Source: Acidobacteriota bacterium (GTDB lineage: Bacteria > Acidobacteriota > Blastocatellia > Pyrinomonadales > Pyrinomonadaceae). Taken from it: a DNA stretch of 38,080 bases. Both the position numbers and the translations under genes were made by a program. Under the pieces are notes generated by a model. The model did no database searches. It was not told the origin of the DNA and saw only the letters and a program-made list of their open reading frames with translations. Positions 1-38,080 of this stretch are shown here, in pieces. How positions within the stretch are numbered: the stretch's first letter is position 1; each line of letters starts with the position of its first letter. The DNA lies in assembly GCA_003222945.1 (NCBI GenBank), contig QHXM01000118.1, forward strand, positions 1 to 38,080. Direction: 5' to 3'.

Positions 1-446
1 CGGAGAGCATGGTCATGGAGAATTTCGATTCCGCAATCGAGATGCTGCAACAGCTTCGCAAGCTCGGAATTGAATTGAGCATAGATGATTTCGGCACGGG
101 CTATTCTTCCCTGAGCTACCTGCACCGATTCCCGATCTCGACTCTGAAGATTGATCGCTCATTCGTAAGCTGCATGAACGACAACAGCGAGAACGGAGAG
201 ATCGTTCGGACCATAGTTATGCTTGCCAGAAGTTTGAAGATGAATGTTGTTGCCGAAGGCGTCGAAAACAAGGAACAGCTTGCGCAACTCGCCGCGCTCG
301 AATGCGAATACGGTCAGGGCTACTATTTCTCAAGACCGCTCGCCGTCGAAGGCGCAGCCAAACTTCTCGCTGAACACAAATCTTATCCGATTCCCTTCTC
401 TTCTATGGACAGCTTCATAGAGGAAGGGAGCATTCTTGCTGCTTAA
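1..446 (+). CDS. EAL-domain cyclic-di-GMP phosphodiesterase, C-terminal part (5' end outside window)
   Basis: The reading frame is open from the window edge, so this is the 3' end of a longer protein. The visible part is the second half of an EAL domain, which hydrolyses cyclic-di-GMP to pGpG in the cytoplasm. Counting from the first ATG at 9, the metal-binding DDFGTGYS motif is at residues 26-33, the lysine of LKIDRSFV at 47, and the EGVE motif at 83-86. The QGYYFSRP signature lies close to the C terminus. These catalytic positions look intact, so the enzyme is probably active. The EAL signature and any N-terminal sensor, REC or GGDEF domains lie upstream and cannot be seen. The ATGs at 9 and 15 are internal methionines, not starts. 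Confidence 0.9.
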   Translation, partial: ESMVMENFDSAIEMLQQLRKLGIELSIDDFGTGYSSLSYLHRFPISTLKIDRSFVSCMNDNSENGEIVRTIVMLARSLKMNVVAEGVENKEQLAQLAALECEYGQGYYFSRPLAVEGAAKLLAEHKSYPIPFSSMDSFIEEGSILAA

Positions 447-487
447 TTACTTTCATGGCTCTCGATTCAACCCGGTGTGAAAATATT

Positions 488-1069
488 ATGTGCGAGATAG
501 AGACCGAGCGCGTTCAATTAAGAATGTTCAGACCCGAGGACCTGGACGATTTATCTCGTATCTTCGCGGACCCGGACGTTGTACGGCACATAGGCACAGG
601 GCAACCTGCGCTGCGAGCAGAGACAGAGTTTGCTCTTAAAAGCATCATACGCCATTGGGATCGTCACGGGTTTGGTCGTTGGGCGGCGGTTTATAAACCG
701 ACTCAAGAATTGATTGGCTACTGCGGCCTGAGAAGTTTTAATGGAGCGCCAGAACTCGTCTATCTTCTCTCGAAAGATTATTGGGGCAAAGGGTTGGCAA
801 CAGAGATGGCTAGAGCGGTTCTCAGTTATGGATTTGAGGAGAAGCAATTCGAGCGCATCATTGCGATGACTAAGTTAGACAATCATGCTTCTCAAAGAGT
901 CATGAGAAAGATAGGCATGACTTATGAGAGAAACGCGACCATCTGCGACATGCAAGTCGTCTGCTACTCTCTTTCACGCGACAGTTATCTTTCCAATTCG
1001 AGCAACCACATATTCACATTAGACAATCGCCAGCGCGACACAGAATTCGCAACGCGGAATGCTGAATGA
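488..1069 (+). CDS. GNAT family N-acetyltransferase (RimJ/RimL-like)
   Basis: This is a cytoplasmic acetyl-CoA-dependent acetyltransferase of the RimJ/RimL type; the substrate is unknown. From the ATG at 488 it opens with ETERVQLRMFRPEDL, the usual family N terminus. It continues through a YWGKGLATEMARAV stretch, the acetyl-CoA pyrophosphate-binding loop, and NHASQRVMRKIGM, the conserved motif B region. An in-frame ATG at 455 would add 11 residues that do not resemble the family. Neither start has a strong Shine-Dalgarno sequence. The last residues (ATRNAE) and the stop codon are encoded inside the left arm of the hairpin repeat at 1051-1118, so the C terminus appears to have been supplied by the repeat. 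It lies 41 bases after the EAL gene, probably co-transcribed. Confidence 0.8.
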   Translation: MCEIETERVQLRMFRPEDLDDLSRIFADPDVVRHIGTGQPALRAETEFALKSIIRHWDRHGFGRWAAVYKPTQELIGYCGLRSFNGAPELVYLLSKDYWGKGLATEMARAVLSYGFEEKQFERIIAMTKLDNHASQRVMRKIGMTYERNATICDMQVVCYSLSRDSYLSNSSNHIFTLDNRQRDTEFATRNAE

Positions 1070-1118
1070 TGGATGAAAAGCATATTGTCTTTCCGTCCAT
1101 CATTCAGCATTCCGCGTT
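1051..1118. repeat. Perfect 23-bp inverted repeat overlapping the GNAT stop codon
   Basis: Arms 1051-1073 and 1096-1118 are exact reverse complements with a 22-base loop. The left arm is built of GAATGCT/GAATGAT/GGATGAA-like heptads. It covers the stop codon of the acetyltransferase. It may act as a bidirectional transcription end or RNA-stabilising hairpin, but there is no U-tract. It belongs to the hairpin class seen throughout this window. Confidence 0.85.
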
Positions 1119-1214
1119 CATCCCAGCTTTTCATCCATAGCGGAACTGCTTTCCAGAACCCACCTGGCAGTCGCTTGCCTGTTCAAATAGACGTTTGCAA
1201 TAATCGCTATCTTC

Positions 1215-1287
1215 GGGCCCGTAGCTCAAGGGATAGAGCGATGCCCTCCTAAGGCATAGGCTGTAGGTTCAAGTCCTACCGGGCTCA
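1215..1287 (+). tRNA. tRNA-Arg (anticodon CCT)
   Basis: A full cloverleaf can be folded. Acceptor stem 1215-1221 (GGGCCCG) pairs with CGGGCTC at 1280-1286, with one G-T pair, and the discriminator is A1287. The D-arm holds AGCTCAAGGGATAGAGC. The anticodon stem is ATGCC/GGCAT around the loop CTCCTAA, giving anticodon CCT, which reads AGG. The T-arm is GTAGG-TTCAAGT-CCTAC. No 3' CCA is encoded. Confidence 0.95.
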
Positions 1288-1311
1288 TTCACTTTCAAAC
1301 CCAGATCGCAT

Positions 1312-1833
1312 TTAAGATTGATACTTAATTAACGAGCGCACGTCGTAGCCTTTAAGCCGCTCGCGTCCCGGCAGGAATTCAAGCTCGACCACAAAGACAA
1401 GCCCAACGACCTGGCCTCCCAAACCTTCTACAAGATCAACCACAGCCTTCGCAGTTCCGCCTGTTGCGAGCAGATCGTCCGCGATTATCACGCGATGCCC
1501 CTGACCGACGGCATCCTTGTGAATCTCCAAAGTGTCCTGACCGTATTCGAGATCGTAAGAGATAGAAGCACACTCGGATGGAAGCTTGCGCGGCTTTCGC
1601 ACAGGGACAAATCCTGCTTTCATGTGATAGGCAAGCGCCGGAGCGAATATAAAACCGCGCGCCTCAACGCCTATTACGGTATCAACCTTCTCGCCCTCGA
1701 ACTCAGCCGCAAGCGCATCAACCGTGCGTCGCAAACCTTCAGGGTGTTTTAGCAGCGTCGTTATGTCATAAAAATTGATTCCCGGCTTCGGGAAATCCGG
1801 CACTTCACGAATCAATGCTTTGAGTTCATCCAT
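1312..1833 (-). CDS. apt: Adenine phosphoribosyltransferase
   Basis: This cytoplasmic purine-salvage enzyme makes AMP from adenine and PRPP. The 173-residue length is normal for the family. The PRPP-binding signature [14 protein letters not shown] is at residues 115-128, and the VEARGF segment is at 56-61. The flexible-loop region RKPRKLPSE is near 79-87. The ATG at 1833 is the natural start ([21 protein letters not shown] aligns with the family), although it has no Shine-Dalgarno. Instead, the arm of a heptad hairpin (1837-1893) sits directly upstream. acyP lies upstream on the same strand. The next downstream element is the convergent tRNA-Arg. Confidence 0.95.
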
Positions 1834-1836
1834 TTT

Positions 1837-1893
1837 CAGTTTTCAGTTTTCAGTTTTCAGCTTTATTAACTGGCTACTGAAAACTGAAAACTG
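1837..1893. repeat. Heptad-built inverted repeat (CAGTTTT)n between apt and acyP
   Basis: The left arm carries three CAGTTTT heptads plus CAG (1837-1860). The right arm, 1876-1893, is ACTGAAAACTGAAAACTG, its reverse complement. It occupies the intergenic gap and ends three bases before the apt start codon, replacing any Shine-Dalgarno sequence. Confidence 0.85.
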
Positions 1894-1898
1894 CTTCT

Positions 1899-2174
1899 TC
1901 ACCTTTCAATTCGGAATAAAGAATAGCTTCCGGTCGGCTCAAGACTTATCTCTTCTACGTTTTCAACTGTGGCGTAAGCTGGACCGGTCGCAAGGTCGTG
2001 CTTAAACGCTTCAACATCTTCCGCCGCGCCTTCTGCTAAAGCTTCGACGCGCCCGTCCGGTAAATTGCTGACATATCCCATAACCTGATGCCGCGCAGCG
2101 GCCCGCTGTGCGAAGAAGCGATAGCCTACGCCCTGAACATCTCCGCTTATAAGAAACTTTCGCGCAACCTTCAT
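1899..2174 (-). CDS. acyP: Acylphosphatase
   Basis: A small cytoplasmic enzyme that hydrolyses acyl-phosphate bonds. It is 91 residues from the ATG at 2174, the family's usual length. The signature GDVQGVGYRF is at residues 11-20, with catalytic Arg19. The second signature, GYVSNLPDGRVE, carries catalytic Asn37. A TTG two codons further upstream is possible, but the ATG has a purine-rich AGGGG six bases before it. It lies upstream of apt on the same strand, separated by a heptad hairpin. Confidence 0.93.
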   Translation of the reverse strand: MKVARKFLISGDVQGVGYRFFAQRAAARHQVMGYVSNLPDGRVEALAEGAAEDVEAFKHDLATGPAYATVENVEEISLEPTGSYSLFRIER

Positions 2175-2264
2175 CACCAACCCCTGATCGTAAGAGCCAA
2201 CACAGGCTTCCTTGAAAACGCGACGGAGAATAGCACAAGAAGGCTAAGCGCAGCGAGTAAGTTA

Positions 2265-2345
2265 ATAACAGGGGGCAGGGGCAGTTGGCGGAAGGAAGTA
2301 GGAGTGCTCTGCTTTTCCTGCCAACTGCTCCTGCCTCCTGTTATT
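2265..2345. repeat. Inverted repeat at the 3' end of the large secreted-protein gene
   Basis: Arms are about 2265-2292 and 2318-2345, rich in GGGGCAG / CTGCCTC units, and nearly perfectly complementary (outer AATAACAGG/CCTGTTATT). The TAA stop of the minus-strand gene (2341-2343) lies within the right arm. Likely an end-of-transcript or mRNA-processing hairpin. It belongs to the same class as the other gene-junction hairpins. Confidence 0.8.
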
Positions 2346-5127
2346 TCTCCAGCAGTTCGATAACAGCAATTGCGCCGGGTGCTAAAGTTATTCTGACGCT
2401 GCTCTGGCCGCTCTCGCTCGCTACCTCAAGCCGCTTGTCATCAACCCAATCGCTTGCCTGCGCGATTTGCTTCCCCTTAAGGCTCAATCTCACTTCGACC
2501 TTCGCGCTTCTGTCAACCTGCGCGAGACCCTGCTGAGGCTTTAGCACGCCCTTGTTGTTTATGACGGTTACGACCCAGCCGCGCTCGTTGCGATTGATTA
2601 AGTATTCTACTTCGCCGCTGACCTCAACGGGCGTTGCATCCATGAAAAGATGCGCGAGCATGTGTGCGGCAAACGGCGTCAGACGTTCGTCCTCCCCTAA
2701 CAGGTCAGGGAGAGCGCAGAAGACAACGCTCCCGCGACCAAGCTTGTTCACGGTGACAAGCGGATCGCCCGAAGGCGTCTGCATCAAAACCTGCACGCCC
2801 TTTTGTGCTTCCACGCGCTCGAAACGAAACACCTGCCCGTGCAAGTCAACGCTCGTTTCATTCGGCGATAGACAACGCGCATCATCAGCCTCGACTGTTG
2901 CGCCTGTCGATTTCACGCCGACCAACTCTTCCGGCAATCCTTTCGACTGCGCGGCGTTTATTACGACTACGCCTCCCTTGCGAACATAATCCTCAAGCCG
3001 CTTAGCCCACGCGGGACTCCATTCGATGCTCCCGCCTGCGACAACGGCACGATACGAATCAATCGCGTCCATTTTCGCATCGGAAGCGACGAGCACGTCG
3101 AAGATGTCGCCGAAGATGGAAGAGACGAATGCCTGGCGGTCTCCGGTAGCAGGCTCGCCTTCCGTGACGAGCGCTGGATAGTAAGCTGCGCCGAAAAGCT
3201 CGCGCAACGCGCGGTCCGATCTGCTTACTTGTGAAACTCCGAAAGGCCACTGCGGGTAGTCCGTCATCTCAAAGCCGTGCGCGGGGTCAAGCAGAAACGC
3301 AATGGGTGTGTAAGGAGTCCCGCGCTCCGTGTGCTTTTCTGCAAAGCGCATGAACTCATCAGTGATTCGTCCGACGGGATTCAGTTGAAAGGGATGCTCG
3401 CCCGGTCCGGGTTTGAAGAACTGATCGAAACCCTGTTCAAGATAGATGGCAGATGCGCCAGCCATGTAGTAGAGATAATAGCTCTTGCGATACCATGAAA
3501 GCGACGGACCCATTGTCGCGCCATAGCGTGTGTGAAAGAAATTGTCAGGCCCGGAGTAGCTCATCTGCCTTGTGAAGATGGTCGCGGTGTCTCCGAAATT
3601 CGGCGCGTGATAGTAGAGAAAATTTCCGCCGTACTGTCTGGCTGCTCCGCGCGTAAACGCGATTCGCATTGCTACGATTGGCTGCACTGCCGCAGTCTCC
3701 ATGCCTATTAGCCGCGTTCCCCATTCGGCCAGCGCGTGCGCGAAAGATGTGCTCGATGTTGATTGCGCCGGTATCAACTTGTCCCACATAGCGCCGATCC
3801 CTTTGGTGTGAAAGATTCCTTCCCATTTACGCGTCATCGCGTTTGTGTAAAAGATGCGATGAGCTTCCAGAAGCTCGCGGCGCGACATATTTGGAGATAT
3901 TTTCAACTCGCTCGCAGCGCTATCCCAGACATAGCCCACGCTCTCGCCGGAAATCCATCCTAGAAACTGATCGCGCAATTCTCCCGTCAAAAGTTTACAC
4001 GCGGCCTGCGCTTCGGCTTCGGACCACTGAACAGAGCCGTAGTTAATCAACACGGCGAATGGCACATGCGTCTCTCTCAGGTAGCGAAGAAACGGACTGC
4101 CTTCTTTCAAATACTCCGGCAGGTCGTTGATATATATGACGGGCACTACAAACTTGGAACTGAAGATGGGAACGTCCCGCGCGCCTTTATATTTTTTTAC
4201 GAACTCCTCGATTGGCTCTGCGTTGAACGGATAGAGCGGGCGCGCGTCCGACGCAGCGCTGCCGTAAAGCTTCCAGAACTCTTTAGAGATATTCCATGGC
4301 ATCAGAAAGTCGCGCCCCGCAACAGGTTTTCGACGCCATAGCGCAGGCACGTCATCTCTCGCGGCAGGTCCGATTAAGGAAGCGAGCGGAGTTCTATGCG
4401 CGGACCATTCGCGCAAATACCTTACGGCTGCAAACTCAGGCTTTCGTCTTCCTTCGGGCACAAAACTCAGATCGTTTGTGACGAGTACGCAATCAACGTG
4501 TCTGCGCGCTTCCGCAGCCTTCTCTATCTCTATGGAAATTCGCGCAGCCCCTTTCGCAAGCCTTCCACTCGCGCCGTCCCAAACGAAAGCCCACTCCCAA
4601 TACATGCTCACTTCATCGTGCGGGTCAATCAAATCCCCCGCGCCGAACTCGTGGCTGAAGACCTCTCGCCCGTTCTGAGTGATGCGGACACGAAAATTCT
4701 CCGTGCGTTTTGCCCAGTCCGCGTAGCGCACCCAGACTTTGTATTCGCCCGCTCGCGGAATCTCCAGGTCCTGATAGATCGCCGCGCGAGTTTCATCTGC
4801 GCTCGCCGCAGCAGAGTTCCATTCGCTCTCGCCTCCCTGCGACCATTCCGCCGAAACGCCCGGTCCATTCATTCCCCAGCCCGGAGCTTCGGCGCGCGAT
4901 TGCTTCGTCCACGAAGGATTCAAGACAGGCTCGTGGCGCTCTGTCTCCGCAAAGCCGCGCATGTTCTCGGCCTCGTACCAGAGATATTCAAATTGGCGTG
5001 AAGGCGAAGAAGAGTTTGAGTTTTGAGACGAAGCGATGCGGTCGAGTGAGAATAAGCAGAGAAGCGCAAGCATGAAACGAAGACAAAGCAACGCGGAGAA
5101 ACTGCGCATGAATCTGCTACTTTTCAT
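2341..5127 (-). CDS. Large secreted protein, glycoside-hydrolase-like with N-terminal CBM-like domain
   Basis: The product is 928 residues from the ATG at 5127, which has a GGAG eight bases upstream. The frame stays open further upstream, but that would overlap chdC and precede the signal peptide. Residues 1-34 are a signal peptide (hydrophobic ALLCLRFMLALLCLFSL, cleavage near ASSQ). Residues about 45-215 look like a CBM35/CBM6-type sandwich: WYEAENMRG at its start, AGEYKVWVRYAD, FRVRI and a closing VDCVLVTND. The middle, about 215-620, resembles a TIM-barrel glycoside hydrolase with many aromatic residues. It is followed by a Rossmann-like segment (YRAVVAGGSIEWS, DYVRKGGVVVINAA) like the trimerisation or glutaminase-like domain of beta-galactosidases. 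A beta-rich tail ends the protein. I cannot name the family or catalytic residues. A role in polysaccharide turnover outside the cytoplasm is inference. Confidence 0.6.
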   Translation of the reverse strand: MKSSRFMRSFSALLCLRFMLALLCLFSLDRIASSQNSNSSSPSRQFEYLWYEAENMRGFAETERHEPVLNPSWTKQSRAEAPGWGMNGPGVSAEWSQGGESEWNSAAASADETRAAIYQDLEIPRAGEYKVWVRYADWAKRTENFRVRITQNGREVFSHEFGAGDLIDPHDEVSMYWEWAFVWDGASGRLAKGAARISIEIEKAAEARRHVDCVLVTNDLSFVPEGRRKPEFAAVRYLREWSAHRTPLASLIGPAARDDVPALWRRKPVAGRDFLMPWNISKEFWKLYGSAASDARPLYPFNAEPIEEFVKKYKGARDVPIFSSKFVVPVIYINDLPEYLKEGSPFLRYLRETHVPFAVLINYGSVQWSEAEAQAACKLLTGELRDQFLGWISGESVGYVWDSAASELKISPNMSRRELLEAHRIFYTNAMTRKWEGIFHTKGIGAMWDKLIPAQSTSSTSFAHALAEWGTRLIGMETAAVQPIVAMRIAFTRGAARQYGGNFLYYHAPNFGDTATIFTRQMSYSGPDNFFHTRYGATMGPSLSWYRKSYYLYYMAGASAIYLEQGFDQFFKPGPGEHPFQLNPVGRITDEFMRFAEKHTERGTPYTPIAFLLDPAHGFEMTDYPQWPFGVSQVSRSDRALRELFGAAYYPALVTEGEPATGDRQAFVSSIFGDIFDVLVASDAKMDAIDSYRAVVAGGSIEWSPAWAKRLEDYVRKGGVVVINAAQSKGLPEELVGVKSTGATVEADDARCLSPNETSVDLHGQVFRFERVEAQKGVQVLMQTPSGDPLVTVNKLGRGSVVFCALPDLLGEDERLTPFAAHMLAHLFMDATPVEVSGEVEYLINRNERGWVVTVINNKGVLKPQQGLAQVDRSAKVEVRLSLKGKQIAQASDWVDDKRLEVASESGQSSVRITLAPGAIAVIELLEK

Positions 5128-5170
5128 GTCCGTTTCTCCGCGTCCTCTTATTTTCAATTTCCCTTGCCGC

Positions 5171-5944
5171 TTAACCGATTGCATCAAGACATTCGGCAAG
5201 CGTTCGCTGGCGACAGGTGAACATAGGCGTATCCCGCAAGGTGAAAGAGCTTGCTTTGGTCTCGCGCAACTCCTGAACCAGATCAAGGAAGTCTGATGGT
5301 TCGTCTGTTTCGAAGGCAACGACGAACTCCTGATCGTCCAGTCCGAAGGAATAGGTCGTGTGAAGTTTCACCGAACGATATTTCGAGCCGATGCGTATGT
5401 GCTCGTCCATCATCTCCTGTCGCTGCTCTGCCGTGCGCGTGTACCACTCGCGCGTCTTCACGAACGGATAGACAAATAGATATTTCGATCTTCCCGGAAC
5501 GATGTGCAAGCGATCTTCCACGTGCTCGGGATTATCCTTGTCTATGTACATCGAGCGCTTCGTCATAGAGAGAAAGGATTGCGTGGCTTCCAAATACTTT
5601 CCAAGCTCCGTCTGATTTAGACGCGAAGTCATCTCCTGAATCGGGTCAAGCTGATAGCCTATTCGCCAGATCATAAACTCCGCGTTCGTTCTAAGCCCTA
5701 CGAGCGAATAGGTGTGGATCAAAAGCTCGCGCCGAAACTCTTCGACCACATTGACGAACTCCTGTCTTGCGCGCTCCTTCTCCTTTTCATCAAGCAGACG
5801 CCATTCAGGACGCGCGCGATAGAAGGTGAAATTCACGTACTGGCGCGGAAGCTTCGGTCTTGGCCGCTCGGTTTCATCTTCTTTCGAAGCAAGTCTGAGT
5901 GAACCATAGGGGACAGGGCTATTTTGCTCTTTTTCAGTGCTCAT
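5171..5944 (-). CDS. chdC: Coproheme decarboxylase / chlorite dismutase-like haem protein
   Basis: In the coproporphyrin-dependent haem pathway this cytoplasmic enzyme removes two propionate carboxyls from coprohaem to give haem b. The ATG at 5944 gives 257 residues; the frame is open 12 codons further, but MSTEKEQ is the natural start. The family core YLFVYPFVKTREWY spans about 154-168, with the likely catalytic Tyr159 and Lys163. The following HTTYSFGLDDQEFVVAFE starts at His195, which I take as the probable haem ligand. The C terminus has a CRQRT tail. Members of this superfamily also include true chlorite dismutases; the YPFVK motif favours ChdC. It sits 43 bases upstream of the secreted protein gene. 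Next to it, the divergent Rieske/cytochrome b operon needs haem. Confidence 0.8.
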   Translation of the reverse strand: MSTEKEQNSPVPYGSLRLASKEDETERPRPKLPRQYVNFTFYRARPEWRLLDEKEKERARQEFVNVVEEFRRELLIHTYSLVGLRTNAEFMIWRIGYQLDPIQEMTSRLNQTELGKYLEATQSFLSMTKRSMYIDKDNPEHVEDRLHIVPGRSKYLFVYPFVKTREWYTRTAEQRQEMMDEHIRIGSKYRSVKLHTTYSFGLDDQEFVVAFETDEPSDFLDLVQELRETKASSFTLRDTPMFTCRQRTLAECLDAIG

Positions 5945-6056
5945 AGTGCACAACGAACCTCTCGACAGAAGATTTCGCAAAGTAAGTCTCGCGCAATTTC
6001 ACCCCGATGAGCTAAAATGCGCTGAAGGTAAAAGCTATTCTGAAACGAAGACGGAG

Positions 6057-6140
6057 AAAAGTCTAGAGTCTGGAGTCAGGAGTCGAAAGACAAAACTTGC
6101 TTTTGGCACGCGGACTCTGAGGCTACAGACTCCAGACTTT
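6057..6140. repeat. Heptad-built inverted repeat upstream of the Rieske gene
   Basis: Left arm 6057-6084 has GTCTAGA/GTCTGGA/GTCAGGA heptads. The right arm, 6112-6140, reads back as GACTCTGAGG...CAGACTCCAGAC. It lies in the divergent gap between chdC and the Rieske gene. It ends seven bases before the Rieske ATG at 6148, taking the place of a Shine-Dalgarno. Confidence 0.8.
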
Positions 6141-6147
6141 TATTAAC

Positions 6148-6681
6148 ATGCCTGATTCCAATCGAAGTAAACAGTCGAAAGAACGCGAGGTAGATAAAGG
6201 ACGCAGGAATTTTCTTTTCCTTCTGCCCTTCGGCATATTCGCAGGGCTTGCGGCGACGATTACGACTGCGGCCTTTCGATACCTTCGTCCTGCTAAACCG
6301 ATTCATGATGAGAAGTGGAACGACATTGCGCCCATCGCTGAGTTAAAGGGCGATAAGCCCGTCATGCGCAGCATCGTCGTAGAGCATCAGGCGGGCTGGG
6401 CGAGCACTCTCGAAGAGCACTTCGTTTACGTTCTGCCGAACAAAGGCAATGAGGTTCTTTCGAGCATGTGCCCGCACGAAGGCTGCAACGTGGCATGGCG
6501 CTCGGACACGAACCAGTTCTTCTGCCCGTGCCACGACAGCTACTTTTCGCTCGATGGCGAACGATTGAGCGGTCCGGCAAGGCGCGGACTCGACCCATTG
6601 CCTACGCGTGAACAGAACGGCGTGCTTCAAGTCAAATATCAATCCTACGTCAACAACACAGAGGAGCGAATCGTGCGCTGA
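6148..6681 (+). CDS. Rieske [2Fe-2S] subunit of a quinol:cytochrome c reductase
   Basis: This is the membrane-anchored iron-sulfur protein that passes electrons from quinol to a c-type cytochrome. It is 177 residues long. A single N-terminal transmembrane anchor is at about 20-45, preceded by a basic stretch with an RR pair (KGRRNFLFLLP), as expected for Tat-dependent insertion. The cluster motif is complete. Cys108-x-His110 and Cys126-x-x-His129 are the ligands. Cys113 and Cys128 are the disulfide partners. The downstream SYFSLDGERLSGPA is the usual Pro-loop region. The stop codon overlaps the start of the cytochrome b gene by one base (TGATG), so the two subunits are translationally coupled. 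No clear Shine-Dalgarno is seen: a hairpin arm lies just upstream. Confidence 0.93.
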   Translation: MPDSNRSKQSKEREVDKGRRNFLFLLPFGIFAGLAATITTAAFRYLRPAKPIHDEKWNDIAPIAELKGDKPVMRSIVVEHQAGWASTLEEHFVYVLPNKGNEVLSSMCPHEGCNVAWRSDTNQFFCPCHDSYFSLDGERLSGPARRGLDPLPTREQNGVLQVKYQSYVNNTEERIVR

Positions 6682-8243
6682 TGAATGAGGAGGCAGACAA
6701 AAATCTGTTGGACCAGCAGAAAAGAAACTGGGTCTCGCGCTGGACTACGCTCGGAGACATAGAGCGCACGCTCATTGACAAACCTTCGAGCGGCTTTGAG
6801 GCGTGGGCGCGGACAACTGCGGGCGTAGTCGTCATGCTCCTCTCGTTGCAGATCATCACTGGACTCCTGCTAGGCTTCTACTACGTTCCATCGACAGAGA
6901 GCGCTCACACGACCGTGGAATATATAGAGAAGGTGGTGCCCGCAGGCTCCTGGATTCGTTCGCTTCATCATTACGGCTCTATGTGGCTGACGCTCTGGCT
7001 AGTGCTTCACCTTGCGCAGATGTTCTGGCGCGCAACCTACCGGCGAAGACCTGTGGCGTGGATTGCCAGCGTGCTGCTTCTTGCTCTCATACTCGCATCG
7101 GGCGTGACGGGTTACTCTCTTCCCTGGGATGCGCGTGCATTTTTCGGGACGCGTGTGACTGAAGGAATCGCGGGCGGACTTCCGCTCGTAGGCTCAGCCG
7201 TGCGCGAGTGGATTCTGGGTGGACCGGAGATTTCACCAATCACGCTTGGTCGCTTCTTCGCAGTTCACGTGATGGTCGTGCCCATATTGATTCTGCTCGT
7301 TCTGGCCGCGCGTCTTTTCGTCTTTCGTGAAAGAGCATTGGTGAGCGAAGCAGAAGAGCGGCGTCTGGAAGTCTGGATGCATCGTCAGGTCTTTCGCAAC
7401 GCGATTTCGGCTGCCGTTGTTTTCATACTGCTTGCAATCTACTCATGGAAATATTTTGCGCCGCTTGGTCCGGCTGCGGATACAGCCGCGCCCGGCTATT
7501 TGCCGCGCCCCGGCGCGCAGTTTCTCTGGCTCTTTCAGATGCTCAAATATCTTCCGGGTCGCGCGGCCTCCGTCGTAGCAGTCGCTCTTCCCGGCCTGAT
7601 TCTTTTAGGACTCATACTGCTTCCCTTTCTAAACGCGAAGCCGATAAAGCGATTGATTCCGCACCCGCGCCGCACCGTTGGCGTTGTGATCTTCTCATTC
7701 AGCTTTCTGCTTTTTACTGTTCTCACCATTCTCGCATATTGGAAAGACGCAACCGACCCTATCGTTGGCGCGCAGCTTCGTCGGCAACAGGCTGAAGAGG
7801 TTGCCTTCCGAAGCGCGCCGTTCACGCCTTTGCGCGCCCGCACGAGCGAATCCGTCATAGACGAGCAGAGCGACGCGAAGGATTCAGGAAAGCAAGCAGA
7901 CAACGCATCGAAGAATGACAATCAGGGCAACGGCAACACAGCCGTGTCAAACGTCAACGCTTCATCAAACATGCAGACTAACGTTCTGACAGGTGGACCG
8001 CCGGAGTCTTACATCATCAACTGCTCCGCATGTCATGGCACGCGCGGCCAGGGCGTACAGAAATTTCCCAAGCTCATAGGCGTAGGCTCAAAGCCACGCC
8101 GCTCGGTCGAAGACATCATTGCGCTTCTAAACGACCCCAAAGCCTACGGCCTTGAAGCCCCCATGCGATCTTATGCAGACAAACTAACAGAAGACGAAAA
8201 GCGCGAAATCGCCGAATGGGTCGCATCGCTGAAAAGCAAGTGA
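6681..8243 (+). CDS. Cytochrome b (b6 + subunit IV) fused to a C-terminal cytochrome c domain
   Basis: This 520-residue integral membrane subunit belongs to a Rieske/cytochrome b complex. Residues about 30-360 cover the b6 and subunit IV helices. Then comes a low-complexity linker (about 390-435, rich in Asn, Ser and Asp). A monohaem c domain with Cys448-Ser-Ala-Cys451-His452 ends the protein. First-pair haem ligands are His96 and His110. In the second pair His196 is present, but the position 15 residues on is Arg211 (CGT), where b6-type proteins have His. The Qo-site PEWY motif is also changed: the homologous run reads P277-G-A-Q280 before FLWLFQMLKYLPG. The PWD motif in GYSLPWDARAFF is intact. 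It is translationally coupled to the Rieske gene. The assignment to the superfamily is secure, but whether it performs a normal Q cycle is doubtful. Confidence 0.9.
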   Translation: MNEEADKNLLDQQKRNWVSRWTTLGDIERTLIDKPSSGFEAWARTTAGVVVMLLSLQIITGLLLGFYYVPSTESAHTTVEYIEKVVPAGSWIRSLHHYGSMWLTLWLVLHLAQMFWRATYRRRPVAWIASVLLLALILASGVTGYSLPWDARAFFGTRVTEGIAGGLPLVGSAVREWILGGPEISPITLGRFFAVHVMVVPILILLVLAARLFVFRERALVSEAEERRLEVWMHRQVFRNAISAAVVFILLAIYSWKYFAPLGPAADTAAPGYLPRPGAQFLWLFQMLKYLPGRAASVVAVALPGLILLGLILLPFLNAKPIKRLIPHPRRTVGVVIFSFSFLLFTVLTILAYWKDATDPIVGAQLRRQQAEEVAFRSAPFTPLRARTSESVIDEQSDAKDSGKQADNASKNDNQGNGNTAVSNVNASSNMQTNVLTGGPPESYIINCSACHGTRGQGVQKFPKLIGVGSKPRRSVEDIIALLNDPKAYGLEAPMRSYADKLTEDEKREIAEWVASLKSK

Positions 8244-8245
8244 GC

Positions 8246-8343
8246 GAGACGCGGAGACGCATTGACGCGGCGAAGAACAGAAAGCAGAAGACAGAGGTGA
8301 AGAGATGCTTTTACTGCCTACTGCCTTTCTCTCCGCGTCTTTT
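8246..8343. repeat. Imperfect inverted repeat (GAGACGCG-type) after cytochrome b
   Basis: AGACGCGGAG at 8247-8256 is the exact reverse complement of CTCCGCGTCT at 8331-8340. Inner segments rich in GCAGAAGACAG pair loosely with CTGCCTACTGCC. It begins three bases after the cytochrome b stop codon. It is the same kind of gene-junction hairpin as elsewhere in the window. Confidence 0.65.
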
Positions 8344-8410
8344 CATCTTTCTCCCGCTTGGTCTATACTTCTTTCGCTCTAAAACATAAACACACTTTGG
8401 ATAAATTGAG

Positions 8411-8860
8411 ATGAAACTTATCAAACTTTTCATCGTCGCAACTTTCGTAGCGCTCTTCGCGCTTGCTTGCGGCAATTCAGACAGCACGAATCAAACTGCC
8501 ACCACCAACACAGCAACACAGCCTTCGCCATCTGCTTCACCCAAACCTACTGCGAGCGCAACGCCCGTGGATGAGCTTGCGGATGCCAAGAAATCTTATG
8601 CTCAGGTCTGTGCAAGCTGTCATGGAGACAATGGCGATGGCGGTCCTGTGAAGATAGAAGGAAAGCTCCTGAAAGTTCCGAGCCTGAAAGAAGGTCACGC
8701 GCTCAAACATTCCGACGAAGAGTTCGCCAAACAGATAACCAAAGGCGGCGGCGGAATGCCTCCTTTCAAAGACAAGCTCACGCCTGAGCAGATAAACAAC
8801 ATCGTCAAGTACCTTCGCCGCGACATTCAAGGCAACGTCGCGCCAAAGGCTGGCGGTTAG
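8411..8860 (+). CDS. Lipoprotein monohaem cytochrome c
   Basis: A 149-residue c-type cytochrome, probably the electron acceptor or accessory subunit of the preceding Rieske/cytochrome b complex. The N terminus is a lipoprotein signal with lipobox LFALAC and lipidated Cys20. It is followed by a Thr/Ser/Pro/Ala-rich linker (about 22-52) that would tether the domain to the membrane outside the cytoplasm. The haem motif is Cys67-Ala-Ser-Cys70-His71. The GGGMPPF segment supplies the distal Met116, and the closing helix LTPEQINNIVKYLRR is typical of class I cytochromes c. The gap to the cytochrome b gene (about 170 bases) holds a hairpin and could hold its own promoter. Confidence 0.9.
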   Translation: MKLIKLFIVATFVALFALACGNSDSTNQTATTNTATQPSPSASPKPTASATPVDELADAKKSYAQVCASCHGDNGDGGPVKIEGKLLKVPSLKEGHALKHSDEEFAKQITKGGGGMPPFKDKLTPEQINNIVKYLRRDIQGNVAPKAGG

Positions 8861-8891
8861 TTGCTGCTTTTTAGTAGCTTGAAAAAGGTTT

Positions 8892-8968
8892 GCACCCGTA
8901 GCTCAGTTGGATAGAGCGTCTGACTTCGGATCAGAAGGTCGAAAGTTCGAGTCTTTCCGGGTGCACCA
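8892..8968 (+). tRNA. tRNA-Arg (anticodon TCG)
   Basis: Acceptor stem GCACCCG (8892-8898) pairs with CGGGTGC (8958-8964). Discriminator A8965 is followed by an encoded CCA (8966-8968). D-arm AGCTCAGTTGGATAGAGC. Anticodon stem TCTGA/TCAGA encloses the loop CTTCGGA, so the anticodon is TCG (reads CGA). T-arm is GAAAG-TTCGAGT-CTTTC. Confidence 0.95.
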
Positions 8969-9023
8969 TTTTTTGGCATCATGATACAGCCTGTGTTTCT
9001 TGCTTAAAGGAGAGAAAAGAGCA

Positions 9024-9368
9024 GTGGCCGCGTATATCGTCGCGCGTGTTGATGTGAGGGACTGGGAGGCGTATCGGGAGTACATGCGCCACACCCCACG
9101 TGTGATACAGAAGTTCGGTGGGCGGTTCATCGCCCGCGGTGGCGAAATGGTCACGCTGGAAGGCCCAGAGGAAACGCTCCGTTTAGTTCTGATCGAGTTC
9201 CCCTCTCTAGAACAAGCGAAGGCGTTCTACAATTCCCCGGAGTACGCTCGAACTAAAAGGCTTCGAGAAGGAGGCGGGGAGGCGCAGTTCGTGGCCGTTG
9301 AAGGTTACCCGGCGGAAGAGTGGGAAAAGGCAGCGCGAGAGAGTGCTAACCTTGAACTGCCGGTATGA
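9024..9368 (+). CDS. DUF1330 family protein
   Basis: A small cytoplasmic protein (114 residues) of the DUF1330 dimeric alpha/beta-barrel type; its biochemical role is unknown. It shows the family run AAYIVARVDVRDWEAYREY, KFGGRFIARGG, LIEFPSLEQAKAFYNSPEY and a C-terminal VEGY. I chose the GTG at 9024 because an AGGAG ends 11 bases before it and the family begins about there; the open frame extends back to 9000. It sits directly after tRNA-Arg(TCG). Behind it is a possible decayed attC-like structure (9425-9510), so it might be an old acquired cassette; that is speculative. Confidence 0.8.
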   Translation: MAAYIVARVDVRDWEAYREYMRHTPRVIQKFGGRFIARGGEMVTLEGPEETLRLVLIEFPSLEQAKAFYNSPEYARTKRLREGGGEAQFVAVEGYPAEEWEKAARESANLELPV

Positions 9369-9424
9369 AGAGTCCGCAAAGGCTCACGGCGCGTTCGCTA
9401 GGCCAAGTTTGCAGGATGCGTGAC

Positions 9425-9510
9425 GCCTAACAACCGATTGCAATGGACGCACATTCAGCATGTCTCTTATCAATCTTGAATAGGAGCGCGCGTTGATGCA
9501 CGGCGCTAGG
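9425..9510 (+). other. Possible decayed attC-like recombination site
   Basis: A 5' half GCCTAACAACCGATTGCAATGG resembles the R''-L'' boxes of integron cassette sites if split as GCCTAAC and CCGATTGCA. About 55 bases later TTGATGCACGGCGCTAGG could be L'-R'. However, the obligatory GTT of R' would read GCT, and the central stem is weak. It lies behind the DUF1330 gene. I present it only as a candidate. Confidence 0.25.
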
Positions 9511-9542
9511 ATTCCTTTAGTAAAAATCGCCATGTTATTTTC

Positions 9543-10454
9543 TCAACCCGCAGACTTCGGAATCGGATTCAAAAGATCGAGCACGACTCTCCATTTTCCA
9601 TCGCGCTGCTTTCTCCAAATCCTCATGTAGTTTCCGCTCTCGGTCTGCTTAAGGTCCGCGCCTGATTTCAACGCGTATGTTCCGTAGGTGTAGCCCAGAT
9701 CACCTGAGGGAGAGACATCTGCCTTTGTCGTTTGCCATGTCAACGTTTCAATCTTTCCTTCGAGCGCGCCGCGAGTTGCTCCTTTATCCACGACAGGAAA
9801 GGCATTCATGCGAAACAGACGTACATTTGCGTCCAGATAAGAAAGAAAAGATTCTAGTTTGTTCTGCGTCGTCAGGAGTTTCAAGAAATCATTTTCCGTT
9901 TTAAGAAGATCAGCCCGCTCAGCTTCAAGATAAACTATTGTCTTAGTGTTCTGCTTGCTGGAAATGTCCTTCAACGTTTCCACTAATCTAATCTGCGGCG
10001 CAGGCGTCTGCGGCTGCGGATTGCGCGTTCCTAAATCCAGCACAACTTTCCAAGCGCCGTCCGATTGCTTTTTCCAGATTGTTACAAAGTTGCCGAACGC
10101 TACGGGCTTGTCATCAACGCTCTTCTCTCTGTACTCCCATGGGCCTGTCGTGTAGCCCATGTCGCCTGCGCGCGAGACGAACGCGAAGATGGGTTGCCAC
10201 GTCAAAACTCCCGGTTGAGATGTGTGCTCTTCCATCCACTTCTTTCCTGCGACCGCTCGCGGGCGAAAGAGCACGCCATCGTCTGCTAAGTTCGCTATGA
10301 AGGCCTCTCGTATTCCTTTGTCGAGCGCAGTTCTGGCAAACGCGCGCTCGGCTTCGACAAGCGATTGCAGGTCTGAGGGAGCATTCGTTGTCTGCGCACG
10401 AATGGAAACCGAGAATGCAAACAAAATTAGAGAGACTGAAAGATATTTTTTCAT
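9543..10454 (-). CDS. Secreted protein with two DUF4440 (SnoaL/NTF2-like) domains
   Basis: A 303-residue exported protein. Residues 1-20 are a signal peptide (KKYLSVSLILFAFSVSIRA, then QTT). Two similar NTF2-like cone domains follow, about 27-140 and 165-295. Each has an N-terminal helix with an AERA core, an FRMNAFPVV or LFRPRAVAG strand, a DMGYTTG or DLGYTYG turn, and a terminal strand with IWKKQSDGAWKVVLDLG or IWRKQRDGKWRVVLDL. This marks an internal duplication. The family includes enzymes and simple ligand-binding proteins; no substrate can be proposed. It is divergent from nothing nearby and appears to be a single-gene unit. Confidence 0.8.
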   Translation of the reverse strand: MKKYLSVSLILFAFSVSIRAQTTNAPSDLQSLVEAERAFARTALDKGIREAFIANLADDGVLFRPRAVAGKKWMEEHTSQPGVLTWQPIFAFVSRAGDMGYTTGPWEYREKSVDDKPVAFGNFVTIWKKQSDGAWKVVLDLGTRNPQPQTPAPQIRLVETLKDISSKQNTKTIVYLEAERADLLKTENDFLKLLTTQNKLESFLSYLDANVRLFRMNAFPVVDKGATRGALEGKIETLTWQTTKADVSPSGDLGYTYGTYALKSGADLKQTESGNYMRIWRKQRDGKWRVVLDLLNPIPKSAG

Positions 10455-10535
10455 ATGAAACCCCTCAGTTATTCTATATCGCAGGAAGAGAGTGATGAGT
10501 TGAAGCCGCTCTGAGTGAAACCTTCCTCTGAAAGT

Positions 10536-11087
10536 TTACCCTTCATCTTTACGCTTCCAAAGCTTTTGTGAAGGGATGCGTAGCGCCCGGTTGAACTTGC
10601 TCGAAGCGTTCTCCCAGGCGATTATTTCAGTCAACTCTACAATCGCATCATCGTCGTAAAACTCTCGCAGACGCGCGAACAGTTCATCCGTGACTTCGCG
10701 CCCCGTGATCGTCATAGAGTCCGCGTAGCGAAGTGCGACCTTTTCTGCTTCCGTATAAAGCGGGCTGGTCTCGTAATCCGCAAGAGCCACTATTTTTTCA
10801 TACGTCACGCCAAGCTCACTGCTCACGGCAGCGTTTATGTCCTGTCAAAAATCGCAGCCGTTTATTGAAGCCACGCGGCGATTTATCAACGCCTGAAGAC
10901 GCGCGTCAATCAAACCAGAGCCTTCGATGCCGGTCCACATCGCACGCGCCCCGCGAAAGATCGTAGGACGCCGCGCGTAAACCAGATGATTCAGAAGCGG
11001 CGCTCCCCACTTCTTCGCCTGCGCATCGAAGACCTGCTTGATATAGCCGTCAACATCGTTCGGCTCAACGCCGTCAATGCGTGCCAT
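10536..11087 (-). CDS. AhpD-like / carboxymuconolactone decarboxylase-family protein with in-frame UGA (probable selenoprotein)
   Basis: The family normally has a redox CxxC in an all-helical domain and acts in thiol-dependent peroxide reduction or related chemistry. Read from ATG 11087 (GGAG five bases upstream), the frame runs 80 codons to a TGA at complement 10845-10847. It continues in the same frame without shift to a normal stop at 10536, giving 183 residues. Upstream residues end RRVASINGCDF and downstream residues continue QDINAAVSSELGVTYEK, exactly as family members run through NGCxFC. So the TGA stands where the second cysteine of CxxC belongs (Cys78, Sec81). Conservation on both sides (ALRYADSM, VELTEIIAWENASSKFNRAL) argues against a decaying gene. 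A SECIS-like hairpin follows. It overlaps or abuts the MOSC gene upstream (co-transcribed). The alternative is a single nonsense mutation, or Cys insertion. Confidence 0.75.
10817..10833 (-). promoter_or_regulatory. SECIS-like hairpin downstream of the in-frame UGA
   Basis: In the minus-strand RNA a 6-bp stem CGCUGC/GCAGUG (with one G-U pair) closes the loop CGUGA. The loop G-U begins after 18 nucleotides following the UGA. This matches the spacing I recall for the E. coli fdhF SECIS (18 nucleotides to GGU). The lower stem is weak, and no bulged U is obvious. The hairpin is entirely within coding sequence, as bacterial SECIS elements are. Confidence 0.55.
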
Positions 11088-11101
11088 CTCTTCTCCGTTA
11101 A

Positions 11102-11566
11102 TCAATTAAGCACTCGCACAGTTTGTCCGACCTTCAATCGTCCTGTCCTTAAGACGCGGGCATAAAGTCTTGACTCGCCCGGATGTATTTTCTGCGAGAT
11201 GCGTTTGAACTTGCGGCCAATGAAAGATTCTCTAATCGTGGGACAAGGGCCTGCATAAGAGCTTATCTCTATTACAACTTCATCGCCGAGCGCCAGCCTG
11301 CTTCCCGGCTCAAGCTCTTTCCAGTCCAGACCGACAACAGTTACATTCTCGCCAATTGAGCCTGGAAAGATTGGATGCCCTTCGTCCTGTAGCATTGTTA
11401 TATGCTCTAGGGAATAAAGACAGAGTGCGCGCTCCGGTCCACCGTGAATTATAGGCTTGGCCTGCCGGTCGCAAGTTAAGCCTGTAAGTGTCAGGTCGGC
11501 TTCGCGCACAGGGCGTTTGGGAACTCCGCCGTCTGAACAGTTGAGTTGAAAGATGTAGCCTTCCAT
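11102..11566 (-). CDS. MOSC domain protein
   Basis: A stand-alone 154-residue MOSC (molybdenum cofactor sulfurase C-terminal) domain. The family binds molybdenum cofactor or carries sulfur; members include YiiM-like and mARC-like proteins. Visible hallmarks are HGGPERALCLYS (about 41-52), FPGSIGENVTVVGLDW (about 67-82), LGDEVVIEIS, and the conserved cysteine in YAGPCPTI (about Cys108). Its stop codon lies just upstream of the AhpD-like selenoprotein gene (within 20 bases of its ATG), so the two form a tight transcription unit. That suggests a joint redox or detoxification role, but no substrate can be read from the sequence. Confidence 0.85.
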   Translation of the reverse strand: MEGYIFQLNCSDGGVPKRPVREADLTLTGLTCDRQAKPIIHGGPERALCLYSLEHITMLQDEGHPIFPGSIGENVTVVGLDWKELEPGSRLALGDEVVIEISSYAGPCPTIRESFIGRKFKRISQKIHPGESRLYARVLRTGRLKVGQTVRVLN

Positions 11567-11695
11567 AATCGCTCCACAAATTTATAATAACGATACGAGT
11601 CGCCGGGCACAATGTTCGCTTTGAAAGAAAGCCCCTCGCCAGCTATTATTCTCATACAGTCTTTTTCAGAAACCGTCAGTTCAGGAGCGGGGCAC

Positions 11696-12910
11696 GTGAC
11701 AACAGCGCGGCCATTAACGATTCTATGCCTTGCAAGCTATGAAAAGGGCGCGGAGTTCATGCGCGAGTGCAAGCGACAAGGTTGCCGCGTGCTGCTTCTG
11801 ACTTCCGAAAGCATAGCGCAGGCGGACTGGCCGCGCGAAAGTATTGACGAGATTTTTCTGCTCCCTGATGTCAATAAGAAGTGGAAGCGCGACGACGTGA
11901 TAAAAGGCGTGAGCTATTTAGCGCGCACTGAGATCATTGACCGGATTGTTCCTCTGGACGATTTCGATTTAGAAACTGCCGCAGCCCTGCGCGAGCACTT
12001 GCGCGTTCCCGGAATGGGCGACAGCACGACGCGCTATTTCCGCGATAAGCTAGCCATGCGCGTTCGCGCAAGCGAGGCTCGGATACTCGTTCCCGATTTC
12101 ATACACGTTCTCAATTACGAATCCTTGCGCGAATTCATGCGCCGCACGCCTCCGCCCTGGCTTCTAAAGCCTCGCTTTGAAGCTTCTGCTACGGGCATTA
12201 AGAAAATTAACTCTTCGGACGAATTCTGGAGCGCCGTAGAATTACTTGGAGACCGTCAATCATTCTACTTACTCGAACGCTACGTTCCGGGTGACATCTT
12301 CCACGTTGATTCAATCGTATCGGAGAAGGAAATCGTCTTTGCGGCGGCGCACCAATATGGCTCTCCGCCTCTGGATGTAGCGCACGAGGGCGGAGTGTTT
12401 ACAACTTCAACAGTGCTGCACGGCTCCGACGATGAGCGTGCGCTGCTCTCTATGAATCGTCGAGTGTTAGAAGGAAAGAGTTTCCTTCGCGGAGTTTCGC
12501 ACACGGAATTTATAAAGGCGCGAGAAGACGGACGCTTCTATTTTCTTGAAACCTCCGCGCGCGTCGGCGGCGCGAACATTGTGGAATTGATTGAGGCCGC
12601 GACTGCGATAAATCTATGGGCTGAGTGGGCAAAGATCGAGGTAGCGCGCGGCGAGCGGCCATACAATCTTCCGCCATTGAGAAACGATTACGCGGGAATT
12701 ATCGTTTCACTTGCACGACAGAAGCATCCAGACACGTCCGGTTACACAGACGAAGAGATAGTCTGGCGTGTGAATAAAAGCTATCACGTAGGTTTAATCG
12801 TTCGCTCGCACGATCCTGCGCGCGTGGCGCAACTGCTCGAAGAATACACCACAAGATTCTACACAGACTTTTTCGCCAAACAGCCCGCGCCCGAAAGAGC
12901 CGTAAGTTAA
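11696..12910 (+). CDS. ATP-grasp domain protein (carboxylate-amine ligase type)
   Basis: A cytoplasmic protein of 404 residues with the carbamoyl-phosphate synthase/carboxylase-like ATP-grasp fold. ATP-grasp enzymes join a carboxylate to an amine or thiol through an acyl-phosphate. The start chosen is GTG 11696, with AGGAG eight bases upstream; an ATG at 11612 in the same frame has no such site and would add a non-conserved 28 residues. The N-terminal Rossmann-like half begins PLTILCLASYEKGAEFM. The ATP-binding core includes WLLKPRFEASATGIKKI, FYLLERYVPGDIFHVDSIV, and FYFLETSARVGGANIVELIE, the last carrying the metal-binding Glu/Asn pattern. No substrate can be assigned. It runs opposite to the MOSC gene and is followed 19 bases later by the TSUP permease, probably co-transcribed. 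Confidence 0.8.
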   Translation: MTTARPLTILCLASYEKGAEFMRECKRQGCRVLLLTSESIAQADWPRESIDEIFLLPDVNKKWKRDDVIKGVSYLARTEIIDRIVPLDDFDLETAAALREHLRVPGMGDSTTRYFRDKLAMRVRASEARILVPDFIHVLNYESLREFMRRTPPPWLLKPRFEASATGIKKINSSDEFWSAVELLGDRQSFYLLERYVPGDIFHVDSIVSEKEIVFAAAHQYGSPPLDVAHEGGVFTTSTVLHGSDDERALLSMNRRVLEGKSFLRGVSHTEFIKAREDGRFYFLETSARVGGANIVELIEAATAINLWAEWAKIEVARGERPYNLPPLRNDYAGIIVSLARQKHPDTSGYTDEEIVWRVNKSYHVGLIVRSHDPARVAQLLEEYTTRFYTDFFAKQPAPERAVS

Positions 12911-12929
12911 TGCAAAATTCTGAATAGAG

Positions 12930-13700
12930 ATGGCGATTCTACACGGACTCGTAATGTTTGCCGCTGCTTTCACTGCGGGCATAATGAACTCGATTGCGGG
13001 CGGTGGCACACTCATAACTTTTCCAGTGCTGCTGTGGCTCGGTCTTGACCCGAAAGTTTCGAACGCTACGAGCACGGTTGCGCTCTGGCCCGGACTCTTC
13101 AGCGGTTTTTTTGGATATAGACGCGAGATAGAGAACAGCCGTTCAATGCTCGTGCGGCTCGGAATCACGGGCGTTGTTGGCGGAGGCTTGGGCGCGTGGT
13201 TACTGATTCTGACCCCTTCTGCGACATTCGCTTTCCTTGTTCCCTTTCTGATTCTTTTCGCAACGGCGCTGTTCACTCTTCAAGTACCAATCACGCGCTG
13301 GCTGGGAACTGGAGCGCCCGCCGAGCGGCCACGTGCGCGCTGGTGGATGGGCGCGATCATCTTTCAATTCTTCTCTTCGATCTACGGCGGCTACTTCGGC
13401 GCGGGCAATGGAATATTGATGCTGGCCGCGTTGGGGCTGCTCGGACTTTCAGACATTCACCGCGCGAATGGAATCAAAAATTTCCTGGGCATCTGTATCA
13501 ACTTCATTGCAATCATCGCCTTCATTCTGGCCGGACTTGTCTTCTGGCCCGACGCGCTATTGATGGCTGTCGGAGCAATCTGCGGCGGCTACTTCGGCGC
13601 GAGCACCGCGAGGCGACTTGGAAGAGTCTTCGTACGCCGCGCAGTCGTCCTGATAGGATTGACGATTGGCGCTGTGATGCTGTTTCGTCTTGGGCGATAG
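12930..13700 (+). CDS. TSUP family (TauE/SafE) sulfite/anion permease
   Basis: An integral inner-membrane protein of 256 residues with about eight predicted transmembrane helices. The two-fold repeated family signature is visible: AGIMNSIAGGGTLITFPVLLWLGL near residues 12-35 (start of the first repeat), and YGGYFGAGNGILMLAALGLLG near 150-170 in the second repeat. TSUP proteins move sulfite, sulfoacetate or other organosulfur anions; which one here is unknown. It follows the ATP-grasp gene closely (19 bases) and is followed by a large nested hairpin. Confidence 0.85.
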   Translation: MAILHGLVMFAAAFTAGIMNSIAGGGTLITFPVLLWLGLDPKVSNATSTVALWPGLFSGFFGYRREIENSRSMLVRLGITGVVGGGLGAWLLILTPSATFAFLVPFLILFATALFTLQVPITRWLGTGAPAERPRARWWMGAIIFQFFSSIYGGYFGAGNGILMLAALGLLGLSDIHRANGIKNFLGICINFIAIIAFILAGLVFWPDALLMAVGAICGGYFGASTARRLGRVFVRRAVVLIGLTIGAVMLFRLGR

Positions 13701-13715
13701 CTAATCATTAGGTAA

Positions 13716-13869
13716 TGGGTCAGTTTGAAATATAAGAAGAGATAGTTATCGAATTATTCACCGCCGCAGACGCAGAGTACGCAGAGGTTGCGCAGAGAAA
13801 GACACTCTCTCTGCGCCCCCTTCGCGTCCTCCGCGTCTCTGCGGTGAATTCATTTTCCAAACTGACCCA
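13716..13869. repeat. Large nested inverted repeat with GCAGAG-type inner arms
   Basis: Outer arms 13716-13727 and 13858-13869 are an exact 12-bp match (TGGGTCAGTTTG and its complement). Inside, 13756-13797 pairs with 13806-13849, both rich in ACGCAGAG / CTCTGCG units bordered by TTCACCGC / GCGGTGAA. This inner type resembles a repeat I have seen across many bacterial phyla. It lies between the TSUP gene and the VIT gene. Confidence 0.8.
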
Positions 13870-13923
13870 CTACTCATTAGTTTGCTCCCTTGTGTTGTTA
13901 AGATAATCGCAGAGGTTTGACTG

Positions 13924-14619
13924 ATGCCACAGACAAGACATATCGAACGCCACTTTACTGCTGGCGATACTGTTCGAGATATTGTTATAGGAATGTCCGA
14001 CGGGTTAACTGTCCCTTTTGCTCTCGCCGCAGGACTATCGGGCGCAATTAACTCTTCAGCCATAATTATTACAGCAGGGCTTGCGGAGGTCGCCGCAGGC
14101 TCAATTGCTATGGGGCTTGGCGGCTATCTGGCTGCGAAGAGCGATGCAGAGCATTATGATAGCGAACGCGAGCGCGAGAAGTTGGAAATCGTCCAAATAC
14201 CTAAGCAGGAGATGGCTGAAGTAGCGTCTATCTTTCGATCTTATGGTTTAACTACTGAGGAGGCTGCTCCCATCGTCAAAGCCTTGAGCCAACGCCCGCG
14301 CGCGTGGGTGGATTTCATGATGCGCTATGAATTGGGCCTTGAGAAACCTGACCCGAAGCGTGCCCTACAGAGCGCGCTGACGATTGCCGGAGCGTACATC
14401 GCGGGAGGGTTGATTCCCTTAAGCCCATATATCTTATTAAGGAATGCACAAACCGCTCTACGCATATCGGTGCTTGTCACACTCGTTGCTCTTTTAATGT
14501 TCGGCTACGTTAAGGGTAGGTTTACGGGAGCTAAACCTTTTCGGAGCGCCCTGCAAACAATGCTCATAGGAGGGCTGGCCGCCGCCGCCGCATTCATGAT
14601 TGCGAGAGCTATTTCGTAA
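13924..14619 (+). CDS. VIT1/CCC1 family transporter (iron/manganese)
   Basis: A 231-residue integral membrane protein of the vacuolar iron transporter family, which exports or sequesters Fe2+ or Mn2+. The N terminus carries the family motif VRDIVIGMSDGLTVPFALAAGLSG (about 18-41). The second helix is AGLAEVAAGSIAMGLGGYLAAKSDAEHY (about 52-78). A cytoplasmic helical linker with Glu-rich EREREKLEI follows, then three C-terminal helices. The conserved membrane Asp and Glu residues needed for metal passage are present. The ATG has GAGG about eight bases upstream. It may belong to the mobile cassette region behind it, but it has no clear attC site of its own. Confidence 0.85.
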   Translation: MPQTRHIERHFTAGDTVRDIVIGMSDGLTVPFALAAGLSGAINSSAIIITAGLAEVAAGSIAMGLGGYLAAKSDAEHYDSEREREKLEIVQIPKQEMAEVASIFRSYGLTTEEAAPIVKALSQRPRAWVDFMMRYELGLEKPDPKRALQSALTIAGAYIAGGLIPLSPYILLRNAQTALRISVLVTLVALLMFGYVKGRFTGAKPFRSALQTMLIGGLAAAAAFMIARAIS

Positions 14620-14817
14620 GCCCATAGCGCGCCGGACCACTCATTCAAGCGGTCGTCCTGATAGCATTAAGGATTAGCTCAGTTGATTTAGCTGGGAGCG
14701 CTTGGAGCGCATTGCGGCACGGCCTGCGGAGCGCCGCAATGTGCTAACAACGGTCAGCGTGCAAGCACGCAAGCCGAGCGTGCCACCTGCGTTCCCGGCA
14801 ATTATACTTCATCGCTT
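14620..14817. other. Non-coding stretch with attC-like and tRNA-like fragments
   Basis: No convincing gene. The 14630-14651 segment contains GGACCACTCATTCAAGCGG, which resembles the 5' half of an attC site but has no matching 3' half. At about 14668-14700, GGATTAGCTCAGTTGATTTAGC looks like a tRNA D-arm, but no cloverleaf follows. A GCATTGCGGC...GCCGCAATGTGC inverted repeat (about 14709-14743) can form a hairpin. Confidence 0.5.
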
Positions 14818-15257
14818 TCTAAACTTACTTAGAGTCAAACATACCTTTTTCACCGCTTTGCTAACTTACTATGCAGCAAAGAAGGTTTACTTTGCCGCTT
14901 TGTCAACTTGTTAAGCCGCAAAGCAGGTCTTCTGTGTGAGTTTGTTAATTAGCTGTGCTCTGAGCGAGTTTACTTCCTCATTTTGTCAGTTTACTTTACT
15001 ACCGGGTTAATTAGAGAAGAGCGTCTGTTAATTGAGAAAGCGGCAAAGTTAGCTGACTTCCAGGGCATGTAAGTTAAATTAGCCTTCAGGTAGGTTGATT
15101 CTCGGATTTTGTAAGTTGACAAGATGGCTTAACAGGCTTGCTTTGTCGCTTTGTAAGCTTGCTTTGCCACAAAGCAAGCTTACCGAGTGGCTTTCTCAGC
15201 CTGCATTGCCGCTGTGAAGGTTGAAAACAGCGTAGATTAAAGCGGAAAGCTGAATGA
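14818..15257. repeat. Array of about 21 tandem 21-bp degenerate repeat units
   Basis: Units start every 21 bases at 14818, 14839, 14860, 14881, 14902, 14923, 14944, then after one single-base slip at 14964, 14985, 15006 and on to 15237. The loose consensus begins GTAAGTTTACTTTGCCGCTT and individual units differ at many positions, but the 5' part g-t-n-a-g-y-t is well kept. Some units carry the reverse complement of a neighbour (CCGCTTT versus AAGCGG, GCTTGCTTT versus AAAGCAAGC at 15157-15179), so adjacent units can pair as hairpins. No gene is supported inside. There are no unique spacers, so it is not CRISPR. Confidence 0.8.
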
Positions 15258-15290
15258 AGCCATTCTATACACAGTACGCAGATAAGAGTA

Positions 15291-15359
15291 TTATGCGGAC
15301 AAGATTACGGATAATACGCCAATATGGGTGATTATCCGTAATAGAATTCCGCTTATACA
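15291..15359. repeat. Nested hairpin downstream of the 21-bp array
   Basis: ATTACGGATAAT (15304-15315) is the exact reverse complement of ATTATCCGTAAT (15331-15342), with a 15-base loop. Outer GCGGA/TCCGC (15295-15299, 15348-15352) extend it. The TAAT/TTAT core recurs at roughly 20-21 base steps further right, so this may be a diverged end of the 21-bp array. Confidence 0.7.
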
Positions 15360-15367
15360 ATAATTGG

Positions 15368-15472
15368 GCGTCTAATCTGGAAGGATGCTAGCAGCCTAAT
15401 TCTGGAACATGCTCGAACATGCTGGGAAATTAGAAGTAGAAGTAAGATTAGACGCCTCAACAGGCGTCTAAT
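15368..15472 (+). promoter_or_regulatory. Leader with mutually exclusive hairpins before the small cassette gene
   Basis: Three copies of one arm occur: GCGTCTAATCT (15368-15378), its complement AGATTAGACGC (15445-15455), and AGGCGTCTAAT (15462-15472). The middle copy can pair with the left copy over a long loop, or with the right copy as an 11-bp stem with a 4-base CAAC loop. It lies 40 bases upstream of the ATG at 15512. A regulatory function is inference; there is no U-tract after it. Confidence 0.45.
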
Positions 15473-15511
15473 ATGCGTTCGGTGCTCACTTTCTAATGGA
15501 GGATTCTCTTA

Positions 15512-15733
15512 ATGGCTCATGACGTAACGTTTGAAATTCCCTCTCGTGATCTCGGCAAAGCCGATGTCACATTTCACGTCAAACGCAGTGGCAAGAAACT
15601 CGGAACACTCGCGGTGTCTAAAGGCTCTGTCGTTTGGTTTCCCAAAGATCACTCGTATGGTTACAGAATCGGCTGGTCTGAATTCGATAAACTTATGATC
15701 GACAACGGCGTCAGAGGCCCGGAGAAACGTTAG
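15512..15733 (+). CDS. Small conserved hypothetical protein (cassette gene 1)
   Basis: A 73-residue protein with GGAGG about 11 bases before the ATG. I recognise the pattern (starts MAHDVTFEIP; KADVTFHVKRSGKKLGTLAVSKGSVVWFPK; ends YGYRIGWSEFDKLM) as a small conserved family found widely in bacteria, but with no known function. It is probably a single beta-rich domain without membrane segments or signal peptide. It is followed 27 bases later by an attC-like site (15761-15864), the arrangement of an integron gene cassette: one small ORF, same orientation, then recombination site. Confidence 0.8.
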   Translation: MAHDVTFEIPSRDLGKADVTFHVKRSGKKLGTLAVSKGSVVWFPKDHSYGYRIGWSEFDKLMIDNGVRGPEKR

Positions 15734-15760
15734 CGACGGCTCGTGTCTCAAATACGACGC

Positions 15761-15864
15761 ACCGAACAACTCATTGGACCGGAGCGCGAATAGCGCAGCT
15801 TTCATCTGCGAGGCTTGCGTGGTTGTTGGGTTACGTGCGCGCCCGGTCAATTCGGGCGTTATGC
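15761..15864 (+). other. attC-like integron cassette recombination site 1
   Basis: The 5' box is ACCGAAC, then CTCATTGGACCGGAGCGCG; the 3' part is CGCGCCCGGTCAATTCGG, then GCGTTATGC. Folded, ATTG(G)ACCGG pairs with CCGGTCAAT, leaving one extra G in the 5' arm, as integron attC sites do. A GCGCGA stem continues inward. It is about 104 bases long, close in sequence to attC 2, and sits directly behind a small ORF. Confidence 0.7.
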
Positions 15865-15886
15865 GGCTTCAATATAGGAGGTTATC

Positions 15887-16483
15887 ATGGACTTTACATC
15901 AGCTTTTAAGAGCGAAATCTTTCGTCCGCTTGTCTCACTAGCCATTCCGGGTTTTCTTACAGTTTCTCCATACATCATCATAACGGGCTATTACATTCCC
16001 GTAGTTCGTTCCTTTTGGGACGAGCATCCATCTGCATTCGTGGCGATTGTTGTAACTTGTATGCTCGCTGCTGGCTTAATTCTAGAAAATATTGGAACTT
16101 TCATAGAAGATCAGTGGGATGGGTTACTAATTAGCAAAGATGAGTCACATCTTGAGACATGGAGAGCTTATTTAAAGCTGGAATTGAACTATGAAATTGT
16201 TTGGCAAAGGTATCTACGGATTTTACTTACTTGGATGAAGTTTGAATTATCTATGGTTCCGGCTCTCACGTCACTTTGGATAGGTCTTCTATGGATTAAT
16301 TGCCTCTATAAGATTTGGTCTGTTATCGGGTTCATTCTAATATCAATTTTTATCTTTGTTCTTATTTGCTACTTACTGAAAGAGTCATATAAAAGTGCTA
16401 GAAATCTTGCACGGGTCAGAAAGCTTATAGTAGAGGCGATTAAAGCAAAGCCTATCAGCAAAACCGAAACAGAGAGTCCATGA
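15887..16483 (+). CDS. Multi-pass membrane protein of unknown function (cassette gene 2)
   Basis: A 198-residue protein with AGGAGG seven bases before its ATG. I do not recognise the family. It has four or five hydrophobic segments: about 20-38, 48-68 (FVAIVVTCMLAAGLILENIG), 108-125, 128-142 and 143-165 (IGFILISIFIFVLICYLL). A soluble, acidic loop near 75-100 and a basic C-terminal tail also stand out. Codon use is visibly more AT-rich than in flanking chromosomal genes, typical of cassette cargo. It is bounded on the left by attC 1 and on the right, 16 bases after its stop, by attC 2, so its borders are those of one cassette. Confidence 0.75.
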   Translation: MDFTSAFKSEIFRPLVSLAIPGFLTVSPYIIITGYYIPVVRSFWDEHPSAFVAIVVTCMLAAGLILENIGTFIEDQWDGLLISKDESHLETWRAYLKLELNYEIVWQRYLRILLTWMKFELSMVPALTSLWIGLLWINCLYKIWSVIGFILISIFIFVLICYLLKESYKSARNLARVRKLIVEAIKAKPISKTETESP

Positions 16484-16499
16484 TTGATATAGACGCGCC

Positions 16500-16601
16500 G
16501 CATAACAACTTATTGAACCGGAGCGCGAATAGCGCGGCTTTCATGCGCGAGGCTATGTTGTTATCACGGCTCATCGCGCCCGGTTAATTCTGGCGTTAGA
16601 T
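16500..16601 (+). other. attC-like integron cassette recombination site 2
   Basis: The 5' box GCATAAC is followed by TTATTGAACCGGAGCGCGA. The 3' part is TCGCGCCCGGTTAATTCTG and the box GCGTTAGAT, a good match to the GTTRRRY core. ATT(G)AACCGG pairs with CCGGTTAAT with the same bulged G as in site 1. Against site 1 the A-T pair has changed to G-C on both arms (GAACC/GGTT versus GGACC/GGTC), which is covariation. The ordinary chromosome resumes 46 bases on. Confidence 0.75.
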
Positions 16602-16646
16602 TGAACCTGAAGTTCACCCCAATACCACACGGCTTCTGACTCGACT

Positions 16647-18014
16647 TTAAGAAATCACGCCGCGCTCGCTGCGACCCTGAATTCCGAGTGCGCGCATACG
16701 CCTGTAAAGATGGCTGCGGTCAACGCCCATCAATTCGGCGGCGCGTGAGACGTTGCCCTCGGCTTCGGCCAATTTTCTTTGTATGAACTCACGATGATAG
16801 GCGTCGGTCGCTTCCTTGAACGAAGGAAAGCGGAAGGAGGCGGCAGGTGGTTCTTCTCCTCCAACGGGCGGAAGGTCCGCTACGCTAACCCTCATCTTCG
16901 ACTTCATAATCACAACGCGCTCGATTGTGTTCTTCAACTCGCGCACATTGCCGGGCCACGAATAGTTCTGTAAAACCTCCATCGCTTCCGCCTCGAACCT
17001 CTTCGGCTTCTTCCCGTAAGCGGCTGAGAATTTCTGATTGAAATGCTCGACCAGCAGCGGCACATCTTCGAGCCGTTCTCGAAGCGGCGGCAACTCGAAC
17101 GGGATGACATTCAGACGGTAGAAAAGGTCCGCTCGAAAATTCCCCTGCTCGATCTCGATATCAAGGCGCTTGTTCGTAGCGGCGATTACGCGAACGTCAA
17201 CGCGCACGAGGCTGGTGCTTCCGACAGGCTCGAACCTTTGCTCTTCCAGAACGCGAAGGACCTTCGCCTGCACCTTCGCGCTCATGTCTCCGACTTCATC
17301 AAGAAAGAGAGTTGCGCCGTCGGCCTGCTCAAACTTTCCCTTCTTCGCGGCGGTCGCGCCCGTGAAAGCTCCCTTCACGTGGCCGAAGAGTTCGCTTTCG
17401 ATCAACTCCTCTGGAATCGCAGCCGAATTTACTTCTACAAAGAGCGCGGGCGCACGCCTAGATTGAGCGTGAATTGCGCGCGCGACGAGTTCCTTGCCCG
17501 TGCCTGATTCGCCGTAGATTAGAACGCGCCCGTCCGTAGGCGCTACGACTGCGATCTGTTTACGCAGAGCGCGCATCGCAACCGACTCGCCAACCATCGC
17601 GTACTCTTCCGTGAGTTCGGCCATGAGTTCCGCGTTGACGCGCTCAAGCTCACGCTGGCGTAGTGCGTTGCGAATGGTGAGGACTGTCTTCTCAATCGAG
17701 AGAGGCTTTTCGATAAAGTCGAACGCGCCGAGTTTCGTAGCGCGCACAGCCGTCTCAATGTTGCCATGCCCGGAGATCATCACTACCGCCGCGTCAACCC
17801 CGCCCGCGCGCAACTGCGCCAGAGTCTCCATCCCGTCAATTCCCGGCAGCCACACGTCCAACAGCACGCAGCCGTAAGCGCGACGCTCGAAAGCTTTCAA
17901 GCATTCTTCGCCCGATGCGACAGCGTCAGCCGCGAGACCTTCGTCCTCCAGAACGGCGCGCAGCGTGTCGCGTATGCCTCGCTCGTCGTCAACTATTAGA
18001 ATTGATTCCGACAT
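16647..18014 (-). CDS. NtrX-like sigma-54-dependent response regulator
   Basis: A 455-residue cytoplasmic transcription activator from ATG 18014; the open frame extends upstream into the glycosyltransferase gene. An N-terminal receiver domain (about 1-120) has acidic Asp9/Asp10 and phospho-acceptor Asp53, in LLDVWLPG. A central AAA+ domain (about 145-375) carries Walker A GESGTGKE, the sigma-54 contact loop GAFTGA, Walker B LFLDEVGDM and the arginine-finger region FRADLFYRLNV. A C-terminal Fis-type helix-turn-helix ends with GNVSRAAELMGVDRSHLYRRM. It turns on sigma-54 promoters when phosphorylated, presumably by the NtrY-like kinase encoded 1.1 kb upstream on the same strand. The two genes are separated by a glycosyltransferase gene. 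Confidence 0.92.
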   Translation of the reverse strand: MSESILIVDDERGIRDTLRAVLEDEGLAADAVASGEECLKAFERRAYGCVLLDVWLPGIDGMETLAQLRAGGVDAAVVMISGHGNIETAVRATKLGAFDFIEKPLSIEKTVLTIRNALRQRELERVNAELMAELTEEYAMVGESVAMRALRKQIAVVAPTDGRVLIYGESGTGKELVARAIHAQSRRAPALFVEVNSAAIPEELIESELFGHVKGAFTGATAAKKGKFEQADGATLFLDEVGDMSAKVQAKVLRVLEEQRFEPVGSTSLVRVDVRVIAATNKRLDIEIEQGNFRADLFYRLNVIPFELPPLRERLEDVPLLVEHFNQKFSAAYGKKPKRFEAEAMEVLQNYSWPGNVRELKNTIERVVIMKSKMRVSVADLPPVGGEEPPAASFRFPSFKEATDAYHREFIQRKLAEAEGNVSRAAELMGVDRSHLYRRMRALGIQGRSERGVIS

Positions 18015-18040
18015 AGCAATTAATCGAACCGCGCGAAACT

Positions 18041-19066
18041 TCAGCGGCTCGGCGCGCTGCACAATCCCTCATTCAAAACCATTGCGCGCGTCGCATCGTA
18101 AACTTCCGAAACTTTCAGTTCCTCCAGTGAACGGCTAAAAACAATGTGATGTCCTTCTCCTACGGGAGTGAAACTATCTGGGGTCAAGCTTGGCAGAAGC
18201 ATCACGACGGGCGTCCCCGTAGCCGCAGCAATGTGCATCGGACCTGTGCTGTTCGAGACAAAGCAAGTAAGTTGAGCGAGCGCCGCCGCCAGTTGCGGAA
18301 TATTCAGCCGATCAAAGATGATCGTCGCGGGCGGAAATACGGCGCGCATCTTTTCGACCATCTCCCTTTCTTCCGGTCCTGCGAAGAGAACAAGGCGCAC
18401 GCCTTCGTCTCTGATAAGACGCTCGGCCAGTTCTCGAAAGCGTTCCAGAGGCCAGCGCTTGGTTGTGTGCTGGCCGGAGCCGGGGAACAAACCAATGAGA
18501 GGAGTGTAGGATGCGTTCTCCTTCTTTAATATCTCCTGAATCGTCCGTGTGTCTTCGTCACGAAGTTTAAGCTGCGGAACTCGCTGAGCATCCCTTATGC
18601 CGAGCGGTGCGAGAACATCAAGATAACGGTCCACAGCATGACGACCTGCACCTTCGACGGGCGGCTTCGGATTGAAGTTCGATAGAAAGTTGATGGACCG
18701 CCCCGGCCTGTGCCCGAAAAGTCTCAAGGGCGCTCCTGACAGGTAGCCCAGCAGATTTGTTTCCGAAAGGCTGTGAAGGTCAATCACAAAATCGAAGCTT
18801 CTTCGCCTCACCTCTTTCACGAGCCGCGCGATCTTCATAATAGAGCGCAGCTTCGGACCATCTCGCAACTCCACGCGATCAACTCCGAGCGTGACATCTG
18901 CGTAACCTGAAAGCTCCAGGATTGGAACAGTCGGAAGTCCTACGGCAACCGTGATGCGTGAATCCGCAAATCGCTCGCGGATCGCACGCAGAGCGGGCAG
19001 ACTCAACACGACATCGCCAAGCTGACCGAAATCTATTACGAGTATGTTTCTGGGGTCGGAGTTCAT
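18041..19066 (-). CDS. Glycosyltransferase family 9 (heptosyltransferase-like)
   Basis: A 341-residue inner-leaflet enzyme that transfers heptose (or a related sugar) to the LPS core. GT9 hallmarks are the N-terminal ILVIDFGQLGDVVLSLPALRAI (about 8-29), IGLFPGSGQHTTKRWP (about 190-205; nucleotide-sugar binding) and SNSTGPMHIAAATGTPVV (about 271-288). The start at 19066 aligns with family N termini but has no Shine-Dalgarno. It lies between the kinase (44 bases upstream) and the response regulator (27 bases downstream), all on the minus strand. A separate, closer waaF homologue is at 36468, so the two probably act at different steps of the core. Confidence 0.85.
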   Translation of the reverse strand: MNSDPRNILVIDFGQLGDVVLSLPALRAIRERFADSRITVAVGLPTVPILELSGYADVTLGVDRVELRDGPKLRSIMKIARLVKEVRRRSFDFVIDLHSLSETNLLGYLSGAPLRLFGHRPGRSINFLSNFNPKPPVEGAGRHAVDRYLDVLAPLGIRDAQRVPQLKLRDEDTRTIQEILKKENASYTPLIGLFPGSGQHTTKRWPLERFRELAERLIRDEGVRLVLFAGPEEREMVEKMRAVFPPATIIFDRLNIPQLAAALAQLTCFVSNSTGPMHIAAATGTPVVMLLPSLTPDSFTPVGEGHHIVFSRSLEELKVSEVYDATRAMVLNEGLCSAPSR

Positions 19067-19109
19067 TTACGAAAAAATTTATCTCGATCCTGGAAGTTTT
19101 ACGCTCCGC

Positions 19110-21365
19110 TCAAACATTAGCGACCGGAAGCTCTATGCTGAACTTTGCGCCGCGCGGGTGGTTTGAGGCGACGCGTATGTGCCCGCCGTGCTCCGTGATT
19201 ATGCGATGAACAATCGCAAGGCCCAGACCTGTTCCGCGCTCGCGCGTAGAGAAGTTCGGTTGAAAGAGTCGCGCGAAGGCTGTGCGCGGAATTCCGTGTC
19301 CCGTATCCGTGACTTCTGCCAGAACCACGCCGCGCGAAGGGTCGTGCGCCGTAGCAACCGTTATGCGCCGCTCGCCCTCCATATCTGCAAGAGCTTCCAA
19401 TGCATTGTCCATCAGATTCACGAAGACGCGACGCATCTGTTCCGCGTCGAGCATAGCTGAGGGAAGATGTTGAGCTAGGCGAACATCGACGCGCACGTCT
19501 TCCAACCGGTCTTCATAAAGAGTCATTGCCTGCAAGACGACTTCGCTCAGGTCTGCGGATTCAAGCCGCGCGTGCGGCAGCCGTGCAAAGCGCGAGAACT
19601 CGTCAACCATTGCCTTCAGCCCCGCGACCTCGCGCGTAATCGTCGCCGTGCATTCGTCAACGATGAGTGCCACGCGTGCCTGTTCCTTCACTGCATCACC
19701 GTTAGAACTGCCTGCGCCGTTCTCTCCATTCTCCGCGCGATGAAAATTCCTGGCGATGCGCTCGGCTGAAAGTTGAATCGGCGTCAGAGGGTTTTTTATC
19801 TCGTGCGCCATGCGGCGGGCTACTTCGCTCCATGCGGCTGCACGCTGCGCGGCCAGAAGTTCCGACAAATCTTCTATGACGAGAACGACGCCGCGCCCGC
19901 CGCCGCTGGTTGAGAGCAGGGCTGTCGCGGTTATCGCTACGGGAAGACCCGCGCCGTCCGCAGATGTCGTTCGGCCAAGCTCTCTCTGCTCTGCCGCGTG
20001 GCCTGCGCGACGCGCGCGACGAAGGATTCGCTCAAGCGCTAAGCGGTCTTCGTCGCGTATGATCTCAGCTAACCGGGTTTTCGCTTGAGGGATTTTTTCG
20101 AGTTTAAGAATTTGAGTTGCCGCAACGTTGATTGTCGTCACGCAATCCGTCTCGTCGAGCGAGATGACGCCGGTCGAGATTGATTCGAGCACGGTCTCTA
20201 TGTAGTTGCGGCGCTCTTCCAGCGCAAGATTCTTGTCCAGCAACTCGGCTGCGCCCGCTTCAATCTTTCTGCGGTTCTCCTCAAGCTGCGCCGTCATCTT
20301 GTTGAATGAATCTGCAAGAAGCGCAAGCTCGTCATCGGCAACCGTCTCGACGCGATGTTCCAGATTTCCTCGCGCGACCTCTTTTGAAGCTTCCGCGAGC
20401 GCCTGAATGGGCTTTGCAATTCCGCGCGCAAGATGAATGGCAATCCAGGTTGCAGCAAAGAGCAGCAGCAGAGTCAACAGACCCAAAGTTGAAAGCCCCA
20501 GCAGGCGCACCTTTCGCTGCTTTGTGACTAGATTGCTGTAGCGCGTCTGCGTGTCCGTTATGGTTTCGCTCAAGGTCGAACCGCTTTGATGCGACGGCAC
20601 GACGATCAAATTTCGATTGCCGCTCAAAGGAACTAAAGCTGCGTCGAAGCCTCTTCCGTTTGACAGGCTTTTGTCCGTCCCGTTCGTAGCAAAGGCCAGT
20701 TGCAGAGTCTGATTCAGTTCCGCCTGTTCCTCATCGTAGAGTTGGCCTTTTTTGAGAGCGAGGACTTGACCGTCCGCGTTAATGATCTCGATGGCGGCAA
20801 GGTTTCCGTCATTGACGAGCCGAGAGAGCGTCTGATCGTAATTTTTTTCGGGCTGCTCTTCTACAAAGGTTGCGATCATCTGCGCCGTCTCGTGCAGGCG
20901 CTCGGTCTGAACGGCGACGGCCTTGCGCTCGACCTGCACCGCTTCACGTATAACCTCCTCCGGTCCGCTATAGAACCATTTTTCGAGCGTTCGGTTGAAG
21001 TATAGGTACGAGAAGAGCGCCATCGCCGTTATCGGAAGAAGCGAGAGCGAGATGAAAGAGACTACGAGCCGCGTCTTTATCTTCGAGCCGAGTTGACGCT
21101 CACGCCGTTCGCGGCGAAGCTTTAAGAGGTTGCGGACCAAGATGAAGGTGAAGACACAGAAGGCTGCGAAGTTAAGAGAAGAGAGCGCGTAGAGCAGCAG
21201 CGTGTCTGATGTCGTGTCGGGCGTAACGACGGTCCAGATGCCGAAGGCTTGAAGCGCGACGAGAGTGAAGAGAAGCAGAAGCACGAGGCCGCCGAGCAGC
21301 CAGGGCGCACTACGCCTCTGCTGCCTGGCCTCTTTCGGTTTATCTTCACTATCTGTCGTTCTCAT
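19110..21365 (-). CDS. NtrY-like membrane sensor histidine kinase
   Basis: A 751-residue sensor from ATG 21365; a TTG three codons upstream is less likely. Transmembrane segments appear near 25-48, 55-80, 95-120 and 295-325. The second and third flank the cytoplasmic link and the third and fourth enclose an extracytoplasmic sensor domain of about 170 residues. A HAMP domain (IAKPIQALAEASKEVARG...) follows, then a PAS domain (YIETVLESISTGVISLDE), then HisKA with the phospho-accepting His in RRMAHEIKNPLTPIQLSAERIA. The ATPase domain has N box NLMDNALEAL, G1 DTGHGIP and G2 GTGLGLAIVH. This order is that of NtrY. The stimulus is unknown. The partner is the NtrX-like regulator at 16647. Confidence 0.92.
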   Translation of the reverse strand: MRTTDSEDKPKEARQQRRSAPWLLGGLVLLLLFTLVALQAFGIWTVVTPDTTSDTLLLYALSSLNFAAFCVFTFILVRNLLKLRRERRERQLGSKIKTRLVVSFISLSLLPITAMALFSYLYFNRTLEKWFYSGPEEVIREAVQVERKAVAVQTERLHETAQMIATFVEEQPEKNYDQTLSRLVNDGNLAAIEIINADGQVLALKKGQLYDEEQAELNQTLQLAFATNGTDKSLSNGRGFDAALVPLSGNRNLIVVPSHQSGSTLSETITDTQTRYSNLVTKQRKVRLLGLSTLGLLTLLLLFAATWIAIHLARGIAKPIQALAEASKEVARGNLEHRVETVADDELALLADSFNKMTAQLEENRRKIEAGAAELLDKNLALEERRNYIETVLESISTGVISLDETDCVTTINVAATQILKLEKIPQAKTRLAEIIRDEDRLALERILRRARRAGHAAEQRELGRTTSADGAGLPVAITATALLSTSGGGRGVVLVIEDLSELLAAQRAAAWSEVARRMAHEIKNPLTPIQLSAERIARNFHRAENGENGAGSSNGDAVKEQARVALIVDECTATITREVAGLKAMVDEFSRFARLPHARLESADLSEVVLQAMTLYEDRLEDVRVDVRLAQHLPSAMLDAEQMRRVFVNLMDNALEALADMEGERRITVATAHDPSRGVVLAEVTDTGHGIPRTAFARLFQPNFSTRERGTGLGLAIVHRIITEHGGHIRVASNHPRGAKFSIELPVANV

Positions 21366-21424
21366 AGACTGCAAGGGGTGAGTTTACCATATGAAATTGA
21401 AGTAGAAAGAGCGTAGGAGGAAGA

Positions 21425-21514
21425 GAAAATGATGAATGCTGAACGATGAATGCGCAACGAAAGGCGGAAGGCTTGTTTTCTATTCATTGTTCATCGTTCG
21501 GCATTCATCATTTC
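21425..21514. repeat. Inverted repeat with GATGAATGCTGAAC-type arms
   Basis: Arms 21425-21452 and 21485-21514 are nearly perfect complements with two differences, in GATGAATGCTGAACGATGAA / TTCATCGTTCGGCATTCATC. It lies in the divergent gap between the NtrY-like kinase and the CPBP gene. It makes the upstream open frame of that gene look longer than it is. Confidence 0.8.
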
Positions 21515-21569
21515 TTCCCTTCACTCCATACCGCAAAGTATTAGAATTCCTGTTATAGTCAGGAACAAA

Positions 21570-22556
21570 ATGAATCCTCAAGAAATTTTCATCAACGAAG
21601 CGGGTCGCCTGCGAAGCGGCTGGCGATTTCTTGTCTTTGCAGGTGTGTACCTCATCGCTGTGCAGGTTGTACTGCGCCTGTTTGTGGCTCTGGCCTCTTT
21701 CGCTCTGGGCAATTATGCCGAAGGCTTTCTTAATGGCGCTGGCGGATATATTGCGCAGGGCTTTATTCTCTTAGCTCTTGCAATCGTGATTGGGTGGGGA
21801 TGCGGAAGGCTTCTTGAGGATTTGCCGTTCAGGGCGTTGGGCTGGTCTTTCGGGCGCGGGTGGATGCGCGACTGGTTGCTGGGTTCATTGATCGGCTCGC
21901 TCTCTTTGCTGCTTGCGGTTGCGATTGCCTGGGCGAGTGGAAGCTACCGTTTTTCAATTAACGAAGGCGGATTGTCGCAGAGCGTTGCAGAGACTTTAAT
22001 CTTCTCCGGGTTTCTCTTCATACTTTTAGCCGCAGCCGAAGAAGCAATCTTTCGCGGCTATCCGCTTCAGACGATGACGCGAGCGCGCATGGCTTGGCTT
22101 GCTATTATTATCACCGCAGTTATCTTCTCATCCGGCCACTTAAATAATCCGAACGTCGTGCCGGGCTTCACTTTTCTAAACACGGCGATTGCTGGCGTGT
22201 GGCTTGCAATAGCTTATTTGAGAACGAGGAATATGTGGTTTCCGCTCGGCATTCATTGGGCTTGGAATTGGACTATGAGCGCGGTGCTGGGGATTCCCGT
22301 GAGCGGCATTACGAGAGTAACGCCTGACCCGCTCCTGCGCGCAAGCGATCTTGGTCCGGCGTGGTTGACAGGCGGAAGCTACGGCATAGAGGGCGGCGCG
22401 GCCTGCACGATTGCTCTTCTGCTCTCGACACTTTTTATCTGGCGAACGCGGCTTGTTTCAGCCAACGAAGAGATGATGCTCCTGACGGACAGAGAGAATC
22501 CAAAGCAGACGGAGCAGTTGCTCTCAATTCTTGATAGCCCAGAAGAGATCGAGTGA
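21570..22556 (+). CDS. CPBP family intramembrane glutamic protease
   Basis: A 328-residue polytopic membrane protein of the CPBP/Abi family (Rce1-like), usually tied to prenyl-protein or membrane-protein processing. ATG 21570 has AGGA five bases upstream. The frame extends back to 21450, but that part is hairpin repeat. Catalytic motifs are EEAIFRGYPLQ (EExxxR), the SSGHLNNPN histidine segment and GIHWAWNW. About eight transmembrane helices can be seen. Substrate unknown. The motifs are intact. Confidence 0.85.
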   Translation: MNPQEIFINEAGRLRSGWRFLVFAGVYLIAVQVVLRLFVALASFALGNYAEGFLNGAGGYIAQGFILLALAIVIGWGCGRLLEDLPFRALGWSFGRGWMRDWLLGSLIGSLSLLLAVAIAWASGSYRFSINEGGLSQSVAETLIFSGFLFILLAAAEEAIFRGYPLQTMTRARMAWLAIIITAVIFSSGHLNNPNVVPGFTFLNTAIAGVWLAIAYLRTRNMWFPLGIHWAWNWTMSAVLGIPVSGITRVTPDPLLRASDLGPAWLTGGSYGIEGGAACTIALLLSTLFIWRTRLVSANEEMMLLTDRENPKQTEQLLSILDSPEEIE

Positions 22557-22760
22557 ATGCACGCGCGCTCGTTGAAGTTCGGCTAACTGTTAACATTTCA
22601 CTTCCCCTTCGCGTCTTATTGGCTGAAGGGAAGAAAATTCACGCTCTTTATGGCTCTATGCTCAAATAAAAACTACTTTCATCTGATTGAGAGATTCAGG
22701 GCGCAGAAGCTTCGGGGCAAGCGATAGAGTGATGAATGAATTTCGGGTAACGTTGAGGGG

Positions 22761-23357
22761 ATGAGCGAGACGGAAACGGCGGGCAACCTGCTCTTTATGA
22801 ACGGAGCGAGCCGCACGGCTACGGCTGTGGCGCAAGCTTCGCTTTGTGAGCCGCCTGAAGTCCCCTTAGTTGAGCGTGTGCGCCAGGGAGACCGCGATGC
22901 CTTCGGCAAGCTTTACGACCTGTATGCGCCGATGGTGCACGGCATACTGCTCGCGCGTGTTCCCTGCGATGATGTTGACGATCTTGTTCAGGATGTTTTC
23001 CTGCTCGCTTTCAAAAGGATTCAAACGCTGCGCGAGGCAGGAGCTTTCGGCGGCTGGCTTGCGATGATCGCACGTAACCGCGCCGTTGACTTTCATCGCA
23101 GAAAGCGCGAGACCGAAGAGTTGCCGGAGAATTTGGGCGTGCGTGAATCGGCGGACACGGAAGCTTTAGAGGCGCTTCGATTGATTCGGACATTGCCGGA
23201 TGCATACCGAGAGACTTTGATCCTGCGTCTTGTCGAAGGCATGACCGGACCGGAGATTGCGGAGCGCACAGGACTGACGCCAGCATCAGTGCGCGTCAAC
23301 CTACATCGCGGCATGAAGCTTCTCAGAGAGAAGCTTGGAATGGAGAAAAAGTCATGA
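22761..23357 (+). CDS. ECF-type RNA polymerase sigma factor
   Basis: A 198-residue sigma-70 family member with only regions 2 and 4. Region 2 includes FGKLYDLYAPMVHGILLARVPCDDVDDLVQDVFLLAFKRI and the AFGGWLAMIARNRAVDFHR stretch. Region 4 includes LPDAYRETLILRLVEGMTGPEIAERTGLTPASVRVNLHRGMKLLREKL, the promoter -35 reader. AGGGG lies immediately before the ATG at 22761, slightly close; the region before it has no gene for 200 bases and probably carries the promoter. The stop overlaps the next gene as ATGA. The partner is the anti-sigma factor that follows. Confidence 0.9.
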   Translation: MSETETAGNLLFMNGASRTATAVAQASLCEPPEVPLVERVRQGDRDAFGKLYDLYAPMVHGILLARVPCDDVDDLVQDVFLLAFKRIQTLREAGAFGGWLAMIARNRAVDFHRRKRETEELPENLGVRESADTEALEALRLIRTLPDAYRETLILRLVEGMTGPEIAERTGLTPASVRVNLHRGMKLLREKLGMEKKS

Positions 23358-23965
23358 ACGAAGATTACCTTTGGGACAAAACAGGCGAACGAGACCCGGA
23401 GATTGAACGGCTTGAACGCTCCCTCTCTTCTCTTCGCTACAAGCGCACGTCGAAACCTCTTCCCTTGCCTGTCGCATCGCGTCCGCAGTTCCGGCTCAAC
23501 TCCACATGGCTCGCCGCCGCAGCCGCAATTGCTCTTCTAATCTTTGCAGGAGGCTTGTGGCTCGCGCTTCATCGCTCTAATTCAAATGAGCAAAGCAATG
23601 GGATAGCTGGCGGGGTTGTTCCTGAACCTATCGAGTTCCCGAAAGATGTTTCTGTGCCGCCGACAGTTGGGACAGTTAACCCTACTGTGCAGGTTGCAGA
23701 GGATAAAAAAAGCGATAGGTTGCCTGAAACAATTACATCTCGTGCGTCGCACAATCTGAATTCATCTACACAGTCTGTAGAGCGTATGCAGAAGATTGCT
23801 TTAAGAGTCAGAAATAAAGAGCGCGTTCTGCGCGAAGAGGAAACGATTCGCAAGGGCGAGCTTGCCAAAGAGCAGCTTATCAAAGCGCTTCAAATCACCA
23901 GCGACAAGCTCAACGCAGTCCAGAAGAAGATTCAGGGCACGCAGGAGCACAACCCTATCTCATAA
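23354..23965 (+). CDS. Membrane-bound anti-sigma factor
   Basis: A 203-residue single-pass protein whose start overlaps the sigma gene stop (ATGA), so the two are translationally coupled. A short cytoplasmic N-terminal segment, EDYLWDKTGERDPEIERLERSL, is the sigma-binding motif I associate with acidobacterial anti-sigma factors. A transmembrane helix is at about 53-73. The extracytoplasmic part is Pro/Val-rich and then forms a Lys/Glu/Arg-rich helix (about 135-195), probably a coiled coil. It lacks the HxxxCxxC zinc motif. It likely holds the ECF sigma factor at the membrane until a signal. Confidence 0.75.
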   Translation: MNEDYLWDKTGERDPEIERLERSLSSLRYKRTSKPLPLPVASRPQFRLNSTWLAAAAAIALLIFAGGLWLALHRSNSNEQSNGIAGGVVPEPIEFPKDVSVPPTVGTVNPTVQVAEDKKSDRLPETITSRASHNLNSSTQSVERMQKIALRVRNKERVLREEETIRKGELAKEQLIKALQITSDKLNAVQKKIQGTQEHNPIS

Positions 23966-23984
23966 GTAAACGAACGGAGTGGTT

Positions 23985-24554
23985 ATGAAATCAGTTATAA
24001 CAAAATCGCTGAAGCTTACTTGCCTTCTCTTTCTAGTCCCTCTCTTTGCCACTATAACGGCAAGCGCGCAGGACGTGAGGCTTCAGCTTGATAATCTTAA
24101 CAAGCTCGAATCCAAAGCGGGCAATTCCGTTGACGTAACGCTGGACGGGGCACTGCTACAGCTTGCTGGAAAGTTTCTGGATATAAATAAACCCAAAGAG
24201 GCTGCCGTCAAGGAAGTGCTCGCCGGATTGAAAGGCGTTTACGTTAAATCTTTTGAGTTCGATAAAGAAGGCGTGTATTCAGCAACCGACGTTGATTCTA
24301 TTCACGCGCAGCTACGCTCGCCCGGATGGACAAGGATGGTCGGCGTGAAAAGCAACAAAGAGGGCGAGAACGTTGAATTCTACATGATGATGAACGGGAA
24401 TCAGGTCAACGGTATTGCCGTCATCGCAACAGACCCGAAGCAGTTGACGGTCGTAAACATAGTAGGCTCAATCGACCTTGAAAAATTGCTCAAGCTTAGC
24501 GGAAAGCTCGGCATTCCAGATTTAGATATAGACCTGGGCAAACAGAAGAAGTGA
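23985..24554 (+). CDS. Secreted DUF4252 family protein
   Basis: A 189-residue protein with a signal peptide (about 1-28, LTCLLFLVPLFATITASAQD). ATG 23985 follows GGAG by five bases. The mature part has alternating charged helices and strands: VRLQLDNLNKLESKAGNSVDVTLD, then VLAGLKGVYVKSFEFD, RSPGWTRMVGV, EFYMMMNGNQVNGIAVIATDPKQLTVVNIVG and a final LEKLLKLSGKLGIPD. This matches DUF4252, a small domain known in Bacteroidota and Acidobacteriota, often next to ECF sigma factors. Function unknown. A lumenal role sensed by the anti-sigma factor is a guess from position. Confidence 0.7.
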   Translation: MKSVITKSLKLTCLLFLVPLFATITASAQDVRLQLDNLNKLESKAGNSVDVTLDGALLQLAGKFLDINKPKEAAVKEVLAGLKGVYVKSFEFDKEGVYSATDVDSIHAQLRSPGWTRMVGVKSNKEGENVEFYMMMNGNQVNGIAVIATDPKQLTVVNIVGSIDLEKLLKLSGKLGIPDLDIDLGKQKK

Positions 24555-24561
24555 GGCCAGG

Positions 24562-25077
24562 ATGATGAAATCAAGAACTCTCTTCATACATTCACTCGCA
24601 GCTTTCATACTAGCTTCAGCCGCTCTCTTCGTCGCACCTCAAACGGCGCGCGCAGACGACCCGGAGTTTGACGCGATCACGAAACATCTTCAATTACATT
24701 ACAAAGCAAAGCGCGTTCACATTCCCTTCCTCGGCCTTGCAGACTTCTTCGTCCATATTGTCCATCCTGCCGGAGTCAAGAATTTCAAGGTGGCCGTCTT
24801 CGAGAATCTGAATTTTACAGCGGGCGAATCGAATTCAGGACTCGCGCTTGTTATGCGCAATGCTTTGAGCGCCGACTGGCAGCCAATGGTGCGCGTATCC
24901 TCGCGCGAAGGCGAACAGATTTACGTTTATGCTAAGATTGATGGCGCGAATATCAAGATGATGGTCGTAACCGTTGACCATGACAAGGCTGTGGTCGCAC
25001 GCTTCAAATTCAGTCCTGAGAAGCTCAACGAGTTTTTGAGGAATCCGAAGATACTGGGCATCTCACTCAACAAGTGA
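24562..25077 (+). CDS. Secreted DUF4252-like protein (second copy)
   Basis: A 171-residue protein with a signal peptide (about 1-31, ending ARADDPEF), starting seven bases after the previous gene. It shares with its neighbour the layout of a C-terminal RFKFSPEKLNEFL helix, a WQPMVRVSSREGEQIYVYAKIDGANIKMMVVTVDHDKAVV strand pair and an N-terminal helix. It is thus a probable diverged duplicate within the same operon. Function unknown. It ends the plus-strand ECF operon; the next gene is convergent. Confidence 0.65.
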   Translation: MMKSRTLFIHSLAAFILASAALFVAPQTARADDPEFDAITKHLQLHYKAKRVHIPFLGLADFFVHIVHPAGVKNFKVAVFENLNFTAGESNSGLALVMRNALSADWQPMVRVSSREGEQIYVYAKIDGANIKMMVVTVDHDKAVVARFKFSPEKLNEFLRNPKILGISLNK

Positions 25078-25129
25078 GAAGCGCGGCAGAATTCATATCA
25101 TACTCTTTCGACACAACGGGCCTAAGCTT

Positions 25130-26287
25130 TCATCTCTCATCAATCGACACGTAAGGAACGTTTCTAGGCCCGACGTATTCGGCGCGCGGGCGAATCAGTT
25201 TGTTGTTCGCGTACTGTTCGAGTATGTGCCCGGTCCACCCGCTTATGCGGCTTACTGCGAAGATGGGCGTGTATTGTTCAAGCGGGATTCCCATCATGTA
25301 GAAGGTCGAAGCCGAGAAGAAGTCAACGTTAGGATACATGCCCTTCTCGCGCTTCATAATCTCTTCGATCTTAAGAGACATCTCGTACCACTTGGCCTCG
25401 CCCTTCGCTTCGGCCATCTCTTTAGAGAAGCGGCGGAAGTTCGTTGCGCGCGGGTCTTCCGTCTTATAAACGGCGTGGCCTATGCCCATAATCTTCTTCT
25501 TCTCAGCGAGCGCGTTCCTGACATACGGCTCAACCTTCTCCATCTCGCCGATTTCCAGGAGCATCTTCATCACGTTCGTGTTCGCGCCGCCGTGCAGCGG
25601 GCCAGAGAGAGCGGCTATCGCAGCCGTGACAGCGCCGTACATATCGGCGAGCGTGCCCGCGACTACACGCGAAGTGAAGGTCGAAGCGTTCAACTCGTGG
25701 TCCGCCTGAAGTATCAACCCAACGTCGAAGATGTGCGCGTCTTGTTCAGAAGGCATCTCGCCCTTGAGCATGTATAGGAAGTTGGTCGCTACGTTCAGGT
25801 CCGGTTTCGGCGCAACCGGTTCTTGCTCTTTGCGCAGGCGCGCAAGCGTAGCAACGATTGTCGGGAATTGTCCTACGAGTCGTGTTGCGGTCCTGACTGC
25901 TGCCTCGCGCGAAATATCTTTAGCGCTCTTATCATAAAAAGCCAGCGCAGAAACGGCAGTGCGAAGCGTATCCATTGGCTCTGCGTCGCGCGGGAACTTT
26001 TGCATCAGCGCAAGCAGTTCAGGCTGTAGCTCGCAGTTTGCCGAGATGTTGCGCTTCAGATCATCAAGCTCGGCGCGCTTAGGCAATCGCCCGTTCCATA
26101 GAAGAAAGATGACCTCTTCAAACGTAGAATATCTGGCGAGGTCGTGTATGTTTATGCCCTGGTAGATGAGTTCGCCCTTCTCACCGTTCACATCGCCGAT
26201 GGAGGTCGTAGCGGCGACAACGCCACGCAGACCGGCAGCGGCAGGAGCACTCGCTGTAGGCGCGGCAGCCTCTTTCGCTTTATCCAT
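25130..26287 (-). CDS. Citrate synthase / 2-methylcitrate synthase family
   Basis: A 385-residue cytoplasmic enzyme that condenses acetyl-CoA with oxaloacetate, entering the citric acid cycle; short members can also use propionyl-CoA. Catalytic residues are His232 in PLHGGAN, His271 in GIGHAVYK and Asp322 in NVDFFSA. The N-terminal GLRGVVAATTSIGDVNGEKGEL is the usual start of the short citrate synthase type; an Ala/Pro-rich tail precedes it. Its ATG is preceded by AGGGA. It is convergent with the DUF4252 operon. The gene symbol is left open because the citrate and methylcitrate synthases cannot be told apart by eye. Confidence 0.88.
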   Translation of the reverse strand: MDKAKEAAAPTASAPAAAGLRGVVAATTSIGDVNGEKGELIYQGINIHDLARYSTFEEVIFLLWNGRLPKRAELDDLKRNISANCELQPELLALMQKFPRDAEPMDTLRTAVSALAFYDKSAKDISREAAVRTATRLVGQFPTIVATLARLRKEQEPVAPKPDLNVATNFLYMLKGEMPSEQDAHIFDVGLILQADHELNASTFTSRVVAGTLADMYGAVTAAIAALSGPLHGGANTNVMKMLLEIGEMEKVEPYVRNALAEKKKIMGIGHAVYKTEDPRATNFRRFSKEMAEAKGEAKWYEMSLKIEEIMKREKGMYPNVDFFSASTFYMMGIPLEQYTPIFAVSRISGWTGHILEQYANNKLIRPRAEYVGPRNVPYVSIDER

Positions 26288-26360
26288 GATCGAAATCCCT
26301 CAATTAGTGTTGGGAAATGAAGATAACAAAAGCGGTGACGAGTGACAAGCGAAGAAACAC

Positions 26361-26433
26361 AGTGATGAGTGATGAGTAATGAGTGATGAGTGGCAGCTTT
26401 TAACTCATCACTCATTACTCATCACTCATCACT
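26361..26433. repeat. Perfect 31-bp inverted repeat of GATGAGT/AATGAGT heptads
   Basis: Arms 26361-26391 and 26403-26433 are exact reverse complements with an 11-base loop, built of GATGAGT heptads. The right arm contains the stop codon and last five codons (VMSDE) of the SAM hydrolase gene. It is the cleanest example of the hairpin class. Its other side is the citrate synthase gene's upstream region. Confidence 0.9.
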
Positions 26434-27299
26434 AATATTTGGTTTCCTGTTCGTGCATCAAGCATCTCTGCGGCGGACGAGCGGTTCGATGCTATCTCAA
26501 GATAGCCTGCGCTGCCCCAGATGGCGAAGAGGTTATCGGACGCATCGCTTTCTTCGGCGAAGAAACGGCGGAAGGAGGTTATCTTTCGTCCGTTGATGGT
26601 TAATGTCAGCCCTCGCGCGATCATCTCGTCTGTGATCTCGCGCCGCGTCAGGTTCGTTACGCAGTTGCCGAAGCGATCTACGTGGATGATTGAAGCTTCG
26701 AGTTGTCCTTCTCGAATGAAGTTCGGCTTGAGATTCGGAAGGCGTATGTAATCTGTGATTTCAACTCCGAAGTTTTCTGTATGAACGCCTTTCGAGAGTG
26801 CGGCGGCCAGGGGCGCGAAAATGTCGCGCCCGTGAAATGTGTTGCTCAAGGGCTTTTGAAAATAGTCTTCATTCGTCGCATGAAAGACGCGCACATCTTT
26901 TTCTTCCTCGAAAATAAAACTCAAAAGGCCATTGTCTGGACCGACGAAGCATTGATTATGAGTTGTAGCCACAATCGCACGACGATGAGAGCCTACGCCC
27001 GGATCAACCACCGCGACGTGAATCGTTCCTTCTGGAAAATTTTTGTAAGCGGCAGAGAGCGTGAAAGCGCCCGATAGAATATCCTGCGGCGGAATCTCAT
27101 GCGTGATGTCAATGACATGCGCGTCAGGATTGATTGAGAGGATCACACCCTTCATAGCCCCTACGAAATAGTCCGCAGTGCCGAAATCTGTCAGGAGAGT
27201 GATGAGCGGGACGCCGAGACGTGGAGACGCGGAGACGTTGCGATGCAAAATCTCTTCGCCGCGTCTCCGCGTCTCCGTGTCACCGCGTCTGGTTTTCAC
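26415..27299 (-). CDS. SAM hydrolase / SAM-dependent halogenase family protein (DUF62)
   Basis: A cytoplasmic SAM hydrolase (S-adenosyl-L-methionine hydroxide adenosyltransferase), which splits SAM into adenosine and methionine and is related to fluorinase. Family motifs are LITLLTDFGTADYFVGAMKGVI near residues 32-53, VIDITHEIPPQDILSGAF, HVAVVDPGVGSHRRAI, FVGPDNGLLS and GRDIFAPLAAALSKG. The start is uncertain: GTG 27299 overlaps the previous stop (TAGTG), or TTG 27248 may be used. Either way the first 10-25 codons come from a hairpin repeat (27210-27289), and the C terminus also ends in a repeat. It follows the glycine-zipper gene on the same strand. Confidence 0.8.
   Translation of the reverse strand: MKTRRGDTETRRRGEEILHRNVSASPRLGVPLITLLTDFGTADYFVGAMKGVILSINPDAHVIDITHEIPPQDILSGAFTLSAAYKNFPEGTIHVAVVDPGVGSHRRAIVATTHNQCFVGPDNGLLSFIFEEEKDVRVFHATNEDYFQKPLSNTFHGRDIFAPLAAALSKGVHTENFGVEITDYIRLPNLKPNFIREGQLEASIIHVDRFGNCVTNLTRREITDEMIARGLTLTINGRKITSFRRFFAEESDASDNLFAIWGSAGYLEIASNRSSAAEMLDARTGNQILVMSDE
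27210..27289. repeat. Inverted repeat of GAGACGCG-type octads inside the SAM hydrolase 5' end
   Basis: Left arm 27210-27237 (GAGACGTG, GAGACGCG, GAGACG octads) pairs with 27262-27289 with about four mismatches over 28 bp. It lies wholly within the translated frame and encodes Arg/Thr/Glu-rich residues. It also sits where the ribosome-binding site should be if the start is the downstream TTG. Confidence 0.75.
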
Positions 27300-28291
27300 T
27301 AAAACCGCGTCTCGGTCGAAGTGCGAATCTTGATTTGCTGGCCGTGCTCAAGGCGAATGTCCTTGCCGCTTGAGGTGAGCACGCTGCCTGTTCCGACAGA
27401 CGCGCCGATTGCAGCGCCGATTGCAGCGCCTTTGCCTCCGCCGATGATTGCGCCGATGATTGCGCCTACGCCAGTGCTTGCGCCGATCTTTGCGACATCA
27501 TCTTTTGTTTTATCTTTGCCCTGCACGCCGCCCTCTTCGTCCACACTGCCTACGCCCTGCGGACCGTTCATATCTTCGACCTCAATCACCAGAGCTTTGA
27601 AGTTAGTCCAACGACCGTTCAAGCTGATCTGGTCGAAGCTGAGTTGCAACTCTGCATTACCCTTGACCTTGCCGGGTCGTTTAACGCGCGAGACGTGGCC
27701 CTGTATCACAGCGCCCTGAAGCTCTGCGGGTTCGATAACACGTGCCTCAAATTGATCGCCCTTCTGCGTTGCATCAGTCGAAAGGTTCGTAAGAAGTTCT
27801 ACGCGCATCACCGTGTCGGCAGGAATGTAGCTGGCGTTGGCTGTGCTGACCGGACCATTGCTGCTGCTACTATTACTGCTGCTGACACCCGCGTTGTCGC
27901 TGCTCGTTTGTGAAACTGTGGCGCTCGTTTGCGCGTCGTCCGTGCCGCGACGCGACAGGTTCGTCGGGATGGTCGAATCGAAGTTGCGATGCTCGTAACC
28001 CGCGCTGTATCCGCCCTCGAAACCTTGCTGGTAACCGTCTCGGTAATCTTCCAGCGTGCCGTAAGCGGCTGCATAGGCGCGGTCAGCGCGCTGGTACTCA
28101 TCCTTGCTCTTGTAATCGCGCGCCGCCTGCTGTGTGGAATCGCTGTAGCCAGCCTGATAGCCGTCCGAGTAGCCCGTGCGGTAGCCGCGTTCGAGCGCGC
28201 CCAGAGAAGACTGCTGCGTCTGTCCGAAGGCTAAGGGAAGTGCGAGCGCGAAAACCAGCAGTACAGTCAGGATGCGTATAGGATTTTTCAT
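27299..28291 (-). CDS. Exported glycine-zipper protein with N-terminal GY-repeat region
   Basis: A 330-residue exported protein; the family is not recognised. Signal peptide 1-23 ends LAFGQ. Residues 35-110 carry a Tyr/Gly-rich repeat (GYRTGYSDGYQAGYSDS, then YQQGFEGGYSAGYEH). A Ser/Asn-rich linker follows, about 120-150, then a beta-rich stretch of about 155-250 (DTVMRVELLTNLS, GHVSRVKRPGK) that looks like an OB- or TonB-plug-sized domain. About 275-305 is a glycine zipper (GASTGVGAIIGAIIGGGKGAAIGAAIGASVG), usually a membrane or outer-membrane insertion segment. Its stop overlaps the GTG of the SAM hydrolase gene. Start has AAAGGA eight bases upstream. Confidence 0.65.
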   Translation of the reverse strand: MKNPIRILTVLLVFALALPLAFGQTQQSSLGALERGYRTGYSDGYQAGYSDSTQQAARDYKSKDEYQRADRAYAAAYGTLEDYRDGYQQGFEGGYSAGYEHRNFDSTIPTNLSRRGTDDAQTSATVSQTSSDNAGVSSSNSSSSNGPVSTANASYIPADTVMRVELLTNLSTDATQKGDQFEARVIEPAELQGAVIQGHVSRVKRPGKVKGNAELQLSFDQISLNGRWTNFKALVIEVEDMNGPQGVGSVDEEGGVQGKDKTKDDVAKIGASTGVGAIIGAIIGGGKGAAIGAAIGASVGTGSVLTSSGKDIRLEHGQQIKIRTSTETRF

Positions 28292-28520
28292 TCTCAGTTC
28301 CTTTCATAAAAGATGAACGTCCGCGCCGTACAGCCCGCCCTGATATTTCCGTGCTGGCTCGTTGGCGTAAGTCCGGCGTCCAGATGGTAACATTCACTCG
28401 CAATGTGCAACAAACTTATTGTATCGCTTGACGCTCCGTGAGCGTGCGACCTAGACTCGGTTAGGAGAGAGAAACAACCTCTTTCTGATGCGCGCGAGTG
28501 CGTGATAGGTTGCGAGAGAA

Positions 28521-29741
28521 ATGGCTTTAAGAAGAGTTTATCTTGACCACAGCGCGACGACGCCGGTTGACAGGCGCGTCGTAGAGGCGATGCTGCCGTA
28601 TTTGACGGAGAAGTTCGGCAACGCTTCGAGCGTGCATTTCTTCGGACAGGAGGCTCGCGCGGCTGTGGACCGCGCGCGGCGCGAGGTTGCCTCTATGGTT
28701 GGCGCGCGTCCTAATGAGGTTGTTTTTCTCTCAGGCGGAACTGAAGCCAATAACCTCGCAATACGCGGCGTTGCCGAAGCCTCAGAAAATTACGGTCGCC
28801 ACATCATCACTTCCGAGATAGAGCATTCCAGCGTTCGCGGCATCTGCGATGCGCTTGAGAAGAAAGGTTGGAAGATAACAAGGCTTCCCGTTTACGACGA
28901 CGGCATCGTTCGCATAGAAGACGTGCGCGCGTCTGTCAGACCGGACACTGTTCTCATCACCGTGATGCTTGCCAATAACGAGATAGGGACGATTCAGCCA
29001 ATCGCGGAGATAGGCTCGCTGGTCCGCAAAGAGCGCGAGAAAGGAAATCGTCACTTGCGCTTTCATACGGACGCTGTGCAGGCAGCGGGGCGTATGCACG
29101 TTGATGTGGAGAGTCTGGGCTGCGACATGCTCTCGCTCTCTGCGCACAAGCTTTATGCGCCGAAGGGCGCGGGCGCGCTCTTTCTTCGTCGCGGCGTGCG
29201 TCTGGTTGCGCAGAACGTGGGCGGTCATCAGGAGCGCGAGCGTCGCGCAGGAACAGAATCTGTCGCCGGGATTGTTGCCTTCGGCGCAGCGGCCCGCATT
29301 GCGGGCGAAGAGTTAGACGAGCGGGTGGCGCATGTGCGCGCGCTCAGAAATAGATTTGAAGCGGGCGTTGCTGCAAGAATTGAAGACGTTGTTTTCAACG
29401 GCAATCGTGAGCGGCGGCTGCCGCACCTGTCGAACATCTCTTTTCGTTACATAGAAGGCGAGGGCTTGCTCATTAATTTAGACTTGCAGGGCGTAGCCGT
29501 ATCAACAGGCTCGGCCTGCTCGTCAGGCTCGCTTGAACCTTCGCCTGTGATTCGCGCCATCGGACGCGACGATGAACTTGCGCGCGGCTCTATACGCTTT
29601 AGTTTCGGCAAGGACAATTCAGTCGAAGATGTTGATTACGTCCTTGAAGTCCTGCCTCGCGCTGTAGCGAACCTGCGCCGTCTTTCGCCGCTCTATCAGA
29701 AAGCTACGCAAGCGCGAGCCTGTGAATCCGAAACCGTCTGA
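28521..29741 (+). CDS. Cysteine desulfurase (IscS/NifS family)
   Basis: A 406-residue PLP enzyme that takes sulfur from cysteine for iron-sulfur clusters and thio-modifications. It carries the start motif YLDHSATTPVD, the SGGTEANNLAI segment, His102 in EIEHSS that stacks on PLP, Lys210 in SLSAHKLYAPKG that binds PLP, and Cys333 in STGSACSSGSLEPS, the sulfur-carrying residue. GGHQERERRAGT is the family's GGGQE-like run. All of these are present. Start ATG 28521 has GAGAGA nearby. The IscU-like scaffold gene follows after nine bases, so the pair works as sulfur donor and scaffold. Confidence 0.93.
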   Translation: MALRRVYLDHSATTPVDRRVVEAMLPYLTEKFGNASSVHFFGQEARAAVDRARREVASMVGARPNEVVFLSGGTEANNLAIRGVAEASENYGRHIITSEIEHSSVRGICDALEKKGWKITRLPVYDDGIVRIEDVRASVRPDTVLITVMLANNEIGTIQPIAEIGSLVRKEREKGNRHLRFHTDAVQAAGRMHVDVESLGCDMLSLSAHKLYAPKGAGALFLRRGVRLVAQNVGGHQERERRAGTESVAGIVAFGAAARIAGEELDERVAHVRALRNRFEAGVAARIEDVVFNGNRERRLPHLSNISFRYIEGEGLLINLDLQGVAVSTGSACSSGSLEPSPVIRAIGRDDELARGSIRFSFGKDNSVEDVDYVLEVLPRAVANLRRLSPLYQKATQARACESETV

Positions 29742-29750
29742 ATATAATTC

Positions 29751-30128
29751 GTGCCCTACTCTTCCATCTTCAAAGATCATTTAGCCAATCCACGAAACGT
29801 AGGCGAGTTGGCGGACGCCAGTGCAGTCGCAGAAGAGACGAATCCTGTGTGCGGTGACCGCCTGCGTCTATCTCTGCGATTGCGCGACGGTCGCATTGAG
29901 GCCGCGCGCTTTCTCGCTTACGGCTGCGCGCCAACGCTTGCGTGCGGCTCTGCGCTCGCTGAAATGATCGAAGGGATGAAGATTGAAGAAGCATTGCGAC
30001 TCACGAGGCAGGACATTGCCCGCGCACTCGACGGACTGCCCGCCCGCAAGCAACACGCGGCGGCACTTGCAATCGAGACTCTGCAAGCAGCAATAAAAGC
30101 AGAATTCAGGGGTCAGAATTCGGAATGA
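29751..30128 (+). CDS. IscU/NifU-N-like iron-sulfur scaffold protein
   Basis: A 125-residue cytoplasmic scaffold that assembles [2Fe-2S] or [4Fe-4S] clusters, encoded directly behind cysteine desulfurase (start GTG 29751). It has the N-terminal FKDHLANPRNVGEL motif, Cys34 in NPVCGD with Asp36, and Cys59 in YGCAP. The third canonical IscU cysteine (around residue 103, normally in HCS) is Ala in KQHAAAL, while an extra Cys65 appears in LACGSAL. That pattern is seen in some NifU-like branches, so the protein may still work with a rearranged ligand set. It is the last gene before a non-coding repeat region. Confidence 0.8.
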   Translation: MPYSSIFKDHLANPRNVGELADASAVAEETNPVCGDRLRLSLRLRDGRIEAARFLAYGCAPTLACGSALAEMIEGMKIEEALRLTRQDIARALDGLPARKQHAAALAIETLQAAIKAEFRGQNSE

Positions 30129-30176
30129 AAGCGGTTTCAGCCTTATAGCAGATTGCAATTGATTGAAAGCATACGG

Positions 30177-30248
30177 GTCAGTACCACCTGCGGTGGCGGG
30201 TGGGTGTGCTGACTTAAAGACCCACCCGCTACCGCAGGTGGTACTGAC
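30177..30248. repeat. Palindromic GTACCACCTGCGGT element, 29-bp arms (MITE/REP-like)
   Basis: Arms 30177-30205 and 30220-30248 match in 28 of 29 positions around a 14-base loop. A looser outer layer (about 30145-30165 against 30275-30290, AATTGCAA type) encloses it, so the whole element is a nested hairpin of about 150 bp. No transposase gene is near. I would expect other copies in the genome. Confidence 0.8.
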
Positions 30249-30302
30249 ATTAGCGCACAGCCTCCGGCTACATGCAATTGCAACGCGCTATAGATATTGG
30301 CA

Positions 30303-30585
30303 TAACAAGCGCTGATTACGCCTTACACTCGTGAGCGCACGTCTTACGCTCATCAGATTACGTCATACACTCTTGAGTGTGCGCCATGTATTCGCAAGTG
30401 TACGTCATACACTGACGAGTGTACGTCATACACTTGTCAGCGCACGTCATACACTGGTGAGTGTACGCCATACGCAGGCGAGTGTATGACGCACACTCGT
30501 CAGTGTGCGCCATACACTCAAGAGTGTATGCCATACGCTCTTGAGTGTACGTCATAATCACGAGAGATTACGCCATAATCACCTG
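30303..30585. repeat. Array of about 13 tandem 21-bp hairpin units
   Basis: Strict 21-base periodicity: arm of 6 (TACACT type), 4-base variable centre, complementary arm of 6 (AGTGTA type), 5-base joint (CGTCA or CGCCA). Units begin at 30324, 30345, 30366, 30387, 30408, 30429, 30450, 30471, 30492, 30513, 30534, 30555 and 30576, preceded by a poorer one at 30303. Arms change together (CACACT with AGTGTG at 30492-30507; TAATCA with AGATTA at 30555-30570), while centres differ. The right arm of one unit can also pair with the left arm of the next. A minus-strand open frame of 67 codons (heptapeptide repeat) is a by-product of the period. This 283-base block, with the inverted repeat to its left, fills the gap between IscU and the zinc-ribbon gene; no gene is seen in it. 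Confidence 0.85.
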
Positions 30586-30701
30586 CGGCGATAGCCTTAT
30601 ACAGTAGGATTACAGACTTGCCGAATGAAGCTTAAGCGATGGTCTATCAACGTTTAGCAGTTGACGCAAGCCCTTCCAGGTTCTGATTCCTGCTTATCCC
30701 G

Positions 30702-31448
30702 CTATTTCAACTGGAAGGATTCAAGGAATTTTTTTCCATCACCGGATATAGGCTTGCTCTTGTCATATTGCGTATAGACGAGCATGTACATTCTCGGCTT
30801 GACGATAAAGACGCGAGCCGTAAAGCCTATGTTCTTCGACGGCGATGTTCCGACAATCTCTCTTCCCGGATTGCCGTTGATTGAGATTGAACGCTGGCTC
30901 GTCACCTCTCCCTGAACATTACTGACCGCGCCGTTCTGCGCGCCGTCCAGCAATTGCTCAGACGACGCAGCGGAGAAAACAGAGTCAGGGTATATGCTGT
31001 AGCCTACGATGTAGCCTTCAAATCCTTGCGAGAGCGTGTAGAGATGAAGCGGTATCGGGCCGACTGCGCTCGGAAGACTCTGCTCGTCATGCGATGGCGT
31101 GCTTGGCGTTGAGAACGTGAAGCCGTCGCCGTTTACGGTCTGCCAAGACGATGATGATGTATTGGTCGTGGTCGAAGTCGAGGATGAAGGCGAGGGCTGC
31201 GGCGTCATGTAGGGTTGCGGTGGATAGGGTGGTGGCGGCGTTGTGTAACCTTGTGGTCCGACGCCAGACGTTGGCGTGCCCTGAATCACTTCCGTAGGAG
31301 CGACGTTGCTGCCATACGGGTAGTTCATAGTAGGTACGCCGGATGAATCGTATTGTCCGGGCACGACGCCCACCAGAGTCGTTCCATCTTCCAGACAAAA
31401 ATTCTGTTCATCTGGATAAGTCTTTTGACAAGCGGGACAGCGTTTCAT
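30702..31448 (-). CDS. Zinc-ribbon protein with PsbP-like/lipid-anchored-type C-terminal domain
   Basis: A 248-residue protein opening with a short zinc-ribbon, MKRCPACQKTYPDEQNFCLEDG (Cys4, Cys7, Cys18, with Asp20 as possible fourth ligand). It is followed by a Pro/Tyr/Thr-rich low-complexity segment (about 60-110) and a C-terminal alpha/beta domain from about 120. This runs from FTFSTPSTPSHD through SINGNPGREIVGTS to KKFLESFQLK, like PsbP/Mog1-type small domains. There is no signal peptide and no membrane helix. Function unknown. ATG 31448 has AGGAGA eight bases upstream. It lies downstream of the PBP gene on the same strand. Confidence 0.65.
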   Translation of the reverse strand: MKRCPACQKTYPDEQNFCLEDGTTLVGVVPGQYDSSGVPTMNYPYGSNVAPTEVIQGTPTSGVGPQGYTTPPPPYPPQPYMTPQPSPSSSTSTTTNTSSSSWQTVNGDGFTFSTPSTPSHDEQSLPSAVGPIPLHLYTLSQGFEGYIVGYSIYPDSVFSAASSEQLLDGAQNGAVSNVQGEVTSQRSISINGNPGREIVGTSPSKNIGFTARVFIVKPRMYMLVYTQYDKSKPISGDGKKFLESFQLK

Positions 31449-31524
31449 CTCTTTTCTCCTAAAGTCTCGACGTTGAGAGCCTGTCTATCTTAACGCTTCA
31501 ATCAGATGTTGCGAAGAGTTTTTT

Positions 31525-34305
31525 TCATCTGGGCGCGACGGTGCGTGGACGCGTCTCTGTCTGATTTCTGGCTCTGCCTTGATGATATTCAGGGCCGCAG
31601 TATTTGTGCGGCTCTGTGCCTATGACGAATGTTTTGGAGCGAATTATGGGGCAGACATTTGGGTCCGCAATCAATCCTGTCGTCGGGTCAATGTCGAGCG
31701 TGATCGTCCCTTGCAGTCGTGCCGTTCCGTCCGCTTGAGGCACACTACGGCCTTCTAGCTTCGACGCCCTTTTCGGGGTCGGTTCTGGTGTTTCTTCTGG
31801 AAGCGGCGCTGGCTCGTAGGTGAACTCGGTCTTATCCTTGCTGCTGCTTGTGTCTGTAGCTGTAGTTTCGTCAACGGGCTGCGAGTTGTTTGCTTCCGAC
31901 GGAGCAGTGCCGCTCAGGAAAATCTCCGCGCGCTTGTTAGGGCTGTCGGCTGAAGCAAGCTCTCCTGTGCGCGTGTCAATCTCTTCGGTCTGAATGCCTG
32001 CGGGCATCTGCCAGTCGCCAGCCCATTCAGGATGAGAACTGAGCGCGGCGTTCATGAAATCTGCCCAGATGGGAAGCGCAGAGTCCGCTCCGGTCAACTG
32101 TATATCACGATTATCGTCAAAGCCTACCCAGACGACGCAGACTAGATTTGGCGTGTAGCCAGCAAACCATCCGTCGCGCGACGTGCCCGTTTTTCCTGCA
32201 ATACCGATTTTGCCCGGAACATTCTTGAGTCCGTAGCTGCCGAGCTTTGCAGCAGTCCCGCGATTGACGACATCCTTCAGCATAGATGTCAAAACGTAAG
32301 AGACTTCAGGTCGCAACACTTCACTCTTCGTTCCGGTCAACTGCGTGACGGTTGTTCCCTTGCCGTCCGTGACGCGATTGATTGCGATGGGAGTTGTGCG
32401 CGTGCCGTTTGCTGCGAAGGAGGTGTAAGCGGAAGCAACTTGAAGCGGCGTGGCCTCGTTCGTTCCGAGCGCCATAGCAAGATAAGCCTTCGGCGGTTTT
32501 GGAAGTCCGGCTTTTGCCGCAAGGTTCATCACGCGCCCGATTGTGACTTCCTGCGCGACTTCGACCGTCACTACATTCAGACTTCTTGCGAGCGCATCGC
32601 GCAGCGTCACAGGTTGATTGGAATATCTATCGCCGAAGTTGCCGGGCGAGTATTGCTGGTCGCCAACCCAGAACGTCTTTGGCTCGTCCTTGTAAATCGT
32701 CGCAGGCGTGATTACGCGCGTGATTGGATCATAAGCCGTGTTGAGCGCTGTGGCATAGACGAAAGGTTTGAAGACAGAGCCGGGCTGACGCCGCGCGTCC
32801 GTGACATGATTGAGTTGGCTCTTCGTGTAGTCGCGCCCTCCGACCATAGCGACTATCTCACCCGTGTGCGGGTTCATGGCAACGAGCGCGGCCTGCAAAG
32901 TGCCGGGCGGAATATTCTTCTTCGCGTAGAGCTTGTCCAGATTGTTCAGTTGCTTTGTCACGGCAGCGTAGGCTGAGCGTTGCAGGTCCATATCAATCGT
33001 CGTGTAGATTCGACGATGCTGCATAGCGCCCTGCTCCGTGATGATGTCGCCCAATTGACTCTCGACGTAATCTGCAAAGTAAGGAGCATCCGATGCATCA
33101 ACGCGCCCCTTTGTCGGAGCTATCTTCAAAGGCTCTGCTTTGGCCTGCACCGCCTGCTCCTCAGTTATCGCGCCCGTCTCGACCATCGAATCCAAGACCT
33201 GATTGCGGCGAGCCGTGGCCGTGTCGTTATCTTTGTAAGGATTGTAACGGTTCGGGCTTCGAATCAATCCTGCGATGAAAGCCGATTCGGGGAGCGTGAG
33301 AGCAGTCACGTCTTTTCCGAAATACGCGCTCGCGGCTTCGCCCACGCCGTTGATTGAAAAACCCGCCTGCTGGCCTAAGTAAATCTGGTTGCAGTAAAGC
33401 TCGAAAATCTGCTCCTTGTTCAAGCGCGTCTCAAGGATGATTGACATGTAAGCTTCCGAGAGTTTTCGGCGCAGAGTTCGTTCAGGCGAGAGAAGAAGAT
33501 TCTTGACGAGTTGCTGCGTGATGCCTGAGCCGCCCTGTTCTGCAATCGGAGAGTTCGAGTCGGAACTATAGCGGCGCAGGAAAGCTCTGATGATGCCGCG
33601 AAAGTTTACGCCGTAGTGCTCGAAGAACGAGCGATCTTCGGTTGCGACTATCGCGTTAACAAGATTCTTTGGAATGTCTTTGAAGCCTATGACCTTTCGC
33701 TTTGCGCGCTCCTGTCCCGTCACAGAGCTAATCAACTCAGGCTCAAGTGAGGCGTGGTCGAAGCGAGCGTTACTGCCTAAATCGGAAAGCCCTGCGATGC
33801 CTTTGCCTCCGTGCGCGAACTGAATGCGAAGTCGCGGAAACGTGTGCTGCCCGTCAACCATCGCGTCCGCGCTCGGCTCAACCTCAACGCTCTCGCCGTT
33901 AATTGCGTAGCGCCCACGCGCGCTGTCCGCCTGCTGAGTTTTTTCCACGTACTGGCAGCGCTTCAGATAAGCAACAAGATCATCAACCGACAGATTCTCG
34001 CCGATGAAAAGCTGCTTCGGCGCGGCGTAGATTCCTGCGGAGCGCGTGTAGATTTCGCCGTTCAGTAGCTGGTCAATGCGCTTTGAGAAGATGTACCAGT
34101 AGTAGCCCAGAACACCGATGGTGACTGTCGTTAGAAAGACGAGCGGGATGATAACGTGCGGGCGAAAGATGCGACGACGCCAGCGACGGAAGAAGCTTTC
34201 GGGCGGCTGCTCGTATTTGATTATCTTGGGTCGGCGCGACCTATCGCCATTCTTCTTTTTGGCAACAGGGGGGATGCGCTTCTCTGGAGGATAACGAATT
34301 GGCAT
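31525..34305 (-). CDS. Class A penicillin-binding protein (PBP1-type glycosyltransferase/transpeptidase)
   Basis: A 926-residue bifunctional peptidoglycan synthase at the inner membrane. A cytoplasmic basic tail and one transmembrane helix (about 50-72) precede a UB2H-like region (GIYAAPKQLFIGENLSVDDLVAYL, about 91-115), which points to the PBP1B side. The glycosyltransferase domain has catalytic Glu223 in ATEDRSFFEHYG, with GGSGITQQLVKNLLLS and LPESAFIAGLIRSP. The transpeptidase domain has Ser510-xx-Lys513 (RQPGSVFKP), Ser575-Leu-Asn577 and Lys705-Thr-Gly. The C-terminal tail (about 790-926) is acidic, Thr/Pro-rich and probably disordered. Start ATG 34305 is next to a hairpin with no Shine-Dalgarno. 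Confidence 0.95.
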   Translation of the reverse strand: MPIRYPPEKRIPPVAKKKNGDRSRRPKIIKYEQPPESFFRRWRRRIFRPHVIIPLVFLTTVTIGVLGYYWYIFSKRIDQLLNGEIYTRSAGIYAAPKQLFIGENLSVDDLVAYLKRCQYVEKTQQADSARGRYAINGESVEVEPSADAMVDGQHTFPRLRIQFAHGGKGIAGLSDLGSNARFDHASLEPELISSVTGQERAKRKVIGFKDIPKNLVNAIVATEDRSFFEHYGVNFRGIIRAFLRRYSSDSNSPIAEQGGSGITQQLVKNLLLSPERTLRRKLSEAYMSIILETRLNKEQIFELYCNQIYLGQQAGFSINGVGEAASAYFGKDVTALTLPESAFIAGLIRSPNRYNPYKDNDTATARRNQVLDSMVETGAITEEQAVQAKAEPLKIAPTKGRVDASDAPYFADYVESQLGDIITEQGAMQHRRIYTTIDMDLQRSAYAAVTKQLNNLDKLYAKKNIPPGTLQAALVAMNPHTGEIVAMVGGRDYTKSQLNHVTDARRQPGSVFKPFVYATALNTAYDPITRVITPATIYKDEPKTFWVGDQQYSPGNFGDRYSNQPVTLRDALARSLNVVTVEVAQEVTIGRVMNLAAKAGLPKPPKAYLAMALGTNEATPLQVASAYTSFAANGTRTTPIAINRVTDGKGTTVTQLTGTKSEVLRPEVSYVLTSMLKDVVNRGTAAKLGSYGLKNVPGKIGIAGKTGTSRDGWFAGYTPNLVCVVWVGFDDNRDIQLTGADSALPIWADFMNAALSSHPEWAGDWQMPAGIQTEEIDTRTGELASADSPNKRAEIFLSGTAPSEANNSQPVDETTATDTSSSKDKTEFTYEPAPLPEETPEPTPKRASKLEGRSVPQADGTARLQGTITLDIDPTTGLIADPNVCPIIRSKTFVIGTEPHKYCGPEYHQGRARNQTETRPRTVAPR

Positions 34306-34312
34306 GAAAACA

Positions 34313-34385
34313 GTTTTGAGTTTTGAGTTTTCAGTTTTGAGTTAAAAGCGGAAACTCATAACTCAAAATTCATAACTCAAAACTC
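34313..34385. repeat. Heptad-built inverted repeat (GAGTTTT)n between the PBP and K+ channel genes
   Basis: Left arm 34313-34343 has GAGTTTT, GAGTTTT, CAGTTTT, GAGTT heptads. The right arm, 34353-34385, is ACTCATA/ACTCAAA heptads, its near complement. It lies in the divergent gap and ends seven bases from the PBP start codon on the minus strand. Confidence 0.8.
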
Positions 34386-34502
34386 ATCGTTAAAAGAGTA
34401 ACCTGTTAGTTTCGACCTGTCCACCTCTAATTGACACTCCGCTTCGCTTTTCGATACCGTGACACGGGTTCATTTACGCCCTTTTGATGCGACTCCAACG
34501 AG

Positions 34503-35546
34503 ATGGGTTTCAAATTATCAAGCGGCTCGCGCATTATCAGAGCGCCGCGCTTTCGACTGCGATATGCGCTCGTCGCCATCGTCGTTGCCGTTGCGCTCGG
34601 CACGCTTGGCTTTCACCTGCTCGAAGAATGGACATTTTCAGACAGCCTCTACGTTACGCTTCAGACCCTGACGACCGTAGGCTACGGCGACGTGACACCG
34701 CAAACTGCTGCGGGCAGAGTCTTCGCAAGCCTCTACATGTTCATGGGCGTAGGCGTGGTCCTCTACGTTTTGACGAGCAGCGTGCAGACGATTGTTCAAT
34801 CCGAGATGATCGCGGCCTTCGGCGAGCGTCGCCGCGCGCGTGAGATGAGCAAACTCCAGGACCATTTCATAATCTGCGGCGCAGGGCGCGTTGGCTCTCG
34901 CATCATAAGCCAGATGCAGGCAGCGCGCGTTCACTTCGTCGTCATAGAAACCAACGAGCCGAAGGTGACAGAGCTTTTGGAAAGCGGCGTTCACGTTCTT
35001 GTCCGAGACGCAACGCTCGAAGAGTCTTTGCGAGAGGCCGGAGTTGAGCGTGCGCGAGGTCTCGCTGCTTGTCTGCCTGACGATGCCGAGAATGTTTACG
35101 TCGTTCTCACAGCGCGCGGCCTGAATACGCAACTGCACATAGTTGCGCGAGCAGTAGAAGAACAGGCTGAAGAGAAGTTGATACGCGCAGGAGCAAATCG
35201 CGTTGTCGCGCCAACGATAATTGGCAGCCACCGCATGGCGCAGGCTCTGATGAAGCCTGCCGTAGCGGATTTCATGGACTCGATTGCGGCTGAGAATCTC
35301 GATCTTGGTTTTGAGCAACTAGAAGTCATGCCCGGCTCCGTTTATGCAGGCCGCAAGCTTCGCTTCACGAACATTCGCTCCGAACTAGATGTTGTAATCG
35401 TCACCATGCGCCGCAAAAACGGTGACATGATCTTCAACCCTTCTGGCGATGCGATCATAGAAGCGGGCGATCTTCTCATCGCAATCGGAAAGGCGGAATC
35501 ACTTGCGGAGTTGAGCGCGCTGGCAAGGGGCGTAAAAAGGTCTTGA
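34503..35546 (+). CDS. Potassium channel with RCK (TrkA-N/TrkA-C) domain
   Basis: A 347-residue inner-membrane K+ channel, MthK-like. It has two transmembrane helices around one pore: about 20-40, pore helix and selectivity filter TTVGYGD (57-63), and about 75-97. A cytoplasmic RCK domain follows from about 115, with the nucleotide-binding HFIICGAGRVGSRI and the acidic VIETNEP end. A TrkA-C domain is at about 265-345 (PGSVYAGRKL, GDLLIAIG). The RCK ring gates the pore with Ca2+, nucleotides or other ligands. The stop codon lies inside a hairpin arm. Confidence 0.9.
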   Translation: MGFKLSSGSRIIRAPRFRLRYALVAIVVAVALGTLGFHLLEEWTFSDSLYVTLQTLTTVGYGDVTPQTAAGRVFASLYMFMGVGVVLYVLTSSVQTIVQSEMIAAFGERRRAREMSKLQDHFIICGAGRVGSRIISQMQAARVHFVVIETNEPKVTELLESGVHVLVRDATLEESLREAGVERARGLAACLPDDAENVYVVLTARGLNTQLHIVARAVEEQAEEKLIRAGANRVVAPTIIGSHRMAQALMKPAVADFMDSIAAENLDLGFEQLEVMPGSVYAGRKLRFTNIRSELDVVIVTMRRKNGDMIFNPSGDAIIEAGDLLIAIGKAESLAELSALARGVKRS

Positions 35547-35624
35547 GTCTATCGAGTCTAGTGAGTCTAGCGAGTTCGTTTGACTCCACAGACTCGCTGG
35601 ACTCGATAGACTTGATAGACTCAA
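35543..35624. repeat. Inverted repeat of GAGTCTAG-type 9-base units
   Basis: Arms 35543-35575 and 35591-35624 pair with few mismatches. The left arm repeats GAGTCTAT, GAGTCTAG, GAGTCTAG at nine-base steps. It overlaps the K+ channel stop codon and ends five bases before the epimerase ATG. It fills the whole gap between the two genes. Confidence 0.8.
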
Positions 35625-35628
35625 GCTT

Positions 35629-36471
35629 ATGAGAGTTTTAGTCACAGGCGGAAGCGGTTATCTCGGCATTCACGTTCGACGTTTCTTCAATGCGGATGAT
35701 TTTTCGCGTCGCTCGAATCTGAACGTCATGAATCTGCATGATGCTGCGATTGCCGCGAACTACGATGTTGTGATTCATCTTGCGGCGTATCTGGATAAAA
35801 ATCCTGAATCTGCCGAAGCCTGTTTTCGCACGAACGCCGAAGGCACTGAGAACTTGTTGCGCAACATGCAGCCGAACTCAGTCTTCATCTACGCTTCGAC
35901 GAAAGATGTTTACGGCTCCTGGGCTGAATCGTACACAGAAGTTCCCGAAGACTGCTCGACCGATTACTGCGGCCAGACTGCGCTCGAATGGTCGAAGCTG
36001 ATGGGCGAGATGTATGTCAACTATTACGGCGCTCAAAGAAACCTGCGCACGTGCATCTTTCGCCTCTCGACCGTTTATGCGCGTCCTTCGGAAGATAACG
36101 AGCCGGGCTTTGTCACGCACTATGTTGAATCAGTTAAGCGCGGCTGGCCTATACAGTTTCCTTTAGAGGGCAAGCCCATTAGAGACATCTTGTACGTTGA
36201 CGATTTCTCGCGCGCCTGTAGAGCATTCATAGATTCGTCGCTCCCCGCTGGACTTTATAATCTTGGCGGCGGCCGCAAGAATGCTGCGAGCTTGCGCGAG
36301 ATAGTTGACACGGTTGGGCGCATGATTGAACTAGAGCCTGTGATTGATACTGAAACAAAATTGCCTGCGCCTGTTCCGCTCAACTACGTCTCTGATCTCG
36401 CGCGCGTCAAGGCTGAACTCGGCTGGGAGCCGGAGATTAGCATTGAAGAAGGTTTGCGAAGTCTATTGTGA
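35629..36471 (+). CDS. NAD-dependent epimerase/dehydratase-like protein (extended SDR)
   Basis: A 280-residue Rossmann protein of the sugar-nucleotide epimerase family. The NAD-binding GGSGYLG is at residues 7-13, DVVIHLAAY at about 46-54, YASTKDVYG at about 88-96 and RPSEDNEPG near 146. The catalytic lysine is Lys123 in EWSKLMGE, but the position four before it, normally the catalytic tyrosine of YxxxK, is Leu119. Ser90/Thr91 are present. So this member may act by other residues or have lost activity. It heads a unit with waaF and gmhB (GTGA overlap with the next), which suggests LPS-core heptose work. It may be an HldD (ADP-heptose epimerase) homologue, but I cannot confirm that. ATG 35629 has no clear Shine-Dalgarno. 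Confidence 0.75.
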   Translation: MRVLVTGGSGYLGIHVRRFFNADDFSRRSNLNVMNLHDAAIAANYDVVIHLAAYLDKNPESAEACFRTNAEGTENLLRNMQPNSVFIYASTKDVYGSWAESYTEVPEDCSTDYCGQTALEWSKLMGEMYVNYYGAQRNLRTCIFRLSTVYARPSEDNEPGFVTHYVESVKRGWPIQFPLEGKPIRDILYVDDFSRACRAFIDSSLPAGLYNLGGGRKNAASLREIVDTVGRMIELEPVIDTETKLPAPVPLNYVSDLARVKAELGWEPEISIEEGLRSLL

Positions 36472-37547
36472 GAAAGCGCAACATTCAGCCTGAGCAGATA
36501 GAGCGCGTAGTCGTGCGCGGTGTCAACTGGGTTGGCGATGCCGTGATGACTATTCCGGCGCTCAGACAGTTGCGGCGCATGTTGCCGCACGCTCACATTA
36601 CGCTCGCAACGCGCGCATGGGCTGAAGGTCTGTTTGCAGATGCAGATTTTCTTGACGACCTGCTGATTTACAATCGCCGCCCACGCGATCTGAGAGCAGT
36701 CGCACGACAGGTGCGCGAATGGCGCAGGCGTTCGTTTGATCTCGCGCTGCTCTTTCAGAAAGCTTTCGAGGCCGCATTGATTTCGGCAGCCGCGCGCGTA
36801 CCCCTACGCATGGGCTACGCTACAGAAGGACGACGCGCTCTTCTTACTCACCCGCTCTCAATCCCGCGCTGGCGCGGCGAGCGCAACGAGGTCTTCTATT
36901 ATCTGAATCTGATAGCCGAACTGGAAACTTTGCTCTATGGCGAAACGAAAGTGGACGAGCACGAGCCGCAGCTTGTTCTTAATATTTCAGAGCAACGAAA
37001 GGAGCGTGCGCGCGTGCTTCTCTCTTCACACGGCATGAGGATTGGAGGCGCTTTGATTGCTCTCTGCCCCGGCTCTACGAATAGCCGTGCGAAGCGTTGG
37101 CCTGCTGAGCGTTACGCTGCGCTCGCAGATAGATTCATAGAAGAAGCGGGCGCAAGCGTCCTGCTCATAGGATCGCCCGACGAGGTTGATGTCTCCTTTG
37201 AAGTTGAGAAGATGATGCATCACAAACCTTTCATGCTGACAGGCAAGACTGATCTGGCTGAAGTCACAGGTATATTGAGTCTGGTGGACCTGCTTATAAC
37301 AAACGACACAGGACCTGCGCATATTGCATCCGCCTTGAATCGCTCGACGCTTGTTATCTTCGGACCAACGAACCCGCGAACGACTCGCCCCTTTTCAAAC
37401 CGAGCGGAGATAATACGCCGCCAGCCTGATTGCGCGCCCTGTATGCTGCGCGATTGCCCAATTGACCATCGCTGCATGACTGCTATCAACGCGGAAGAAG
37501 TATTCGAGCGGGCAACGATGATGATGAAGAGAGACTTCGGAGGCTAA
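36468..37547 (+). CDS. waaF: LPS heptosyltransferase II (GT9)
   Basis: A 359-residue GT9 enzyme that adds heptose to the LPS inner core on the cytoplasmic face. It starts with GTG 36468, overlapping the previous stop by four bases (GTGA). Motifs are VRGVNWVGDAVMTIPALRQLRRMLP (about 15-39), LCPGSTNSRAKRWPAERYAALA (about 197-218) and NDTGPAHIASALNRSTLVIFGPTNPRTTRP (about 277-306). The C terminus has CAPCMLRDCPIDHRCM, a cysteine cluster typical of WaaF. It is followed three bases later by gmhB, making a heptose-pathway operon. It is a second GT9 in the window beside 18041. Confidence 0.9.
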   Translation: MRKRNIQPEQIERVVVRGVNWVGDAVMTIPALRQLRRMLPHAHITLATRAWAEGLFADADFLDDLLIYNRRPRDLRAVARQVREWRRRSFDLALLFQKAFEAALISAAARVPLRMGYATEGRRALLTHPLSIPRWRGERNEVFYYLNLIAELETLLYGETKVDEHEPQLVLNISEQRKERARVLLSSHGMRIGGALIALCPGSTNSRAKRWPAERYAALADRFIEEAGASVLLIGSPDEVDVSFEVEKMMHHKPFMLTGKTDLAEVTGILSLVDLLITNDTGPAHIASALNRSTLVIFGPTNPRTTRPFSNRAEIIRRQPDCAPCMLRDCPIDHRCMTAINAEEVFERATMMMKRDFGG

Positions 37548-37550
37548 TCA

Positions 37551-38080
37551 GTGAAGCGACGCGCCTGTTTCATAGACCGCGACGGGACGATCTCAGAGGA
37601 GGTCGGCTACGTCAATCACCCTTCGCGCTATCGCGTCTTTCCCTACGCAGCCGAAGCCGTGCGGCTTTTGAATGAAGCAGGCTGGCTTGCAATTCTCGTA
37701 ACGAATCAGGCTGGCGTTGCGCGCGGCTACTTCACGGAGGATTTGATAGCCGCCGTGCATGACGTTCTAAAACTTGAGTTGGACGCAAAGGGCGCGCATC
37801 TCGATGCAATCTACTATTGCGCGCATCACCCGTCGGTCGGAGAGCTTCCCTACCACTTTGATTGCGATTGCCGAAAGCCCAAGCCCGGACTCATCCTGCG
37901 AGCGGCCTCCGAATTTGAGATTGATCTACAACAAAGTTGGATGATAGGCGACCGCTACAGCGACATAGAATTAGCGCGAAATGCTCAGACCCGCTCCGCC
38001 TTCGTCCTGAGCGGCTACGGTCGCGGCGAGTGGGAATACCAGCGCGCAACGTGGAAGTATCAACCCGATTTGATAGCGGA
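37551..38080 (+). CDS. gmhB: D-glycero-beta-D-manno-heptose-1,7-bisphosphate 7-phosphatase, cut by window end
   Basis: A HAD-superfamily phosphatase that makes heptose-1-phosphate in the ADP-heptose pathway. It starts with GTG 37551, preceded by GGAGG eight bases earlier, and is open to the window edge: 176 codons of a family that is usually about 180-190, so nearly complete. The FIDRDGTI motif (DxDGT) is near residues 8-15, VTNQAGVARGYF near 51-62, and the zinc-binding Cys/His set CAHHPSVGELPYHFDCDCRKP (about 92-112). IGDRYSDIELARNA (about 134-147) is the HAD acidic motif. The GmhB zinc loop separates it from histidinol phosphatase, its closest relative. Confidence 0.9.
   Translation, partial: MKRRACFIDRDGTISEEVGYVNHPSRYRVFPYAAEAVRLLNEAGWLAILVTNQAGVARGYFTEDLIAAVHDVLKLELDAKGAHLDAIYYCAHHPSVGELPYHFDCDCRKPKPGLILRAASEFEIDLQQSWMIGDRYSDIELARNAQTRSAFVLSGYGRGEWEYQRATWKYQPDLIA

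Follow-up and report, generated by a model that had tools for sequence, protein, structure and literature searches.

An in-frame UGA in an AhpD-like gene

The window, by which we mean the whole stretch of DNA that was analysed (38,080 nucleotides, contig QHXM01000118.1 of the assembly of a soil-type acidobacterium), carries on its minus strand a frame of 183 residues with the CMD/AhpD fold, which runs from an ATG at 11087 to a TAA at 10536-10538. The features assigned at this locus, with the evidence for each, are as follows.

10536..11087, minus strand: candidate YciW/AhpD-like selenoprotein gene, with UGA read as selenocysteine (translation with TGA as U, NF053654, CMD, predicted fold)
10845..10847, minus strand: putative selenocysteine (Sec) codon TGA, residue 81 (sequence; every close homologue aligns a TGA here)
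10854..10856, minus strand: codon of Cys78, first residue of the CxxU motif (alignment, invariant Cys)
10817..10833, minus strand: predicted bacterial SECIS-like hairpin CGCUGC-CGUGA-GCAGUG (consensus fold, covariation, frozen GCU codon, predicted fold)
11091..11096, minus strand: GGAGAA, a purine-rich, ribosome-binding-like stretch directly before the ATG, in the region ...AACGGAGAAGAG-ATG (sequence)
11102..11566, minus strand: MOSC-domain gene, 14 nt upstream of the candidate selenoprotein gene (PF03473, E 2.7e-18)

Between the ATG and the TAA there is a single in-frame stop, the TGA of codon 81. The motif at this codon is C78-D79-F80-U81, the UGA being the second position of a CxxU that lines up with the CxxC of Atu0492 and PA0269. 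Two profile matches extend across the TGA: Pfam CMD (PF02627) over residues 44-123 with an E-value of 3.5e-10, and NCBIfam NF053654.1 (GroundWater_YciW) over residues 1-179 with 364.4 bits, above the curated cut-off of 310. The profile for peroxidase-related enzymes, TIGR01926, scored 31.2 bits and did not reach its cut-off of 81.8. Conventional ORF calling splits the gene into two pieces, 10845-11105 and 10536-10826. These observations bear out a preliminary description of the DNA, made from its letters, which had seen one TGA break the minus-strand frame from ATG 11087, had placed it at the second Cys of a CxxC, had found the frame unshifted and both halves well conserved, and had expected a standard annotation to report two fragments or a pseudogene.

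Conservation of the UGA codon among homologues

The two fragments that a mechanical ORF caller yields are also what one would obtain from a pseudogene whose 3' half is decaying behind a true premature stop at the TGA. Selection on the two sides of the codon argues against this. Measured against its two closest homologues, the gene has a dN of 0.10-0.16 on either side of the TGA and a dS that ranges from 0.7 to saturation; downstream of the TGA, dN is 0.10-0.13 and dS about 1.5, and purifying selection equals that on the upstream part. Scanning the genome collection, we retrieved 14 near homologues with intact frames and a further one with an upstream frameshift (L037), and all 15 have TGA at the identical codon. 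Their hosts belong to Acidobacteriota, Chloroflexota (Ktedonobacteria), Actinobacteriota, Rokubacteria and Eremiobacterota. When genomes of the phylum and class were added, TGA was present in 30/30 distinct close sequences from five or more phyla, a set that was itself picked for TGA at an identity of at least 45%; among the matches listed, we saw no close homologue at or above this identity with Cys or any other non-TGA codon at the position. A genome of the same genus also has TGA there. The preliminary description would have counted a relative with the same TGA and a disrupted downstream frame against a selenoprotein; the downstream frames of the relatives are intact. With the TGA and the frame conserved in close homologues, the identical TGA fixed across these phyla and no other lesion in the gene, we rejected the pseudogene as very improbable. 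Judging by the shared column and by dN far below dS on both sides, the TGA at codon 81 is not there by chance.

A misreading of a Cys codon (TGC or TGT) as TGA deserves consideration, given that the source is a metagenome-assembled genome (MAG) and that L037 shows that frameshifts or errors do occur in some family members. The same TGA is nonetheless present in independent isolates and MAGs, among them the complete genome of Ktedonosporobacter, the isolate genomes of Ktedonobacter and Dictyobacter, and the genome of the same genus, and for this reason we rejected a sequencing or assembly error, to which we assign a negligible probability. L037 itself, around 3001-3300 in Dictyobacter vulcani, keeps the TGA and the hairpin, and its upstream frameshift reflects either sequencing error or decay.

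More distant relatives carry Cys in the Sec column, namely L080 (CAFCVDIN), L123, L124 and relatives from Bacillus, so that the in-frame UGA aligns with a Cys of homologous proteins. In a sister subfamily, a single genus contains both states (L125 TGA, L123 TGT and L124 TGC), which points to a recent exchange between Sec and Cys.

A SECIS-like hairpin downstream of the UGA

The predicted hairpin begins 11 nt past the UGA, a spacing also like that of E. coli fdhF, and has a stem of 6 bp and a loop of 5 nt, with 17 nt from the UGA to the loop. The loop, CGUGA, has G as its second nucleotide and U as its third, and the loop variants among homologues are CGUGG, CGUGA and GGUCG. In the consensus fold of 15 sequences, 97.8% of the pair cells hold standard pairs, and slid controls gave far lower values. 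The outer pair is CG in nine and UA in four (together 13/15), and two other pairs alternate between GC and GU; two-sided covariation is limited to one pair of the hairpin, and 6/30 sequences cannot form the outer pair. The codon of Ala86, which lies within the stem, is GCT (GCU) in 30/30 sequences, while two to four different codons occur at each of the other positions with an invariant Ala.

Published rules for bacterial SECIS elements specify a loop of 3-9 nt, a stem of 4-16 bp, a G as one of the first two nucleotides of the loop, a distance of 16-37 nt from the UGA and a minimum free energy of -7.5 or below (PMC13188914). The hairpin agrees with these rules, the energy doing so marginally: it ranges in the window from -6.8 (17 nt) to -7.9 kcal/mol (30 nt after the UGA). 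The energy is stronger in the relatives that were folded, and longer stretches can fold otherwise. No Rfam family matched over the hairpin, even at relaxed thresholds; the case for a SECIS element therefore rests on the comparative alignment and the published rules.

Selenocysteine machinery in the same genome

The assembly that holds the gene is a fragmented MAG of 4.74 Mb in 325 contigs, about 90% complete, and the sel genes and the CxxU gene are consequently joined through binning only. In it we found the full set of genes that the preliminary description had wanted to see, selA, selB, selC and selD: a tRNA-Sec with anticodon UCA (71.6 bits), SelB (378 bits), SelA (454 bits, truncated by the end of its contig) and SelD (361 bits). 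SelD has its own in-frame TGA, in the motif SCAGU, and is thus a second candidate selenoprotein gene of the genome (L019:1501-2427, on contig C321).

Stop-codon read-through occurs in bacteria, and one could suppose either that a near-cognate tRNA reads the UGA without Sec or that UGA is reassigned throughout the genome, for instance to Trp. TGA terminates 19/32 genes of the window and is the commonest ordinary stop codon there; the code is therefore standard and a reassignment was rejected. Since distant relatives align Cys at the position and the Sec machinery is complete, we regard reassignment and read-through together as extremely improbable.

The association with SelB extends to other genomes. 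In a survey of the phylum, SelB scored above the family cut-off in 33/34 genomes with a full-length TGA copy as against 254/396 overall (hypergeometric P 2.7e-6, with phylogeny ignored and the tally taken among the matches listed). One genome with a TGA copy (G110:C5:3451-3936, locus L087) is 95% complete and shows no SelB near the cut-off, which may mean that a contig is missing or that the selenoprotein gene is stranded.

On this evidence, the locus very probably encodes an intact, all-helical selenoprotein of 183 residues with the AhpD/CMD fold, a member of the YciW-related family (COG2128 / NF053654) into which Sec would be inserted at UGA 81 by way of SelB and the hairpin. The TGA fixed among homologues and the sel genes present in the assembly favour the probable selenoprotein, a plausible new AhpD-like CxxU member, that the preliminary description had proposed.

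Predicted fold and active site

An AlphaFold2 model built from the 15-sequence alignment has a pLDDT of 94.2 and a pTM of 0.89, and the PDB matches to this predicted structure are CMD/AhpD-like proteins with TM scores of 0.61-0.86. The best structural match, which is also the second best by profile, is the debrominase Bmp8 (6ohi/6ohj; E 1.5e-7, TM 0.84, ~21% identity over the fold); peroxidase-related proteins and AhpD of the PA0269 type are also among the best solved structures.

The proton relay of AhpD consists of Glu, Cys, His/Tyr, Cys and His (PMC3141380). The candidate selenoprotein has C78/U81 at the family position of the CxxC or CxxU, and lacks the relay Glu at C-12 and the relay His at the second Cys+4 (PMC3141380), where it has Ala66 and Asn85. 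Throughout the clade of the window, position 66 holds a non-acidic residue, either Ala or another, and an invariant Asn occupies position 85 (U+4). The term AhpD-like in the preliminary description thus holds for the fold and the position of the CxxC, and the protein is not a canonical AhpD because it has neither the relay Glu nor the relay His. PA0269, Atu0492 and M. tuberculosis AhpD share with it the same all-helical CMD fold and have a CxxC in the same place, but here Sec stands for the second Cys, and Ala and the invariant Asn stand for the relay Glu and His. CxxC and CxxU relatives of the EY[C/U]xxSH and AYCLNMH types keep both relay residues, and the relay-less copies that we saw are nearly all Sec, the Cys exceptions being L080, L123 and L124. 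This distribution suggests that Sec may compensate for the loss of the relay.

One could go further and propose a distinct type of selenoenzyme, in which Sec replaces the Glu/His relay of AhpD, since a selenolate needs no base to deprotonate it, so that the relay is lost, with Glu giving way to a small residue and His to Asn, and Sec becomes nearly obligatory. We put this forward as a tentative idea that is rather less probable than its converse; were it true, the CMD fold might here serve a new substrate or work by a new mechanism. A family that combines near-universal Sec with a missing AhpD relay lends itself to testing whether selenium can replace an active-site proton relay.

Gene neighbourhood and proposed function

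The MOSC gene upstream is possibly co-transcribed with the candidate selenoprotein gene. A MOSC gene 78% identical to it also precedes the homologue on another acidobacterial contig (L025), and none lies next to the homologues at the other loci checked, where the neighbours are unrelated (ADP-ribosylglycohydrolase, S20, signal peptidase II, TonB, HD, luciferase-like and others). At the window and the loci checked we found no conserved gene context that points to a substrate, and the flanking genes that we examined do not include ahpC.

The sequence gives the frame, the TGA, the hairpin, the Sec machinery, the predicted fold and the conservation; Sec insertion in vivo, the redox chemistry and the substrate are what we infer. 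SelB with Sec-tRNA(UCA) would bind the hairpin that lies immediately 3' of the UGA and insert selenocysteine at codon 81, giving a product whose redox pair, Cys78-x-x-Sec81, stands where a helix begins. The Sec81 selenolate would most likely attack an oxidised substrate, either a hydroperoxide or a disulfide of a protein or small molecule; Cys78 would then resolve the selenenyl intermediate by forming a Se-S bond, which a cellular thiol reductant would reset. As to the function of the protein, the likeliest candidates are a selenol/thiol redox enzyme and a weak hydroperoxidase. Because the canonical relay residues of AhpD are missing, peroxidase activity is something that we infer.

The same absence of the AhpD proton relay, and the rank of Bmp8 among the structural and profile matches, would also fit a selenoprotein that has nothing to do with peroxide, a reductive dehalogenase or other reductase like Bmp8. 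Such an enzyme falls within the selenoprotein reading and competes with its functional step only. The identity to Bmp8 over the fold is low, other AhpD-like proteins match almost equally, and we found neither dehalogenation nor pyrrole genes nearby at the loci examined; moreover Bmp8 has CxxC where this protein has CxxU, and the biosynthetic context is lacking here. We therefore consider a dehalogenase or other reductase unlikely, and favour the selenol/thiol redox enzyme or weak hydroperoxidase.

Relation to known selenoprotein families

AhpD-like CxxU selenoproteins of COG2128 were reported in the 2005 survey of the Sargasso Sea (PMC1088965), in agreement with the statement in the preliminary description that they are known from metagenomic surveys; the family also appears in later reviews, PMC9312934 and, under the name TIGR01926 (CxxU), PMC13188914. 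With the Sargasso Sea COG2128 (YciW) family the protein shares the CxxU motif, the Sec position, a downstream hairpin and a CMD protein of the YciW type; it differs in its TIGR01926 score (31 bits, below 81.8) and in belonging to a clade without the relay Glu and His. NF053654, named 'YciW-related (seleno)protein', matches over the full length, its name allows for Sec, and there is no difference at the family level. The gene is accordingly another member of NF053654, in a Pyrinomonadaceae-like genome, and is not new in kind. Our search of the literature on YciW and groundwater found no dedicated paper on NF053654. Reading the UGA as Sec saves the gene from being split or called a pseudogene by standard annotation, and would document a Pyrinomonadaceae-like acidobacterium that uses Sec and has complete machinery for it, including a SelD that itself contains Sec.

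Finally, we observed further acidobacterial CxxU AhpD-like copies that keep the relay Glu and His (L084, L085, L086, L088, L091, L093, L097, L100 and L102). The stop-free Cys relatives of the EYUxxSH-type branch are often found in genomes without SelB, and the relay-keeping CxxU copies of Acidobacteriota (EYUxxSH and similar) constitute a second, separate Sec branch of the peroxidase-related family.
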